Part shown: positions 1 to 37,853 of the stretch, piece by piece
Numbering within the stretch: position 1 is the first letter of the stretch
Layout of the letters: every line of letters starts with the position of its first letter
From: Nitrospira sp. LK70
GTDB lineage: Bacteria; Nitrospirota; Nitrospiria; Nitrospirales; Nitrospiraceae
Direction of reading: 5' to 3'
Assembly: GCA_011090425.1 (NCBI GenBank)
Contig: PHGD01000037.1
Coordinates: 1-37,853 of the forward strand
Length of the DNA stretch: 37,853 nt
Translations under genes and position numbers: made by a program
Notes under the pieces: model-generated
Databases searched by the model: none
What the model was told of the DNA's origin: nothing
Seen by the model: the letters and a program-made list of their open reading frames with translations, nothing else

Positions 1-91
1 AGCGCTCGGCCGCTGCCCGGCGTGACATCGTTCCCTCAACCACGGCGTCAATCACTCGTTCTCTCAAGTCTTGTGAATAGCCTGTCCCCAT
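1..91 (-). mobile_element. IS630-family transposase, N-terminal part cut by window edge
   Basis: Thirty codons are readable from an ATG at 91 down to the window edge. They begin MGTGYSQDLRERV and continue to SRRAAAERF-type residues, the typical N-terminal helix-turn-helix of IS630/Tc1-mariner-like transposases, where a YSxDLRxRV start and an SxRxxAxxF helix are usual. A good ribosome binding site (AAGGAGG, about 8 nt upstream) supports this start. The catalytic DDE domain lies outside the window, so intactness cannot be judged. I could not define the terminal inverted repeat in the 100 bases upstream. It sits directly downstream of a toxin-antitoxin pair. Confidence 0.8.
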
Positions 92-195
92 CAACCCGGC
101 CTCCTTCCCGGTCTCACCAGGAAAGCACACCGACGCCTGAGTTGAGAATCCTTTTCTGATCCAGGCTATTCGAGGAATGCTCTAGATGCGGTGGA

Positions 196-507
196 TTACG
201 CTGCAGTCTTCTTTAGGCGGAATTCGGTGCGGTAGCCGGTTGCGGCAAGGACTCGGATCAGCACATCGGTCGAGACACCCTGTGTATTGCCGTTCGCAAT
301 GGCGGTGACTCGGGTTCTTGAGGTTCCGGCGCGCTTGGCGATTTCGGCATGGGTGAGTCGTCCTGCCTGAATGATCTTGGCCAGTGACATGGTCAATTCC
401 GAGCGAAACTCCATTTCGGCAGTGTCGGCGACTGATAGTCTCAAGGCCCGCCCAAGTTCTTCGGCTGTACGAACGGTCACACCCTTACGAGTTTTAGTGG
501 TTGCCAT
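196..507 (-). CDS. higA: XRE-family antitoxin (HigA-like)
   Basis: This 103-residue protein has a C-terminal XRE-type helix-turn-helix at about residues 40-90 (AEIAKRAGTSRTRVTAIANG), the DNA-binding fold of HigA antitoxins. Such antitoxins bind the toxin and repress their own operon. The ATG at 507 lies inside the 3' end of the toxin gene (14-base overlap), giving the toxin-first order typical of higBA loci. The likely operator is the palindrome at 832-859 upstream of the toxin. Pairing with a Gp49/RelE-like toxin makes the role clear; the exact subfamily is inferred. Confidence 0.85.
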   Translation of the reverse strand: MATTKTRKGVTVRTAEELGRALRLSVADTAEMEFRSELTMSLAKIIQAGRLTHAEIAKRAGTSRTRVTAIANGNTQGVSTDVLIRVLAATGYRTEFRLKKTAA

Positions 508-826
508 GTAATACCTCCTCCAGCCGTTGTTGCCCTACCGCAATTTCATGCACCGGTGTCTTCCGTGTTTTCTTGTAGAATCCATGGAACACGATGATGG
601 CATCCGCCAATTTGACGAAATAAAACACCCGTACAGCTGTTCCTGCGCTTTTCACTCTCAGTTCATGGACGCCGGAAGCCACCACGGGCATCGGCCTGCT
701 GAGCGGCAGACCGAGATGAACCCCTTTTTGTATGTCGCGGAGGGCTTCGCCGATCTCCCGTTTTACCGGCGGCGATTGTTCTCGAATGAATGCCAGTGCC
801 TTCGGATGAAACGTGATCGACTTCAC
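494..826 (-). CDS. higB: RelE/HigB-like toxin (phage Gp49-like family)
   Basis: The protein is about 110 residues. The segments 'VKREIGEALRDIQKG', 'GVHELRVKSAGTAVRVFYF' and 'IIVFHGFYKKTRKTP' are characteristic of the Gp49-like/HigB branch of RelE-fold mRNA interferases, which cleave ribosome-bound mRNA. The reading frame can be opened at a TTG at 844, but that codon lies inside the palindrome 832-859. I prefer the GTG at 826, giving MKSITFHPKAL. A plausible promoter (TTGCAG near 857-862, 18-bp gap, CATACT near 833-838, minus strand) would start transcription at or next to this GTG, suggesting a leaderless mRNA. The stop overlaps higA. Confidence 0.85.
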   Translation of the reverse strand: MKSITFHPKALAFIREQSPPVKREIGEALRDIQKGVHLGLPLSRPMPVVASGVHELRVKSAGTAVRVFYFVKLADAIIVFHGFYKKTRKTPVHEIAVGQQRLEEVLHGNH

Positions 827-831
827 ACGGA

Positions 832-859
832 CAGTATGTCTCAAATTCTAGACATACTG
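832..859. promoter_or_regulatory. Perfect palindrome, probable HigA operator
   Basis: CAGTATGTCT (832-841) and AGACATACTG (850-859) form a perfect 10-bp inverted repeat with an 8-bp spacer. It lies immediately upstream of the proposed GTG start of the toxin gene and covers the proposed -10 and spacer. Antitoxin operators of HigBA systems are usually palindromes in this position, so autorepression is the natural inference. Confidence 0.65.
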
Positions 860-932
860 CAAGGGCTATGGCTTGTAAGAGCCTTGGTATCGAAGCGGCT
901 AGTCAATGAGTGCGCTGACAGCGCGAATATTG

Positions 933-1388
933 TTAGGCTTTCGATTTAACTGTTGATGAGGAATCTGAATCGGCTGGTTGACTGTTTTCTTCCTCGGCAG
1001 GTTTCTCTTCTTCCGGCACGTCAAACCACTGGACCAACATCTCTTCCCACCAGACCTGAGTCACTTCGTCTCCTGGATCGGTCCCCAGAAAGGCCACATC
1101 GTCTTTCGTGATGGACGACCCGACGAGCTGAGGCTGGAATTTCGCCCGGTTGATGACTTCTTTTGTGGCATAGCCGCCGATGATCCAGGAATCGGGATCG
1201 GCTCGGCGAGATTTGTAGGCCTTCAAGCCATGCTTGAGGTACATGAAGATCTGCTGTTGGATCGGATCGGCGACGCCGGACTGAGGCAGGCTAAGGGTTT
1301 TCTCGATGGGCTTTCGCCAATACCGATCATCGTAGCGCGACGTGATCAGCTGGAGCATCTTCTTTCCTAATTCAGCATCAAGCGGCAT
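933..1388 (-). CDS. Conserved hypothetical protein with acidic tail
   Basis: This 151-residue soluble protein has no signal peptide or membrane segment. It has a compact N-terminal part (about 1-120) with several aromatic residues (RYDDRYWRKP, SWIIGG, VWWEEML). Its tail is low-complexity and rich in Glu, Ser and Asp (about 121-151). I do not recognise the family. The start is 20 bases after the stop of the PEBP-family gene, so it is probably the last gene of a short operon. No strong ribosome binding site precedes the ATG. Confidence 0.65.
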   Translation of the reverse strand: MPLDAELGKKMLQLITSRYDDRYWRKPIEKTLSLPQSGVADPIQQQIFMYLKHGLKAYKSRRADPDSWIIGGYATKEVINRAKFQPQLVGSSITKDDVAFLGTDPGDEVTQVWWEEMLVQWFDVPEEEKPAEEENSQPADSDSSSTVKSKA

Positions 1389-1408
1389 GGTTTCTTTCTG
1401 ACTCGTTG

Positions 1409-1966
1409 TTATTTGCGGCCAGACAGACCTGTGAACGAGGCCTTTGCCAGGGCATTCTGGTTGAGATAGTACCCGACCATCGCCCCGGAAGCCTCAGGCT
1501 TGAGAGGGAGTTGGTCCACCTTCAATGCAAACACCGTAAAGACATAGCGATGCGGCTTGTGTCCAGGAGGAGGACAGGGTCCACCGTACCCAGACTGACC
1601 AAAATCTGTCATGCTCTGTATGCTGAACTGCGGAGCGCCAGGGCCGTCAGGCTTTCCTGCATCAGCAGCGAGCGCAGTCATATCCGGAGGAATATTGAAG
1701 ACGATCCAGTGCCACCAGCCGCTACCGGTCGGAGCATCGGGGTCATAGACCGTCACCGCAAAGCTCTTGGTACCCTTCGGGGCGTTGGTCCAGCGCAATT
1801 CAGGGGATACATTGTCACCGTTGCATCCAAAGCCGTTGAAGATATGTTCTTTGCCGATGGTGCCCTTGTTCTTGATGGTCGGACTGGTGAGCTGAAAATC
1901 GGCTGCAGCACCGATGCCGGGGAGGAGCGCGATGGCAAACAGAATGCCGCCCCATGTCGGCCTCAT
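1409..1966 (-). CDS. Secreted YbhB/YbcL (PEBP) family protein
   Basis: This is a 185-residue protein of the phosphatidylethanolamine-binding / Raf-kinase-inhibitor-like family, bacterial YbhB/YbcL branch. An N-terminal signal peptide (about 1-22, cleavage near GAAA-DF) predicts periplasmic location. Family hallmarks are 'GDNVSPELRWTNAPKGTKSFAVTVYDPDAP', 'GWWHWIVFNIPP', 'YGGPCPPPGHKPHRYVFTVFAL', together shaping the anion-binding pocket. Length is normal. A GAGAGGGG element precedes the ATG. It lies between the broken dienelactone hydrolase and the hypothetical gene at 933-1388, probably one transcription unit. The physiological ligand of this family is not settled. Confidence 0.93.
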   Translation of the reverse strand: MRPTWGGILFAIALLPGIGAAADFQLTSPTIKNKGTIGKEHIFNGFGCNGDNVSPELRWTNAPKGTKSFAVTVYDPDAPTGSGWWHWIVFNIPPDMTALAADAGKPDGPGAPQFSIQSMTDFGQSGYGGPCPPPGHKPHRYVFTVFALKVDQLPLKPEASGAMVGYYLNQNALAKASFTGLSGRK

Positions 1967-2049
1967 AGCTCGTCCCCTCTCCCACAGGATGTCGAAAAAA
2001 TCCTCCGGCCTCGTGTTCGCAGCGCGCCCTGCATTCTCCTCCTAACCAG

Positions 2050-2722
2050 CTAGCCGAGGTGTTGTTTGAAGAAGGCCTTGGCTCGTGCCCAAGCGTCCTT
2101 CGCTGCCTCCGGCCGATACACCGATGGGTCGGTATCTCGGAAAAATGCATGGGCAGCACCAGGGTAGATCTTGATCTCGCCGGCTTTCCCATACTTCTTC
2201 AACGCCGCGGCTAGTCGTTGCACGTCAGCCTTCGTAATCCAGCCATCGTCTTCACCATACAGATACAACAACGGACAGGCTAGCTTCTGGATCGGGGTAT
2301 CGGGATTGGGTAGGATTGACACACGGCAGCATGAGCGCATAGGAGCCGCCCATACAAAAGCCGGTGACGCCGATCCTTGCCGCATCGACCTCTGGAACTG
2401 ATTTCAGATAGGCCACGGTGGCATTCAAATCGGTCAGCCCATCTTCCTGTTTCAACGTATTCATCAGCTTGCCGGCTTCCCCGGCGTCAGTAGTGAGTGG
2501 ATGCCCCAGTCGCGAATAGAGGTCCGGAGCGATTGCAACGTAGCCTTCTGCCGCATACCGTTTCGCGATATCCTTAATATGGTCGGTGAGCCCCCACCAT
2601 TCCTGGACTATAATGATGGCAGGCCGCTTATCCTTGGTCTGTGGAGCCGCCACGAAGGCCCGCATCGTCACCACTTTTCCACTCGGATACTGAACGGTCG
2701 CCTCTCGGATGGATTCAGCCAT
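2050..2722 (-). pseudogene. Dienelactone hydrolase family gene broken by a frameshifting deletion
   Basis: The first part (2722 to about 2310) begins MAESIREATVQYPSG after a good GGAGGTGA site and contains the alpha/beta-hydrolase nucleophile elbow GFCMGG with the catalytic Cys. The frame then shifts. The second part (about 2330 down to 2050) supplies YGEDDGW with the catalytic Asp and GAAHAFF with the catalytic His. The full triad is therefore present but split between frames. The piece usually linking them, about 20 residues around an 'AAVPFYG'-like strand, is missing. Total length, 673 bases, is one more than a multiple of three. A deletion of some 65 bases is the simplest cause; assembly error is possible. 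The family hydrolyses lactones and related esters. Confidence 0.8.
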
Positions 2723-2743
2723 GAGTCACCTCCGCACTTTAGC

Positions 2744-2849
2744 GAGTGCTGAATCACGAGCCCTGAGTGCTGAGTGAGAACCCCTCGCCGAGAAATCGTC
2801 TGGTTTCCTGCTCTTCAACTCAAGACTCAGCAATCAAATCTCAGCACTT
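2744..2849. repeat. Cluster of short GAGTGCTGA repeats, direct and inverted
   Basis: GAGTGCTGA occurs at 2744-2752 and 2765-2773, and its inverted form TCAGCACTT at 2841-2849, in the gap between tldE and the broken dienelactone hydrolase gene. Copies at opposite ends could pair in RNA around a 70-base loop. This resembles small intergenic repeat debris; no regulatory role can be shown. Confidence 0.45.
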
Positions 2850-2851
2850 AC

Positions 2852-4231
2852 TTAATTGCCTGCCACCATCATCTCGGAGATTTTAAGCGTCGGGCTCGCA
2901 ATGCGTCCACGGAACACGAGGTCATTCCCGACCACTTCGAGATCCTTGAACATCTGTTTGAGATTCCCCGCAATGGTGATTTCTTCGACAGGATAGGTGA
3001 TTTCGCCGTTTTCAATCCAGAACCCACTGGCCCCGCGCGAGTAATCGCCGGTGACCATATTGATTCCGAACCCGATCAGCTCGGTGACATAGAGCCCTTC
3101 CTTGACCGAGCCGATAATCTCTTGAGGACTCTTCACGCCGGGCACGAGATAGAAGTTCGTCGGGCCGACTGACGGACTTTCGCCCACGCTCCGCGACGCA
3201 TTTCCGGTCGAGGGAAGGCTCAGCTTCTTTCCGGAATAGGTATCGAGCAAATAGCTTTTCAGCACGCCACGCTCCACGATCGTGTTCTTGCGCGTGGCCA
3301 ACCCTTCGCCGTCAAACGGACGAGATCCGAGACCTCCGACCATACGGCCGTCGTCGTACACGGTCATCAGATCGGATGCAACCACCTGGCCCATTTTGTC
3401 GAGAAGAAACGAGGCCCGCTTGTAGAGACCGTAGCCGGACACAGCGCTGCATAAGTTTGCCAGCAGACTCCCGGCCGTTTCTTGATCGAACACGACCGGC
3501 ACTCGCTTCGTCGCCACCTTGCGTGCACCCAACCGGCGAATGACTCGCCTGGCCGCCTCCTGCCCGATCGACTCTGCAGACGCCAACCGTGCAAACTTGC
3601 GTTGGACCTCGTACCAGGAATCTCGCTGCATGGCCTCGGTTCCGGACTCAGTCGCAATCGGGGAGACGGACAGCGAAAAATTTGAACTCTTATAGGACCC
3701 AACGAATCCGTGGCTGTTCGCCAGCACCACTCGTCCGGACGACGAATCGAACTCCGCACCTTCCGAGTTCGTCACCCGTGGGTCGGCAGCAAAGGCCGCC
3801 GCTTCTCCGCGCTTGGCCCAATCAATCTGCGTTTCCGTATTGACCACCGTCTCATCATAGAGATCAAGGCTCGGCTGCTCTGTGGCCATCTGAGCCACAT
3901 CCGGTAACCCTGATACCTCATCCTCAACCACCGCCCTGGCCAAGGCGCACGTGTCTGCAACAAGCCGTTCGAGGGAGTCTTTCGTAAAATCGGACGTGGA
4001 TGTGGTCGCCGACCGCTTTCCGATGAAGACGCGCAATCCTAACCGCTTCTCCCTCGCCTTCGTCAATCGATCGACCGCGCCGATCCGTACTTGGACCGAA
4101 AGGGTCTCCCCATCGGCCACCACGATATCGGCCTCCGTTGCGCCGCAGGCTTTCGCACGAGCCAGGACATCGGCAGCAAGTTGGGCATACCCGTTGGTCG
4201 TATCTTTTTGGCTTGAGGACTTTTGGAGCAT
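2852..4231 (-). CDS. tldE: TldE/PmbA metalloprotease-family protein
   Basis: This 459-residue cytoplasmic protein is the PmbA/TldE partner of TldD. The two form a heterodimeric protease known for processing peptide substrates such as microcin B17 precursor and CcdA. Visible family features are the N-terminal segment 'ATEADIVVADGETLSVQVRIG', the central 'ADPRVTNSEGAEFDSSSGRVVLANSHGF', and the C-terminal 'GDYSRGASGFWIENGEITYPVEEITIAGNL'. It lacks the HExxxH zinc motif, as expected for TldE. It begins 21 bases after the stop of tldD, so the two are co-transcribed in the order tldD-tldE. Confidence 0.95.
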   Translation of the reverse strand: MLQKSSSQKDTTNGYAQLAADVLARAKACGATEADIVVADGETLSVQVRIGAVDRLTKAREKRLGLRVFIGKRSATTSTSDFTKDSLERLVADTCALARAVVEDEVSGLPDVAQMATEQPSLDLYDETVVNTETQIDWAKRGEAAAFAADPRVTNSEGAEFDSSSGRVVLANSHGFVGSYKSSNFSLSVSPIATESGTEAMQRDSWYEVQRKFARLASAESIGQEAARRVIRRLGARKVATKRVPVVFDQETAGSLLANLCSAVSGYGLYKRASFLLDKMGQVVASDLMTVYDDGRMVGGLGSRPFDGEGLATRKNTIVERGVLKSYLLDTYSGKKLSLPSTGNASRSVGESPSVGPTNFYLVPGVKSPQEIIGSVKEGLYVTELIGFGINMVTGDYSRGASGFWIENGEITYPVEEITIAGNLKQMFKDLEVVGNDLVFRGRIASPTLKISEMMVAGN

Positions 4232-4252
4232 GACCTTACGAGTAACGCCTTC

Positions 4253-5683
4253 CTATCTCTGCGTACCGCCGACCGTAATTTCGTCGATCTTGATTGTCGG
4301 CAAGCCCACGCCGACCGGCACAGATTGGCCGTCCTTGCCGCAAGTGCCGATGCCGTTGTCGAGCTTCAGATCGTGTCCGACCATGGACACCTTGGTGAGG
4401 ATCTCCGGTCCATTCCCGATCAATGTGGCTCCCTTCACCGGTGTCGTGATCCGTCCGTCCTCGATGAGGTAGGCCTCGCTGGCAGAGAACACGAACTTTC
4501 CGTTCGTGATATCGACTTGCCCGCCTCCGAACGAGACGGCGTACAGCCCATTTTTCACCGACCGGATAATGTCCTGAGGATCCGACTCCCCGGCTAACAT
4601 GAAGGTATTCGTCATTCGAGGAAGCACCACGCTTTGATAATTCTCACGCCGACCGTTGCCGGTGAGGGGAATCCCCATGAGGCGTGCGTTGAGCTTATCG
4701 GTGATATAGCGGCGGAGGATGCCCTTCTCAATGAGTGGGGTGCAGCTGGTCGGTGTTCCCTCATCATCCATATTCAACGAGCCTCGTCGAAACGGAAGGG
4801 TTCCATCATCGACGATCGTACAGACGTCCGATGCCACGCGTTTTCCGACCAAATTTGAGAAAGCCGATGTTTTTTTCCGGTTGAAATCGGCTTCCAATCC
4901 ATGTCCGATCGCTTCATGCAACAGAATACCAGGCCATCCGCCGGCCAACACAACAGGCATCACCCCGGCCGGAGCATCCACGGCGGACAAATTAAGGATC
5001 GCCTCTCTCGCGGCTTCTCGCGCATAGCTCAAGTGTCGATTGTCCTCACGGTAGAACTCGAACCCAACCCGGCCTCCTCCACCGAAGCTTCCAACCTGTC
5101 GATTGTCACGATCCTCGGCAATACAGGTGATTTGCAGACGGGACAACGGTTGAATGTCGCCGACCAGCGCCCCATCAGACGTCGCTACAGCCACCACCTT
5201 GTACTCAGTGTTGAAAGAAGCCATCACGTTCTTAATACGAGGATCGTACCGCCTGGCTTCGGCATCGATTTCATTCAATAACGTCACACGATCGGCCGTC
5301 GCCACCTCGGCCCTCGCCCGTTCGATCGGATACAAGTCTCTGGTCGGTCGGCGCTGGGTGGGTACCGGAGCGGGAGAATCTCCCTTGGGAGAATTGGCGA
5401 TGTAGCGTGCCGTATCGGCCGCAATCTCCAGATCCTTCTTCGTGAGTTCGTCCGAGTAGGCAAACCCTGTTTTTTCGCGGGCGGTCGCACGGACCCCGAC
5501 CCCTTGAGACACGCCCTTCGCAGCGCGTTTGACGATGCCTTCCTCCATCGAAACCGACTCCGACGTGCGGGACTCGAAATAAAGATCCGCATAATCAACA
5601 TCCTTCACGTTCAGCCGATCGAGCGCGTGCTGGGCTTCGAGTTCGGTGACACCGAATTTGGCTAGCTGAACCGGCTCAAGCAT
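4253..5683 (-). CDS. tldD: Metalloprotease TldD
   Basis: This 476-residue catalytic subunit of the TldD/TldE protease carries the zinc motif HEAIGHGLEADF (HExxxH form) near residue 255. Other family markers are 'ASFNTEYKVVAVATSDGALVGD', 'DDEGTPTSCTPLIEKGIL' and the C-terminal 'GNGPEILTKVSMVGHDLKLD'. The ATG at 5683 is preceded by a strong GAGGAGGT site. It heads a two-gene unit with tldE and is divergent from uppS. Length matches the family. Confidence 0.96.
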   Translation of the reverse strand: MLEPVQLAKFGVTELEAQHALDRLNVKDVDYADLYFESRTSESVSMEEGIVKRAAKGVSQGVGVRATAREKTGFAYSDELTKKDLEIAADTARYIANSPKGDSPAPVPTQRRPTRDLYPIERARAEVATADRVTLLNEIDAEARRYDPRIKNVMASFNTEYKVVAVATSDGALVGDIQPLSRLQITCIAEDRDNRQVGSFGGGGRVGFEFYREDNRHLSYAREAAREAILNLSAVDAPAGVMPVVLAGGWPGILLHEAIGHGLEADFNRKKTSAFSNLVGKRVASDVCTIVDDGTLPFRRGSLNMDDEGTPTSCTPLIEKGILRRYITDKLNARLMGIPLTGNGRRENYQSVVLPRMTNTFMLAGESDPQDIIRSVKNGLYAVSFGGGQVDITNGKFVFSASEAYLIEDGRITTPVKGATLIGNGPEILTKVSMVGHDLKLDNGIGTCGKDGQSVPVGVGLPTIKIDEITVGGTQR

Positions 5684-5800
5684 ACTATGGTTACCTCCTC
5701 ATCCCTGTCGGCTGATGGGCGAGTATAGCCCATTCATTTCCGCCGTCGCAATGCGACGCGTCACAGAGCCGGATTGGTGAGACCGTTTCCGAGTTATCGT

Positions 5801-5829
5801 TTGACATTCCTTACCCCCGACAGTAGACT
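5801..5829 (+). promoter_or_regulatory. Sigma70-type promoter for the uppS operon
   Basis: TTGACA (5801-5806) and TAGACT (5824-5829) are separated by exactly 17 bp, a near-consensus housekeeping promoter. Transcription would begin near 5836, leaving a leader of about 55 bases before the uppS ATG at 5891. It lies in the divergent gap between tldD and uppS. Confidence 0.75.
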
Positions 5830-5890
5830 TTCCCCACTTGTCTCCCCTAAATAACTAACGCTGGATATGAGGAGAGCGCTCTAGGCTTGT

Positions 5891-6676
5891 ATGGCACATC
5901 ACTCGACTTCAAGTTTCGACCATCTGTCCGAGAGCGAATTGACCGCCAAGTTGGAGCCGGAACTGCTTCCGAAACATGTTGCGGTCATCATGGACGGCAA
6001 CGGTCGGTGGGCCGAACTTCGCGGTCTCCCTCGCATCGCAGGCCATCGCGAAGGCATCAATTCCGTCAGGGAGATGATCACCCTCTGCTTGGAACTCGGT
6101 ATCCATGCTCTGACCATCTACGCGTTTTCGCAAGAAAATTGGAACCGCCCGACACAAGAAATCAGCGCGCTCATGGGGCTCTTGGAGCATTACCTTTCTA
6201 CCGAACGGGCCAGCTTGATTGAGCAAGGTGTGTGCTTCCGTGCCATCGGCCGCCACGAGCTGCTCCCCCCATCGGCCCAACACTGGGTTCGCATGACCGA
6301 GAAAGAAACGGGTCACCTCGATAAGCTGATCCTGACGGTCGCCCTCAGCTACGGAGGACGAGCAGAAATCGTCGATGCAGTAAAAACGCTGCTGGAGGAC
6401 GTCCAGACGGGAACTGTACAAGCGAGCCTTATCGATGAAACCACGATCCAGCAGTACCTGTACACACACTCGCTCCAGGACCCGGATTTACTGATTCGGA
6501 CGAGCGGAGAAACCAGGATCAGCAACTTTCTCCTGTGGCAGCTGGCCTACACGGAGTTGTGCTTCACGCCGACCTTGTGGCCCGATTTTCGGCGACGGGA
6601 GTTCCTGCTCGCGCTGATCGAGTATCAACGACGGGAGCGCCGCTTTGGCCGAGTCCTGAGCACCGTCTCTTCGTAG
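5891..6676 (+). CDS. uppS: Undecaprenyl diphosphate synthase
   Basis: This 261-residue cis-prenyltransferase adds isopentenyl units to farnesyl diphosphate to make the C55 carrier lipid for peptidoglycan. Family motifs are clear: 'VIMDGNGRWAE' (catalytic Asp, near residue 35), 'HREGINSVRE', 'TIYAFSQENWNRP', 'ALSYGGRAEI', and 'PDLLIRTSGETRISNFLLWQLAYTELCF'. It is the first gene of the uppS-cdsA-dxr-rseP-proS run. It has a short extra N-terminal segment of about 25 residues rich in Ser and His. Confidence 0.97.
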   Translation: MAHHSTSSFDHLSESELTAKLEPELLPKHVAVIMDGNGRWAELRGLPRIAGHREGINSVREMITLCLELGIHALTIYAFSQENWNRPTQEISALMGLLEHYLSTERASLIEQGVCFRAIGRHELLPPSAQHWVRMTEKETGHLDKLILTVALSYGGRAEIVDAVKTLLEDVQTGTVQASLIDETTIQQYLYTHSLQDPDLLIRTSGETRISNFLLWQLAYTELCFTPTLWPDFRRREFLLALIEYQRRERRFGRVLSTVSS

Positions 6677-6729
6677 CCCTTGTGGGGCATCCACCCAGTA
6701 CCGAAGGCCTCCCTCGCAGCTCGATATCC

Positions 6730-7572
6730 GTGACCACCTCACCAGCACGCACAAGAGGGTTCGATCTCCGGCGTCTCTATACGGCAGCTGTGCTTATTCC
6801 GGCGGTCTACATCATTATCGTGTACCTCGCTCCATGGGCCTTGACGCTGCTCTTGATCGCCGTAGGGTCCATTGCGTTAGTGGAGCTGTATCAGATCTGT
6901 TTTCAGTCCCGTTTCAACCGTCTCGTGGTCGGAGTTGGACTGGCAGCCTTTGTCCTGGTCGTAGCGCACGATCACTTGTCTCTTGCTTTGCCTCCTCTTC
7001 TGGCCGCCTCGGTGCTCGCTGTGTCGATCGCTGTTTCCATTTCACCCGATCGGACTGATCACCTGTGGAAAGGTACCCTGATTGTCCTCTCCGGTGTGCT
7101 GTACGTCGGCTTTCCCCTCAGCACAGTGGTATCGACCCGCTCCTTGCCGACTGGTGAATTCCTTGCCCTGTTTCTAGCGGTAGTCACGTGGACGTCCGAC
7201 ACCGGCGCCTACTACGCCGGAACCCTGTGGGGCAAACACCCTCTTCTACCGTCGGTCAGCCCGAAGAAAACTGTCGAGGGAGTACTCGGAGGGCTCGCAC
7301 TGGCCGTTGGTACCGCATTATTGGCTCAGTGGTGGTTTGCCTCACAACTCTCACCGTCGGATGCGGTCATTCTCGGTATACTGCTGACCGTAACAGGTTT
7401 GCTCGGAGACCTTTTTGAATCGGCAATTAAACGCCGGATGGGCGTCAAAGATTCCGGTGGAATCCTGCCCGGCCATGGCGGTATGTTGGACCGGCTCGAT
7501 AGTCTCTTGTTCACCGCCCCCACCTTCTACTACTATGTCGCCTACGTACGCAGCCTGTCGCCGTCTCTATAG
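6730..7572 (+). CDS. cdsA: Phosphatidate cytidylyltransferase
   Basis: CdsA converts phosphatidic acid and CTP to CDP-diacylglycerol, the branch point of phospholipid synthesis, in the inner membrane. The C-terminal signature is complete: 'SAIKRRMGVKDSGGILPGHGG' followed by MLDRLDSLL. Seven or eight hydrophobic segments precede and surround it. The frame is open from 6535, but that part overlaps uppS and reads as non-coding. I chose the GTG at 6730, giving MTTSPARTRGFDLRRLY and a protein of 280 residues, normal for the family. The ribosome binding site is weak, so coupling to uppS (53 bases upstream) is possible. Confidence 0.93.
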   Translation: MTTSPARTRGFDLRRLYTAAVLIPAVYIIIVYLAPWALTLLLIAVGSIALVELYQICFQSRFNRLVVGVGLAAFVLVVAHDHLSLALPPLLAASVLAVSIAVSISPDRTDHLWKGTLIVLSGVLYVGFPLSTVVSTRSLPTGEFLALFLAVVTWTSDTGAYYAGTLWGKHPLLPSVSPKKTVEGVLGGLALAVGTALLAQWWFASQLSPSDAVILGILLTVTGLLGDLFESAIKRRMGVKDSGGILPGHGGMLDRLDSLLFTAPTFYYYVAYVRSLSPSL

Positions 7573-7592
7573 GAGAATTGAGAGGAGAGGAT

Positions 7593-8753
7593 ATGAAGTC
7601 GATTATCATCCTGGGATCGACCGGATCGATCGGAACCAACACGCTCGATATCGTCCGACGGTTTCCTGAGGAATTCCGGGTCGTCGGACTGACGGCCGGC
7701 AATAACATCGACAAGCTTGAAGCCCAGATCCGCCAATTCAAACCCAAGGCTGTGGCGCTCTCCACTGAGTCCTCTGCGGCGTTGCTCCGAAACCGCTGTG
7801 TCGATCTCCCGGTGGAGATCATGGCGGGGGAAGAAGGCATCACCCAGGTGGCATCGGTGCTGGATGCCGAATTGGTGATTTCCGCCATCGTGGGAGCGGC
7901 AGGACTCGTTCCGACCTTGTCGGCCATCCGAAGTGGAAAGCACATTGCCCTGGCCAATAAGGAGCCGATGGTGATGGCCGGTAAACTGATGCAGGACGAG
8001 GCCCGAAAACATGGTGTCAGGATTTTCCCGGTGGACAGTGAGCACAGTGCCATCTTTCAATCATTGGAAGGGCATCGGATTGAAGATGTCCGGCGATTGA
8101 TTCTCACAGCATCCGGCGGAGCTCTCTGGACACTGACCCTGGAGCAGCTCCTGAATGTGACACCGGAACGAGCCCTGCAACACCCCAACTGGAAGATGGG
8201 ATCCAAAATCACCATCGACTCGGCCACGTTGATGAACAAAGGATTGGAAGTCGTGGAAGCCCGCTGGCTTTTCAACATTCCCGAGTCCAACATCGACGTG
8301 TTGGTTCATCGAGAAAGCATCATCCACTCTCTGGTAGAATACAACGATCGCTCCATGATCGCCCAACTGGGACTTCCGGATATGCGAACCCCTATCTCCT
8401 ACGCAATGCGCCATCCTGCTAGAATGGCCCTTGACCTCCCTTCACTGGATTTGACGGAGATCGGGCAATTAACCTTTTGCAAACCCGACCATGATCGCTT
8501 TCCTTGCCTTAATCTCGGGTACGAGTCGCTTCGAATCGGCGGCACTATGCCAGCCGCAATGAATGCCGCGAACGAAATTGCCGTCGATGCGTTCCTCAAC
8601 CATGGCCTCCGTTTCAGTGAAATCCATCAGGTCATTCGCAGTACGATGGAAGCTCATGCCCAACAAGAAATTACCTGCCTTGATGATGCGCTGGAAGCTG
8701 ATCGATGGGCTCGAGAAAAGGCTGGATCGCTGGTGCATGCGTTCGCCCACTGA
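7593..8753 (+). CDS. dxr: 1-deoxy-D-xylulose 5-phosphate reductoisomerase
   Basis: Dxr (IspC) performs the NADPH-dependent rearrangement and reduction of DXP to 2-C-methyl-D-erythritol 4-phosphate in the MEP isoprenoid pathway, which supplies precursors for UppS. The N-terminal nucleotide-binding motif GSTGSIGTNTLDIV and the 'ALANKEPMVMAG', 'PVDSEHSAIFQ', 'ITIDSATLMNKGLEVVEA' and 'LVHRESIIHSLVEY' segments are diagnostic. A TTG at 7578 could open the frame, but AGGAGAGG lies directly before the ATG at 7593, giving the usual MKSIIILGSTG start and 386 residues. It follows cdsA by 20 bases. Confidence 0.97.
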   Translation: MKSIIILGSTGSIGTNTLDIVRRFPEEFRVVGLTAGNNIDKLEAQIRQFKPKAVALSTESSAALLRNRCVDLPVEIMAGEEGITQVASVLDAELVISAIVGAAGLVPTLSAIRSGKHIALANKEPMVMAGKLMQDEARKHGVRIFPVDSEHSAIFQSLEGHRIEDVRRLILTASGGALWTLTLEQLLNVTPERALQHPNWKMGSKITIDSATLMNKGLEVVEARWLFNIPESNIDVLVHRESIIHSLVEYNDRSMIAQLGLPDMRTPISYAMRHPARMALDLPSLDLTEIGQLTFCKPDHDRFPCLNLGYESLRIGGTMPAAMNAANEIAVDAFLNHGLRFSEIHQVIRSTMEAHAQQEITCLDDALEADRWAREKAGSLVHAFAH

Positions 8754-8819
8754 CGATCGTTTGCATTTCACGCGGCGAATGTTAGAGTAGAAGAATGCAA
8801 TCATGACACGGAGTTCCTG

Positions 8820-10211
8820 ATGACGTCAGTACTTGCCTGGTCCCCCGATACATTGTGGCTGCTCCTCCAGAAAGCCTGGTGGTTCCTTGTGGTGCTTGGC
8901 GTACTGGTCGCCTTCCATGAGCTCGGTCATTTTCTCGCCGCTCGGTGGGTCGGAGTGAAAGTTCTTAAGTTTTCCATCGGTTTCGGTCCGAAGATATTCG
9001 GCCGCCAGGTCGGCGAAACCGAGTATCTCGTCTCTGCCGTACCACTCGGCGGGTATGTCAAATTGTTCGGGGAGGATGAGGCGGAGGCGACAACCGCAGA
9101 GGACCGCCGACGATCGTTTTCGCACCAAGGCCTGTGGGGGAAGGTTCTTATCGTGGCGGCGGGCCCGGGATTCAATTTTATTCTGGCCTATCTGATCTTC
9201 GCCGGCTGGTTGTCCACTGGTGCGCCGTTGTTTGTCCCGACGTTCCGCGATCTGAGCGCCGACGTCGAAGCCTTGGTTCCCGGTTCTCCCGCATCCATGG
9301 CAGGAATGGAAGTCGGCGACCGCATCGTCAAGGTCAACGGCAAAGACATCTCGACCAAAACGGAGTTGCTCGATCTCGTCTCCAAGAGTAAGGGCCAGTC
9401 TGTCTCACTCGAAATCCGACGAGCTGACCAGCTGAAAACACTGACTGTGACTCCGATTCCAGTTACTGGAGATGAAGCCGCTGGAGACGAACCGCTGTAT
9501 ACGATCGGCGTTGAGGAAACGCCTCCTCTCGTCACATCGGTCATGCATGGATCGCCCGCCTCCCTGGCCGGATTCAAGCCGGGCGATCGAGTGGTGACGA
9601 TAGAAGGCGAAACCATCTACACGTGGGCGCAGATGACCACCCGGGTAAGGGAACACCCGCAGAAACCGCTGAAAATCGAGGTCCTCCGCGACGGAAATCG
9701 TACCGCACTGACAGTCACGCCGACCAGCGACAAAGTGACGGTGAACGGACAGACTCTGGAAGTGGGGAAAATCGGCATCTCGGGACCGGGTCGTTCGTTG
9801 ATGCATTCCGACAACCCCGCAGAGGCTGTGTATCAAGGACTGGAAGCCACATGGGGATGGACCGAACTAACCACGATCGGCCTCTACAAAATGATCGTGG
9901 GCGATATTTCGAGCAAGAATATCGGTGGACCCCTGACCATCGCCAATATTTCCGGTGAAGCTGCTTCCCAGGGCGCCTCCAGCGTCGTGTTCCTGATCGC
10001 TATCCTGAGCATCAACCTGGGTGTCCTCAATTTATTGCCGATCCCGATCCTCGACGGCGGCCACTTGCTCTTTTTCTTGATTGAGGGCGTTCTCCGCAAA
10101 CCGCTCGGCGAACGGCAGCGAGAATTCGCCCAGCAAGTGGGATTGGTATTACTGGTCGGTGTGATGATCTTCGCCTTCTGGAACGACCTGGAACGTATCT
10201 TCTCTCGCTAA
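8820..10211 (+). CDS. rseP: Site-2 protease RseP with two PDZ domains
   Basis: This 463-residue inner-membrane zinc metalloprotease performs the intramembrane cleavage of anti-sigma factors in the RseP family. The HELGH zinc motif lies at residues 33-37 in the first membrane helix. Two PDZ-like domains follow (about 130-215 and 220-310, each with an 'SPAS(M/L)AG...GD' start). The C-terminal 'NLLPIPILDGGHLLFFLIEG' contributes the third zinc ligand. The ATG at 8820 gives the expected short N-terminus. It lies between dxr and proS in the conserved order. Confidence 0.96.
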   Translation: MTSVLAWSPDTLWLLLQKAWWFLVVLGVLVAFHELGHFLAARWVGVKVLKFSIGFGPKIFGRQVGETEYLVSAVPLGGYVKLFGEDEAEATTAEDRRRSFSHQGLWGKVLIVAAGPGFNFILAYLIFAGWLSTGAPLFVPTFRDLSADVEALVPGSPASMAGMEVGDRIVKVNGKDISTKTELLDLVSKSKGQSVSLEIRRADQLKTLTVTPIPVTGDEAAGDEPLYTIGVEETPPLVTSVMHGSPASLAGFKPGDRVVTIEGETIYTWAQMTTRVREHPQKPLKIEVLRDGNRTALTVTPTSDKVTVNGQTLEVGKIGISGPGRSLMHSDNPAEAVYQGLEATWGWTELTTIGLYKMIVGDISSKNIGGPLTIANISGEAASQGASSVVFLIAILSINLGVLNLLPIPILDGGHLLFFLIEGVLRKPLGERQREFAQQVGLVLLVGVMIFAFWNDLERIFSR

Positions 10212-10218
10212 ACCTTTC

Positions 10219-11937
10219 ATGAAAACCTCGCAGTTACTCATCCCTACCTTACGGGACGATCCCGGCGAAGCGGAGACCGTCAGCCATCGATTGATGCTGC
10301 GCGCCGGACTGATCCGAAAAGTAGCAGCCGGGATCTATACCTATCTTCCACTCGGTCTCCGTGTGATCCGGAAAATCGAGCAGATCATCCGCGAGGAAAT
10401 GAACCGCGCCGGCGCGCAGGAACTGTTGATGCCGATCGCGTCCCCTGCTGAATTATGGAAAGAAACAGCCCGCTGGGACTACTACGGAAAGGAGTTGTTG
10501 CGCTTCAAAGACCGTCATGAACGCGATTTTTGCTTGGGTCCGACACATGAAGAAGTCGTTACCGATCTCTTCCGGCGAGAAGTACGTTCCTATCGCCAAC
10601 TCCCGCTGAATTTCTACCAGATCCAAACCAAATTTCGGGATGAGATCCGCCCAAGATTTGGGCTCATGCGAGGGCGGGAATTCATCATGAAGGATGCCTA
10701 TAGTTTCGACGTCGATGAGGCTGGGGCCAAGGTCAGCTATCAGAAAATGTACGATGCCTACACCCGAATCTTCACGCGATGCGGGCTCACCTTTCGGGCG
10801 GTTGAAGCCGACACAGGTCTCATCGGCGGGGACGTATCGCATGAGTTCATGGTTCTGGCTGATACGGGCGAAGCCACGGTGGCATACAGCGATCAGGGTT
10901 CGTACGCCGCCAATCTTGAACGGGCGGAAGTCCTTCCTGCTGTTGATGTCGATGCAGCGTCTCTTCTGTCACTGACTCCGATCTCAACGCCCCAACGACG
11001 GACGGTTGAGGAAGTCACGGCCTTTTTGCAGATAACACCGCGACAACTGGTAAAGACCCTCTTGTACCGGTCGGGGGAGGAGACTGTCGGGGTCTTGATT
11101 CGAGGAGACCACGAAGTCAACGAAGTCAAATTAGCGCGGCTGCTCAAAGTAACCGATGTTGTGCTTGCCGATCCCGAGACGGTCCAACATGTAACGGGGG
11201 CTCCGCCAGGATTTGCCGGACCAGTCGGCCTGCGGCACGTACGAATCTTGGCGGATCACGCCGTTCGTGGAATGAAAAACTTTGTCATCGGTGCCAACAA
11301 ATCCGACACCCACTATCGAAACGCCAATCTCGACCGCGATTTCACGGTCGAACTTTTCGCCGATCTTCGCAATGCGCAAGCCGGCGACCCTTCTCCTCGA
11401 GGGCATGGTGTGCTCACCCTCGCCAAAGGGATCGAAGTCGGGCAGGTGTTCCTGCTCGGCACCAAGTACAGCGACAAGATGAACGCCACCATCCTGGACG
11501 ATCAAGGCAAGGAGCGCCTCGCTATCATGGGTTGCTACGGCATCGGCGTCGGTCGGACGGCCGCTGCGGCAATCGAGCAACATCACGATGAAAAAGGGAT
11601 CATCTGGCCGTTTCCCATCGCACCATTCCACGTACACCTCCTGACGGTCAGCCAATCAGAAAAGACGATTGAGGCTGCCACAGGTCTCTATTCTGATTTG
11701 ACGGCGGCAGGCCTCGAAACATTGTGGGACGACCGCGCCGATCGCGCCGGTGTCAAGTTCAACGATGCCGACCTCATAGGCGCTCCCTTCCAGATCGTCG
11801 TTGGCGACAAAGGCCTCGCAGACGGAGTCGTGGAGATCAAGATTCGACGGACAGGAAACAAGTCCCGCATCGCACCCGGCGACCTTGTCGCCCAACTCAG
11901 AAAACTTTCCATCGAAGCCAATCCGTCCGTCGCTTGA
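10219..11937 (+). CDS. proS: Prolyl-tRNA synthetase, bacterial type
   Basis: This 572-residue class II synthetase charges tRNA-Pro. Class II motifs are visible: 'REEMNRAGAQELLMP', 'FRDEIRPRFGLMRGREFIMKDAYSFD' (motif 2) and 'GIGVGRTAAAAIEQHHDEKG' (motif 3). The editing (INS) domain lies at about residues 240-390, so this is the full bacterial ProS with mischarged alanyl-tRNA hydrolysis. A C-terminal anticodon-binding domain ends the protein. It starts 7 bases after rseP, the last gene of the operon. Confidence 0.97.
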   Translation: MKTSQLLIPTLRDDPGEAETVSHRLMLRAGLIRKVAAGIYTYLPLGLRVIRKIEQIIREEMNRAGAQELLMPIASPAELWKETARWDYYGKELLRFKDRHERDFCLGPTHEEVVTDLFRREVRSYRQLPLNFYQIQTKFRDEIRPRFGLMRGREFIMKDAYSFDVDEAGAKVSYQKMYDAYTRIFTRCGLTFRAVEADTGLIGGDVSHEFMVLADTGEATVAYSDQGSYAANLERAEVLPAVDVDAASLLSLTPISTPQRRTVEEVTAFLQITPRQLVKTLLYRSGEETVGVLIRGDHEVNEVKLARLLKVTDVVLADPETVQHVTGAPPGFAGPVGLRHVRILADHAVRGMKNFVIGANKSDTHYRNANLDRDFTVELFADLRNAQAGDPSPRGHGVLTLAKGIEVGQVFLLGTKYSDKMNATILDDQGKERLAIMGCYGIGVGRTAAAAIEQHHDEKGIIWPFPIAPFHVHLLTVSQSEKTIEAATGLYSDLTAAGLETLWDDRADRAGVKFNDADLIGAPFQIVVGDKGLADGVVEIKIRRTGNKSRIAPGDLVAQLRKLSIEANPSVA

Positions 11938-12008
11938 GCCACACGTCGGCTTGCGACTGAAAACCGCCTCACATTTTTCGGAAACGGCCGACACAAAATG
12001 GCTTTTCC

Positions 12009-12036
12009 TTGCCTTCTCAGGTCATTCCGCTAGACT
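12009..12036 (+). promoter_or_regulatory. Candidate promoter for the GspE-type ATPase gene
   Basis: TTGCCT (12009-12014), a 16-bp gap and TAGACT (12031-12036) lie in the 200-base gap after proS, with the same -10 hexamer as the uppS promoter. The leader to the ATG at 12139 would be about 95 bases. Confidence 0.45.
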
Positions 12037-12138
12037 GAAATTCGATTCGGAGATCGATGACCTATACATGACGGCGCCTGCCGATCCGGCATACAACCTG
12101 ATTCATTCACGTTTCGATCTCGGAGAAACTGCGGTCGG

Positions 12139-14460
12139 ATGCACACCAAGCCGATGACTCAGAATGTCCACGAACTGCAGCAAAAGGTCGAACACACGGA
12201 GCACGTCAAACGTCTTACGATCCAGATTCATGCGGCCAGCAATCTCGACCACATTCTCCTCGACTTGCATAAGGACATCTTAAGCCTGTTCGACGCAGAA
12301 GATCTGACGCTGTTTGCGTTCGACTCTGAAAAGAAGGAAATTTTCTCCAAAGTTCCTCATATCGATGGCGTTGAAGAAGTCCGCATCCCAATTACCGAAC
12401 AGAGTCTCGCCGGTTTCTGTGCCAAGTACCTTCGTCCCGTCAATATCGCTGATGCGTACAACATCGCTGAACTTCATGCGATCCATCCCTCCCTACTCCA
12501 CGACACCTCCTACGACAAACGCACCGGCTTCAAGACGAAACAAGTCTTAACTTACCCGATCGTCGCCGACAATAAGTACCTGATGGGAGTCCTTCAACTT
12601 CTCAATAAAAAGAGCGGAAGCCGGTTTACCCGAAGGGACGAAGAAGCCGTCGACGAGATCGCCAAAGCGCTGGGAATCGCTTTTTTCAACCTTCGAAAGA
12701 CGTCCAAGAAGAATCCCACGAAGTTCGATCTCTTGGTCAGCACCAATCGGATCACCCAGAATGAACTCGACCAGGTCATCGCCGACTCCCGAAAAGGGAT
12801 GAGCGATCTGGAAAGCATTCTGCTCGAAAAGCACAAGATTCCCAAACTCGAAATCGGCAGATCGCTCGCTCACTTCTATAAGTGTCCGTACATCGAATAC
12901 AGCGAACGCACCGTCGTCGATGTGGAGCTGCTGAAGAATCTCAATGTCGACTACCTGAAAAAGAACCATTGGATGCCGCTCAAGCGAGACCGCATGGCGG
13001 TCGAGATTCTGACCGACGATCCGGGTGACCTGGATCGCGTTCAAGACATCAAGAGGACGTTCCCCGGCCTCAACATTCGGTTCGCCGTCAGTCTCCGCCG
13101 CGATATCGCTCAATTTCTGAGTTCGGCTACCGGACAGAGCGACAGCGGAGGACGGAAGCTCGACGAAAATGTTTCCGACATTCTCGGCGAACTCGTCACC
13201 GAGGCACAGGCCGAGGCGATGGAGGACTCCGCTGCCGCCGCCGGGGGATTGGATGAAAACGACAGCGCGATCGTCCGTCTGGCCAACCAAATCATTGCCG
13301 ATGCCTATCGTCAGAATGCGTCGGACATTCACATCGAGCCGTATGGAGAAAAACGTGAAACCTTGGTCCGTTTCCGTGTCGACGGTGATTGTTTCGAGTA
13401 CATGAAAATCCCGCAGAGTTACCGACGGGCGATCGTCTCACGACTCAAGATCATGGCCAGCCTGGACATTGCCGAGCGCCGTAAACCCCAAGATGGAAAG
13501 ATCAAATTCAAGCTCTCGGAAACGAAGGAGATCGAGCTGCGCGTCGCGACCCTTCCCACAGCCGGATACAATGAGGACGTGGTCATGCGGATCCTCGCCG
13601 CGAGTGAGCCACTGCCTCTCGACAAGATGGGGTTCTCGGAACGGAACCTCAAGGCGCTCAAGGAGATTTCTGAAAAACCTTACGGTATCATCCTGTGTGT
13701 CGGACCGACCGGTTCCGGTAAAACGACGACGCTGCACTCAGTCCTGGGCAACATCAACACCGCAGACATCAAAATATGGACGGCCGAAGATCCGGTCGAA
13801 ATTACGCAATACGGGCTGCGTCAAGTACAGGTCCAACCGAAGATCGGTCTGACATTCGCCAATGCGATGCGTGCATTTCTCAGAGCCGACCCCGATGTCA
13901 TCATGGTGGGAGAAATGCGGGATAAAGAGACCGCCGACACAGGCATCGAAGCGTCACTCACCGGTCATCTGGTACTGAGTACATTGCACACTAACAGCGC
14001 AGTCGAAACGGTCACTCGTCTGCTCGACATGGGTTGCGATCCGTTCAGTTTTGCCGATGCCATGCTGGGTGTGCTCGCACAACGGTTGGCTCGCCGGATC
14101 TGCAAGGACTGCAAGGAGCAGTACATCGGAAGCAACGAGGAGTATGAAGAACTCCGACTGGGGTATGGACCGGACTATTGGGATAAGCTCGGCATTAAAC
14201 AGGACAATACTTTCAAGCTGTCCCGTGGGAAGGGATGTGAAACGTGCAACCGGTCCGGCTTTAAGGGTCGCGTCGCCTTACATGAACTCCTCTTGGGTAC
14301 AGACCACATGAAACGAATGGTGCAACAAAGGGCTCGCACCGAGGAGATGTTGAAAACCGCCATCGCGGAAGGGATGACGACGCTCGTACAAGACGGCATT
14401 CAAAAAGTCTTACAAGGTCACACGACATACAAAGAAGTCAAAGCGGTCGCCATTAAATAG
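12139..14460 (+). CDS. GAF-domain GspE/PilB-type secretion or pilus ATPase
   Basis: This 773-residue cytoplasmic ATPase has an unusual front end. Residues about 25-185 look like a GAF sensory domain ('LFDAEDLTLFAFDSEKKEIFS', 'VLTYPIVADNKYLMGVLQLLNK'). Residues about 190-330 resemble the GspE/MshE N-terminal domain. Residues about 370-770 are the type II secretion/type IV pilus ATPase core. Walker A GPTGSGKTTTLH lies near 521, the Asp box and Walker B 'RADPDVIMVGEMRD' near 583, and a four-Cys zinc site (CKDCK near 655, CETCN near 700) is present. GAF-GspE architecture suggests ligand or redox control of pilus extension or secretion. No other pilus genes are in the window. Nearby PilZ genes hint at a c-di-GMP link, but this is inference. 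Confidence 0.93.
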   Translation: MHTKPMTQNVHELQQKVEHTEHVKRLTIQIHAASNLDHILLDLHKDILSLFDAEDLTLFAFDSEKKEIFSKVPHIDGVEEVRIPITEQSLAGFCAKYLRPVNIADAYNIAELHAIHPSLLHDTSYDKRTGFKTKQVLTYPIVADNKYLMGVLQLLNKKSGSRFTRRDEEAVDEIAKALGIAFFNLRKTSKKNPTKFDLLVSTNRITQNELDQVIADSRKGMSDLESILLEKHKIPKLEIGRSLAHFYKCPYIEYSERTVVDVELLKNLNVDYLKKNHWMPLKRDRMAVEILTDDPGDLDRVQDIKRTFPGLNIRFAVSLRRDIAQFLSSATGQSDSGGRKLDENVSDILGELVTEAQAEAMEDSAAAAGGLDENDSAIVRLANQIIADAYRQNASDIHIEPYGEKRETLVRFRVDGDCFEYMKIPQSYRRAIVSRLKIMASLDIAERRKPQDGKIKFKLSETKEIELRVATLPTAGYNEDVVMRILAASEPLPLDKMGFSERNLKALKEISEKPYGIILCVGPTGSGKTTTLHSVLGNINTADIKIWTAEDPVEITQYGLRQVQVQPKIGLTFANAMRAFLRADPDVIMVGEMRDKETADTGIEASLTGHLVLSTLHTNSAVETVTRLLDMGCDPFSFADAMLGVLAQRLARRICKDCKEQYIGSNEEYEELRLGYGPDYWDKLGIKQDNTFKLSRGKGCETCNRSGFKGRVALHELLLGTDHMKRMVQQRARTEEMLKTAIAEGMTTLVQDGIQKVLQGHTTYKEVKAVAIK

Positions 14461-14557
14461 TCTTTCAACTGACCGCGATACAACCTGATTTCCGGAGCCC
14501 GCCCCTTTCACCCCTCCCCACACCCATGTTGAATGCGCCGCACGGTACCGAGCACCT

Positions 14558-14740
14558 ATGCTGCGGGTCACATTGCTTTTCCTGGCCTCAGTGCCCTTTC
14601 TCACGGGATGTGAATCCACGAACCCTGTACTGCCGAAGGCTGCGAGCGTGCTCGACAGCCGAACCGGCAGGACTGTACTCGACATTGCCGACGCAAGGCA
14701 GGAAGGTCAGCCGGCAGGAGGTGGGGCCGAGCTGGACTGA
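14558..14740 (+). CDS. Small putative lipoprotein
   Basis: This 60-residue ORF starts MLRVTLLFLASVPFLTGCEST, a textbook lipoprotein signal with lipobox LTGC. The mature part is about 43 residues with no recognisable domain. It overlaps the 3' end of the convergent PilZ gene by 34 bases, and no good ribosome binding site is seen, so support rests on the signal peptide alone. It could be an outer-membrane or inner-membrane anchored lipoprotein. Confidence 0.45.
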   Translation: MLRVTLLFLASVPFLTGCESTNPVLPKAASVLDSRTGRTVLDIADARQEGQPAGGGAELD

Positions 14741-15108
14741 TGGTTCATGAAAGTCTGGAGATGTTTATTCTCGTTGGGAGATAACCCCTCAAACTCTACT
14801 CCGTAGGTCTGTTCTTTCCCCCACCGGACCGTGGCGGCTTCGATGAACATGGATGCCGCCAGAGTGGGTAGTCGCAAACTCATGGCGATTCGGTCTCCTG
14901 GTGTAATCACCGCTTCCGTCATCACACGCACACCTTTTGCCGACAGGTCATAGACGATCCCTAGACTTTGTTCAACCGCCCCTTTCCTCAGCACACCGAC
15001 CCTGGTCAACGAACAGGGAAATGGAGCCGACACACGCACCCGAGGGTGTTTGCGCAATTGTGGGATATTCCGTCCACTGATGCCCTTGACACCTAGATCA
15101 TCCGTCAT
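14707..15108 (-). CDS. PilZ-domain protein
   Basis: This 133-residue protein is almost entirely one PilZ domain. The c-di-GMP binding signatures are present: an RxxxR-type stretch 'LRKHPRVRVSAPF' (about 19-32) and a 'YDLSAKGVRV' (D/NxSxxG) motif near residue 55. No other domain is seen. It starts 3 bases after the stop of a second PilZ gene, so the two are certainly one unit, downstream of a DEAD-box helicase. Stand-alone PilZ proteins usually relay c-di-GMP to motility or exopolysaccharide machinery; the target here is unknown. Confidence 0.9.
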   Translation of the reverse strand: MTDDLGVKGISGRNIPQLRKHPRVRVSAPFPCSLTRVGVLRKGAVEQSLGIVYDLSAKGVRVMTEAVITPGDRIAMSLRLPTLAASMFIEAATVRWGKEQTYGVEFEGLSPNENKHLQTFMNHQSSSAPPPAG

Positions 15109-15111
15109 AAT

Positions 15112-15492
15112 TTACTCTTTCGCTATACCTGAAGTATTCAGATACTCAGTCAACCGCGTTAACGACGATTGCGAGACCGTGCTGAACGCAAGTCCATGGA
15201 ACTGATGATTCGTCCAGCAAACGGTGGCCACCGCTACCTCTGCTGGAGGAGTGCCCTTGGTCAGTCGAAGCGCGAGAGAAACCTTGTCGCCAGGCTTGAT
15301 GGCCGCTTCGGTGCTCACGCATGCGCCCTGCAGCGACAAATCATAGACCACACCAACATCACTGACCGGTTTCCAACACCACCATCTGGTTGTCAGAGAA
15401 GAAAGCGAACAACCGAAGGGCACGGGAATGCGCAGTCGGGGGTATCGTCGAACTTTGTCATGTGTCAGGTCCGGCGGATGAATCGTCTGCAT
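15112..15492 (-). CDS. PilZ-domain protein translated from a hairpin-masked start
   Basis: This 126-residue single-domain PilZ protein has 'VRRYPRLRIPVPF' (RxxxR) near residues 14-26 and 'YDLSLQGACVSTE' (DxSxxG) near 60. The frame is open to a GTG at 15516, but that codon lies in a hairpin loop with no ribosome binding site. The ATG at 15492 is preceded by AAGGTGG at 7 nt spacing. That site lies in the 3' arm of the perfect 17-bp hairpin at 15495-15537, so the structure should hide it from ribosomes. It sits between the upstream DEAD-box helicase gene and the second PilZ gene. Confidence 0.9.
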   Translation of the reverse strand: MQTIHPPDLTHDKVRRYPRLRIPVPFGCSLSSLTTRWWCWKPVSDVGVVYDLSLQGACVSTEAAIKPGDKVSLALRLTKGTPPAEVAVATVCWTNHQFHGLAFSTVSQSSLTRLTEYLNTSGIAKE

Positions 15493-15494
15493 GC

Positions 15495-15537
15495 GAATCC
15501 ACCTTGTGAGAGACACTGTATCTCACAAGGTGGATTC
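15495..15537 (-). promoter_or_regulatory. Perfect 17-bp hairpin masking a PilZ gene ribosome binding site
   Basis: GAATCCACCTTGTGAGA (15495-15511) and its exact reverse complement (15521-15537) flank a 9-base loop. Read on the minus strand the hairpin starts 20 bases after the helicase stop codon and ends 2 bases before the PilZ ATG. Its 3' arm contains the Shine-Dalgarno sequence AAGGTGG. No U-run follows on the minus strand, so it is not an ordinary intrinsic terminator for the helicase gene. It may block translation, protect a processed mRNA end, or act as a DNA operator. Confidence 0.75.
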
Positions 15538-15556
15538 TGCGAACTATTTTTGAACT

Positions 15557-16843
15557 TTATGTGTGGATTGTCGTCGCAACAGGATGCGAGGACGATTCGA
15601 CACGGGGCTTTCTCGCGTTGCGGAAGGAGTAGGGTTGGGAACGCTTCAGGTGACTCGTCGTGGGATGCCCGTTCCGGCGAAGGCCTCCGCCTGGGACAGG
15701 AACCGCGGGTGAAGGTGCCTTGCTTCCGGGGGAAACCGGAACTGCACAGCCCAACAGACGCTCGATCTCTCGGAGTTGCTGAGAGTCTTCTCCCGTCACA
15801 AAACTTGTCGCGCGACCGGTCGTCTTCATTCGGGCTGTGCGACCGATGCGATGCACATAATCTTCCGGACAATTCGGCAGATCGAAATTGATCACATGGC
15901 CGATGTTTGCGACATCGATCCCTCTAGCCGCAATATCCGTTGCGACCAGCACACGGAAGGATCCGCGTTTAAACCCTTCCAGTGCGGCGCGCCGTTGCGA
16001 CAAGCTCCGGTCTCCGTGCAATACAGCCACTCGATGGCCGGCACGACCCAGCAGGTGTCCCAACCGATCAGCGCGATGTTTCGTTCTGGTAAACACGAGG
16101 GCTGTGTCCGATTCGCCGCCGAGTAATGATAGGAGAAGATCGGCTTTGTCGGCGTGGGATGTGTAATGCACCGCTTGCGTGATACCCTCGGCCGTCGTGG
16201 CAGACCGTGCGACCATCACACGCACCGGATTGTTCACGCTGGCTTGGACCAGCCGCGCCAAGTCAGCCGGCAAGGTAGCCGAAAACAGCAGCGTCTGTCG
16301 TTGTTCCGGCAAGGCATCGAGTATCTGGTTGATTTGCGGGGCAAAGCCCATGTCCAACATCCGATCCGCTTCATCCAACACCAACATCTTAATCGACGAC
16401 AACAAGATCGTGCCGTTCCACATGTGATCGAGGAGACGGCCCGGCGTCGCGACCAAGATATGGGGGCTCTGCCGTAAACCTCGTATCTGGGCCTGCATAT
16501 CAGCCCCCCCTACGATCACGGTCGCGGAGATCCGCCGACTCCGTCCCAACTTCTCGATTGTGGCTAAGATCTGCAACGCCAGCTCACGCGTCGGCGCCAA
16601 GATCAAGGCCTGTGGCTGTCCTTTGGGAAGCATTGCGAGCCGTTCAATGATTGGAATGACGAAAGCAGCAGTCTTCCCTGTCCCGGTCTGAGCGCATCCG
16701 ATGACATCTCGCCCTGCAAGCGCCGGTGGGATGGCTTGCTCCTGAATGGGAGTCGGTGCGGCGAATCCGGCACCAGCCAAGTCTTGCAACAGTGCTTCGG
16801 ACAAACCGAGAGCACGGAAATTCACATGAACAGACGTATCCAC
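15557..16843 (-). CDS. DEAD-box RNA helicase (RhlE-like)
   Basis: This 428-residue ATP-dependent RNA helicase has all core motifs: Q motif 'FAAPTPIQEQAIP', motif I AQTGTGKT, Ia 'APTRELA', DEAD as 'LVLDEADRMLDMGF', SAT, 'LVATDIAARGIDV' and 'HRIGRTAR'. The C-terminal tail (about 375-428) is basic and rich in Ser, Gly and Pro, typical of RhlE-like helicases that unwind short RNA duplexes in ribosome assembly or at low temperature. It is the first gene of a helicase-PilZ-PilZ unit, separated from PilZ by the masking hairpin. Confidence 0.95.
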   Translation of the reverse strand: MDTSVHVNFRALGLSEALLQDLAGAGFAAPTPIQEQAIPPALAGRDVIGCAQTGTGKTAAFVIPIIERLAMLPKGQPQALILAPTRELALQILATIEKLGRSRRISATVIVGGADMQAQIRGLRQSPHILVATPGRLLDHMWNGTILLSSIKMLVLDEADRMLDMGFAPQINQILDALPEQRQTLLFSATLPADLARLVQASVNNPVRVMVARSATTAEGITQAVHYTSHADKADLLLSLLGGESDTALVFTRTKHRADRLGHLLGRAGHRVAVLHGDRSLSQRRAALEGFKRGSFRVLVATDIAARGIDVANIGHVINFDLPNCPEDYVHRIGRTARMKTTGRATSFVTGEDSQQLREIERLLGCAVPVSPGSKAPSPAVPVPGGGLRRNGHPTTSHLKRSQPYSFRNARKPRVESSSHPVATTIHT

Positions 16844-17163
16844 TTACAATATCCTTTCAGTTTGATCGCATGATGACGGGATCAGAGAACCGAGGGGAGA
16901 AACAACCGAGCAGGGTGCCGCTCCAAACCGGACCTGGTCGCGATGCGATCGCGAGATCCGCTATAGTTTGAACATCTCCTCGCCGGACCAGCACGAGTGA
17001 AATGCATGGTCACCATACAGCATCGCTGATCACGCGTCAACTCGCTCGTTGATTCTGATTGCCGAGACGGACAGATGTATTGCGGTCACAGCATGGGGCT
17101 TTCGCCCTATGACACGGCCATCTGAACATTCACCCTCCAGAAGGTTTATGAGATAATCCATTC
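16844..17163. other. Divergent gap between helicase and permease genes
   Basis: This 320-base divergent region must hold promoters for both neighbours, but I see no convincing -35/-10 pair. A small stem-loop, ATGGGGC and GCCCTAT around a TTTC loop, lies at 17093-17110 in what would be the permease leader. A near-palindrome around GCGATCGC lies near 16940-16955. No gene was found. Confidence 0.4.
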
Positions 17164-18978
17164 ATGATCCTGAAGCGTTGGCTCGTCGGCGATCCTCTCA
17201 AGACCGCCCAAGCAAGACACGAACGGCTTTCAAAGACGATAGCCCTTGCCATCTTCTCATCGAACGCCATTTCTTCTGTCGCCTATGGGACCGAGGAAAT
17301 CCTGTTCGTGCTCGCGCTCGCCGGAGCTGCTGCAGTCTCCTGGTCGATCCCGATCAGTCTCGCCATTCTTTTCTTGATCTTGGTCCTCACCATCTCGTAT
17401 CGCCAGATCATTTATGAATATCCGGAGGGAGGTGGAGCCTACGTCGTTGCACGGACGAACCTCGGCGATCGGCCGGCTCTCGTAGCGGCCGCGGCGCTGA
17501 TGATCGACTATGTCTTGACGGTGGCCGTCAGCGTGGCAGCAGGCATCGCAGCACTCACGTCGGCTATCCCAAGTCTGTTCATTCACCGGGAAGGCCTGGG
17601 GCTTGTCGCCATTCTTTTTATGATCGTGATGAACCTTCGTGGGGTTCGTGAATCAGGCAAATTCTTCGCCATCCCAACCTATTTTGCCATCGGAGCGCTG
17701 GGCCTGCTTGTCATCGTGGGAACAGTTCGATCTCTGTCCGACTCCGGGTCACCTCCTGTTTCGACAAGTTCTGGAGAGACAGAAACACTGACCCTGTTCT
17801 TAGTCCTCCGGGCCTTTGCTGTAGGCTGTTCGACAGTCACCGGCATGGAAGTCATCTCAAACGGAGTGAGAGCCTTTCGCCAGCCCGAATCTAAAAATGC
17901 AGCCATTACCATGGTGTGGATGTCGACCATCCTCGCATCCCTGTTCACGGGCATCAGCTGGATGGCCTATCACTACGGCATCCTGGCCAAGATCGATGAA
18001 ACGGTGGTCTCGCAACTGGCTCGCCTAACGTTCGGCACCGGTCCTATCTATTACGCCGTCCAGATCAGCACCATGGCCTTGTTGGTGCTGGCGGCCAACA
18101 GCGCCTTTGCGGGCTTCCCGAACCTGGCATCAATCCTGGCTCGGGACGGATTCATGCCCCATCAGATGGCGACATTCGGCGATCGCCTGGTCTTCTCCAA
18201 CGGCATTATTATTCTTGGGTTCTTCGCCTGCCTCTTGCTCGTCCTGTTCGAAGGAGATACTCACGCGCTGATTCCCTTGTATGCCATCGGCGTGTTTGTA
18301 TCATTCACTCTCTCGCAAGCCGGTATGGTCAGGCGATGGTTGGTTAAGAAAGGTCCGCATTGGCAGACCAAACTGATCGTCAACGGGCTGGGCGCCGTGA
18401 CCACCGGTATTGCGACGCTCATCATCGCCAGCGCCAAGTTCATGCAGGGCGCCTGGATCGTATTCCTGTTGGTCGCGATCCTCCTGCTGATGTTTCAAGG
18501 GATTCGCTCGCACTATAAGGCCGTGAGCGAACAGATCGCGTTGGACCGTCGAGGTGAACGGCCGCCGTTGCCTCGCCGCAATATCGTGATCATTCCGATC
18601 AGCGGCTTGAATCGTGCCGTGGTTCGGGCCCTCGACTTTGCGAGAAGCCGGCCCGGCGAAATCCGCGCTGTCTTCGTGGATGTTGATCCCGAAGAAAGCG
18701 CCAAGGTCAAAATCCAGTGGGCCCAATGGGGCGGTGGCGTCAATTTGATCGCCCTCTCCTCACCTTACCGCTCGGTCCTGGGATCGTTGCTGGATTACGT
18801 CGAAGAAGTGCTCGAGAAAGACCCAAACACCTGGGTGACGGTCATAATCCCGGAAATTCTTCCCGCCAGGTGGTGGCAGAGCATCTTGCACAACCAGCGG
18901 GCCCTGATGCTCAAAGGCAAATTGCTCTTCAAGGACCGTGTGATTATCACTGACGTTCCTTATCACCTGACCAGGTGA
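17164..18978 (+). CDS. KimA-like APC-superfamily permease
   Basis: This 604-residue membrane protein matches the Bacillus KimA (YdaO) high-affinity potassium importer in length and layout. Shared segments recalled from that family include 'SSNAISSVAYGTEEIL', 'SYRQIIYEYPEGGGAYVV', 'DYVLTVAVSVAAGIAAL', 'IPLYAIGVFVSFTLSQAGM' and the C-terminal 'RWWQSILHNQRALML'. About 12 membrane helices (1-475) are followed by a cytosolic USP-like domain (about 475-604), which in KimA contributes to dimerisation. Proton-coupled K+ uptake is the best guess; amino acid transport cannot be excluded. Its stop overlaps the possible GTG start of the next gene. Confidence 0.85.
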   Translation: MILKRWLVGDPLKTAQARHERLSKTIALAIFSSNAISSVAYGTEEILFVLALAGAAAVSWSIPISLAILFLILVLTISYRQIIYEYPEGGGAYVVARTNLGDRPALVAAAALMIDYVLTVAVSVAAGIAALTSAIPSLFIHREGLGLVAILFMIVMNLRGVRESGKFFAIPTYFAIGALGLLVIVGTVRSLSDSGSPPVSTSSGETETLTLFLVLRAFAVGCSTVTGMEVISNGVRAFRQPESKNAAITMVWMSTILASLFTGISWMAYHYGILAKIDETVVSQLARLTFGTGPIYYAVQISTMALLVLAANSAFAGFPNLASILARDGFMPHQMATFGDRLVFSNGIIILGFFACLLLVLFEGDTHALIPLYAIGVFVSFTLSQAGMVRRWLVKKGPHWQTKLIVNGLGAVTTGIATLIIASAKFMQGAWIVFLLVAILLLMFQGIRSHYKAVSEQIALDRRGERPPLPRRNIVIIPISGLNRAVVRALDFARSRPGEIRAVFVDVDPEESAKVKIQWAQWGGGVNLIALSSPYRSVLGSLLDYVEEVLEKDPNTWVTVIIPEILPARWWQSILHNQRALMLKGKLLFKDRVIITDVPYHLTR

Positions 18979-18980
18979 CC

Positions 18981-20039
18981 ATGATACGTCAACCGCCGTC
19001 TGTCACGCGTCCCGCGTGTCTCCTCAGCACCAGCACTTTCATTCTTGCCTTCTGCCTCTGCTTACCGTTGCACACCCTGGCATTCAAGATCACGGAACCA
19101 ACGGCAGGCGCCACGCTCACGAGCGGAAGCACGGTTCCGGCAGGTGTAGACCTTGGAAAGGACATCGGTATCGTGAAGGTCCGCTATTATTGGTACGGCG
19201 AACAGGACGAGACCCTGGTCGAACAGGATGATTCAACGGCTACCGGTTCGATCGTAGCACCAGTCGCGATGATCGGACTCGCTGAACAGAACCCATCCTT
19301 CGGCGGGCCGTTGAAAGTGCCTCAGAACAGCATTGGACCGATGCGGCTCTTGGCGGTGGCGGAAATTTCTCGTGGACGATTGAGCGCAAGGTCCGTGTTC
19401 GATGAAGTGATCGTGAATGTCGCTCCCTCTGCTGACCTGACCATCATCGATTTCGAGACCGACAAACCGCTTCAACTGGGTCGGGCTGGGCAATCGTCTG
19501 CCTTCGGCCATGTCGATTCACTGGGCAAGGTCTTCGAGCTCCCGGTCGTCGGCGACTTCACCGACGGCGTCACTCGACGCATCAGCACACCGGCCAGCGG
19601 GACTCGTTACACATCCTCCAATGATAAGGTTATTAAGGTGGTGGCGGATGGCTTGCTTCAAATCGTCGGCAACGGAAAGACCACCATTACCGTACGTAAT
19701 CGCGACAAGCAAGGCTCGCTCGATATCGACGTGAACGTGAACGACGAGCCAAACGAACCACCGATCGCCGACGCAGGCCTGAACAAATCCGTCAAGGCCG
19801 GCTCTCGTGTGAAACTCAGCGGGCTGAACAGCCGTGACCCGGAAGGCGAAGCGCTTTATTATAGTTGGAGCCAGGTGCGTGGCAGCAAAATTTCACTGCT
19901 CGACGCCAATAGCTCAGACGCTTCCTTCCTAGCGCCGGCTGTCTCAGAACCGCGGATCTACCGCTTCAAATTGCGGGTAACCGACAAAAAGGGAGCGGAT
20001 AGTTTACCGGCGTTTGCGGATGTGAAGGTAGAACCGTAG
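18981..20039 (+). CDS. Exported protein with Ig-like (BIG2 and PKD-type) domains
   Basis: This protein of about 352 residues has an N-terminal signal peptide (about 10-37, ending THTLA-type before FKITEP). A first Ig-like region (about 38-145) follows. A bacterial Ig-like group 2 stretch comes next ('RYTSSNDKVIKVVADGLLQI', about 205-245), then a C-terminal PKD/REJ-like domain ('PPIADAGLNKSVKAGSRVKLSG', about 255-352). I use the ATG at 18981; a GTG at 18975 overlapping the permease stop is the alternative. Coupled translation with the permease is likely. It probably acts as a periplasmic or surface adhesin-like protein; no enzyme motif is seen. Confidence 0.8.
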   Translation: MIRQPPSVTRPACLLSTSTFILAFCLCLPLHTLAFKITEPTAGATLTSGSTVPAGVDLGKDIGIVKVRYYWYGEQDETLVEQDDSTATGSIVAPVAMIGLAEQNPSFGGPLKVPQNSIGPMRLLAVAEISRGRLSARSVFDEVIVNVAPSADLTIIDFETDKPLQLGRAGQSSAFGHVDSLGKVFELPVVGDFTDGVTRRISTPASGTRYTSSNDKVIKVVADGLLQIVGNGKTTITVRNRDKQGSLDIDVNVNDEPNEPPIADAGLNKSVKAGSRVKLSGLNSRDPEGEALYYSWSQVRGSKISLLDANSSDASFLAPAVSEPRIYRFKLRVTDKKGADSLPAFADVKVEP

Positions 20040-20143
20040 AAGCGCGAAGCTACTTCTTGGGAGGCTCCCGCCGACGGAGCGCACTGGCTCAGTATTTCCT
20101 GGAGCCGGTGGGACCACCGCCTGCCTGGTAGTATCGTCTACTG

Positions 20144-20269
20144 TTACCTCAAATCGATCCGTACCTTCTCGATGGTGCCGATGAACTTAAGCGGCGGCTG
20201 ATAGTCGGGTGTCACCGGCTGACCGCTGTCCTCACCGATGCCGAAAGCGGCTGGGTGATTCGGCCTTCA
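20144..20269 (-). pseudogene. C-terminal remnant of an arylsulfatase gene
   Basis: Reading up from TAA at 20144-20146, about 40 codons encode '[21 protein letters not shown]' followed by [12 protein letters not shown] and stop. This resembles the C-terminal beta-strand tail of the larger bacterial arylsulfatases (GEDS-P-V--DY--PF-F-G-I-KV-IDL). The frame is closed by an in-frame stop at 20267-20269 upstream and the catalytic part is absent. It is a decayed relic, of a different subfamily from the intact sulfatase at 22854-24425, which lacks this tail. Confidence 0.7.
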
Positions 20270-20333
20270 GCCCCGCGGATCGCCTGGCGCTACCGATCGT
20301 GGATCCTCGCTTAGATTGAGACCACGTTGCGGC

Positions 20334-20720
20334 TTACACACACATCGACCGGCCGTCGCCAAGGGCAACCCAACCGCGCATGATCCGGTACACGAACCAG
20401 AGCCCGAGCACGATCATCGGCAGCCACGTGACGAGGAGGCCGATCCCAAAAGTCGCAATGATGAAGACCACACAGAGCGAGATCCAGAGAAGGCCGAACC
20501 AAAAGGTCCGGATCTGCCATCGAAAGTGCGATTCGAGCCAGGTGCCCCTCGCCTCGCCCCGTTTGATGTAATTCAGGATGACCGCGATGATCGACGGCCA
20601 GCCGGTAAGAAATGCGCCGACCACGGTCGCAGTGCCGATTATGCCGGTAAGCAGGCTGAACGCGTGCAGCGCGTACACGACCTGCGTCCAGGTGACGAGG
20701 GACTCCGATGTCCGCTGCAT
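20334..20720 (-). CDS. Small integral membrane protein (DUF4870/COG3671-like)
   Basis: This 128-residue protein has about three membrane helices. The strongly conserved stretch 'NYIKRGEARGTWLESHFRWQ' is followed by IRTFWFGLLW, then an aromatic-rich helix and 'YRIMRGWVALGDGR'. This pattern is typical of a widespread uncharacterised membrane protein family. The frame is open to 20855, but the ATG at 20720 (MQRTSESLVTW) has a GGAG site 6 nt upstream. Function is unknown. It lies next to a sulfatase relic. Confidence 0.8.
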   Translation of the reverse strand: MQRTSESLVTWTQVVYALHAFSLLTGIIGTATVVGAFLTGWPSIIAVILNYIKRGEARGTWLESHFRWQIRTFWFGLLWISLCVVFIIATFGIGLLVTWLPMIVLGLWFVYRIMRGWVALGDGRSMCV

Positions 20721-20939
20721 TCCGGTCTCCACTGTTCTCCTTTCGCCCGATGGTGACACCATGGATAGTGCCGACAACCTTGTCGTCTCCTTCGAGGCCG
20801 AAAATAAGGGAACATTCAGCTTATTTGACCTGCAATCCGCCTGCTCGCCAAGCATCTCGCAGGCGGCACTTCTCGGAAAAGCAGAACGTCCCTTTAAATC
20901 CTTCCCGCTCGTCTGGCCTGAGGTTGATATGCGACTATC

Positions 20940-20970
20940 TTGACATCATGATGCTATCGGTTTAGCATCA
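20940..20970 (+). promoter_or_regulatory. VapBC promoter overlapped by a perfect operator palindrome
   Basis: TTGACA (20940-20945), a 17-bp gap and TAGCAT (20963-20968) form a strong promoter whose start point would fall at about 20975, the A of the vapB ATG, implying a leaderless mRNA. TGATGCTA (20949-20956) and TAGCATCA (20963-20970) form a perfect inverted repeat with a 6-bp spacer that covers the -10. This placement fits VapBC autorepression. Confidence 0.7.
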
Positions 20971-20974
20971 ATGC

Positions 20975-21223
20975 ATGCGCACGACCATGACCCTCGATGA
21001 CGATGTGGCCGCCAAGCTCAAGGTGGAGGCGCGTCGTTCCGGTCGCTCCTTCCGAGAGACTGTGAATGAGATGCTACGGCGAGGCCTTTCAACAAGGCAC
21101 AGCCGGTCCCCCAAGGAGCCGTTCAGGGTGGTGACCCGAGATGTCGGAAAGCTCTTGCCTGGACTCACCCTGGATAGTGTCGTCGATTTGCTGGACCAGG
21201 TGGAAGGCCCCCTCCATCGATGA
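20975..21223 (+). CDS. vapB: VapB-type ribbon-helix-helix antitoxin
   Basis: This 82-residue antitoxin has an N-terminal ribbon-helix-helix DNA-binding segment 'MRTTMTLDDDVAAKLKVEAR' followed by SGRSFRETVNEMLRRGL. The C-terminal region (about 50-82) should wrap the toxin. The stop overlaps the ATG of vapC (ATGA), so the two are translationally coupled. The upstream promoter is covered by a palindrome, as expected for self-repression. Confidence 0.92.
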   Translation: MRTTMTLDDDVAAKLKVEARRSGRSFRETVNEMLRRGLSTRHSRSPKEPFRVVTRDVGKLLPGLTLDSVVDLLDQVEGPLHR

Positions 21224-21654
21224 TCCTCGTTGATGCCAACCTGCTCCTCTATGCCTACCACCCACGGTCGGAACAGCACGAAGCGAGTAAAGCATGGCTG
21301 GAAAGCACCCTCTCGGGGACCGAGCTTGTACGATTCGCTTGGCTGACGCTCTGGGCGTTCCTCAGAATTTCAACGAATCCTCGCGCCTTCGAACATCCAC
21401 TCACCAGCACCGAGGCGGAAGCGGCGGTGGCAACTTGGCTCTCCCAACCACAGGTAGGAATTGTGGAGCCAGGTGACCGCCACTGGGACATTTTGCAAGG
21501 GCTGATGCAGAAGGGGCAAACGGTCGGCCCGCTCGTCATGGATGCAGTTCTCGCAGCCATCGCCCTCGAGCACGGTGCGATCCTCTACACCACCGATCGA
21601 GATTTCTCACGATTTCCAGGCCTCAAATGGACGAACCCTCTGATTCCGAAATAA
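21220..21654 (+). CDS. vapC: VapC-type PIN-domain ribonuclease toxin
   Basis: This 144-residue PIN-domain endoribonuclease carries the expected acidic metal-binding residues: Asp in 'MILVDANLLLYAY', Glu in the 'EAEAAVATWL' region, Asp in 'LVMDAVLAAIALEHG' and Asp in 'LYTTDRDFSRF'. VapC toxins cleave tRNA or rRNA and are held inactive by VapB. The 3' end abuts the truncated SYLF-like gene on the other strand, suggesting that insertion of this cassette removed the C-terminus of that gene. Confidence 0.93.
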   Translation: MILVDANLLLYAYHPRSEQHEASKAWLESTLSGTELVRFAWLTLWAFLRISTNPRAFEHPLTSTEAEAAVATWLSQPQVGIVEPGDRHWDILQGLMQKGQTVGPLVMDAVLAAIALEHGAILYTTDRDFSRFPGLKWTNPLIPK

Positions 21655-21658
21655 CATC

Positions 21659-21992
21659 TTGTGCTCGCCCGCCACACCCAACGCCGAATTGCAGTTCCGA
21701 AATTCTCGAGTAGGATCGTTTGCCGGTCGCCTTCTCCACGACCACGCCGGCCCCGCCACCAGCGCCGATCCAGGGAATCTTCACAATTTTCTGTTCCGCC
21801 ACCAGGCACCCGACCGAATCGTTCAACTCCTGTTTGACTTTCGGCTGTTCCTTGACCAGGCCTGCGAAGGTGCCCGGCCCACGCTTGTCAAAGTACGGCA
21901 AGCTTCTCCGCTTTGCTGCCCACCGGACCGCCGGCACAGGCGCTTAGGATGAAAGCAAGCGCAATGGTGACGCCGTCATCATGCGGAGGCAT
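21659..21992 (-). pseudogene. Broken SYLF-like (YSC84-related) lipoprotein gene
   Basis: The N-terminal part, read from ATG at 21992, gives MPPHDDGVTIALAFILSACAG, a lipoprotein-like signal, and stops near 21888. In another frame (about 21905-21660) the sequence continues with 'QELNDSVGCLVAEQKIVKIP' and then GAGGGAGVVVEKATGKRSYSRI, resembling the lipid-binding SYLF/YSC84 fold. A frameshift lies near 21890-21905, and the C-terminal third is missing where vapC ends. Upstream (about 22030-22161) a Lys/Ala/Glu-rich open frame without its own start overlaps the end of the LEA-type gene and may be part of the same debris. Confidence 0.65.
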
Positions 21993-22161
21993 TTTGCTGA
22001 ATGACGAATGAACAGGTCGATGCTTACTTTGTTTTTTCGTCATTTCCTTTCCTTTGGCGGTCGCACGCTCCGTTTCAGCCTTCGCTTTCCCCTTTGTTCG
22101 TTCCATCTCCGCACTGATCTTGTTGCCTTTCGCGTCCTCGACCGCCCCTTTCGCCCGCCCC

Positions 22162-22656
22162 CTACTTTTCTGCCGATTGTCCGAAATTCATGTCAATCTC
22201 CCCAGTATCCTCGAATGGAATCGTGAAGGTGGAAGGAGACTCCGCGAAGGCTTTCCCCTTGAGACTGTACTGAACGTTGGTAGCCCCGGAGCTCAATCCC
22301 TGAGCCTGGCGAAGCATGCTACCCAGCCCCGTTATGACTTCCCCGTTGATCACCTCCGAGGCGAACCGCGGGATGGTCACCTTCGCTCCCGACATACCGC
22401 TGCCGAAGTCTTTCCCATTCAGAGCAATGTCGAAGCGGGCTCCGTTGATCCCAAGGTCAAAATTATTTGGGTTTTGAATCCGGAGCTGCACGTCGAAGCG
22501 CTGTTCCATCAACGTCATGTCTTTGGGCGTAATGTTGGCTATCGACACCTTCGGCGTCTCGAAGTCTCGCGGCATACTGGAACAGGCGGTCATGATCAGA
22601 AGGATGAGCGCCGCCCCCACCCCGCCACAACTTTTCACATTCCGCAGAGTTTGCAT
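22162..22656 (-). CDS. LEA type 2 (WHy-domain) lipoprotein
   Basis: This 164-residue lipoprotein has signal and lipobox IMTACSS near residues 15-25. The rest is a WHy/LEA_2 domain: 'PKVSIANITPKDMTLMEQRF', 'DVQLRIQNPNNFDLGINGARF', and 'ATNVQYSLKGKAF'. The NPN motif is typical. These domains are linked to desiccation and stress tolerance. The ATG at 22656 follows AGGAGGG at good spacing; a TTG at 22677 is upstream of that site and unlikely. A relic resembling HdeD lies directly upstream. Confidence 0.9.
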   Translation of the reverse strand: MQTLRNVKSCGGVGAALILLIMTACSSMPRDFETPKVSIANITPKDMTLMEQRFDVQLRIQNPNNFDLGINGARFDIALNGKDFGSGMSGAKVTIPRFASEVINGEVITGLGSMLRQAQGLSSGATNVQYSLKGKAFAESPSTFTIPFEDTGEIDMNFGQSAEK

Positions 22657-22675
22657 GAGTAGTTCCCTCCTCTTC

Positions 22676-22735
22676 AACTTCGATCACTCCGACCAGGACG
22701 AGCGGCCACAGAGGCTTCCAGCCCTCACCCCTTCG
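22676..22735 (-). pseudogene. Short HdeD-like gene fragment
   Basis: Twenty codons read RRGEGWKPLWPLVLVGVIEV, matching 13 of 20 residues of the intact HdeD at 25993-26574 (RRREGHKAVWPLVLIGVLGV). The DNA around 22695-22710 also matches the hdeD gene (a GAGCGGCCACA run). The fragment has no start and runs into the ribosome binding site of the LEA-type gene. It is a relic of a second hdeD copy. Confidence 0.6.
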
Positions 22736-22853
22736 GCATACTGTGAGCAGCACGCATCGACGGCCAGGGACCATCCGACAAGGGCCACCATCACAAGGCT
22801 ATTGAGGGAACAGAGCATCGGCCAATTCCCTCCTCGCGAGCCTCGGCTGCCGC

Positions 22854-24425
22854 TTAGTTGGATGGTGGCGACAGGGTCTCTAACTGTTCCAGTCGCTTCA
22901 ATGCTTGCACCGCCTTGAGCGTCTGATAATTGATGCCGGCAGCGTTGAGGCTGGCTCCAGCCTGGTAGGGATACTTGTCGAAGTCGGTGAAGAACTCCTT
23001 GATCTTCTGCTGGATCGGCACGAACAACCAGATGTTGTCCCCATACCAGCGGATATAGGAGCCGGACTCAAAGGGCATGTGTTCATAAGGGTCTGCTCGC
23101 AGGTTAACGATGATCGGCCAGCCGGTCACTTTACGGGTTCCGGTGGCGATATTGCCGTCGATCATCGCAAAGTTGACCTTCCAGTCGTTCCAACGCACCG
23201 CATTCAACTCCCCACCTTGGCCGAAGTAAAAGTATTCCTCACGCGGCCCTTTCTTCGACTCGCCTTTGAAGAACGGCAGAAAGTCATAGCCGTCGAGGTG
23301 CACCTTGAAATCCTTGCCGTGCAGCTTTGTGCCGTTCGCCAATTTCTCCCTGACGCCCGACGCTCCTGCCGCCGAAGCAAAGGTCGGCATCCAATCGTTA
23401 TGCGCGATAGGATCGTTATAGATCGAGCCTGGCTTGATCACGCCAGGCCACTTGACGATCAGCGGCACACGATGGCCACCCTCGAATGTCGTGCCTTTCT
23501 CCCCGTGGAACGGCGTGATGCCTCCATCCGGCCACGTGACCGTCTCCGCGCCGTTGTCGGTGGAATACATCACGATCGTATTGTCGGCCATTCCCAGGTC
23601 TTCCAACTTCTTCAGAAGCGCTCCCACCATCTTGTCATGTTCGACCATACCGTCAGGATAGAGGCCGACTCCCGTGACACCATCGCTTTCCTTCTTCAGA
23701 TGCGTCCAGACATGCATGCGGGTGCTGTTGAACCACATAAAGAACGGCTTATTCGCCTTCTTGGCACGATCCAGATAGTCCACGGCTGCGGCGAAGAATT
23801 CCTCGTCGACCGTCTCCATACGCTTGCGGGTGAGCGGGCCGGTATCTTGGATCTTGCCGTCCGCGGCGATCTTGAGCACTCCTCGCGGGCCGTACTTCTT
23901 CCGAAACTCTGGATCCTTCGGGTAGTAGTAGCCCTCGGGTTCCTCTTCCGCATTGAGGTGATAGAGATTGCCGAAGAATTCGTCGAATCCATGGGCGGTC
24001 GGCAAATGGTTGTCCCGATCGCCAAAGTGGTTCTTGCCGAATTGCGCGGTCATGTAGCCCTGGTCCTTCATGACGTCGGCGATCGTCGGTGTCCAGTCGG
24101 GAATACCGTGCGGCGAGCCCGGCATCCCGATCGTGAGGAGGCCGGTACGAAATGGATGCTGACCGAGCATGAAGGCAGCGCGCCCTGCGGTGCAGGATTG
24201 CTCGCCATAGGCGTCGGTAAACATCGCCCCTTCTCTGGCGATGCGGTCGATGTTGGGTGTGCGGTAGCCCATGATGCCGTGGTTGTAGGCACTGATATTG
24301 TGAACGCCGATGTCGTCACCCCAGATAACGAGGATGTTCGGCTTCTTGGCCGGCTCAGCTCCCACCCCTGCGGGCAACCACGCCAACAACGCCACTGCCA
24401 GCCAGATAAATTGTCTGACTCCCAT
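22854..24425 (-). CDS. Periplasmic arylsulfatase
   Basis: This 523-residue sulfatase has a signal peptide (about 1-23). The N-terminal metal site is 'PNILVIWGDDIG'. The formylglycine motif is CTAGR at residues 78-82, inside 'GEQSCTAGRAAFMLGQHPFR'. Ala replaces the usual Pro at the third position, a variant common in bacterial arylsulfatases. 'MYSTDNGAE' supplies further calcium-site residues. The enzyme would hydrolyse sulfate esters in the periplasm and needs formylglycine-generating enzyme, not seen here. The ATG at 24425 follows GGGAGG; the open frame extends upstream to 24470 without support. Confidence 0.94.
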   Translation of the reverse strand: MGVRQFIWLAVALLAWLPAGVGAEPAKKPNILVIWGDDIGVHNISAYNHGIMGYRTPNIDRIAREGAMFTDAYGEQSCTAGRAAFMLGQHPFRTGLLTIGMPGSPHGIPDWTPTIADVMKDQGYMTAQFGKNHFGDRDNHLPTAHGFDEFFGNLYHLNAEEEPEGYYYPKDPEFRKKYGPRGVLKIAADGKIQDTGPLTRKRMETVDEEFFAAAVDYLDRAKKANKPFFMWFNSTRMHVWTHLKKESDGVTGVGLYPDGMVEHDKMVGALLKKLEDLGMADNTIVMYSTDNGAETVTWPDGGITPFHGEKGTTFEGGHRVPLIVKWPGVIKPGSIYNDPIAHNDWMPTFASAAGASGVREKLANGTKLHGKDFKVHLDGYDFLPFFKGESKKGPREEYFYFGQGGELNAVRWNDWKVNFAMIDGNIATGTRKVTGWPIIVNLRADPYEHMPFESGSYIRWYGDNIWLFVPIQQKIKEFFTDFDKYPYQAGASLNAAGINYQTLKAVQALKRLEQLETLSPPSN

Positions 24426-24543
24426 AATGCAGACCTCCCTGCTCGTGTTCGTGAGAAAAGCAGCTACCATTCCACCTTCTTGAGTCCATCAATTCAGGTC
24501 AGGCTCTCGTGAAGGGACATCAAGCTGATGCGAGGGTGGCCGT

Positions 24544-24975
24544 CTACCTCAACACCGCAGCCAACGCGTTCTTGACTGATTCGCCACCCATCTTCCCGGC
24601 AAAGTCGGAGAGGAGCCCGGAAAATTTGTCCACCATCCCCGATTCCATCCCCAACCGTTGAAAGGCGGCCTGCAACCCGGCCTTATCGCCGACCAGTCCG
24701 GTGACGGCGCCGAGATCCTTGGCCGCTTTCATGTAACTGTCCGAGCCTGGGACAGCCTTGGCAAGCGCGTTGAAATCCACGCTCGGCAGCTTTTCTTTCG
24801 CCAGGGTCAACTCAGAACCGACCCCTCCCATCGCTTGGTTCTCTGTCACCCCCAATTGGCTGGTCACCAGTTTTATCAAGGCATCCGTGCCGCCCATTGA
24901 TTGCAGCTCCGCGCAACCGAAGACAAGACATGTCACGAGAACCACCGCGGCGCTCATTGAGAGTTTGTTCAACAT
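24544..24975 (-). CDS. DUF2780-type lipoprotein
   Basis: This 143-residue lipoprotein has lipobox VFGCAEL near residue 21. The mature part resembles the DUF2780 (VcgC/VcgE) family: 'ALIKLVTSQLGVTENQAMGG', 'VGSELTLAKEKLPSVDFNAL', 'AKDLGAVTGLVGDKAGLQAAF'. It is Gly- and Ala-rich and predicted helical. A GGAGGATGA site precedes the ATG. Function is unknown. It is about 120 bases upstream of the sulfatase gene on the same strand. Confidence 0.88.
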   Translation of the reverse strand: MLNKLSMSAAVVLVTCLVFGCAELQSMGGTDALIKLVTSQLGVTENQAMGGVGSELTLAKEKLPSVDFNALAKAVPGSDSYMKAAKDLGAVTGLVGDKAGLQAAFQRLGMESGMVDKFSGLLSDFAGKMGGESVKNALAAVLR

Positions 24976-25480
24976 TGAGTCATCCTCCTTCTTGGTTGTG
25001 TTTCACCACAATTCGTCATGGTTCCACTACTCCAACACGTTCTCTGTACAAGCGTTTTATTGTTCACCCATGCAGCCGGCGCAGGGGCTGTCACAATCGA
25101 CAGATGCAGGAACAGGACGATACTCTTGTCTACGCTCTCTCCGCAATCAGGACGTCCACGTCAGCACCAGTCAAAACACCGCCCGCCCCTCAAGGTTATT
25201 TGACCTTTCCTCTCCACCCAGAGGGGCGACCCTGTCAAAGCACGTTCATCGAGTTTTTCCGCAGCCGGTTAGGATTCAACGCCAAGAGAGAGGAGCGTTG
25301 TTGTAGTCGATTCACATCTTCGGCGCAAACTGTGTTCCGACGCCGGTTCTGAACCGCCTGCATCCACGTCAGGCTCCCCAGGTGCACGTGGCCCTCTGCA
25401 GCGGGGTTTCCTCCGGCAAGACCAGCGCTCCGCCGCGCGCACAGCCTGACAGTTCATGACTTACTCGGTTGACCAAGTAT
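24976..25480. other. Gene-free stretch with a possible branched RNA fold
   Basis: I see no convincing gene. GCCCCTC (25185-25191) and GAGGGGC (25221-25227) could pair, enclosing a small AAGGT/ACCTT hairpin (25192-25207). The structure has no neighbouring gene that it would obviously serve. The rest looks like non-coding debris between a lipoprotein gene and a moxR relic. Confidence 0.35.
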
Positions 25481-25949
25481 TTTGGTGTCTCTTCCGACCT
25501 GTGGTTCGGCCTCCATGCCGATTTTGATCTTAAGATCGCTGAACGGACCGTTGAGCAGGAGATCGACAAGCGCCTCCACCGCCATGTGGCCTGATCGCAT
25601 CATCCTCTGCCGGCGCTCGGTTGATTTCGTCGGCCAGGATGATGTTGCCGAAGATCGGACCAGGCTGGAATTGGAAGACATTCTTCCCGCCTTCCTGATG
25701 CAACACTTCGGTGCCGGTGATGTCGGACGGCAGTAGATCCGGGGTGAATTGAATGCGGCGCATGCCCGCATCCAAATTCTTGGCGAGGCTCTTCACCGCT
25801 CGCGTCTTCGCCAGACCCGGCAAGCTTTCAAGCAACAGATGTCCATTGGCGAGCAAGCCGACGAGCATCTGCCGGATCACATCGCGCTGCCCGATGATCG
25901 AGGCCTCCATTCTGCGCTGGAGGTCTGTCATCGCGTTCCGCGCTGTCAT
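25460..25949 (-). pseudogene. Truncated MoxR-type AAA ATPase gene with foreign tail
   Basis: From the ATG at 25949 (MTARNAMTDLQRRMEASIIG) the protein follows the MoxR family closely: 'GLLANGHLLLESLPGLAKTR' (Walker A region, with GLAKT), 'IQFTPDLLPSDITGTEVLHQ', and Walker B 'IILADEINRAPA'. Homology ends at that point, near 25610. The DNA then continues with a different open frame reading 'MAVEALVDLLLNGPFSDLKI', the possible end of another gene, which I do not recognise. More than half of the ATPase, including sensor and lid regions, is missing, so it cannot be functional. A deletion joining two genes is the simplest explanation. Confidence 0.8.
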
Positions 25950-25992
25950 GCATTCCGCTCCTTTCAAAAAGGCGCTGCGTCGGCTTGAACGC

Positions 25993-26574
25993 TCATGCGC
26001 TTGAACGGGCTTGAAGCTCCGCACGATTTACCAGCTTCTTCAACCGGAAGCCAAGGGTGATCAGCAGCAGGCCGAAGGCAATCGAATAAGCGGCGATCAT
26101 CCACACCACCGCGAGCGCGCCGGCGCCGGGGCTCGCGATCATGAGGACGCCGAACAGCACCGACAGGGCGCCGGACGCTCCCAGCAACCATTCGTTGTCG
26201 ATTTCCTTGCGGAGCCGGATCGCAGCGGCAATCTGGAAGATCCCGATGAACAGAGCCCACACCGCGATGAACATGAGCAGCGCCAATGTCGTCATCTCCG
26301 GCCAGAGAAAGGTCCCGACTCCGGCTAAGACTCCGAGCACACCGATCAGCACGAGCGGCCACACCGCCTTGTGCCCCTCACGTCGCCGATAGGCCGCAAC
26401 CAAGGCGAAGATCCCATCGGTAAACGCGTAGGCGCCGAAGAACAGCGCCAAGATCACGAGCGTGATGCCAGGCCAGACAAAGGCCAAGACGCCGAAGCTC
26501 ACCGCCGCTACTCCGCGCAGAGCAATCCAAGCCCAGTTCTTTGCCAGATGATCCAGCAGATGCCTATGCTCCAT
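25993..26574 (-). CDS. HdeD-family membrane protein (DUF308)
   Basis: This 193-residue inner-membrane protein has six predicted helices, arranged as three similar pairs typical of HdeD/DUF308. Conserved parts are 'WAWIALRGVAAVSFGVLAFV' and 'GASGALSVLFGVLMIASPGA'. HdeD is linked to acid resistance in Escherichia coli; the biochemical role is unclear. The ATG follows a GGAGGGAG-type site. A degraded second copy lies at 22676-22735. Confidence 0.92.
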   Translation of the reverse strand: MEHRHLLDHLAKNWAWIALRGVAAVSFGVLAFVWPGITLVILALFFGAYAFTDGIFALVAAYRRREGHKAVWPLVLIGVLGVLAGVGTFLWPEMTTLALLMFIAVWALFIGIFQIAAAIRLRKEIDNEWLLGASGALSVLFGVLMIASPGAGALAVVWMIAAYSIAFGLLLITLGFRLKKLVNRAELQARSSA

Positions 26575-26968
26575 GGTTTGCCTCTCCCTCCGTATTCCTC
26601 ATCCGCACTCCCTCTTATGCCTCGGGGGTCGAGTCCCTCCGTGACATCGGACCTGTTCGCATCGAAACTCTTCCTTCCTCCCGAATACGCAGCATCAACC
26701 CACTCCGGCATTCTTTCAGTTCCGTCTCTGCATGGGTCGTCCCGTTGCACTTCCCTACGTTCTGCAAGCCTTCTTGCATCACCCGATGAATCGTAAGGGG
26801 GATATTCTAGGATTAACTATTGCCGCTGTGTCCGATGGAGCTGAGCAGGCCAGATATGAATATCCACCGGCGGGAACGCCTGTCAAGGCTTATGTAAATG
26901 GATAATCCTACGTTCGAGCTTGTCTTCACCCGTGATGCCATTGAGCCGATAGTCATCCGTGTCCAGAA
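26575..26968. other. Gene-free gap upstream of hdeD
   Basis: This stretch of about 390 bases lies upstream of hdeD and downstream of the DUF4136 gene, both on the minus strand. Short inverted segments TAGGATTA (near 26809) and TAATCCTA (near 26905) are present. I found no gene, RNA or clear promoter. Confidence 0.35.
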
Positions 26969-27526
26969 CTACTTCGCCTTGGACGGCGGATAATTTTCGA
27001 ACGCTTTTTTAATCGCCTTCTCAGTCATTTCGATGTTCTTTTTCGTAGCATCTTTCATCTCGGCCACTATGGTGGCTCGCCACACCAGGGTCTTGTTTCC
27101 CGGCTCGACCAAATCCGTAATCAGTGTCCCTTCTCGATACTCATACGACGAAACCCCGCTGTAGCTCTTACTCCAGCCATATTTTTCTCCCCAGCTGAAT
27201 GCCTCGTCGCCGGCTCTGCTTTGCAATTGCTCTTTGTCCTTCACACCCACCCGGTAATGCACCAACAGATCCGGGTGCTCATCGAGGCTGGTTTGCGTCA
27301 AGCCTTTCTGCTGAAGCTCCCTACCGATCATCCTTTCCAATCGACGATGCATCAGAGAGTTGTCCAGAACCCCGGTTTGATTCAGGTCCGTCATTCCGGT
27401 AAAGGCGAATGTCTTGAATCGGCTGAAATCGACCGCCGGATCAAAGTCGGTCTTGACATCAATCGAAGTACAACCTGCGGCGCAAGCCACCAACATGGCC
27501 ACCACTCCGTTCAACCATCCCCGCAT
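26969..27526 (-). CDS. DUF4136 lipoprotein
   Basis: This 185-residue lipoprotein has lipobox AAGCTS near residue 19. It matches the DUF4136 family pattern: 'KTDFDPAVDFSRFKTFAF', 'IGRELQQKGLTQTSLDEHPD', 'LLVHYRVGVKDKEQ', and 'GTLITDLVEPGNKTLVWRAT'. The last 20 residues are Lys-rich. A strong AAAAGGAGG site precedes the ATG. These are envelope proteins of unknown function, often in small lipoprotein clusters as here. Confidence 0.92.
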   Translation of the reverse strand: MRGWLNGVVAMLVACAAGCTSIDVKTDFDPAVDFSRFKTFAFTGMTDLNQTGVLDNSLMHRRLERMIGRELQQKGLTQTSLDEHPDLLVHYRVGVKDKEQLQSRAGDEAFSWGEKYGWSKSYSGVSSYEYREGTLITDLVEPGNKTLVWRATIVAEMKDATKKNIEMTEKAIKKAFENYPPSKAK

Positions 27527-27929
27527 AGCGCACCTCCTTTTCTCGGATTCGACCGACTCCCTCGATCATGTATCAGAACCTTCCTGCACTGCCCCATAGC
27601 GCCCCCTCTCACGAGGAAGAGGCAGACTCCGGCACCGCCCTTCCCGCGATGGATGCCCTCTGTATAGGCTGGAATCGATCGAGAGTCAACGGCATGGTGG
27701 AACAGCGGGTTGAGCAATTCCGCAAGGACAAATTCAGATGGTCGCCGGCCTCTATCGAAGTTCACTTCGAGCGGTTGCTGAATCCACGTCGCCCGTTCCT
27801 CCTCCTGACGCATTCCCGCAACAATTTCCGCGACCGAGATGACCGAACAAGACGGGACGAAACGATCCGCCATTTCCGCGAGTATGCGGTGATAGCCACA
27901 CATCCGAGTCACATCTCGTCCAGCAACGC

Positions 27930-28022
27930 CGACCACGCAGCCTAGCTCCCTCGCTGGTATCGCTGCCACATCACGGCCAGATACTCCTGTTTGAATCGTC
28001 GCGCCATGCCACTCGCCTCCAT
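27930..28022 (-). pseudogene. N-terminal relic of an IS481-like/integrase-type transposase
   Basis: From ATG at 28022 or 28007 the frame reads MARRFKQEYLAVMWQRYQRG and stops at TAG (27942-27944). In neighbouring frames the DNA continues with ALLDEM and RMCGYHR, recalling the 'ILDEFCRVTGYHRK' helix-turn-helix of IS481-type transposases. Several frameshifts and stops destroy it, and no catalytic domain was seen downstream to 27527, where I recognise nothing else. The end-like repeats at 28061-28120 support an insertion sequence origin. Confidence 0.6.
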
Positions 28023-28060
28023 CTGCGCCCTCCTGCGGCCCTGCCCCATGCAGGGCAGGA

Positions 28061-28120
28061 GGGTAAGATTTGCAAATGGCGCAACGATCTGTCCCTGGGT
28101 AAGATTTTAGACGGCGCAAT
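28061..28120. repeat. Two copies of a GGGTAAGATTT repeat, probable IS end
   Basis: GGGTAAGATTTGCAAATGGC (28061-28080) and GGGTAAGATTTTAGACGGC (28097-28115), each followed by GCAA, are spaced 36 bp apart just upstream of the transposase relic. Paired sites like this are often transposase-binding sites at one end of an insertion sequence. A short GCCCTGC/GCAGGGC hairpin lies beside them (about 28039-28057). Confidence 0.5.
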
Positions 28121-28172
28121 ACGGTGGCTTGCGCCCCTCTCCACACCTCTGATAGGCTTACAGCCAATCTGC

Positions 28173-28418
28173 ATGAGGACTATGCGTAGAAAAGAGCTGA
28201 TCGAATCGAATCCAGCCATCATGATGGGGAAACCCGTCGTGGTTGGGACGAGAATCACCGTCGAACTCATCATTGAAAAGCTCGCCGCCGGCGAAACCGT
28301 TGAGCAACTTCTTGTGGCTCACCCCCGTCTCACACGCGAGGCGATCCATGCGGCCCTTGCCTTTGCTGCTGAAGCCCTGCGCGCCGACGTCATCTATCCC
28401 ACTTCGCTTGCTTCGTGA
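28173..28418 (+). CDS. DUF433 antitoxin
   Basis: This 81-residue protein shows the DUF433 pattern: 'IESNPAIMMGKPVVVGTRIT', 'VELIIEKLAAGETVEQLLVA', then 'HPRLTREAIHAALAFAAEAL'. The fold is a winged helix-turn-helix-like DNA-binding domain. DUF433 genes regularly pair with DUF5615 PIN-like toxins. The end of this gene overlaps the GTG start of that partner (GTGA). It lies just outside the IS relic. Confidence 0.9.
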   Translation: MRTMRRKELIESNPAIMMGKPVVVGTRITVELIIEKLAAGETVEQLLVAHPRLTREAIHAALAFAAEALRADVIYPTSLAS

Positions 28419-28777
28419 ATCTGGTAGCGGATGAAAGTATTGATGCAGCCATTACAATCTGGCTGCGACAAGAAGGCCATCGCGTCTGGGCTGTAGCCGA
28501 AATGACGCCGGGATTGACGGATGAGGCCGTCTTGGCTCTCGCGCATGACCAACGTGCAATCCTTGTGACCGCTGACAAAGATTTTGGCGAACTGGTCTTT
28601 CGTCAAGGCCGTGCCACGCACGGTGTGATGCTCATACGGCTCGATGGACTTTCAGCCGACGTGAAGTCCGAACTCGTAAGCAGAGCCTTCAAGGAGCATG
28701 CACCCCATCTTGAGAAGGCCTTCGCCGTCCTCACTCCGGATCATCTACGGGTCCGACGAGCTCTGACCCGTGGATAA
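28415..28777 (+). CDS. DUF5615 PIN-like toxin
   Basis: This 120-residue PIN-like (Mut7-C/VapC45-type) protein has acidic residues in the expected places: 'MNLVADESIDAAITIWLRQE', 'LTDEAVLALAHDQRAILVTA', and DKDFGELVF. The family is predicted to be ribonuclease toxins paired with DUF433. It starts at a GTG that overlaps the antitoxin stop, and length is typical. Confidence 0.9.
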   Translation: MNLVADESIDAAITIWLRQEGHRVWAVAEMTPGLTDEAVLALAHDQRAILVTADKDFGELVFRQGRATHGVMLIRLDGLSADVKSELVSRAFKEHAPHLEKAFAVLTPDHLRVRRALTRG

Positions 28778-29218
28778 AGATCCATGAAGGAGAACTTGCC
28801 GAGCTTTTCTGGCTCAGAGGCACAATACAAGATCCAACCCTTACTTTCTTTCACGGGAGGAGGAGAGGCACCGTACAGGTCACGAAGAAAACGCGGGGCA
28901 GAGACCGGAACCGGCTGACCGGAGAGGGACAAGCAGCAAGCATGACAGGATACTGGCGCGAGCGATGCGCTTCGCAGGGGTCAGCCGGTCGGCCGTTGCC
29001 GCTGGCGACCAAACGCGTGCAAGCACGTCGCGATGACGGATGACCTGATACCGTCAGAAAAGCCTTCCGGACCCTTTGAGTCTTCCCTCCCCTCTGGAAG
29101 CGATGCCTCAGACCGCGAGCAGGACTAACTGACACTCCCCCTGCGATCTCGATTCTCTTACGGACAAATGTTCGTTATTCCACTTCTTCTTGTTTCAGCA
29201 AGGCAAACTACCGTTAGC
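28778..29218. other. Gene-free gap holding one copy of a diverged repeat
   Basis: No convincing gene was found in this stretch of 441 bases between two TA modules. It holds one copy (29003-29038) of a 36-base repeat whose sister copy lies at 30190-30225. Confidence 0.4.
29003..29038. repeat. Diverged 36-base repeat, copy 1
   Basis: It starts TGGCGACCAAACGCG and ends GTCGCGATGACG, and matches the copy at 30190-30225 at 31 of 36 positions; all five differences are transitions. Both copies contain a small internal palindrome around AAGC. Beyond the repeat both show ACCGTCAG, directly in copy 2 and after an 11-base insertion here. Confidence 0.6.
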
Positions 29219-29644
29219 CTATCGACCACGAACAATTCGCACGAATTCGGAAGCCGTGATGATGCGGATCCCTCGAAACCGCTCAAGATCCAATAGGTGG
29301 CGATCTCCCGAGACAATCACCTGGCAGTTTCCCTGAACTGCAATGCCAAGAAACACGTTGTCCGATGGATCATCAGACACCATCTCAACATTCACGGGCA
29401 CAACTATTTCCGCAAGCGACAGCAGATCGTCGACAAAGGGAGCGATCTCTTTGGGAGTGAGACCGAACTTTGTATATCCGAACACGCGCACCAGTTCTTC
29501 GACAGCAGGCGTAGCAGATAGAAGCTCCACGGCGCCTGCACGCACGAGCTCTAACGCATGCCTTGGGGTTCCTGGCCAAAGGTAAGCTGAAATGAGGACG
29601 TTGGTGTCAAAGACCGCCCGCTCAATCTTTGACATGCCTGACAT
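29219..29644 (-). CDS. PIN-family toxin (COG1569-like)
   Basis: This 141-residue PIN-domain putative ribonuclease has acidic residues in 'IERAVFDTNVLISAYLWPG', 'TPAVEELVRVF', 'DDPSDNVFLGIAVQG' and 'IVSGDRHLLDL', all expected in the COG1569 toxin family. The frame is open to 29662. ATGs at 29644 or 29635 fit the usual length, both overlapping the end of the antitoxin gene. It is paired with the DUF2281-type antitoxin just upstream. Confidence 0.9.
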   Translation of the reverse strand: MSGMSKIERAVFDTNVLISAYLWPGTPRHALELVRAGAVELLSATPAVEELVRVFGYTKFGLTPKEIAPFVDDLLSLAEIVVPVNVEMVSDDPSDNVFLGIAVQGNCQVIVSGDRHLLDLERFRGIRIITASEFVRIVRGR

Positions 29645-29864
29645 TGTGAACGATGGCGGCAATTTTTCGAAGCGAGAGCTTGCGGAGGCGTTTTCGCTTT
29701 ACCAAGCGTGCGCTGTATTCATACACGGAAGGAAGTGCTTTCGTTCGCCGTTTCTGAGATGTCAAATACTCGACGAAGTCCAACACCTCGGCTTGCTTGA
29801 CGGCAGGGAGTCGCCGTAGTTTGCTTAGAATCGTCTCGCTGCGTGTGACAGACTGCCGTCCCAT
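29622..29864 (-). CDS. DUF2281-type antitoxin
   Basis: This 80-residue protein carries the short 'ILSKLRRLPAVKQAEVLDFV' stretch followed by EYLTSQKRR, typical of DUF2281 antitoxin-like proteins, then a basic C-terminal half. The ATG at 29864 is preceded by GAAGGGAG at 7 nt. Its 3' end overlaps the PIN toxin start. Pairing with a PIN toxin supports the antitoxin role. Confidence 0.8.
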   Translation of the reverse strand: MGRQSVTRSETILSKLRRLPAVKQAEVLDFVEYLTSQKRRTKALPSVYEYSARLVKRKRLRKLSLRKIAAIVHNVRHVKD

Positions 29865-29902
29865 TCGAGTCTCCCTTCGCAATACTTACAAGAACAGGGA
29901 AG

Positions 29903-29908
29903 ATTATA
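29903..29908 (-). promoter_or_regulatory. TATAAT -10 element for the DUF2281/PIN pair
   Basis: A perfect TATAAT on the minus strand, flanked by GGG and CCC, lies 38 bases upstream of the antitoxin ATG. No matching -35 at standard spacing is seen (TGGTGT at 17 bp), so an activator or tolerance for a weak -35 would be needed. Confidence 0.5.
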
Positions 29909-30084
29909 CCCTTCTGCTTCAGCACACACCAGCACTCCAACCGACTGCAACAACAGGCTTCTTAAGCTGGCTCGCAATTAAGATTCGGCGGGAGCCGGCA
30001 CTCGACTAAATCCTACTGACGCTTGGGACCGTGCAAGACCGCCTTCGGTGCGCGAGAGGGGTAAACCTGTCGATCGCCCGGCAA

Positions 30085-30112
30085 GGCAGACACCACCTCC
30101 ACGGTGTCTGCC
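30085..30112. repeat. Perfect 10-bp inverted repeat
   Basis: GGCAGACACC (30085-30094) and GGTGTCTGCC (30103-30112) surround an 8-base loop. There is no U-run on either side, and its function is unknown. Confidence 0.55.
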
Positions 30113-30189
30113 CTGCACCGTCGCAATCAAGATGACCGCTGTCGAATCACTTAACGACCATGGTCATGATCGTCGTCCCCATCACCGTA

Positions 30190-30225
30190 TGGCGACCAGA
30201 CGTATGCAAGCGCATCGCGATGACG
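30190..30225. repeat. Diverged 36-base repeat, copy 2
   Basis: This sister of 29003-29038 has the same orientation and lies 1,187 bases away. The two copies bracket the DUF2281/PIN toxin-antitoxin pair. Read on the minus strand both can encode RHRDxLAxVWSP, so a decayed coding origin is possible. Confidence 0.6.
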
Positions 30226-30371
30226 ACCGTCAGTCCCGACCTCATCAGCACAGGACCATACAAGACCAAGCAGCACGTTGGAGGTTAACAGTTCTCAACA
30301 AATTGGGGAGGATCCATCCTCAAGGCAAGGCGATTGTTTGGGACAAGCAGTGCAGGGGATGCGAAGAGAGG

Positions 30372-30453
30372 GCCCGGTGCGATGGTATTGAACCATCGCA
30401 CCGGGCTTTGGCTAGACCGCTATATGAGGCTGCCGGGCTAATCCCGGCAGCCT
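30372..30453 (-). terminator. Two perfect hairpins behind the copper operon
   Basis: GCCCGGTGCGATGGT (30372-30386) pairs with 30392-30406 around a 5-base loop, giving 15 bp. AGGCTGCCGGG (30427-30437) pairs with 30443-30453 around a 5-base loop, giving 11 bp. They follow the stop of the propeller gene by 10 and 57 bases in its direction of transcription. Neither has a U-run on the minus strand, so they may stop transcription only with Rho, or protect the mRNA 3' end. Confidence 0.5.
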
Positions 30454-30463
30454 GCACACACCG

Positions 30464-32569
30464 CTATGGGGTACAAGAAGGGCTCCCTGCCGGGAAGCCA
30501 CTCCTTCTCTGAGACTCCGTCAATTGACTACACCAAGAGCTGGGCAGGTTCTGCACCCAGCCGTGGTAGACGACCGGAACCGTCAGGATGCCCTGTCCGC
30601 CCATGCCCGGATTGCCGATCACCTTATCGTCATGCACAGCCGACGCCTTCCCAGCTAGCAACAGGCGCCCGACTATGGCGGCATCACTCGGATCGCCGTC
30701 CCTGTTGACATCCGGATCCACGACAATCAACGCGTTGCTGAATTTGCTGGCGACATAGGCGTAGTATTGGCCATACGGATTCGTATCGCCAGGCGGCAAT
30801 GCTTTGGCGCCGTATTGCACGCCGTGGCAGCCTGGGTCACAAGGCAACATCACCACGACCTTGTCTTCATTCGGATTTTCCGTTTTGTTCGGCAGTAGAT
30901 GCCGAGTATCAACAATCGTGATGGTGGCGGTCAAGGTATTGGCCGTCACCATGTTGGTGCCGTCAGGGCTCACCGGCGTCTGAATCGGCAGGGCACCGAC
31001 CGGCCCAGTGATTCCACCTCCAACCGGGTCGTAGTTGGCAATCAAATTAATCGGACTCTTGGCCGTGGGCGAGTTGTTGACCATATCCATAACCGATATG
31101 CTGTGACCAAGGAAATTGGCCACGTAATACTTGCTCGAATCCGGCATCATTCCCGTGGCGATTGGTACAGCTCCTGTATCAGGTGTGGCATCGATTAGAT
31201 GGGAGCGGAAGTTATACACCGTCGACGTACTGACATTTTCGTTCGGCGTCACCATCTTCATTCCGTCAGCGCTCATCCAATGACCATGAGGGTGAGTGGC
31301 ATTGTTAATGTCTCCGTCTGGAACAACCATGTCCGTTCTCATCGGGATGTCCTTCAGGAAGACATTACTATTTGCCAGCGTGTCAAACTCCCGCACGTTA
31401 TTGCCGCCGTTCTGTGCCACATGCACTTGGTCGTTATTGGCTCTCGTCATCACATGCGAGGGAGCGGGCCCCGCGTTCAGTTCACGTATGAACTTGCCGG
31501 TCTCCCTCTCAAACACCGTCACTCTCTCGTCGAACCATTGAGTCTGATAGATTACTTTCTGATCTTTATCCGTCCACATGTTGTGGGGATGGTTCATATT
31601 GTGCGCTGGGAGTGCAACCTTCTTTGTTAGCTTCCAGTCCGCTCCGTTGATGGCCGTCGCCGTCCCCGGCTTCGATTTCCCCCCTGTCAATTCAAACTGG
31701 GTGTTGACCCAGATTTCACCAACCGCTGCTGTTTTCGGGTTAAATAATTTATTTTCTCGAGTGTTTAGATCGACGGTCCCAATCGAAAGCACCGCGGAGA
31801 GATCCGAAACATCCACCCTGGTTCCATCTTGTTTGTACACAATCACCGGGACAGCCGGAAAGGCTGGAGACCACGTGCGCTTGGTGTAATCTTTCCAATT
31901 CCCCGGATCCGTGACAATAAAGAAGGTGCGCAAGAGACGGATCGCCAAATCGCTGTATGTCGGGACCGTAAGACGGCCGGCAGGGTCGGCAAGATCGTCG
32001 GGAAGGCCGGGAGGGCCGGCGACCAGTGTAATCTTTTTGCCGAGATCCAATCCCACCGTCTTGTCATCATCCACGATGACCCCCGCAAACATATAGACAT
32101 GGATGTCACAGATGAAGACGTACAGGCCTGGCTCCGTCAACTTCACGGTGGCCACCCCTCCCGGTTCCGGGTGGCGAAAATCGATGGCTGCCTTGAATGG
32201 CATGAGATTGTCACCCTTAATGGGGGGGACACCCTTGGGCCTAGTGGGGGCACCCTGGGGCCAAATCAAGCTCAGCGCCGTATGGATCGTGCTTGCTTCT
32301 CCACCATACGTGGAAAACCCCACCGTATCTCCAGGGCGAATGACGGCGAGGGACCTCTGTCCAGCCGTTGCATTCACACACCCAGGGGCGGGGGGAATGG
32401 GAGGCTTCGCGGTGCTGTCGCCTGACGTGCCTGTGTTCGAACAAGTAAAAAAGTTTCCCGGCCTGTCTCCAGCCTCGAATGACACGGTAGGTGCTGCCTG
32501 GGCCACGCCGGCCGTGCCCCATCCCACCAGCATACTGAATAGAGCCAATAAGAGTTGTCGCATGTTCAT
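30464..32569 (-). CDS. Exported plastocyanin-like copper domain fused to a beta-propeller
   Basis: This 701-residue exported protein has a signal peptide at about residues 1-26 (MRQLLLALFSMLVGW, ending VAQA). A cupredoxin-like domain (about 30-190) carries a type 1 copper-site pattern: an upstream His (STIHTALSL) and the Cys-His-Met loop 'YVFICDIHVYMFAGVIV'. The remainder (about 310-690) reads as a YVTN-type beta-propeller, with His-rich turns 'HNMNHPHNMW' and 'HPHGHWMS' and a C-D-P-G-C-H element. The ATG at 32569 follows AAGGAAGG; the frame is open further upstream without support. It is the last gene after the multicopper oxidase, suggesting electron transfer between the two in the periplasm. 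Substrate unknown. Confidence 0.8.
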   Translation of the reverse strand: MNMRQLLLALFSMLVGWGTAGVAQAAPTVSFEAGDRPGNFFTCSNTGTSGDSTAKPPIPPAPGCVNATAGQRSLAVIRPGDTVGFSTYGGEASTIHTALSLIWPQGAPTRPKGVPPIKGDNLMPFKAAIDFRHPEPGGVATVKLTEPGLYVFICDIHVYMFAGVIVDDDKTVGLDLGKKITLVAGPPGLPDDLADPAGRLTVPTYSDLAIRLLRTFFIVTDPGNWKDYTKRTWSPAFPAVPVIVYKQDGTRVDVSDLSAVLSIGTVDLNTRENKLFNPKTAAVGEIWVNTQFELTGGKSKPGTATAINGADWKLTKKVALPAHNMNHPHNMWTDKDQKVIYQTQWFDERVTVFERETGKFIRELNAGPAPSHVMTRANNDQVHVAQNGGNNVREFDTLANSNVFLKDIPMRTDMVVPDGDINNATHPHGHWMSADGMKMVTPNENVSTSTVYNFRSHLIDATPDTGAVPIATGMMPDSSKYYVANFLGHSISVMDMVNNSPTAKSPINLIANYDPVGGGITGPVGALPIQTPVSPDGTNMVTANTLTATITIVDTRHLLPNKTENPNEDKVVVMLPCDPGCHGVQYGAKALPPGDTNPYGQYYAYVASKFSNALIVVDPDVNRDGDPSDAAIVGRLLLAGKASAVHDDKVIGNPGMGGQGILTVPVVYHGWVQNLPSSWCSQLTESQRRSGFPAGSPSCTP

Positions 32570-32590
32570 AAAGCCTTCCTTTACGGTTTT

Positions 32591-32623
32591 GCCATGTGTG
32601 AACAGCTGCTGCTCACACATGGC
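32591..32623 (-). promoter_or_regulatory. Intercistronic 11-bp hairpin between oxidase and propeller genes
   Basis: GCCATGTGTGA (32591-32601) and TCACACATGGC (32613-32623) form a perfect stem around an 11-base loop containing CAGCTG. It lies 20 bases after the oxidase stop codon and 21 bases before the next ATG. It has no U-run. It could set relative expression by partial termination, processing or mRNA stability. Confidence 0.55.
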
Positions 32624-32643
32624 CTTCGTTTCCATAAACTCTA

Positions 32644-34635
32644 CTAGTGGACGTGAAGCTCCGACATCATGCCGAACGTGGCATGAGGAAGGATGTGACA
32701 ATGGAACAGCCACCGGCCCCTCCCTCCGTCCAAGCCCGACAAAGCGCCCATCAGCGGACGACCTTCCAAGGAGACCAAGAACGTGAGGGTGTTATTCGCA
32801 GGCACATCCACGATGTCCAGAAACTCATTCGAGAAGGTGTAGTTTCCTGTTGATGAGGTCAAGCTCTTCGGCTGAAACGAAAACCCGTGCAAATGAAACG
32901 GATGGTGCGCCCCCGTCGTATTGGTCACCTTCAGCTCGATCACTTTGGAGAGAGCTGCATGACGGGCTGATTCCAGATAAAAAGGATTGCCGCTGGCCAT
33001 ACCGCCATCGAAGTCACGCGGCATCGGGACCCCGTCAATCGACGCCTCAAAAGCACCGCCTTTGGTAAAGAACGTCAGCTGGATGTCTGGATCCGTTGAC
33101 CCAGCCGGCGTCGTATCATCTACCCTGGCTTCGCCGGTGGGATTGACAAGGCCAGCTGTTGGCCCACCGAGCACCTGCACCGGCCCTAACCCCGCACGCA
33201 GCCTCGTACCCGGTGGAATCGTGTACGAAGTGGCCGCACTACCAGTAACCTTCAGATGCATCACTGGCACCGTCGGAGTCCATGAGTATGTGGCTTCCAC
33301 TCGTTGGAAATCCTCCGTCCAGAGAGTGAGCACGGAGCCTTGCGGAAGATTCGGAATCTCCGCCACCACATCCGCACGACCTGCAGGTGGGAGCAGAATT
33401 TCGCCGCTCCCATATTTCGTATCAAAACCACTAGTAATGCCCCCCTCAACAACCGCGTAGTCGAGCAGCCCCCCTTGTCCACCGATTCGAACCAGTCGGA
33501 TTTGCCCCGCGTTGCTATCAGTCAACCGAAGGCGCATGTAACGGACCGGCGAGGGATTCACGATCTGCAACCGCAATCCCTGACCAGCCTGAACGTCAAG
33601 CGTTGACGCACCGGGTGCAAGCGCGCCTAGAGGGCCTAGGACATGAGGATTTCCAGCGCGCCCACCAACATTCACACCGTTGGTGAGGACCGTAAACCCT
33701 TCACTCATACGACCAGTTAAGCTGGGAGATTGAATGTTCGGAACGTCTCCTCTATGGTAGGGCTGCTTTAAATACACTCCATTTGCATCCAGCGGATACG
33801 TATCGCAGAGGATGCTCGGGGACTGAGTCAAAATATGATTTTCGTAGTTGATCTGCCACGATTGGACGCCACTGACGTGCGGCAGAGTGCCGTCGAATGT
33901 GGCCGGGTTAGTGCCCGGCTTGCCGCAGACCGTGATGTCGCTGAGCACCAGCGTCTTGGTATGGGCCGCCGAAGGGATCACGCCATCAACCAAAGGATTA
34001 CTCCCCTGGAGCACGGCCTCATACGGATCCTCAATAATGATCGATCCGTAGAGTCCTTTGGCCACTTGGTTGGTCGACGAGTGGTGATGCGGGTGGTACC
34101 AGAAGATCCCCGGCCGTGTGACAGTGAAATCGTAGGTGAACGTACCCCCTGTGGGATCCACTGCAGGCTGAGTCACCTCCGTGCCGTCACTGGCATTGTT
34201 CAACTCGATGCCGTGCCAGTGAATACCGGACACATTCGCCTCTGGAGTCAACCCTGACTTCTTGAGTTTATTCACAAAATGCACGATGACCCGGTCATTC
34301 ACCTTGAGCCGAAACTCCGGACCGGGTATTCCAGGCGTTGTACAGTCTTTAAGCTGTGCGTCTGAACAGCTCTTAAACGTCATCGCGTTCGCCTTCACCC
34401 CATTGCCGATATCAACGGTCGCCTCGTCTGCCACAATCCAGGTCTCGACGCCGTTGCTGGGATTACTATCGCTGTCTTTAACCTTGGGCACCTCATACGG
34501 ACTGCCTCCCGTCGTGGCCTGTGCTGATTCTTGGCCGGACGCGCATAGCATGATCCCCAAGACCCCGGCGAGGCATGCTTTCCAACTGCTACACATCACG
34601 TTTTTCGCAGAACTGCCCGATACATCTTGCGCCAT
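32644..34635 (-). CDS. Exported multicopper oxidase, laccase/CueO-like
   Basis: This 663-residue multicopper oxidase has all four copper-binding blocks: HWHG (139-142), HPHHH (181-185), HPFHLHG (578-584) and HCHILPHATFGMM (645-657). The last supplies the type 1 Cys, His and Met ligands. An N-terminal signal segment (about 17-42) predicts export. Length fits three cupredoxin domains with extra loops. Such enzymes oxidise phenols, bilirubin-like compounds or metal ions (Cu+, Fe2+, Mn2+) and reduce oxygen to water; nothing here fixes the substrate. The ATG at 34635 follows GGGAGA at 8 nt. It is third in a run of four genes encoding exported proteins. Confidence 0.93.
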   Translation of the reverse strand: MAQDVSGSSAKNVMCSSWKACLAGVLGIMLCASGQESAQATTGGSPYEVPKVKDSDSNPSNGVETWIVADEATVDIGNGVKANAMTFKSCSDAQLKDCTTPGIPGPEFRLKVNDRVIVHFVNKLKKSGLTPEANVSGIHWHGIELNNASDGTEVTQPAVDPTGGTFTYDFTVTRPGIFWYHPHHHSSTNQVAKGLYGSIIIEDPYEAVLQGSNPLVDGVIPSAAHTKTLVLSDITVCGKPGTNPATFDGTLPHVSGVQSWQINYENHILTQSPSILCDTYPLDANGVYLKQPYHRGDVPNIQSPSLTGRMSEGFTVLTNGVNVGGRAGNPHVLGPLGALAPGASTLDVQAGQGLRLQIVNPSPVRYMRLRLTDSNAGQIRLVRIGGQGGLLDYAVVEGGITSGFDTKYGSGEILLPPAGRADVVAEIPNLPQGSVLTLWTEDFQRVEATYSWTPTVPVMHLKVTGSAATSYTIPPGTRLRAGLGPVQVLGGPTAGLVNPTGEARVDDTTPAGSTDPDIQLTFFTKGGAFEASIDGVPMPRDFDGGMASGNPFYLESARHAALSKVIELKVTNTTGAHHPFHLHGFSFQPKSLTSSTGNYTFSNEFLDIVDVPANNTLTFLVSLEGRPLMGALSGLDGGRGRWLFHCHILPHATFGMMSELHVH

Positions 34636-34681
34636 AGTACATCTCCCTAGTGTTATGACAAACGATCCGCATGATATTGCA

Positions 34682-34827
34682 CTAGACTTTAAGATCCCAA
34701 GCGTCGCCCACATCAAACAAATGATCAGGCGTATCGCTGACGGTACAGGTCACATCCGCAATGGCAGCTTGACTCGCACCCAACAGCAGTCCTACCGCCG
34801 GGTAGGTAATACACGACTGAATTTCAC
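34682..34827 (-). pseudogene. Tiny secreted-protein gene with a one-base frameshift
   Basis: A strong TAAAGGAGG site precedes GTG at 34827, which opens MKFSRVLPT. The frame then hits a stop near 34794. If one base is restored in the C-run at about 34800-34802, the frame continues with PAVGLLLGASQAAIADVTC and ends after 'GDAWDLKV' at 34682. The result is a 48-residue product with an excellent signal peptide (cleavage AIA-DV) and a mature part of about 24 residues. An assembly error in a homopolymer or a real mutation are both possible. It lies 29 bases after the HEAT-type gene and 46 before the oxidase gene. No family is recognised. Confidence 0.55.
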
Positions 34828-34856
34828 GAAGCCTCCTTTATCTAGAGGAACTCGAC

Positions 34857-35408
34857 TTAGCCCAATTTCATCTCGTGAACTATTTCATCGAGACACATTG
34901 CTTCCATGATCATCTTTTCAATCCGCTTGCTCCTTTCTTCGACCTCTGCATGATTTCTCCACTCCTTTTCTCGTTCTTGCTCCGCGGCCCAGTATTACTC
35001 CACGATCGCCGTAGCCTTGGCCCGCACAGCGGGATCTTCATCCTCCAACGCTTCGAACACTGGATCGAGCGGCACCTTGCTGTCTTTGGCCTCCCAGTGA
35101 TCCAACGCCCGATACCGGTCGCGGGCCTCCGGGGAGTGCAGATCCTTCTCCACGGAAAGCGGAATGAAGGACATCGACGCGGACGTATGATCTCCGGATT
35201 GGTTCACAGACGCAGCCCCGTTCACGTTCCCCTCGATCTTCTTCTCAACCATGGTCGCATCTCCCACCGGCAGCGAATGAGTAGCTCTCGCCTTCTCGGC
35301 GTAGCCTGTGCTCACGATGAGTAGTGACTGTAGATTTGCAGATTCGTCAGGGACGGACGATCCACATCCTCCGCACAGCATCATAAGAACCACGGCCGGC
35401 ATCCGCAT
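34857..35408 (-). pseudogene. HEAT-repeat lipoprotein gene interrupted by an in-frame stop
   Basis: The ATG at 35408 opens a lipoprotein signal with lipobox LCGGCGS. Residues up to 137 include 'VPLDPVFEALEDEDPAVRAK', a HEAT-like repeat. A TAA lies at 34995-34997. Directly after it, in the same frame, 45 more codons read like real protein: 'YWAAEQEREKEWRNHAEVEE', then RSKRIEKMIMEAMCLDEI, ending at TAA 34857-34859. Such a charged, helical continuation in frame is unlikely by chance. The ancestral protein was probably about 183 residues with a coiled-coil tail. The 137-residue form may still be made. It heads the oxidase operon. Confidence 0.65.
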
Positions 35409-35946
35409 CGCACGATGGGTCAGCGCAAAGGTCAGTCAGAAACCTTTTTGCGTGAAGTGATGACCAAAGTGGTGGGCTGTTGCCTGATTCTATCCTGTAG
35501 TTATTGGCTGAGATGCTATGCCAGTTTCATTCCAGGAATCTTCGGTCAAACTGGGAGCGGCCTTCCCGAAGTGCATGGATTGCAAAAAGTGAATGTAGCC
35601 GCGATGGGAAAAGATTTCTGGGGCACTAAGTAGTTGCTGGGCTGGTTACTTCCGACGACGGTAGACACACCTGATCAAGCAAATGTATCTAAATAGATTC
35701 TGTATCCAATTCGATTCAAGTCATCGGGCAGGCGAGAAAGATTGGAGCCACCTTTTTGCGCAATCTCCTTGATGCTTATACCGACTGCAACGGGCGAACG
35801 GACTCGAACCTCGGCTGTTGAGCAATCTTCCATTCGCTCGCCCCACTCGAACATCCAAAGGGCACTAGAAAATATTCGTAATCGTCATGGAAAATCGGCT
35901 AACATGCTCCAGCGCCTGACCACTCCGATTTGATCCCGTAGCGAGG
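35409..35946. other. Divergent gap between copper operon and histidine kinase
   Basis: This stretch of 538 bases should hold promoters for both divergent units, but no clear -35/-10 pair was found. A plus-strand frame (ATG at 35460, running to 35633) with a hydrophobic start (MTKVVGCCLILSCSYW) is open but has a weak ribosome binding site; I do not call it. The segment near 35805-35820 recalls a tRNA T-loop but does not fold as one. Confidence 0.4.
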
Positions 35947-37761
35947 ATGACTTCCCCAGCAGACACGGCTATGGTTGAACCGGCGCAACCATCCCTACCA
36001 TTCTCGATCACGCTCGGAGCGAAGCTCACCCTCAGTACGGCCTCCATTCTGGTTGCCACCGGTCTCTTGTTAGGCTGGTTGTTTATCCAACAACAAGTGC
36101 GATCGGCTGCTGAAAACTTGGTGCAAAGTGGAACGCTGCTCGCGCAACATCTGGCAGGCATGGGGCGATTCAGTATCGTTGCCGGCGATACCCATCGGCT
36201 GGATCAACTCATCCAGGAGATTCTCGTCGTCAGACCGGTGGCGTATGTGGCGATCGTGTCTTCGGGCGGTGAGCTCCAAGTCGGCTCGGGAAAAGACGAG
36301 TGGCAACAGCAATTTTTCGCTCAACCGGCAGGCAAGCAACAGTTTTCGGTGACAAAATTGGTCCAGCCCCGCGGGCTCGCCGCCGCTATGAACGAGCCGC
36401 TCGTCACCGGGATTTGGCTCGCCGGCACCGGACCGGTTCTTCGATCGACCATCGAATTTACCCCGGGAGAATTGCTGAGCCTCATGGGAGGTTCGGACCT
36501 CCCGATCTTTTACGACCTGCTGGTCCAGATGCCGCGTCACCCTCGCGCAACCGTATGGGATCCTGCCCTGCACCTCACGCTGGAGGAGCAGTCGGATATG
36601 CCGGAAGGCCCCGCCGTTCTTCAGTCTGTGGCTCCCGCACTTGTGCAGATCGGGCTTTCGACGTCAGACCTTCAGCACGTCCTGCGTCGGTTGCTGTGGC
36701 AAACGATGCTCATTAGGCTGAGCACACTGGCAGGGGTATTAGGTATCATCGCCCTGCTGGCGCGCCGAATTACCATTCCATTGCAAGGGCTCACCGCCGC
36801 AGCGACCAAACTTGCCGAGGGGAAACCGGTACCGACTCTGGCCATACGCACAAACGATGAAATTGGAACCCTGATACAGGTCTTCAACACCATGGCCGCG
36901 ACGTTGCAATCCCGCGAGCACGAGTTGCGCGAACTGACTCACACCCTGGAAGACCGCGTTGAAGCCCGCACAATGGAGCTTGCCGCCGCCAACGTCAAAT
37001 TGCAGGAGCTCGACCGACGCAAGTCGATCTTCGTCTCCACGGCCTCACACGAATTGCGTACGCCTTTGACATCGATGAAAGTCGACCTGGCCAATCTGCG
37101 GGATGGGATCGATGGAGCCGTCACCGACGATCAGCGACGATCGCTTGTGCGCGTGGAAGCCAACCTCTCACGCCTTCGGACCTTGATCGATGACCTGCTG
37201 GATCTCTCCCAAATCGAGATGGGCCGAACCACTGTCCGCTTGGAAGCGGTGGCGCTCGGGAACGTGATCTCCAAAACCGTCGAAGAGCTTCGCCCCTTCA
37301 GCTCTGAACGCCGCGTGAGCTTCGCGATCTCGCTCCCGTCCGATCTGCCCCTGGTCCGTGCCGATCCCGACAAATTGCGACAGATCCTCCTCAATCTCCT
37401 CCACAATGCGGTCAAATTCGCACCGGTAGACACGATCGTCGATCTGACCGTCACGAGAATATCCGCCGATGAAATCCGGGTCTCCGTGTGCGATGTCGGG
37501 CCCGGCATCGCCCCGGAAGATGCGGACAAGATTTTCCAGCCGTTCTATCGCGCGCCCACCATAGGCAAGCGGACCAAGGGAGCAGGGCTTGGACTGAGCA
37601 TCGCCAAGTTACTGGTCGAGCTGCATCAAGGGCACCTGTGGGTTGAGACAAAACTGAACCAAGGCAGCTGTTTTTCGTTTACACTGCACGCGGTCACACC
37701 GCTACGATTGGCCTCGGCAGAGCCCATCGCGTCAAGCTCCTCACACCAAATCACGCGATGA
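35947..37761 (+). CDS. Membrane sensor histidine kinase
   Basis: This 604-residue kinase has a first membrane helix at about 30-50 and a periplasmic sensor region at about 51-255, which I do not recognise. A second helix (about 256-275), a HAMP domain (about 276-330) and a coiled linker follow. The HisKA domain carries the phospho-acceptor in 'FVSTASHELRTPLTSMK' (His near 367). The HATPase domain has N box NLLHNAVKF (near 483), 'DVGPGIAPEDADKIFQPFYR' and 'GAGLGLSIAKLLVELHQGHL'. No response regulator is visible in the window. The ATG at 35947 directly follows GAGG, an unusually short spacing; ATG at 35971 is an alternative. The divergent copper operon is a possible target, but this is only inference. 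Confidence 0.93.
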   Translation: MTSPADTAMVEPAQPSLPFSITLGAKLTLSTASILVATGLLLGWLFIQQQVRSAAENLVQSGTLLAQHLAGMGRFSIVAGDTHRLDQLIQEILVVRPVAYVAIVSSGGELQVGSGKDEWQQQFFAQPAGKQQFSVTKLVQPRGLAAAMNEPLVTGIWLAGTGPVLRSTIEFTPGELLSLMGGSDLPIFYDLLVQMPRHPRATVWDPALHLTLEEQSDMPEGPAVLQSVAPALVQIGLSTSDLQHVLRRLLWQTMLIRLSTLAGVLGIIALLARRITIPLQGLTAAATKLAEGKPVPTLAIRTNDEIGTLIQVFNTMAATLQSREHELRELTHTLEDRVEARTMELAAANVKLQELDRRKSIFVSTASHELRTPLTSMKVDLANLRDGIDGAVTDDQRRSLVRVEANLSRLRTLIDDLLDLSQIEMGRTTVRLEAVALGNVISKTVEELRPFSSERRVSFAISLPSDLPLVRADPDKLRQILLNLLHNAVKFAPVDTIVDLTVTRISADEIRVSVCDVGPGIAPEDADKIFQPFYRAPTIGKRTKGAGLGLSIAKLLVELHQGHLWVETKLNQGSCFSFTLHAVTPLRLASAEPIASSSSHQITR

Positions 37762-37853
37762 AGGGTACGGACCTCGGCGGTTTCCCGTGCGCTGTGGGGC
37801 TACGTGGTTGGTGGCTTGGTCGATATATCCATCTGGCGAATGAGCTTCGTCAA
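37758..37853. other. Ambiguous partial gene at the window edge
   Basis: Two readings compete. On the plus strand an ATG at 37758 overlaps the kinase stop (ATGA) and stays open for 32 codons (MKGTDLGGFPCAV...). On the minus strand a frame open to the window edge ends with KLIRQMDISTKPPTT and a stop at 37800-37802, which looks like a natural C-terminus. I slightly favour the minus-strand reading. Confidence 0.3.

Follow-up and report, generated by a model that had tools for sequence, protein, structure and literature searches.

Organization of the helicase-PilZ junction

The window, i.e. the whole 37,853-nt stretch of Nitrospira sp. LK70 DNA analysed here, carried on its minus strand a gene for an RhlE-type DEAD-box RNA helicase (15557..16843; Pfam DEAD, 1.5e-54; Helicase_C, 1.9e-30) followed by two PilZ genes. 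PilZ#1 (15112..15492; 126 aa; PilZ, 3.5e-09) started with the ATG at 15492-15490, and PilZ#2 (14707..15108; 133 aa; PilZ, 1.1e-11) was situated 3 nt 3′ of PilZ#1, with which it is presumably co-transcribed. The N-terminus of the PilZ#1 orthologs, MQTI, was conserved; a further in-frame start upstream, a GTG, was not conserved and was rejected. Between the helicase gene and PilZ#1 we found a 43-nt palindrome (15537-15495), the longest inverted repeat in the window, whose halves (15495-15515 and 15517-15537) were complementary at 20 of 21 positions. On the minus strand it formed a perfect 17-bp stem with a 9-nt loop, with more pairing beyond one mismatch. The 5′ arm (15521..15537, minus strand) was separated from the helicase stop codon by 19 nt, and the 3′ arm (15495..15511, minus strand) from the PilZ#1 ATG by 2 nt. 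Within the 3′ arm lay the Shine-Dalgarno sequence of PilZ#1, AAGGTGG (15499..15505). The initial annotation of this DNA had described a perfect 17-bp stem with the PilZ Shine-Dalgarno sequence in its 3′ arm, and this description was confirmed, including its coordinates and distances. No site resembling an intrinsic terminator was found between the helicase and PilZ genes; the palindrome itself was also rejected as a terminator, since no run of T follows its 3′ arm on the minus strand.

Folding of the hairpin RNA gave -35.5 kcal/mol (z = -4.5), and none of 200 shuffles was as good. By a rough estimate, 37.9 kb would contain a perfect stem of 17 bp or more, with 3-15 nt in the loop, by chance with a probability of about 3e-5. 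Stems of 12 bp or more numbered only 21 in 1.22 Mb of the sister genome G024, and the orthologous hairpin tied for the second longest among them. An unsupervised scan for the full layout, a nested promoter together with a Shine-Dalgarno sequence in the stem, returned this locus alone both in the window and in the 1.22 Mb of G024, and none in shuffled sequence. Both the stem scan and the layout scan of G024 were independent of gene prediction, in which PilZ#1 had been skipped on the 1.22 Mb.

Conservation of the stem and a promoter-like loop

Protein and covariance-model searches located the hairpin in 55 of the 79 Nitrospira genomes, many of which are MAGs, at one locus in each; the 34 other genera of the order that were sampled all lacked it. 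The extra covariance-model matches were weak and corresponded to the opposite strand of the hairpin itself, and a tblastn search of plasmids returned nothing. The 38 distinct junctions aligned with hardly any gaps outside the loop and the positions immediately before the ATG. In this alignment, 95.6% of the cells were paired, 10 of the 15 pairs were altered on both sides, and double-sided changes amounted to 57 cells as compared with 18.9 expected from shuffles, a level reached in none of 500 shuffles; controls with slid partners gave far lower covariation values. The compensatory variants included CCUUGUG/CACAAGG, CCUCGUG/CACGAGG and CCUCCUG/CAGGAGG, as well as AUCCAC/GUGGAU, AUCUAC/GUAGAU and AUUUAC/GUAAAU. 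Compensatory changes in related genomes had been set beforehand as the check on the stem, and the strong covariation observed established a conserved RNA stem over the Shine-Dalgarno sequence. Mismatch types were also counted: in the 13 core pairs, G.U occurred in 38 cells and A.C in 1; with the two end pairs added, the counts were 41 and 8; and outside the fixed Shine-Dalgarno purine columns they were 16 and 7, these 7 A.C cells all being in the end pairs. The asymmetry arises in part because the Shine-Dalgarno purines are fixed, and the excess of G.U wobbles over A.C indicates that the stem is selected as RNA of this strand and not as a DNA operator.

Careful examination of the loop and its flanks revealed what looks, from its sequence, like a sigma-70-type promoter, a feature that the initial annotation had overlooked. 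The loop holds a predicted -10 element, TACAGT (15515..15520, minus strand), and a predicted -35 element, TTCGCA (15538..15543, minus strand), lies just outside the stem, the 5′ arm constituting the spacer between the two. TAnAGT was present in 38/38 junctions, with position 3 taking all four bases and the other five never varying, and TTCGCA or a variant of it (TTCGCG, TTCGCT, TTCGTA, TTCGTG, TTCATG or TACGCG) was located exactly 17 nt from TAnAGT in each of them. Just 5′ of the -35 element is an A-tract (15547..15551), which we take to be a possible UP-element proximal site and in which AAA was invariant in all 38. Unlike the fixed 17-nt spacing between the -35 and -10 elements, the distance from the -10 element to the 3′ arm varied by 1-2 nt across the junctions. 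An invariant A was found in the 3′ arm 5-7 nt after the -10 element (38/38); in the window it is the A of CTCAC (15507), 7 nt after the -10 element, and is the predicted +1.

Upstream of genes in the 1.22 Mb of G024, TTG-N17/18-TAnAGT was observed 14 times as compared with 1.0 expected, while most other spacings between TTG and TAnAGT had no excess; TAnAGT is therefore a normal type of -10 element in Nitrospira. As a -35 element TTCGCA is weak (4/6 match to TTGACA), and TTC-type -35 elements were not enriched genome-wide in the G024 scan. A sigma-70 consensus scan of the window passed over the loop promoter, which matched at 8/12 and thus fell below the cut-off of 9/12.

Transcription starting at the invariant A is predicted to yield a leader of 12-16 nt in which the Shine-Dalgarno sequence is kept and the 5′ arm is absent. 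In LK70, the predicted probability of the Shine-Dalgarno sequence being unpaired was 0.000 in the read-through RNA and 0.32 in the predicted own transcript; averaged over the 38 junctions, the values were 0.03 and 0.47, respectively. The main PilZ transcript is accordingly predicted to start downstream of the 5′ arm, a situation that the initial annotation had regarded as incompatible with its proposal, in which the helicase, temperature or a regulator opens the stem. With such a start, the hairpin would therefore be a filter against read-through RNA.

Rearranged and decayed loci

The hairpin was present only where the helicase gene lay directly upstream. PilZ#1 was preceded by a divergent gene in 8 genomes, in which its leader retained the A-tract, a -10 region of the GAGATACAGT or CGATACAGT type and the Shine-Dalgarno sequence. 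TACAGT was kept in these 8 orthologs, while the 3′ arm was unpaired and the Shine-Dalgarno sequence was open (0.51-0.71 unpaired). In those of the separated genomes that were checked, the helicase gene was about 3-4 kb from PilZ#1, had a different gene after it and carried no copy of the hairpin at its 3′ end. A helicase tree with midpoint rooting placed the separated genomes in one clade nested among the hairpin bearers, and they were therefore counted as one event. It was also noticed that L057, L058, L060, L061 and L064 contained two reverse-oriented ORFs (about 237-244 and 425-441 aa) between PilZ#1 and the helicase gene; a Pfam search of the divergent neighbour (the larger ORF) in the separated genomes gave no family.

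In 11 genomes (L030-L032, L073, L075-L083), PilZ#1 was N-terminally truncated and started at about residue 48, with the frame still open in several of them, and in G015 it was lost altogether, the stem being still there. Where PilZ#1 was truncated or gone, the -10 element had decayed to TACTCT, TACTGT, TACGGT or CAGAGT. In L071/L072 (G091, G090), the PilZ#1 ATG had become ACG and most of the gene length was gone, and TAGAGT together with a re-paired stem (CCACGUG/UACGUGG) persisted upstream of PilZ#2. The decay of the -10 element with the loss of PilZ#1 and its retention in G090 and G091 suggest that it tracks the need for downstream expression and not the stem. In the truncated clade (11 genomes), the outer stem pairs were lost and the promoter was gone, and the inner 10-bp stem was invariant (0/20 variable sites vs 17/49 elsewhere, p = 0.0015), suggesting that the stem has some value apart from the promoter. 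Either silencing of read-through RNA is still useful in this clade, or the stem has a role at the 3′ end of the helicase mRNA.

Possible roles of the hairpin

We consider it probable that the palindrome is a translational insulator of PilZ with a promoter nested in the hairpin. From the arrangement described above, we infer promoter activity at the loop, a start site in the 3′ arm, the existence of read-through RNA and its silencing. RNA reading through from the helicase gene would hold both arms and would fold, so that the PilZ Shine-Dalgarno sequence would be buried and PilZ would not be made. The gene's own sigma-70-type promoter, in which the -35 element flanks the stem, the 5′ arm provides the spacer and the loop carries the -10 element, would give a transcript starting at the A within the 3′ arm; such a transcript could not form the stem and its Shine-Dalgarno sequence would be free. 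The choice of start site would decide whether a transcript is translated, and PilZ dosage would depend on its own promoter alone, irrespective of the activity of the helicase gene. As a tentative and somewhat doubtful extension, the helicase promoter may produce a long mRNA that carries PilZ unexpressed, like the long untranslated leader isoforms, and transcription running through the nested promoter may repress PilZ. In that case, induction of the helicase (e.g. by stress) would lower c-di-GMP receptor output.

The leading rival of insulation, or possibly its companion, is that the main function of the stem concerns the helicase mRNA, in which it would block 3′ exonucleases or set the 3′ end, the overlap with the Shine-Dalgarno sequence being a by-product that is harmless given a promoter downstream of the 5′ arm. 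This is consistent with the invariance of the inner 10 bp in the 11 genomes with truncated PilZ#1 and no -10 element, with the persistence of the stem in G015, and with its absence where another gene follows the helicase gene, and such a role could act together with insulation. However, in every case the 3′ arm stopped a few nt at most from the PilZ ATG and covered the Shine-Dalgarno core with almost unbroken pairing, which a 3′-end stem does not need, and no U-tract follows the stem; a 3′-end function as the main role is thus rather unlikely.

It seems very unlikely that PilZ is read from a helicase co-transcript in which the stem serves as a switch and the helicase, temperature or a ligand opens it. 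Part of the initial annotation was supported: the stem covers the Shine-Dalgarno sequence, its conservation includes compensatory changes, and any mRNA containing both arms should be blocked in translation. The proposed opening by helicase, temperature or regulator found no support. A switch would fit the hidden Shine-Dalgarno sequence, and the helicase gene was adjacent and codirectional wherever an intact hairpin and a complete upstream region were present. However, nothing specific points to the helicase as the opener, and adjacency adequately explains the link, because the hairpin occurred only with the helicase gene directly upstream and on neither gene in the separated clade, where the PilZ#1 orthologs retained the -10 element and not the stem. 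Predicted folding energies of the stem were about -29 kcal/mol (37°C) and -20 kcal/mol (55°C, where it remained folded), a stability too high for an RNA thermometer. Rfam searches offered no plausible match for a regulator or a known riboswitch, giving only weak, below-gathering matches to eukaryotic miRNA and snoRNA families; no conserved ligand domain and no conserved competing alternative pairing were found, and the loop is an invariant -10-like element, not a variable loop. A CsrA-type loop was rejected as well, there being no GGA in the loop.

A DNA operator bound by a dimeric repressor over the promoter is most improbable, in spite of the palindrome being conserved and overlapping the -35/-10 spacer, the -10 element and the predicted +1, as operators do. 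The half-site spacing differed by 1-2 bp between species (L006, L008, L039), a variation not easily accommodated by a dimeric repressor; the arm sequences drifted while pairing held, the 38 G.U vs 1 A.C in the core being unexpected for a DNA dyad; there was one site per genome with no adjacent repressor gene; and the dyad was lost without the upstream helicase gene though the -10 element stayed. Protection of an insertion sequence against read-through was also rejected, the hairpin being at a single fixed locus between the helicase and PilZ genes, with one copy per genome.

Sequestration of translation signals in impinging RNA is known from mobile elements: in IS10 and IS50, a fold-back hairpin in impinging transcripts inhibits transposase translation. 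In IS200, a stem-loop occludes the RBS (PMC3196728). Unlike these, the Nitrospira hairpin involves no mobile element and would shield PilZ, at a fixed chromosomal locus, from its neighbour. In phage T4 late genes e, soc, 49 and I-TevI (also segB and Aeh1 mobE), the RBS is sequestered by a hairpin in long upstream-initiated transcripts, and shorter RNA from a promoter located within the 5′ arm or immediately after it has the RBS free (PMC3014915, PMC2988022). As in T4 e and I-TevI, the RBS of PilZ#1 lies inside a stem in upstream-initiated RNA (mean unpaired 0.03 in 38 junctions, with covariation). The conserved TTCGCA-N17-TAnAGT, a putative promoter with its -10 element in the loop and a predicted start, would give a transcript that omits the 5′ arm. 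Whereas the T4 hairpins belong to a phage temporal programme with the late sigma factor gp55, the Nitrospira promoter appears to be of the housekeeping type and is chromosomal, between two cellular genes, with covariation across the genus. RNA thermometers, riboswitches and ribosomal-protein leaders likewise sequester a Shine-Dalgarno sequence in the 5′ leader; unlike them, the present stem is very stable and perfect, with no ligand domain or alternative fold, and the start site would decide, not melting or a ligand. A literature search, with most subscription journals outside its reach, found no precedent for a non-mobile chromosomal gene pair.

Insulation of a gene from neighbouring transcription is usually credited to terminators, whereas here it would act at translation and be conserved on the chromosome. 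With the -10 element, spacer and Shine-Dalgarno sequence folded into one 43-nt palindrome, start-site choice by RNA polymerase would decide translation. A promoter in the loop and a Shine-Dalgarno sequence in the 3′ arm may provide a searchable signature for similar devices, and also a compact design for an insulator.

Two other hairpins were noticed on the minus strand of the window. A perfect 15-bp hairpin with a 5-nt loop (30372-30406), without a U-tract after it, is located downstream of a 708-aa ORF ending at 30464. A near-perfect 16-bp hairpin (32591-32623) separates a multicopper oxidase gene (32644-34716) from the codirectional gene that comes next (ATG near 32569); the Shine-Dalgarno sequence of the latter, AAGGAAGG, is outside the stem.
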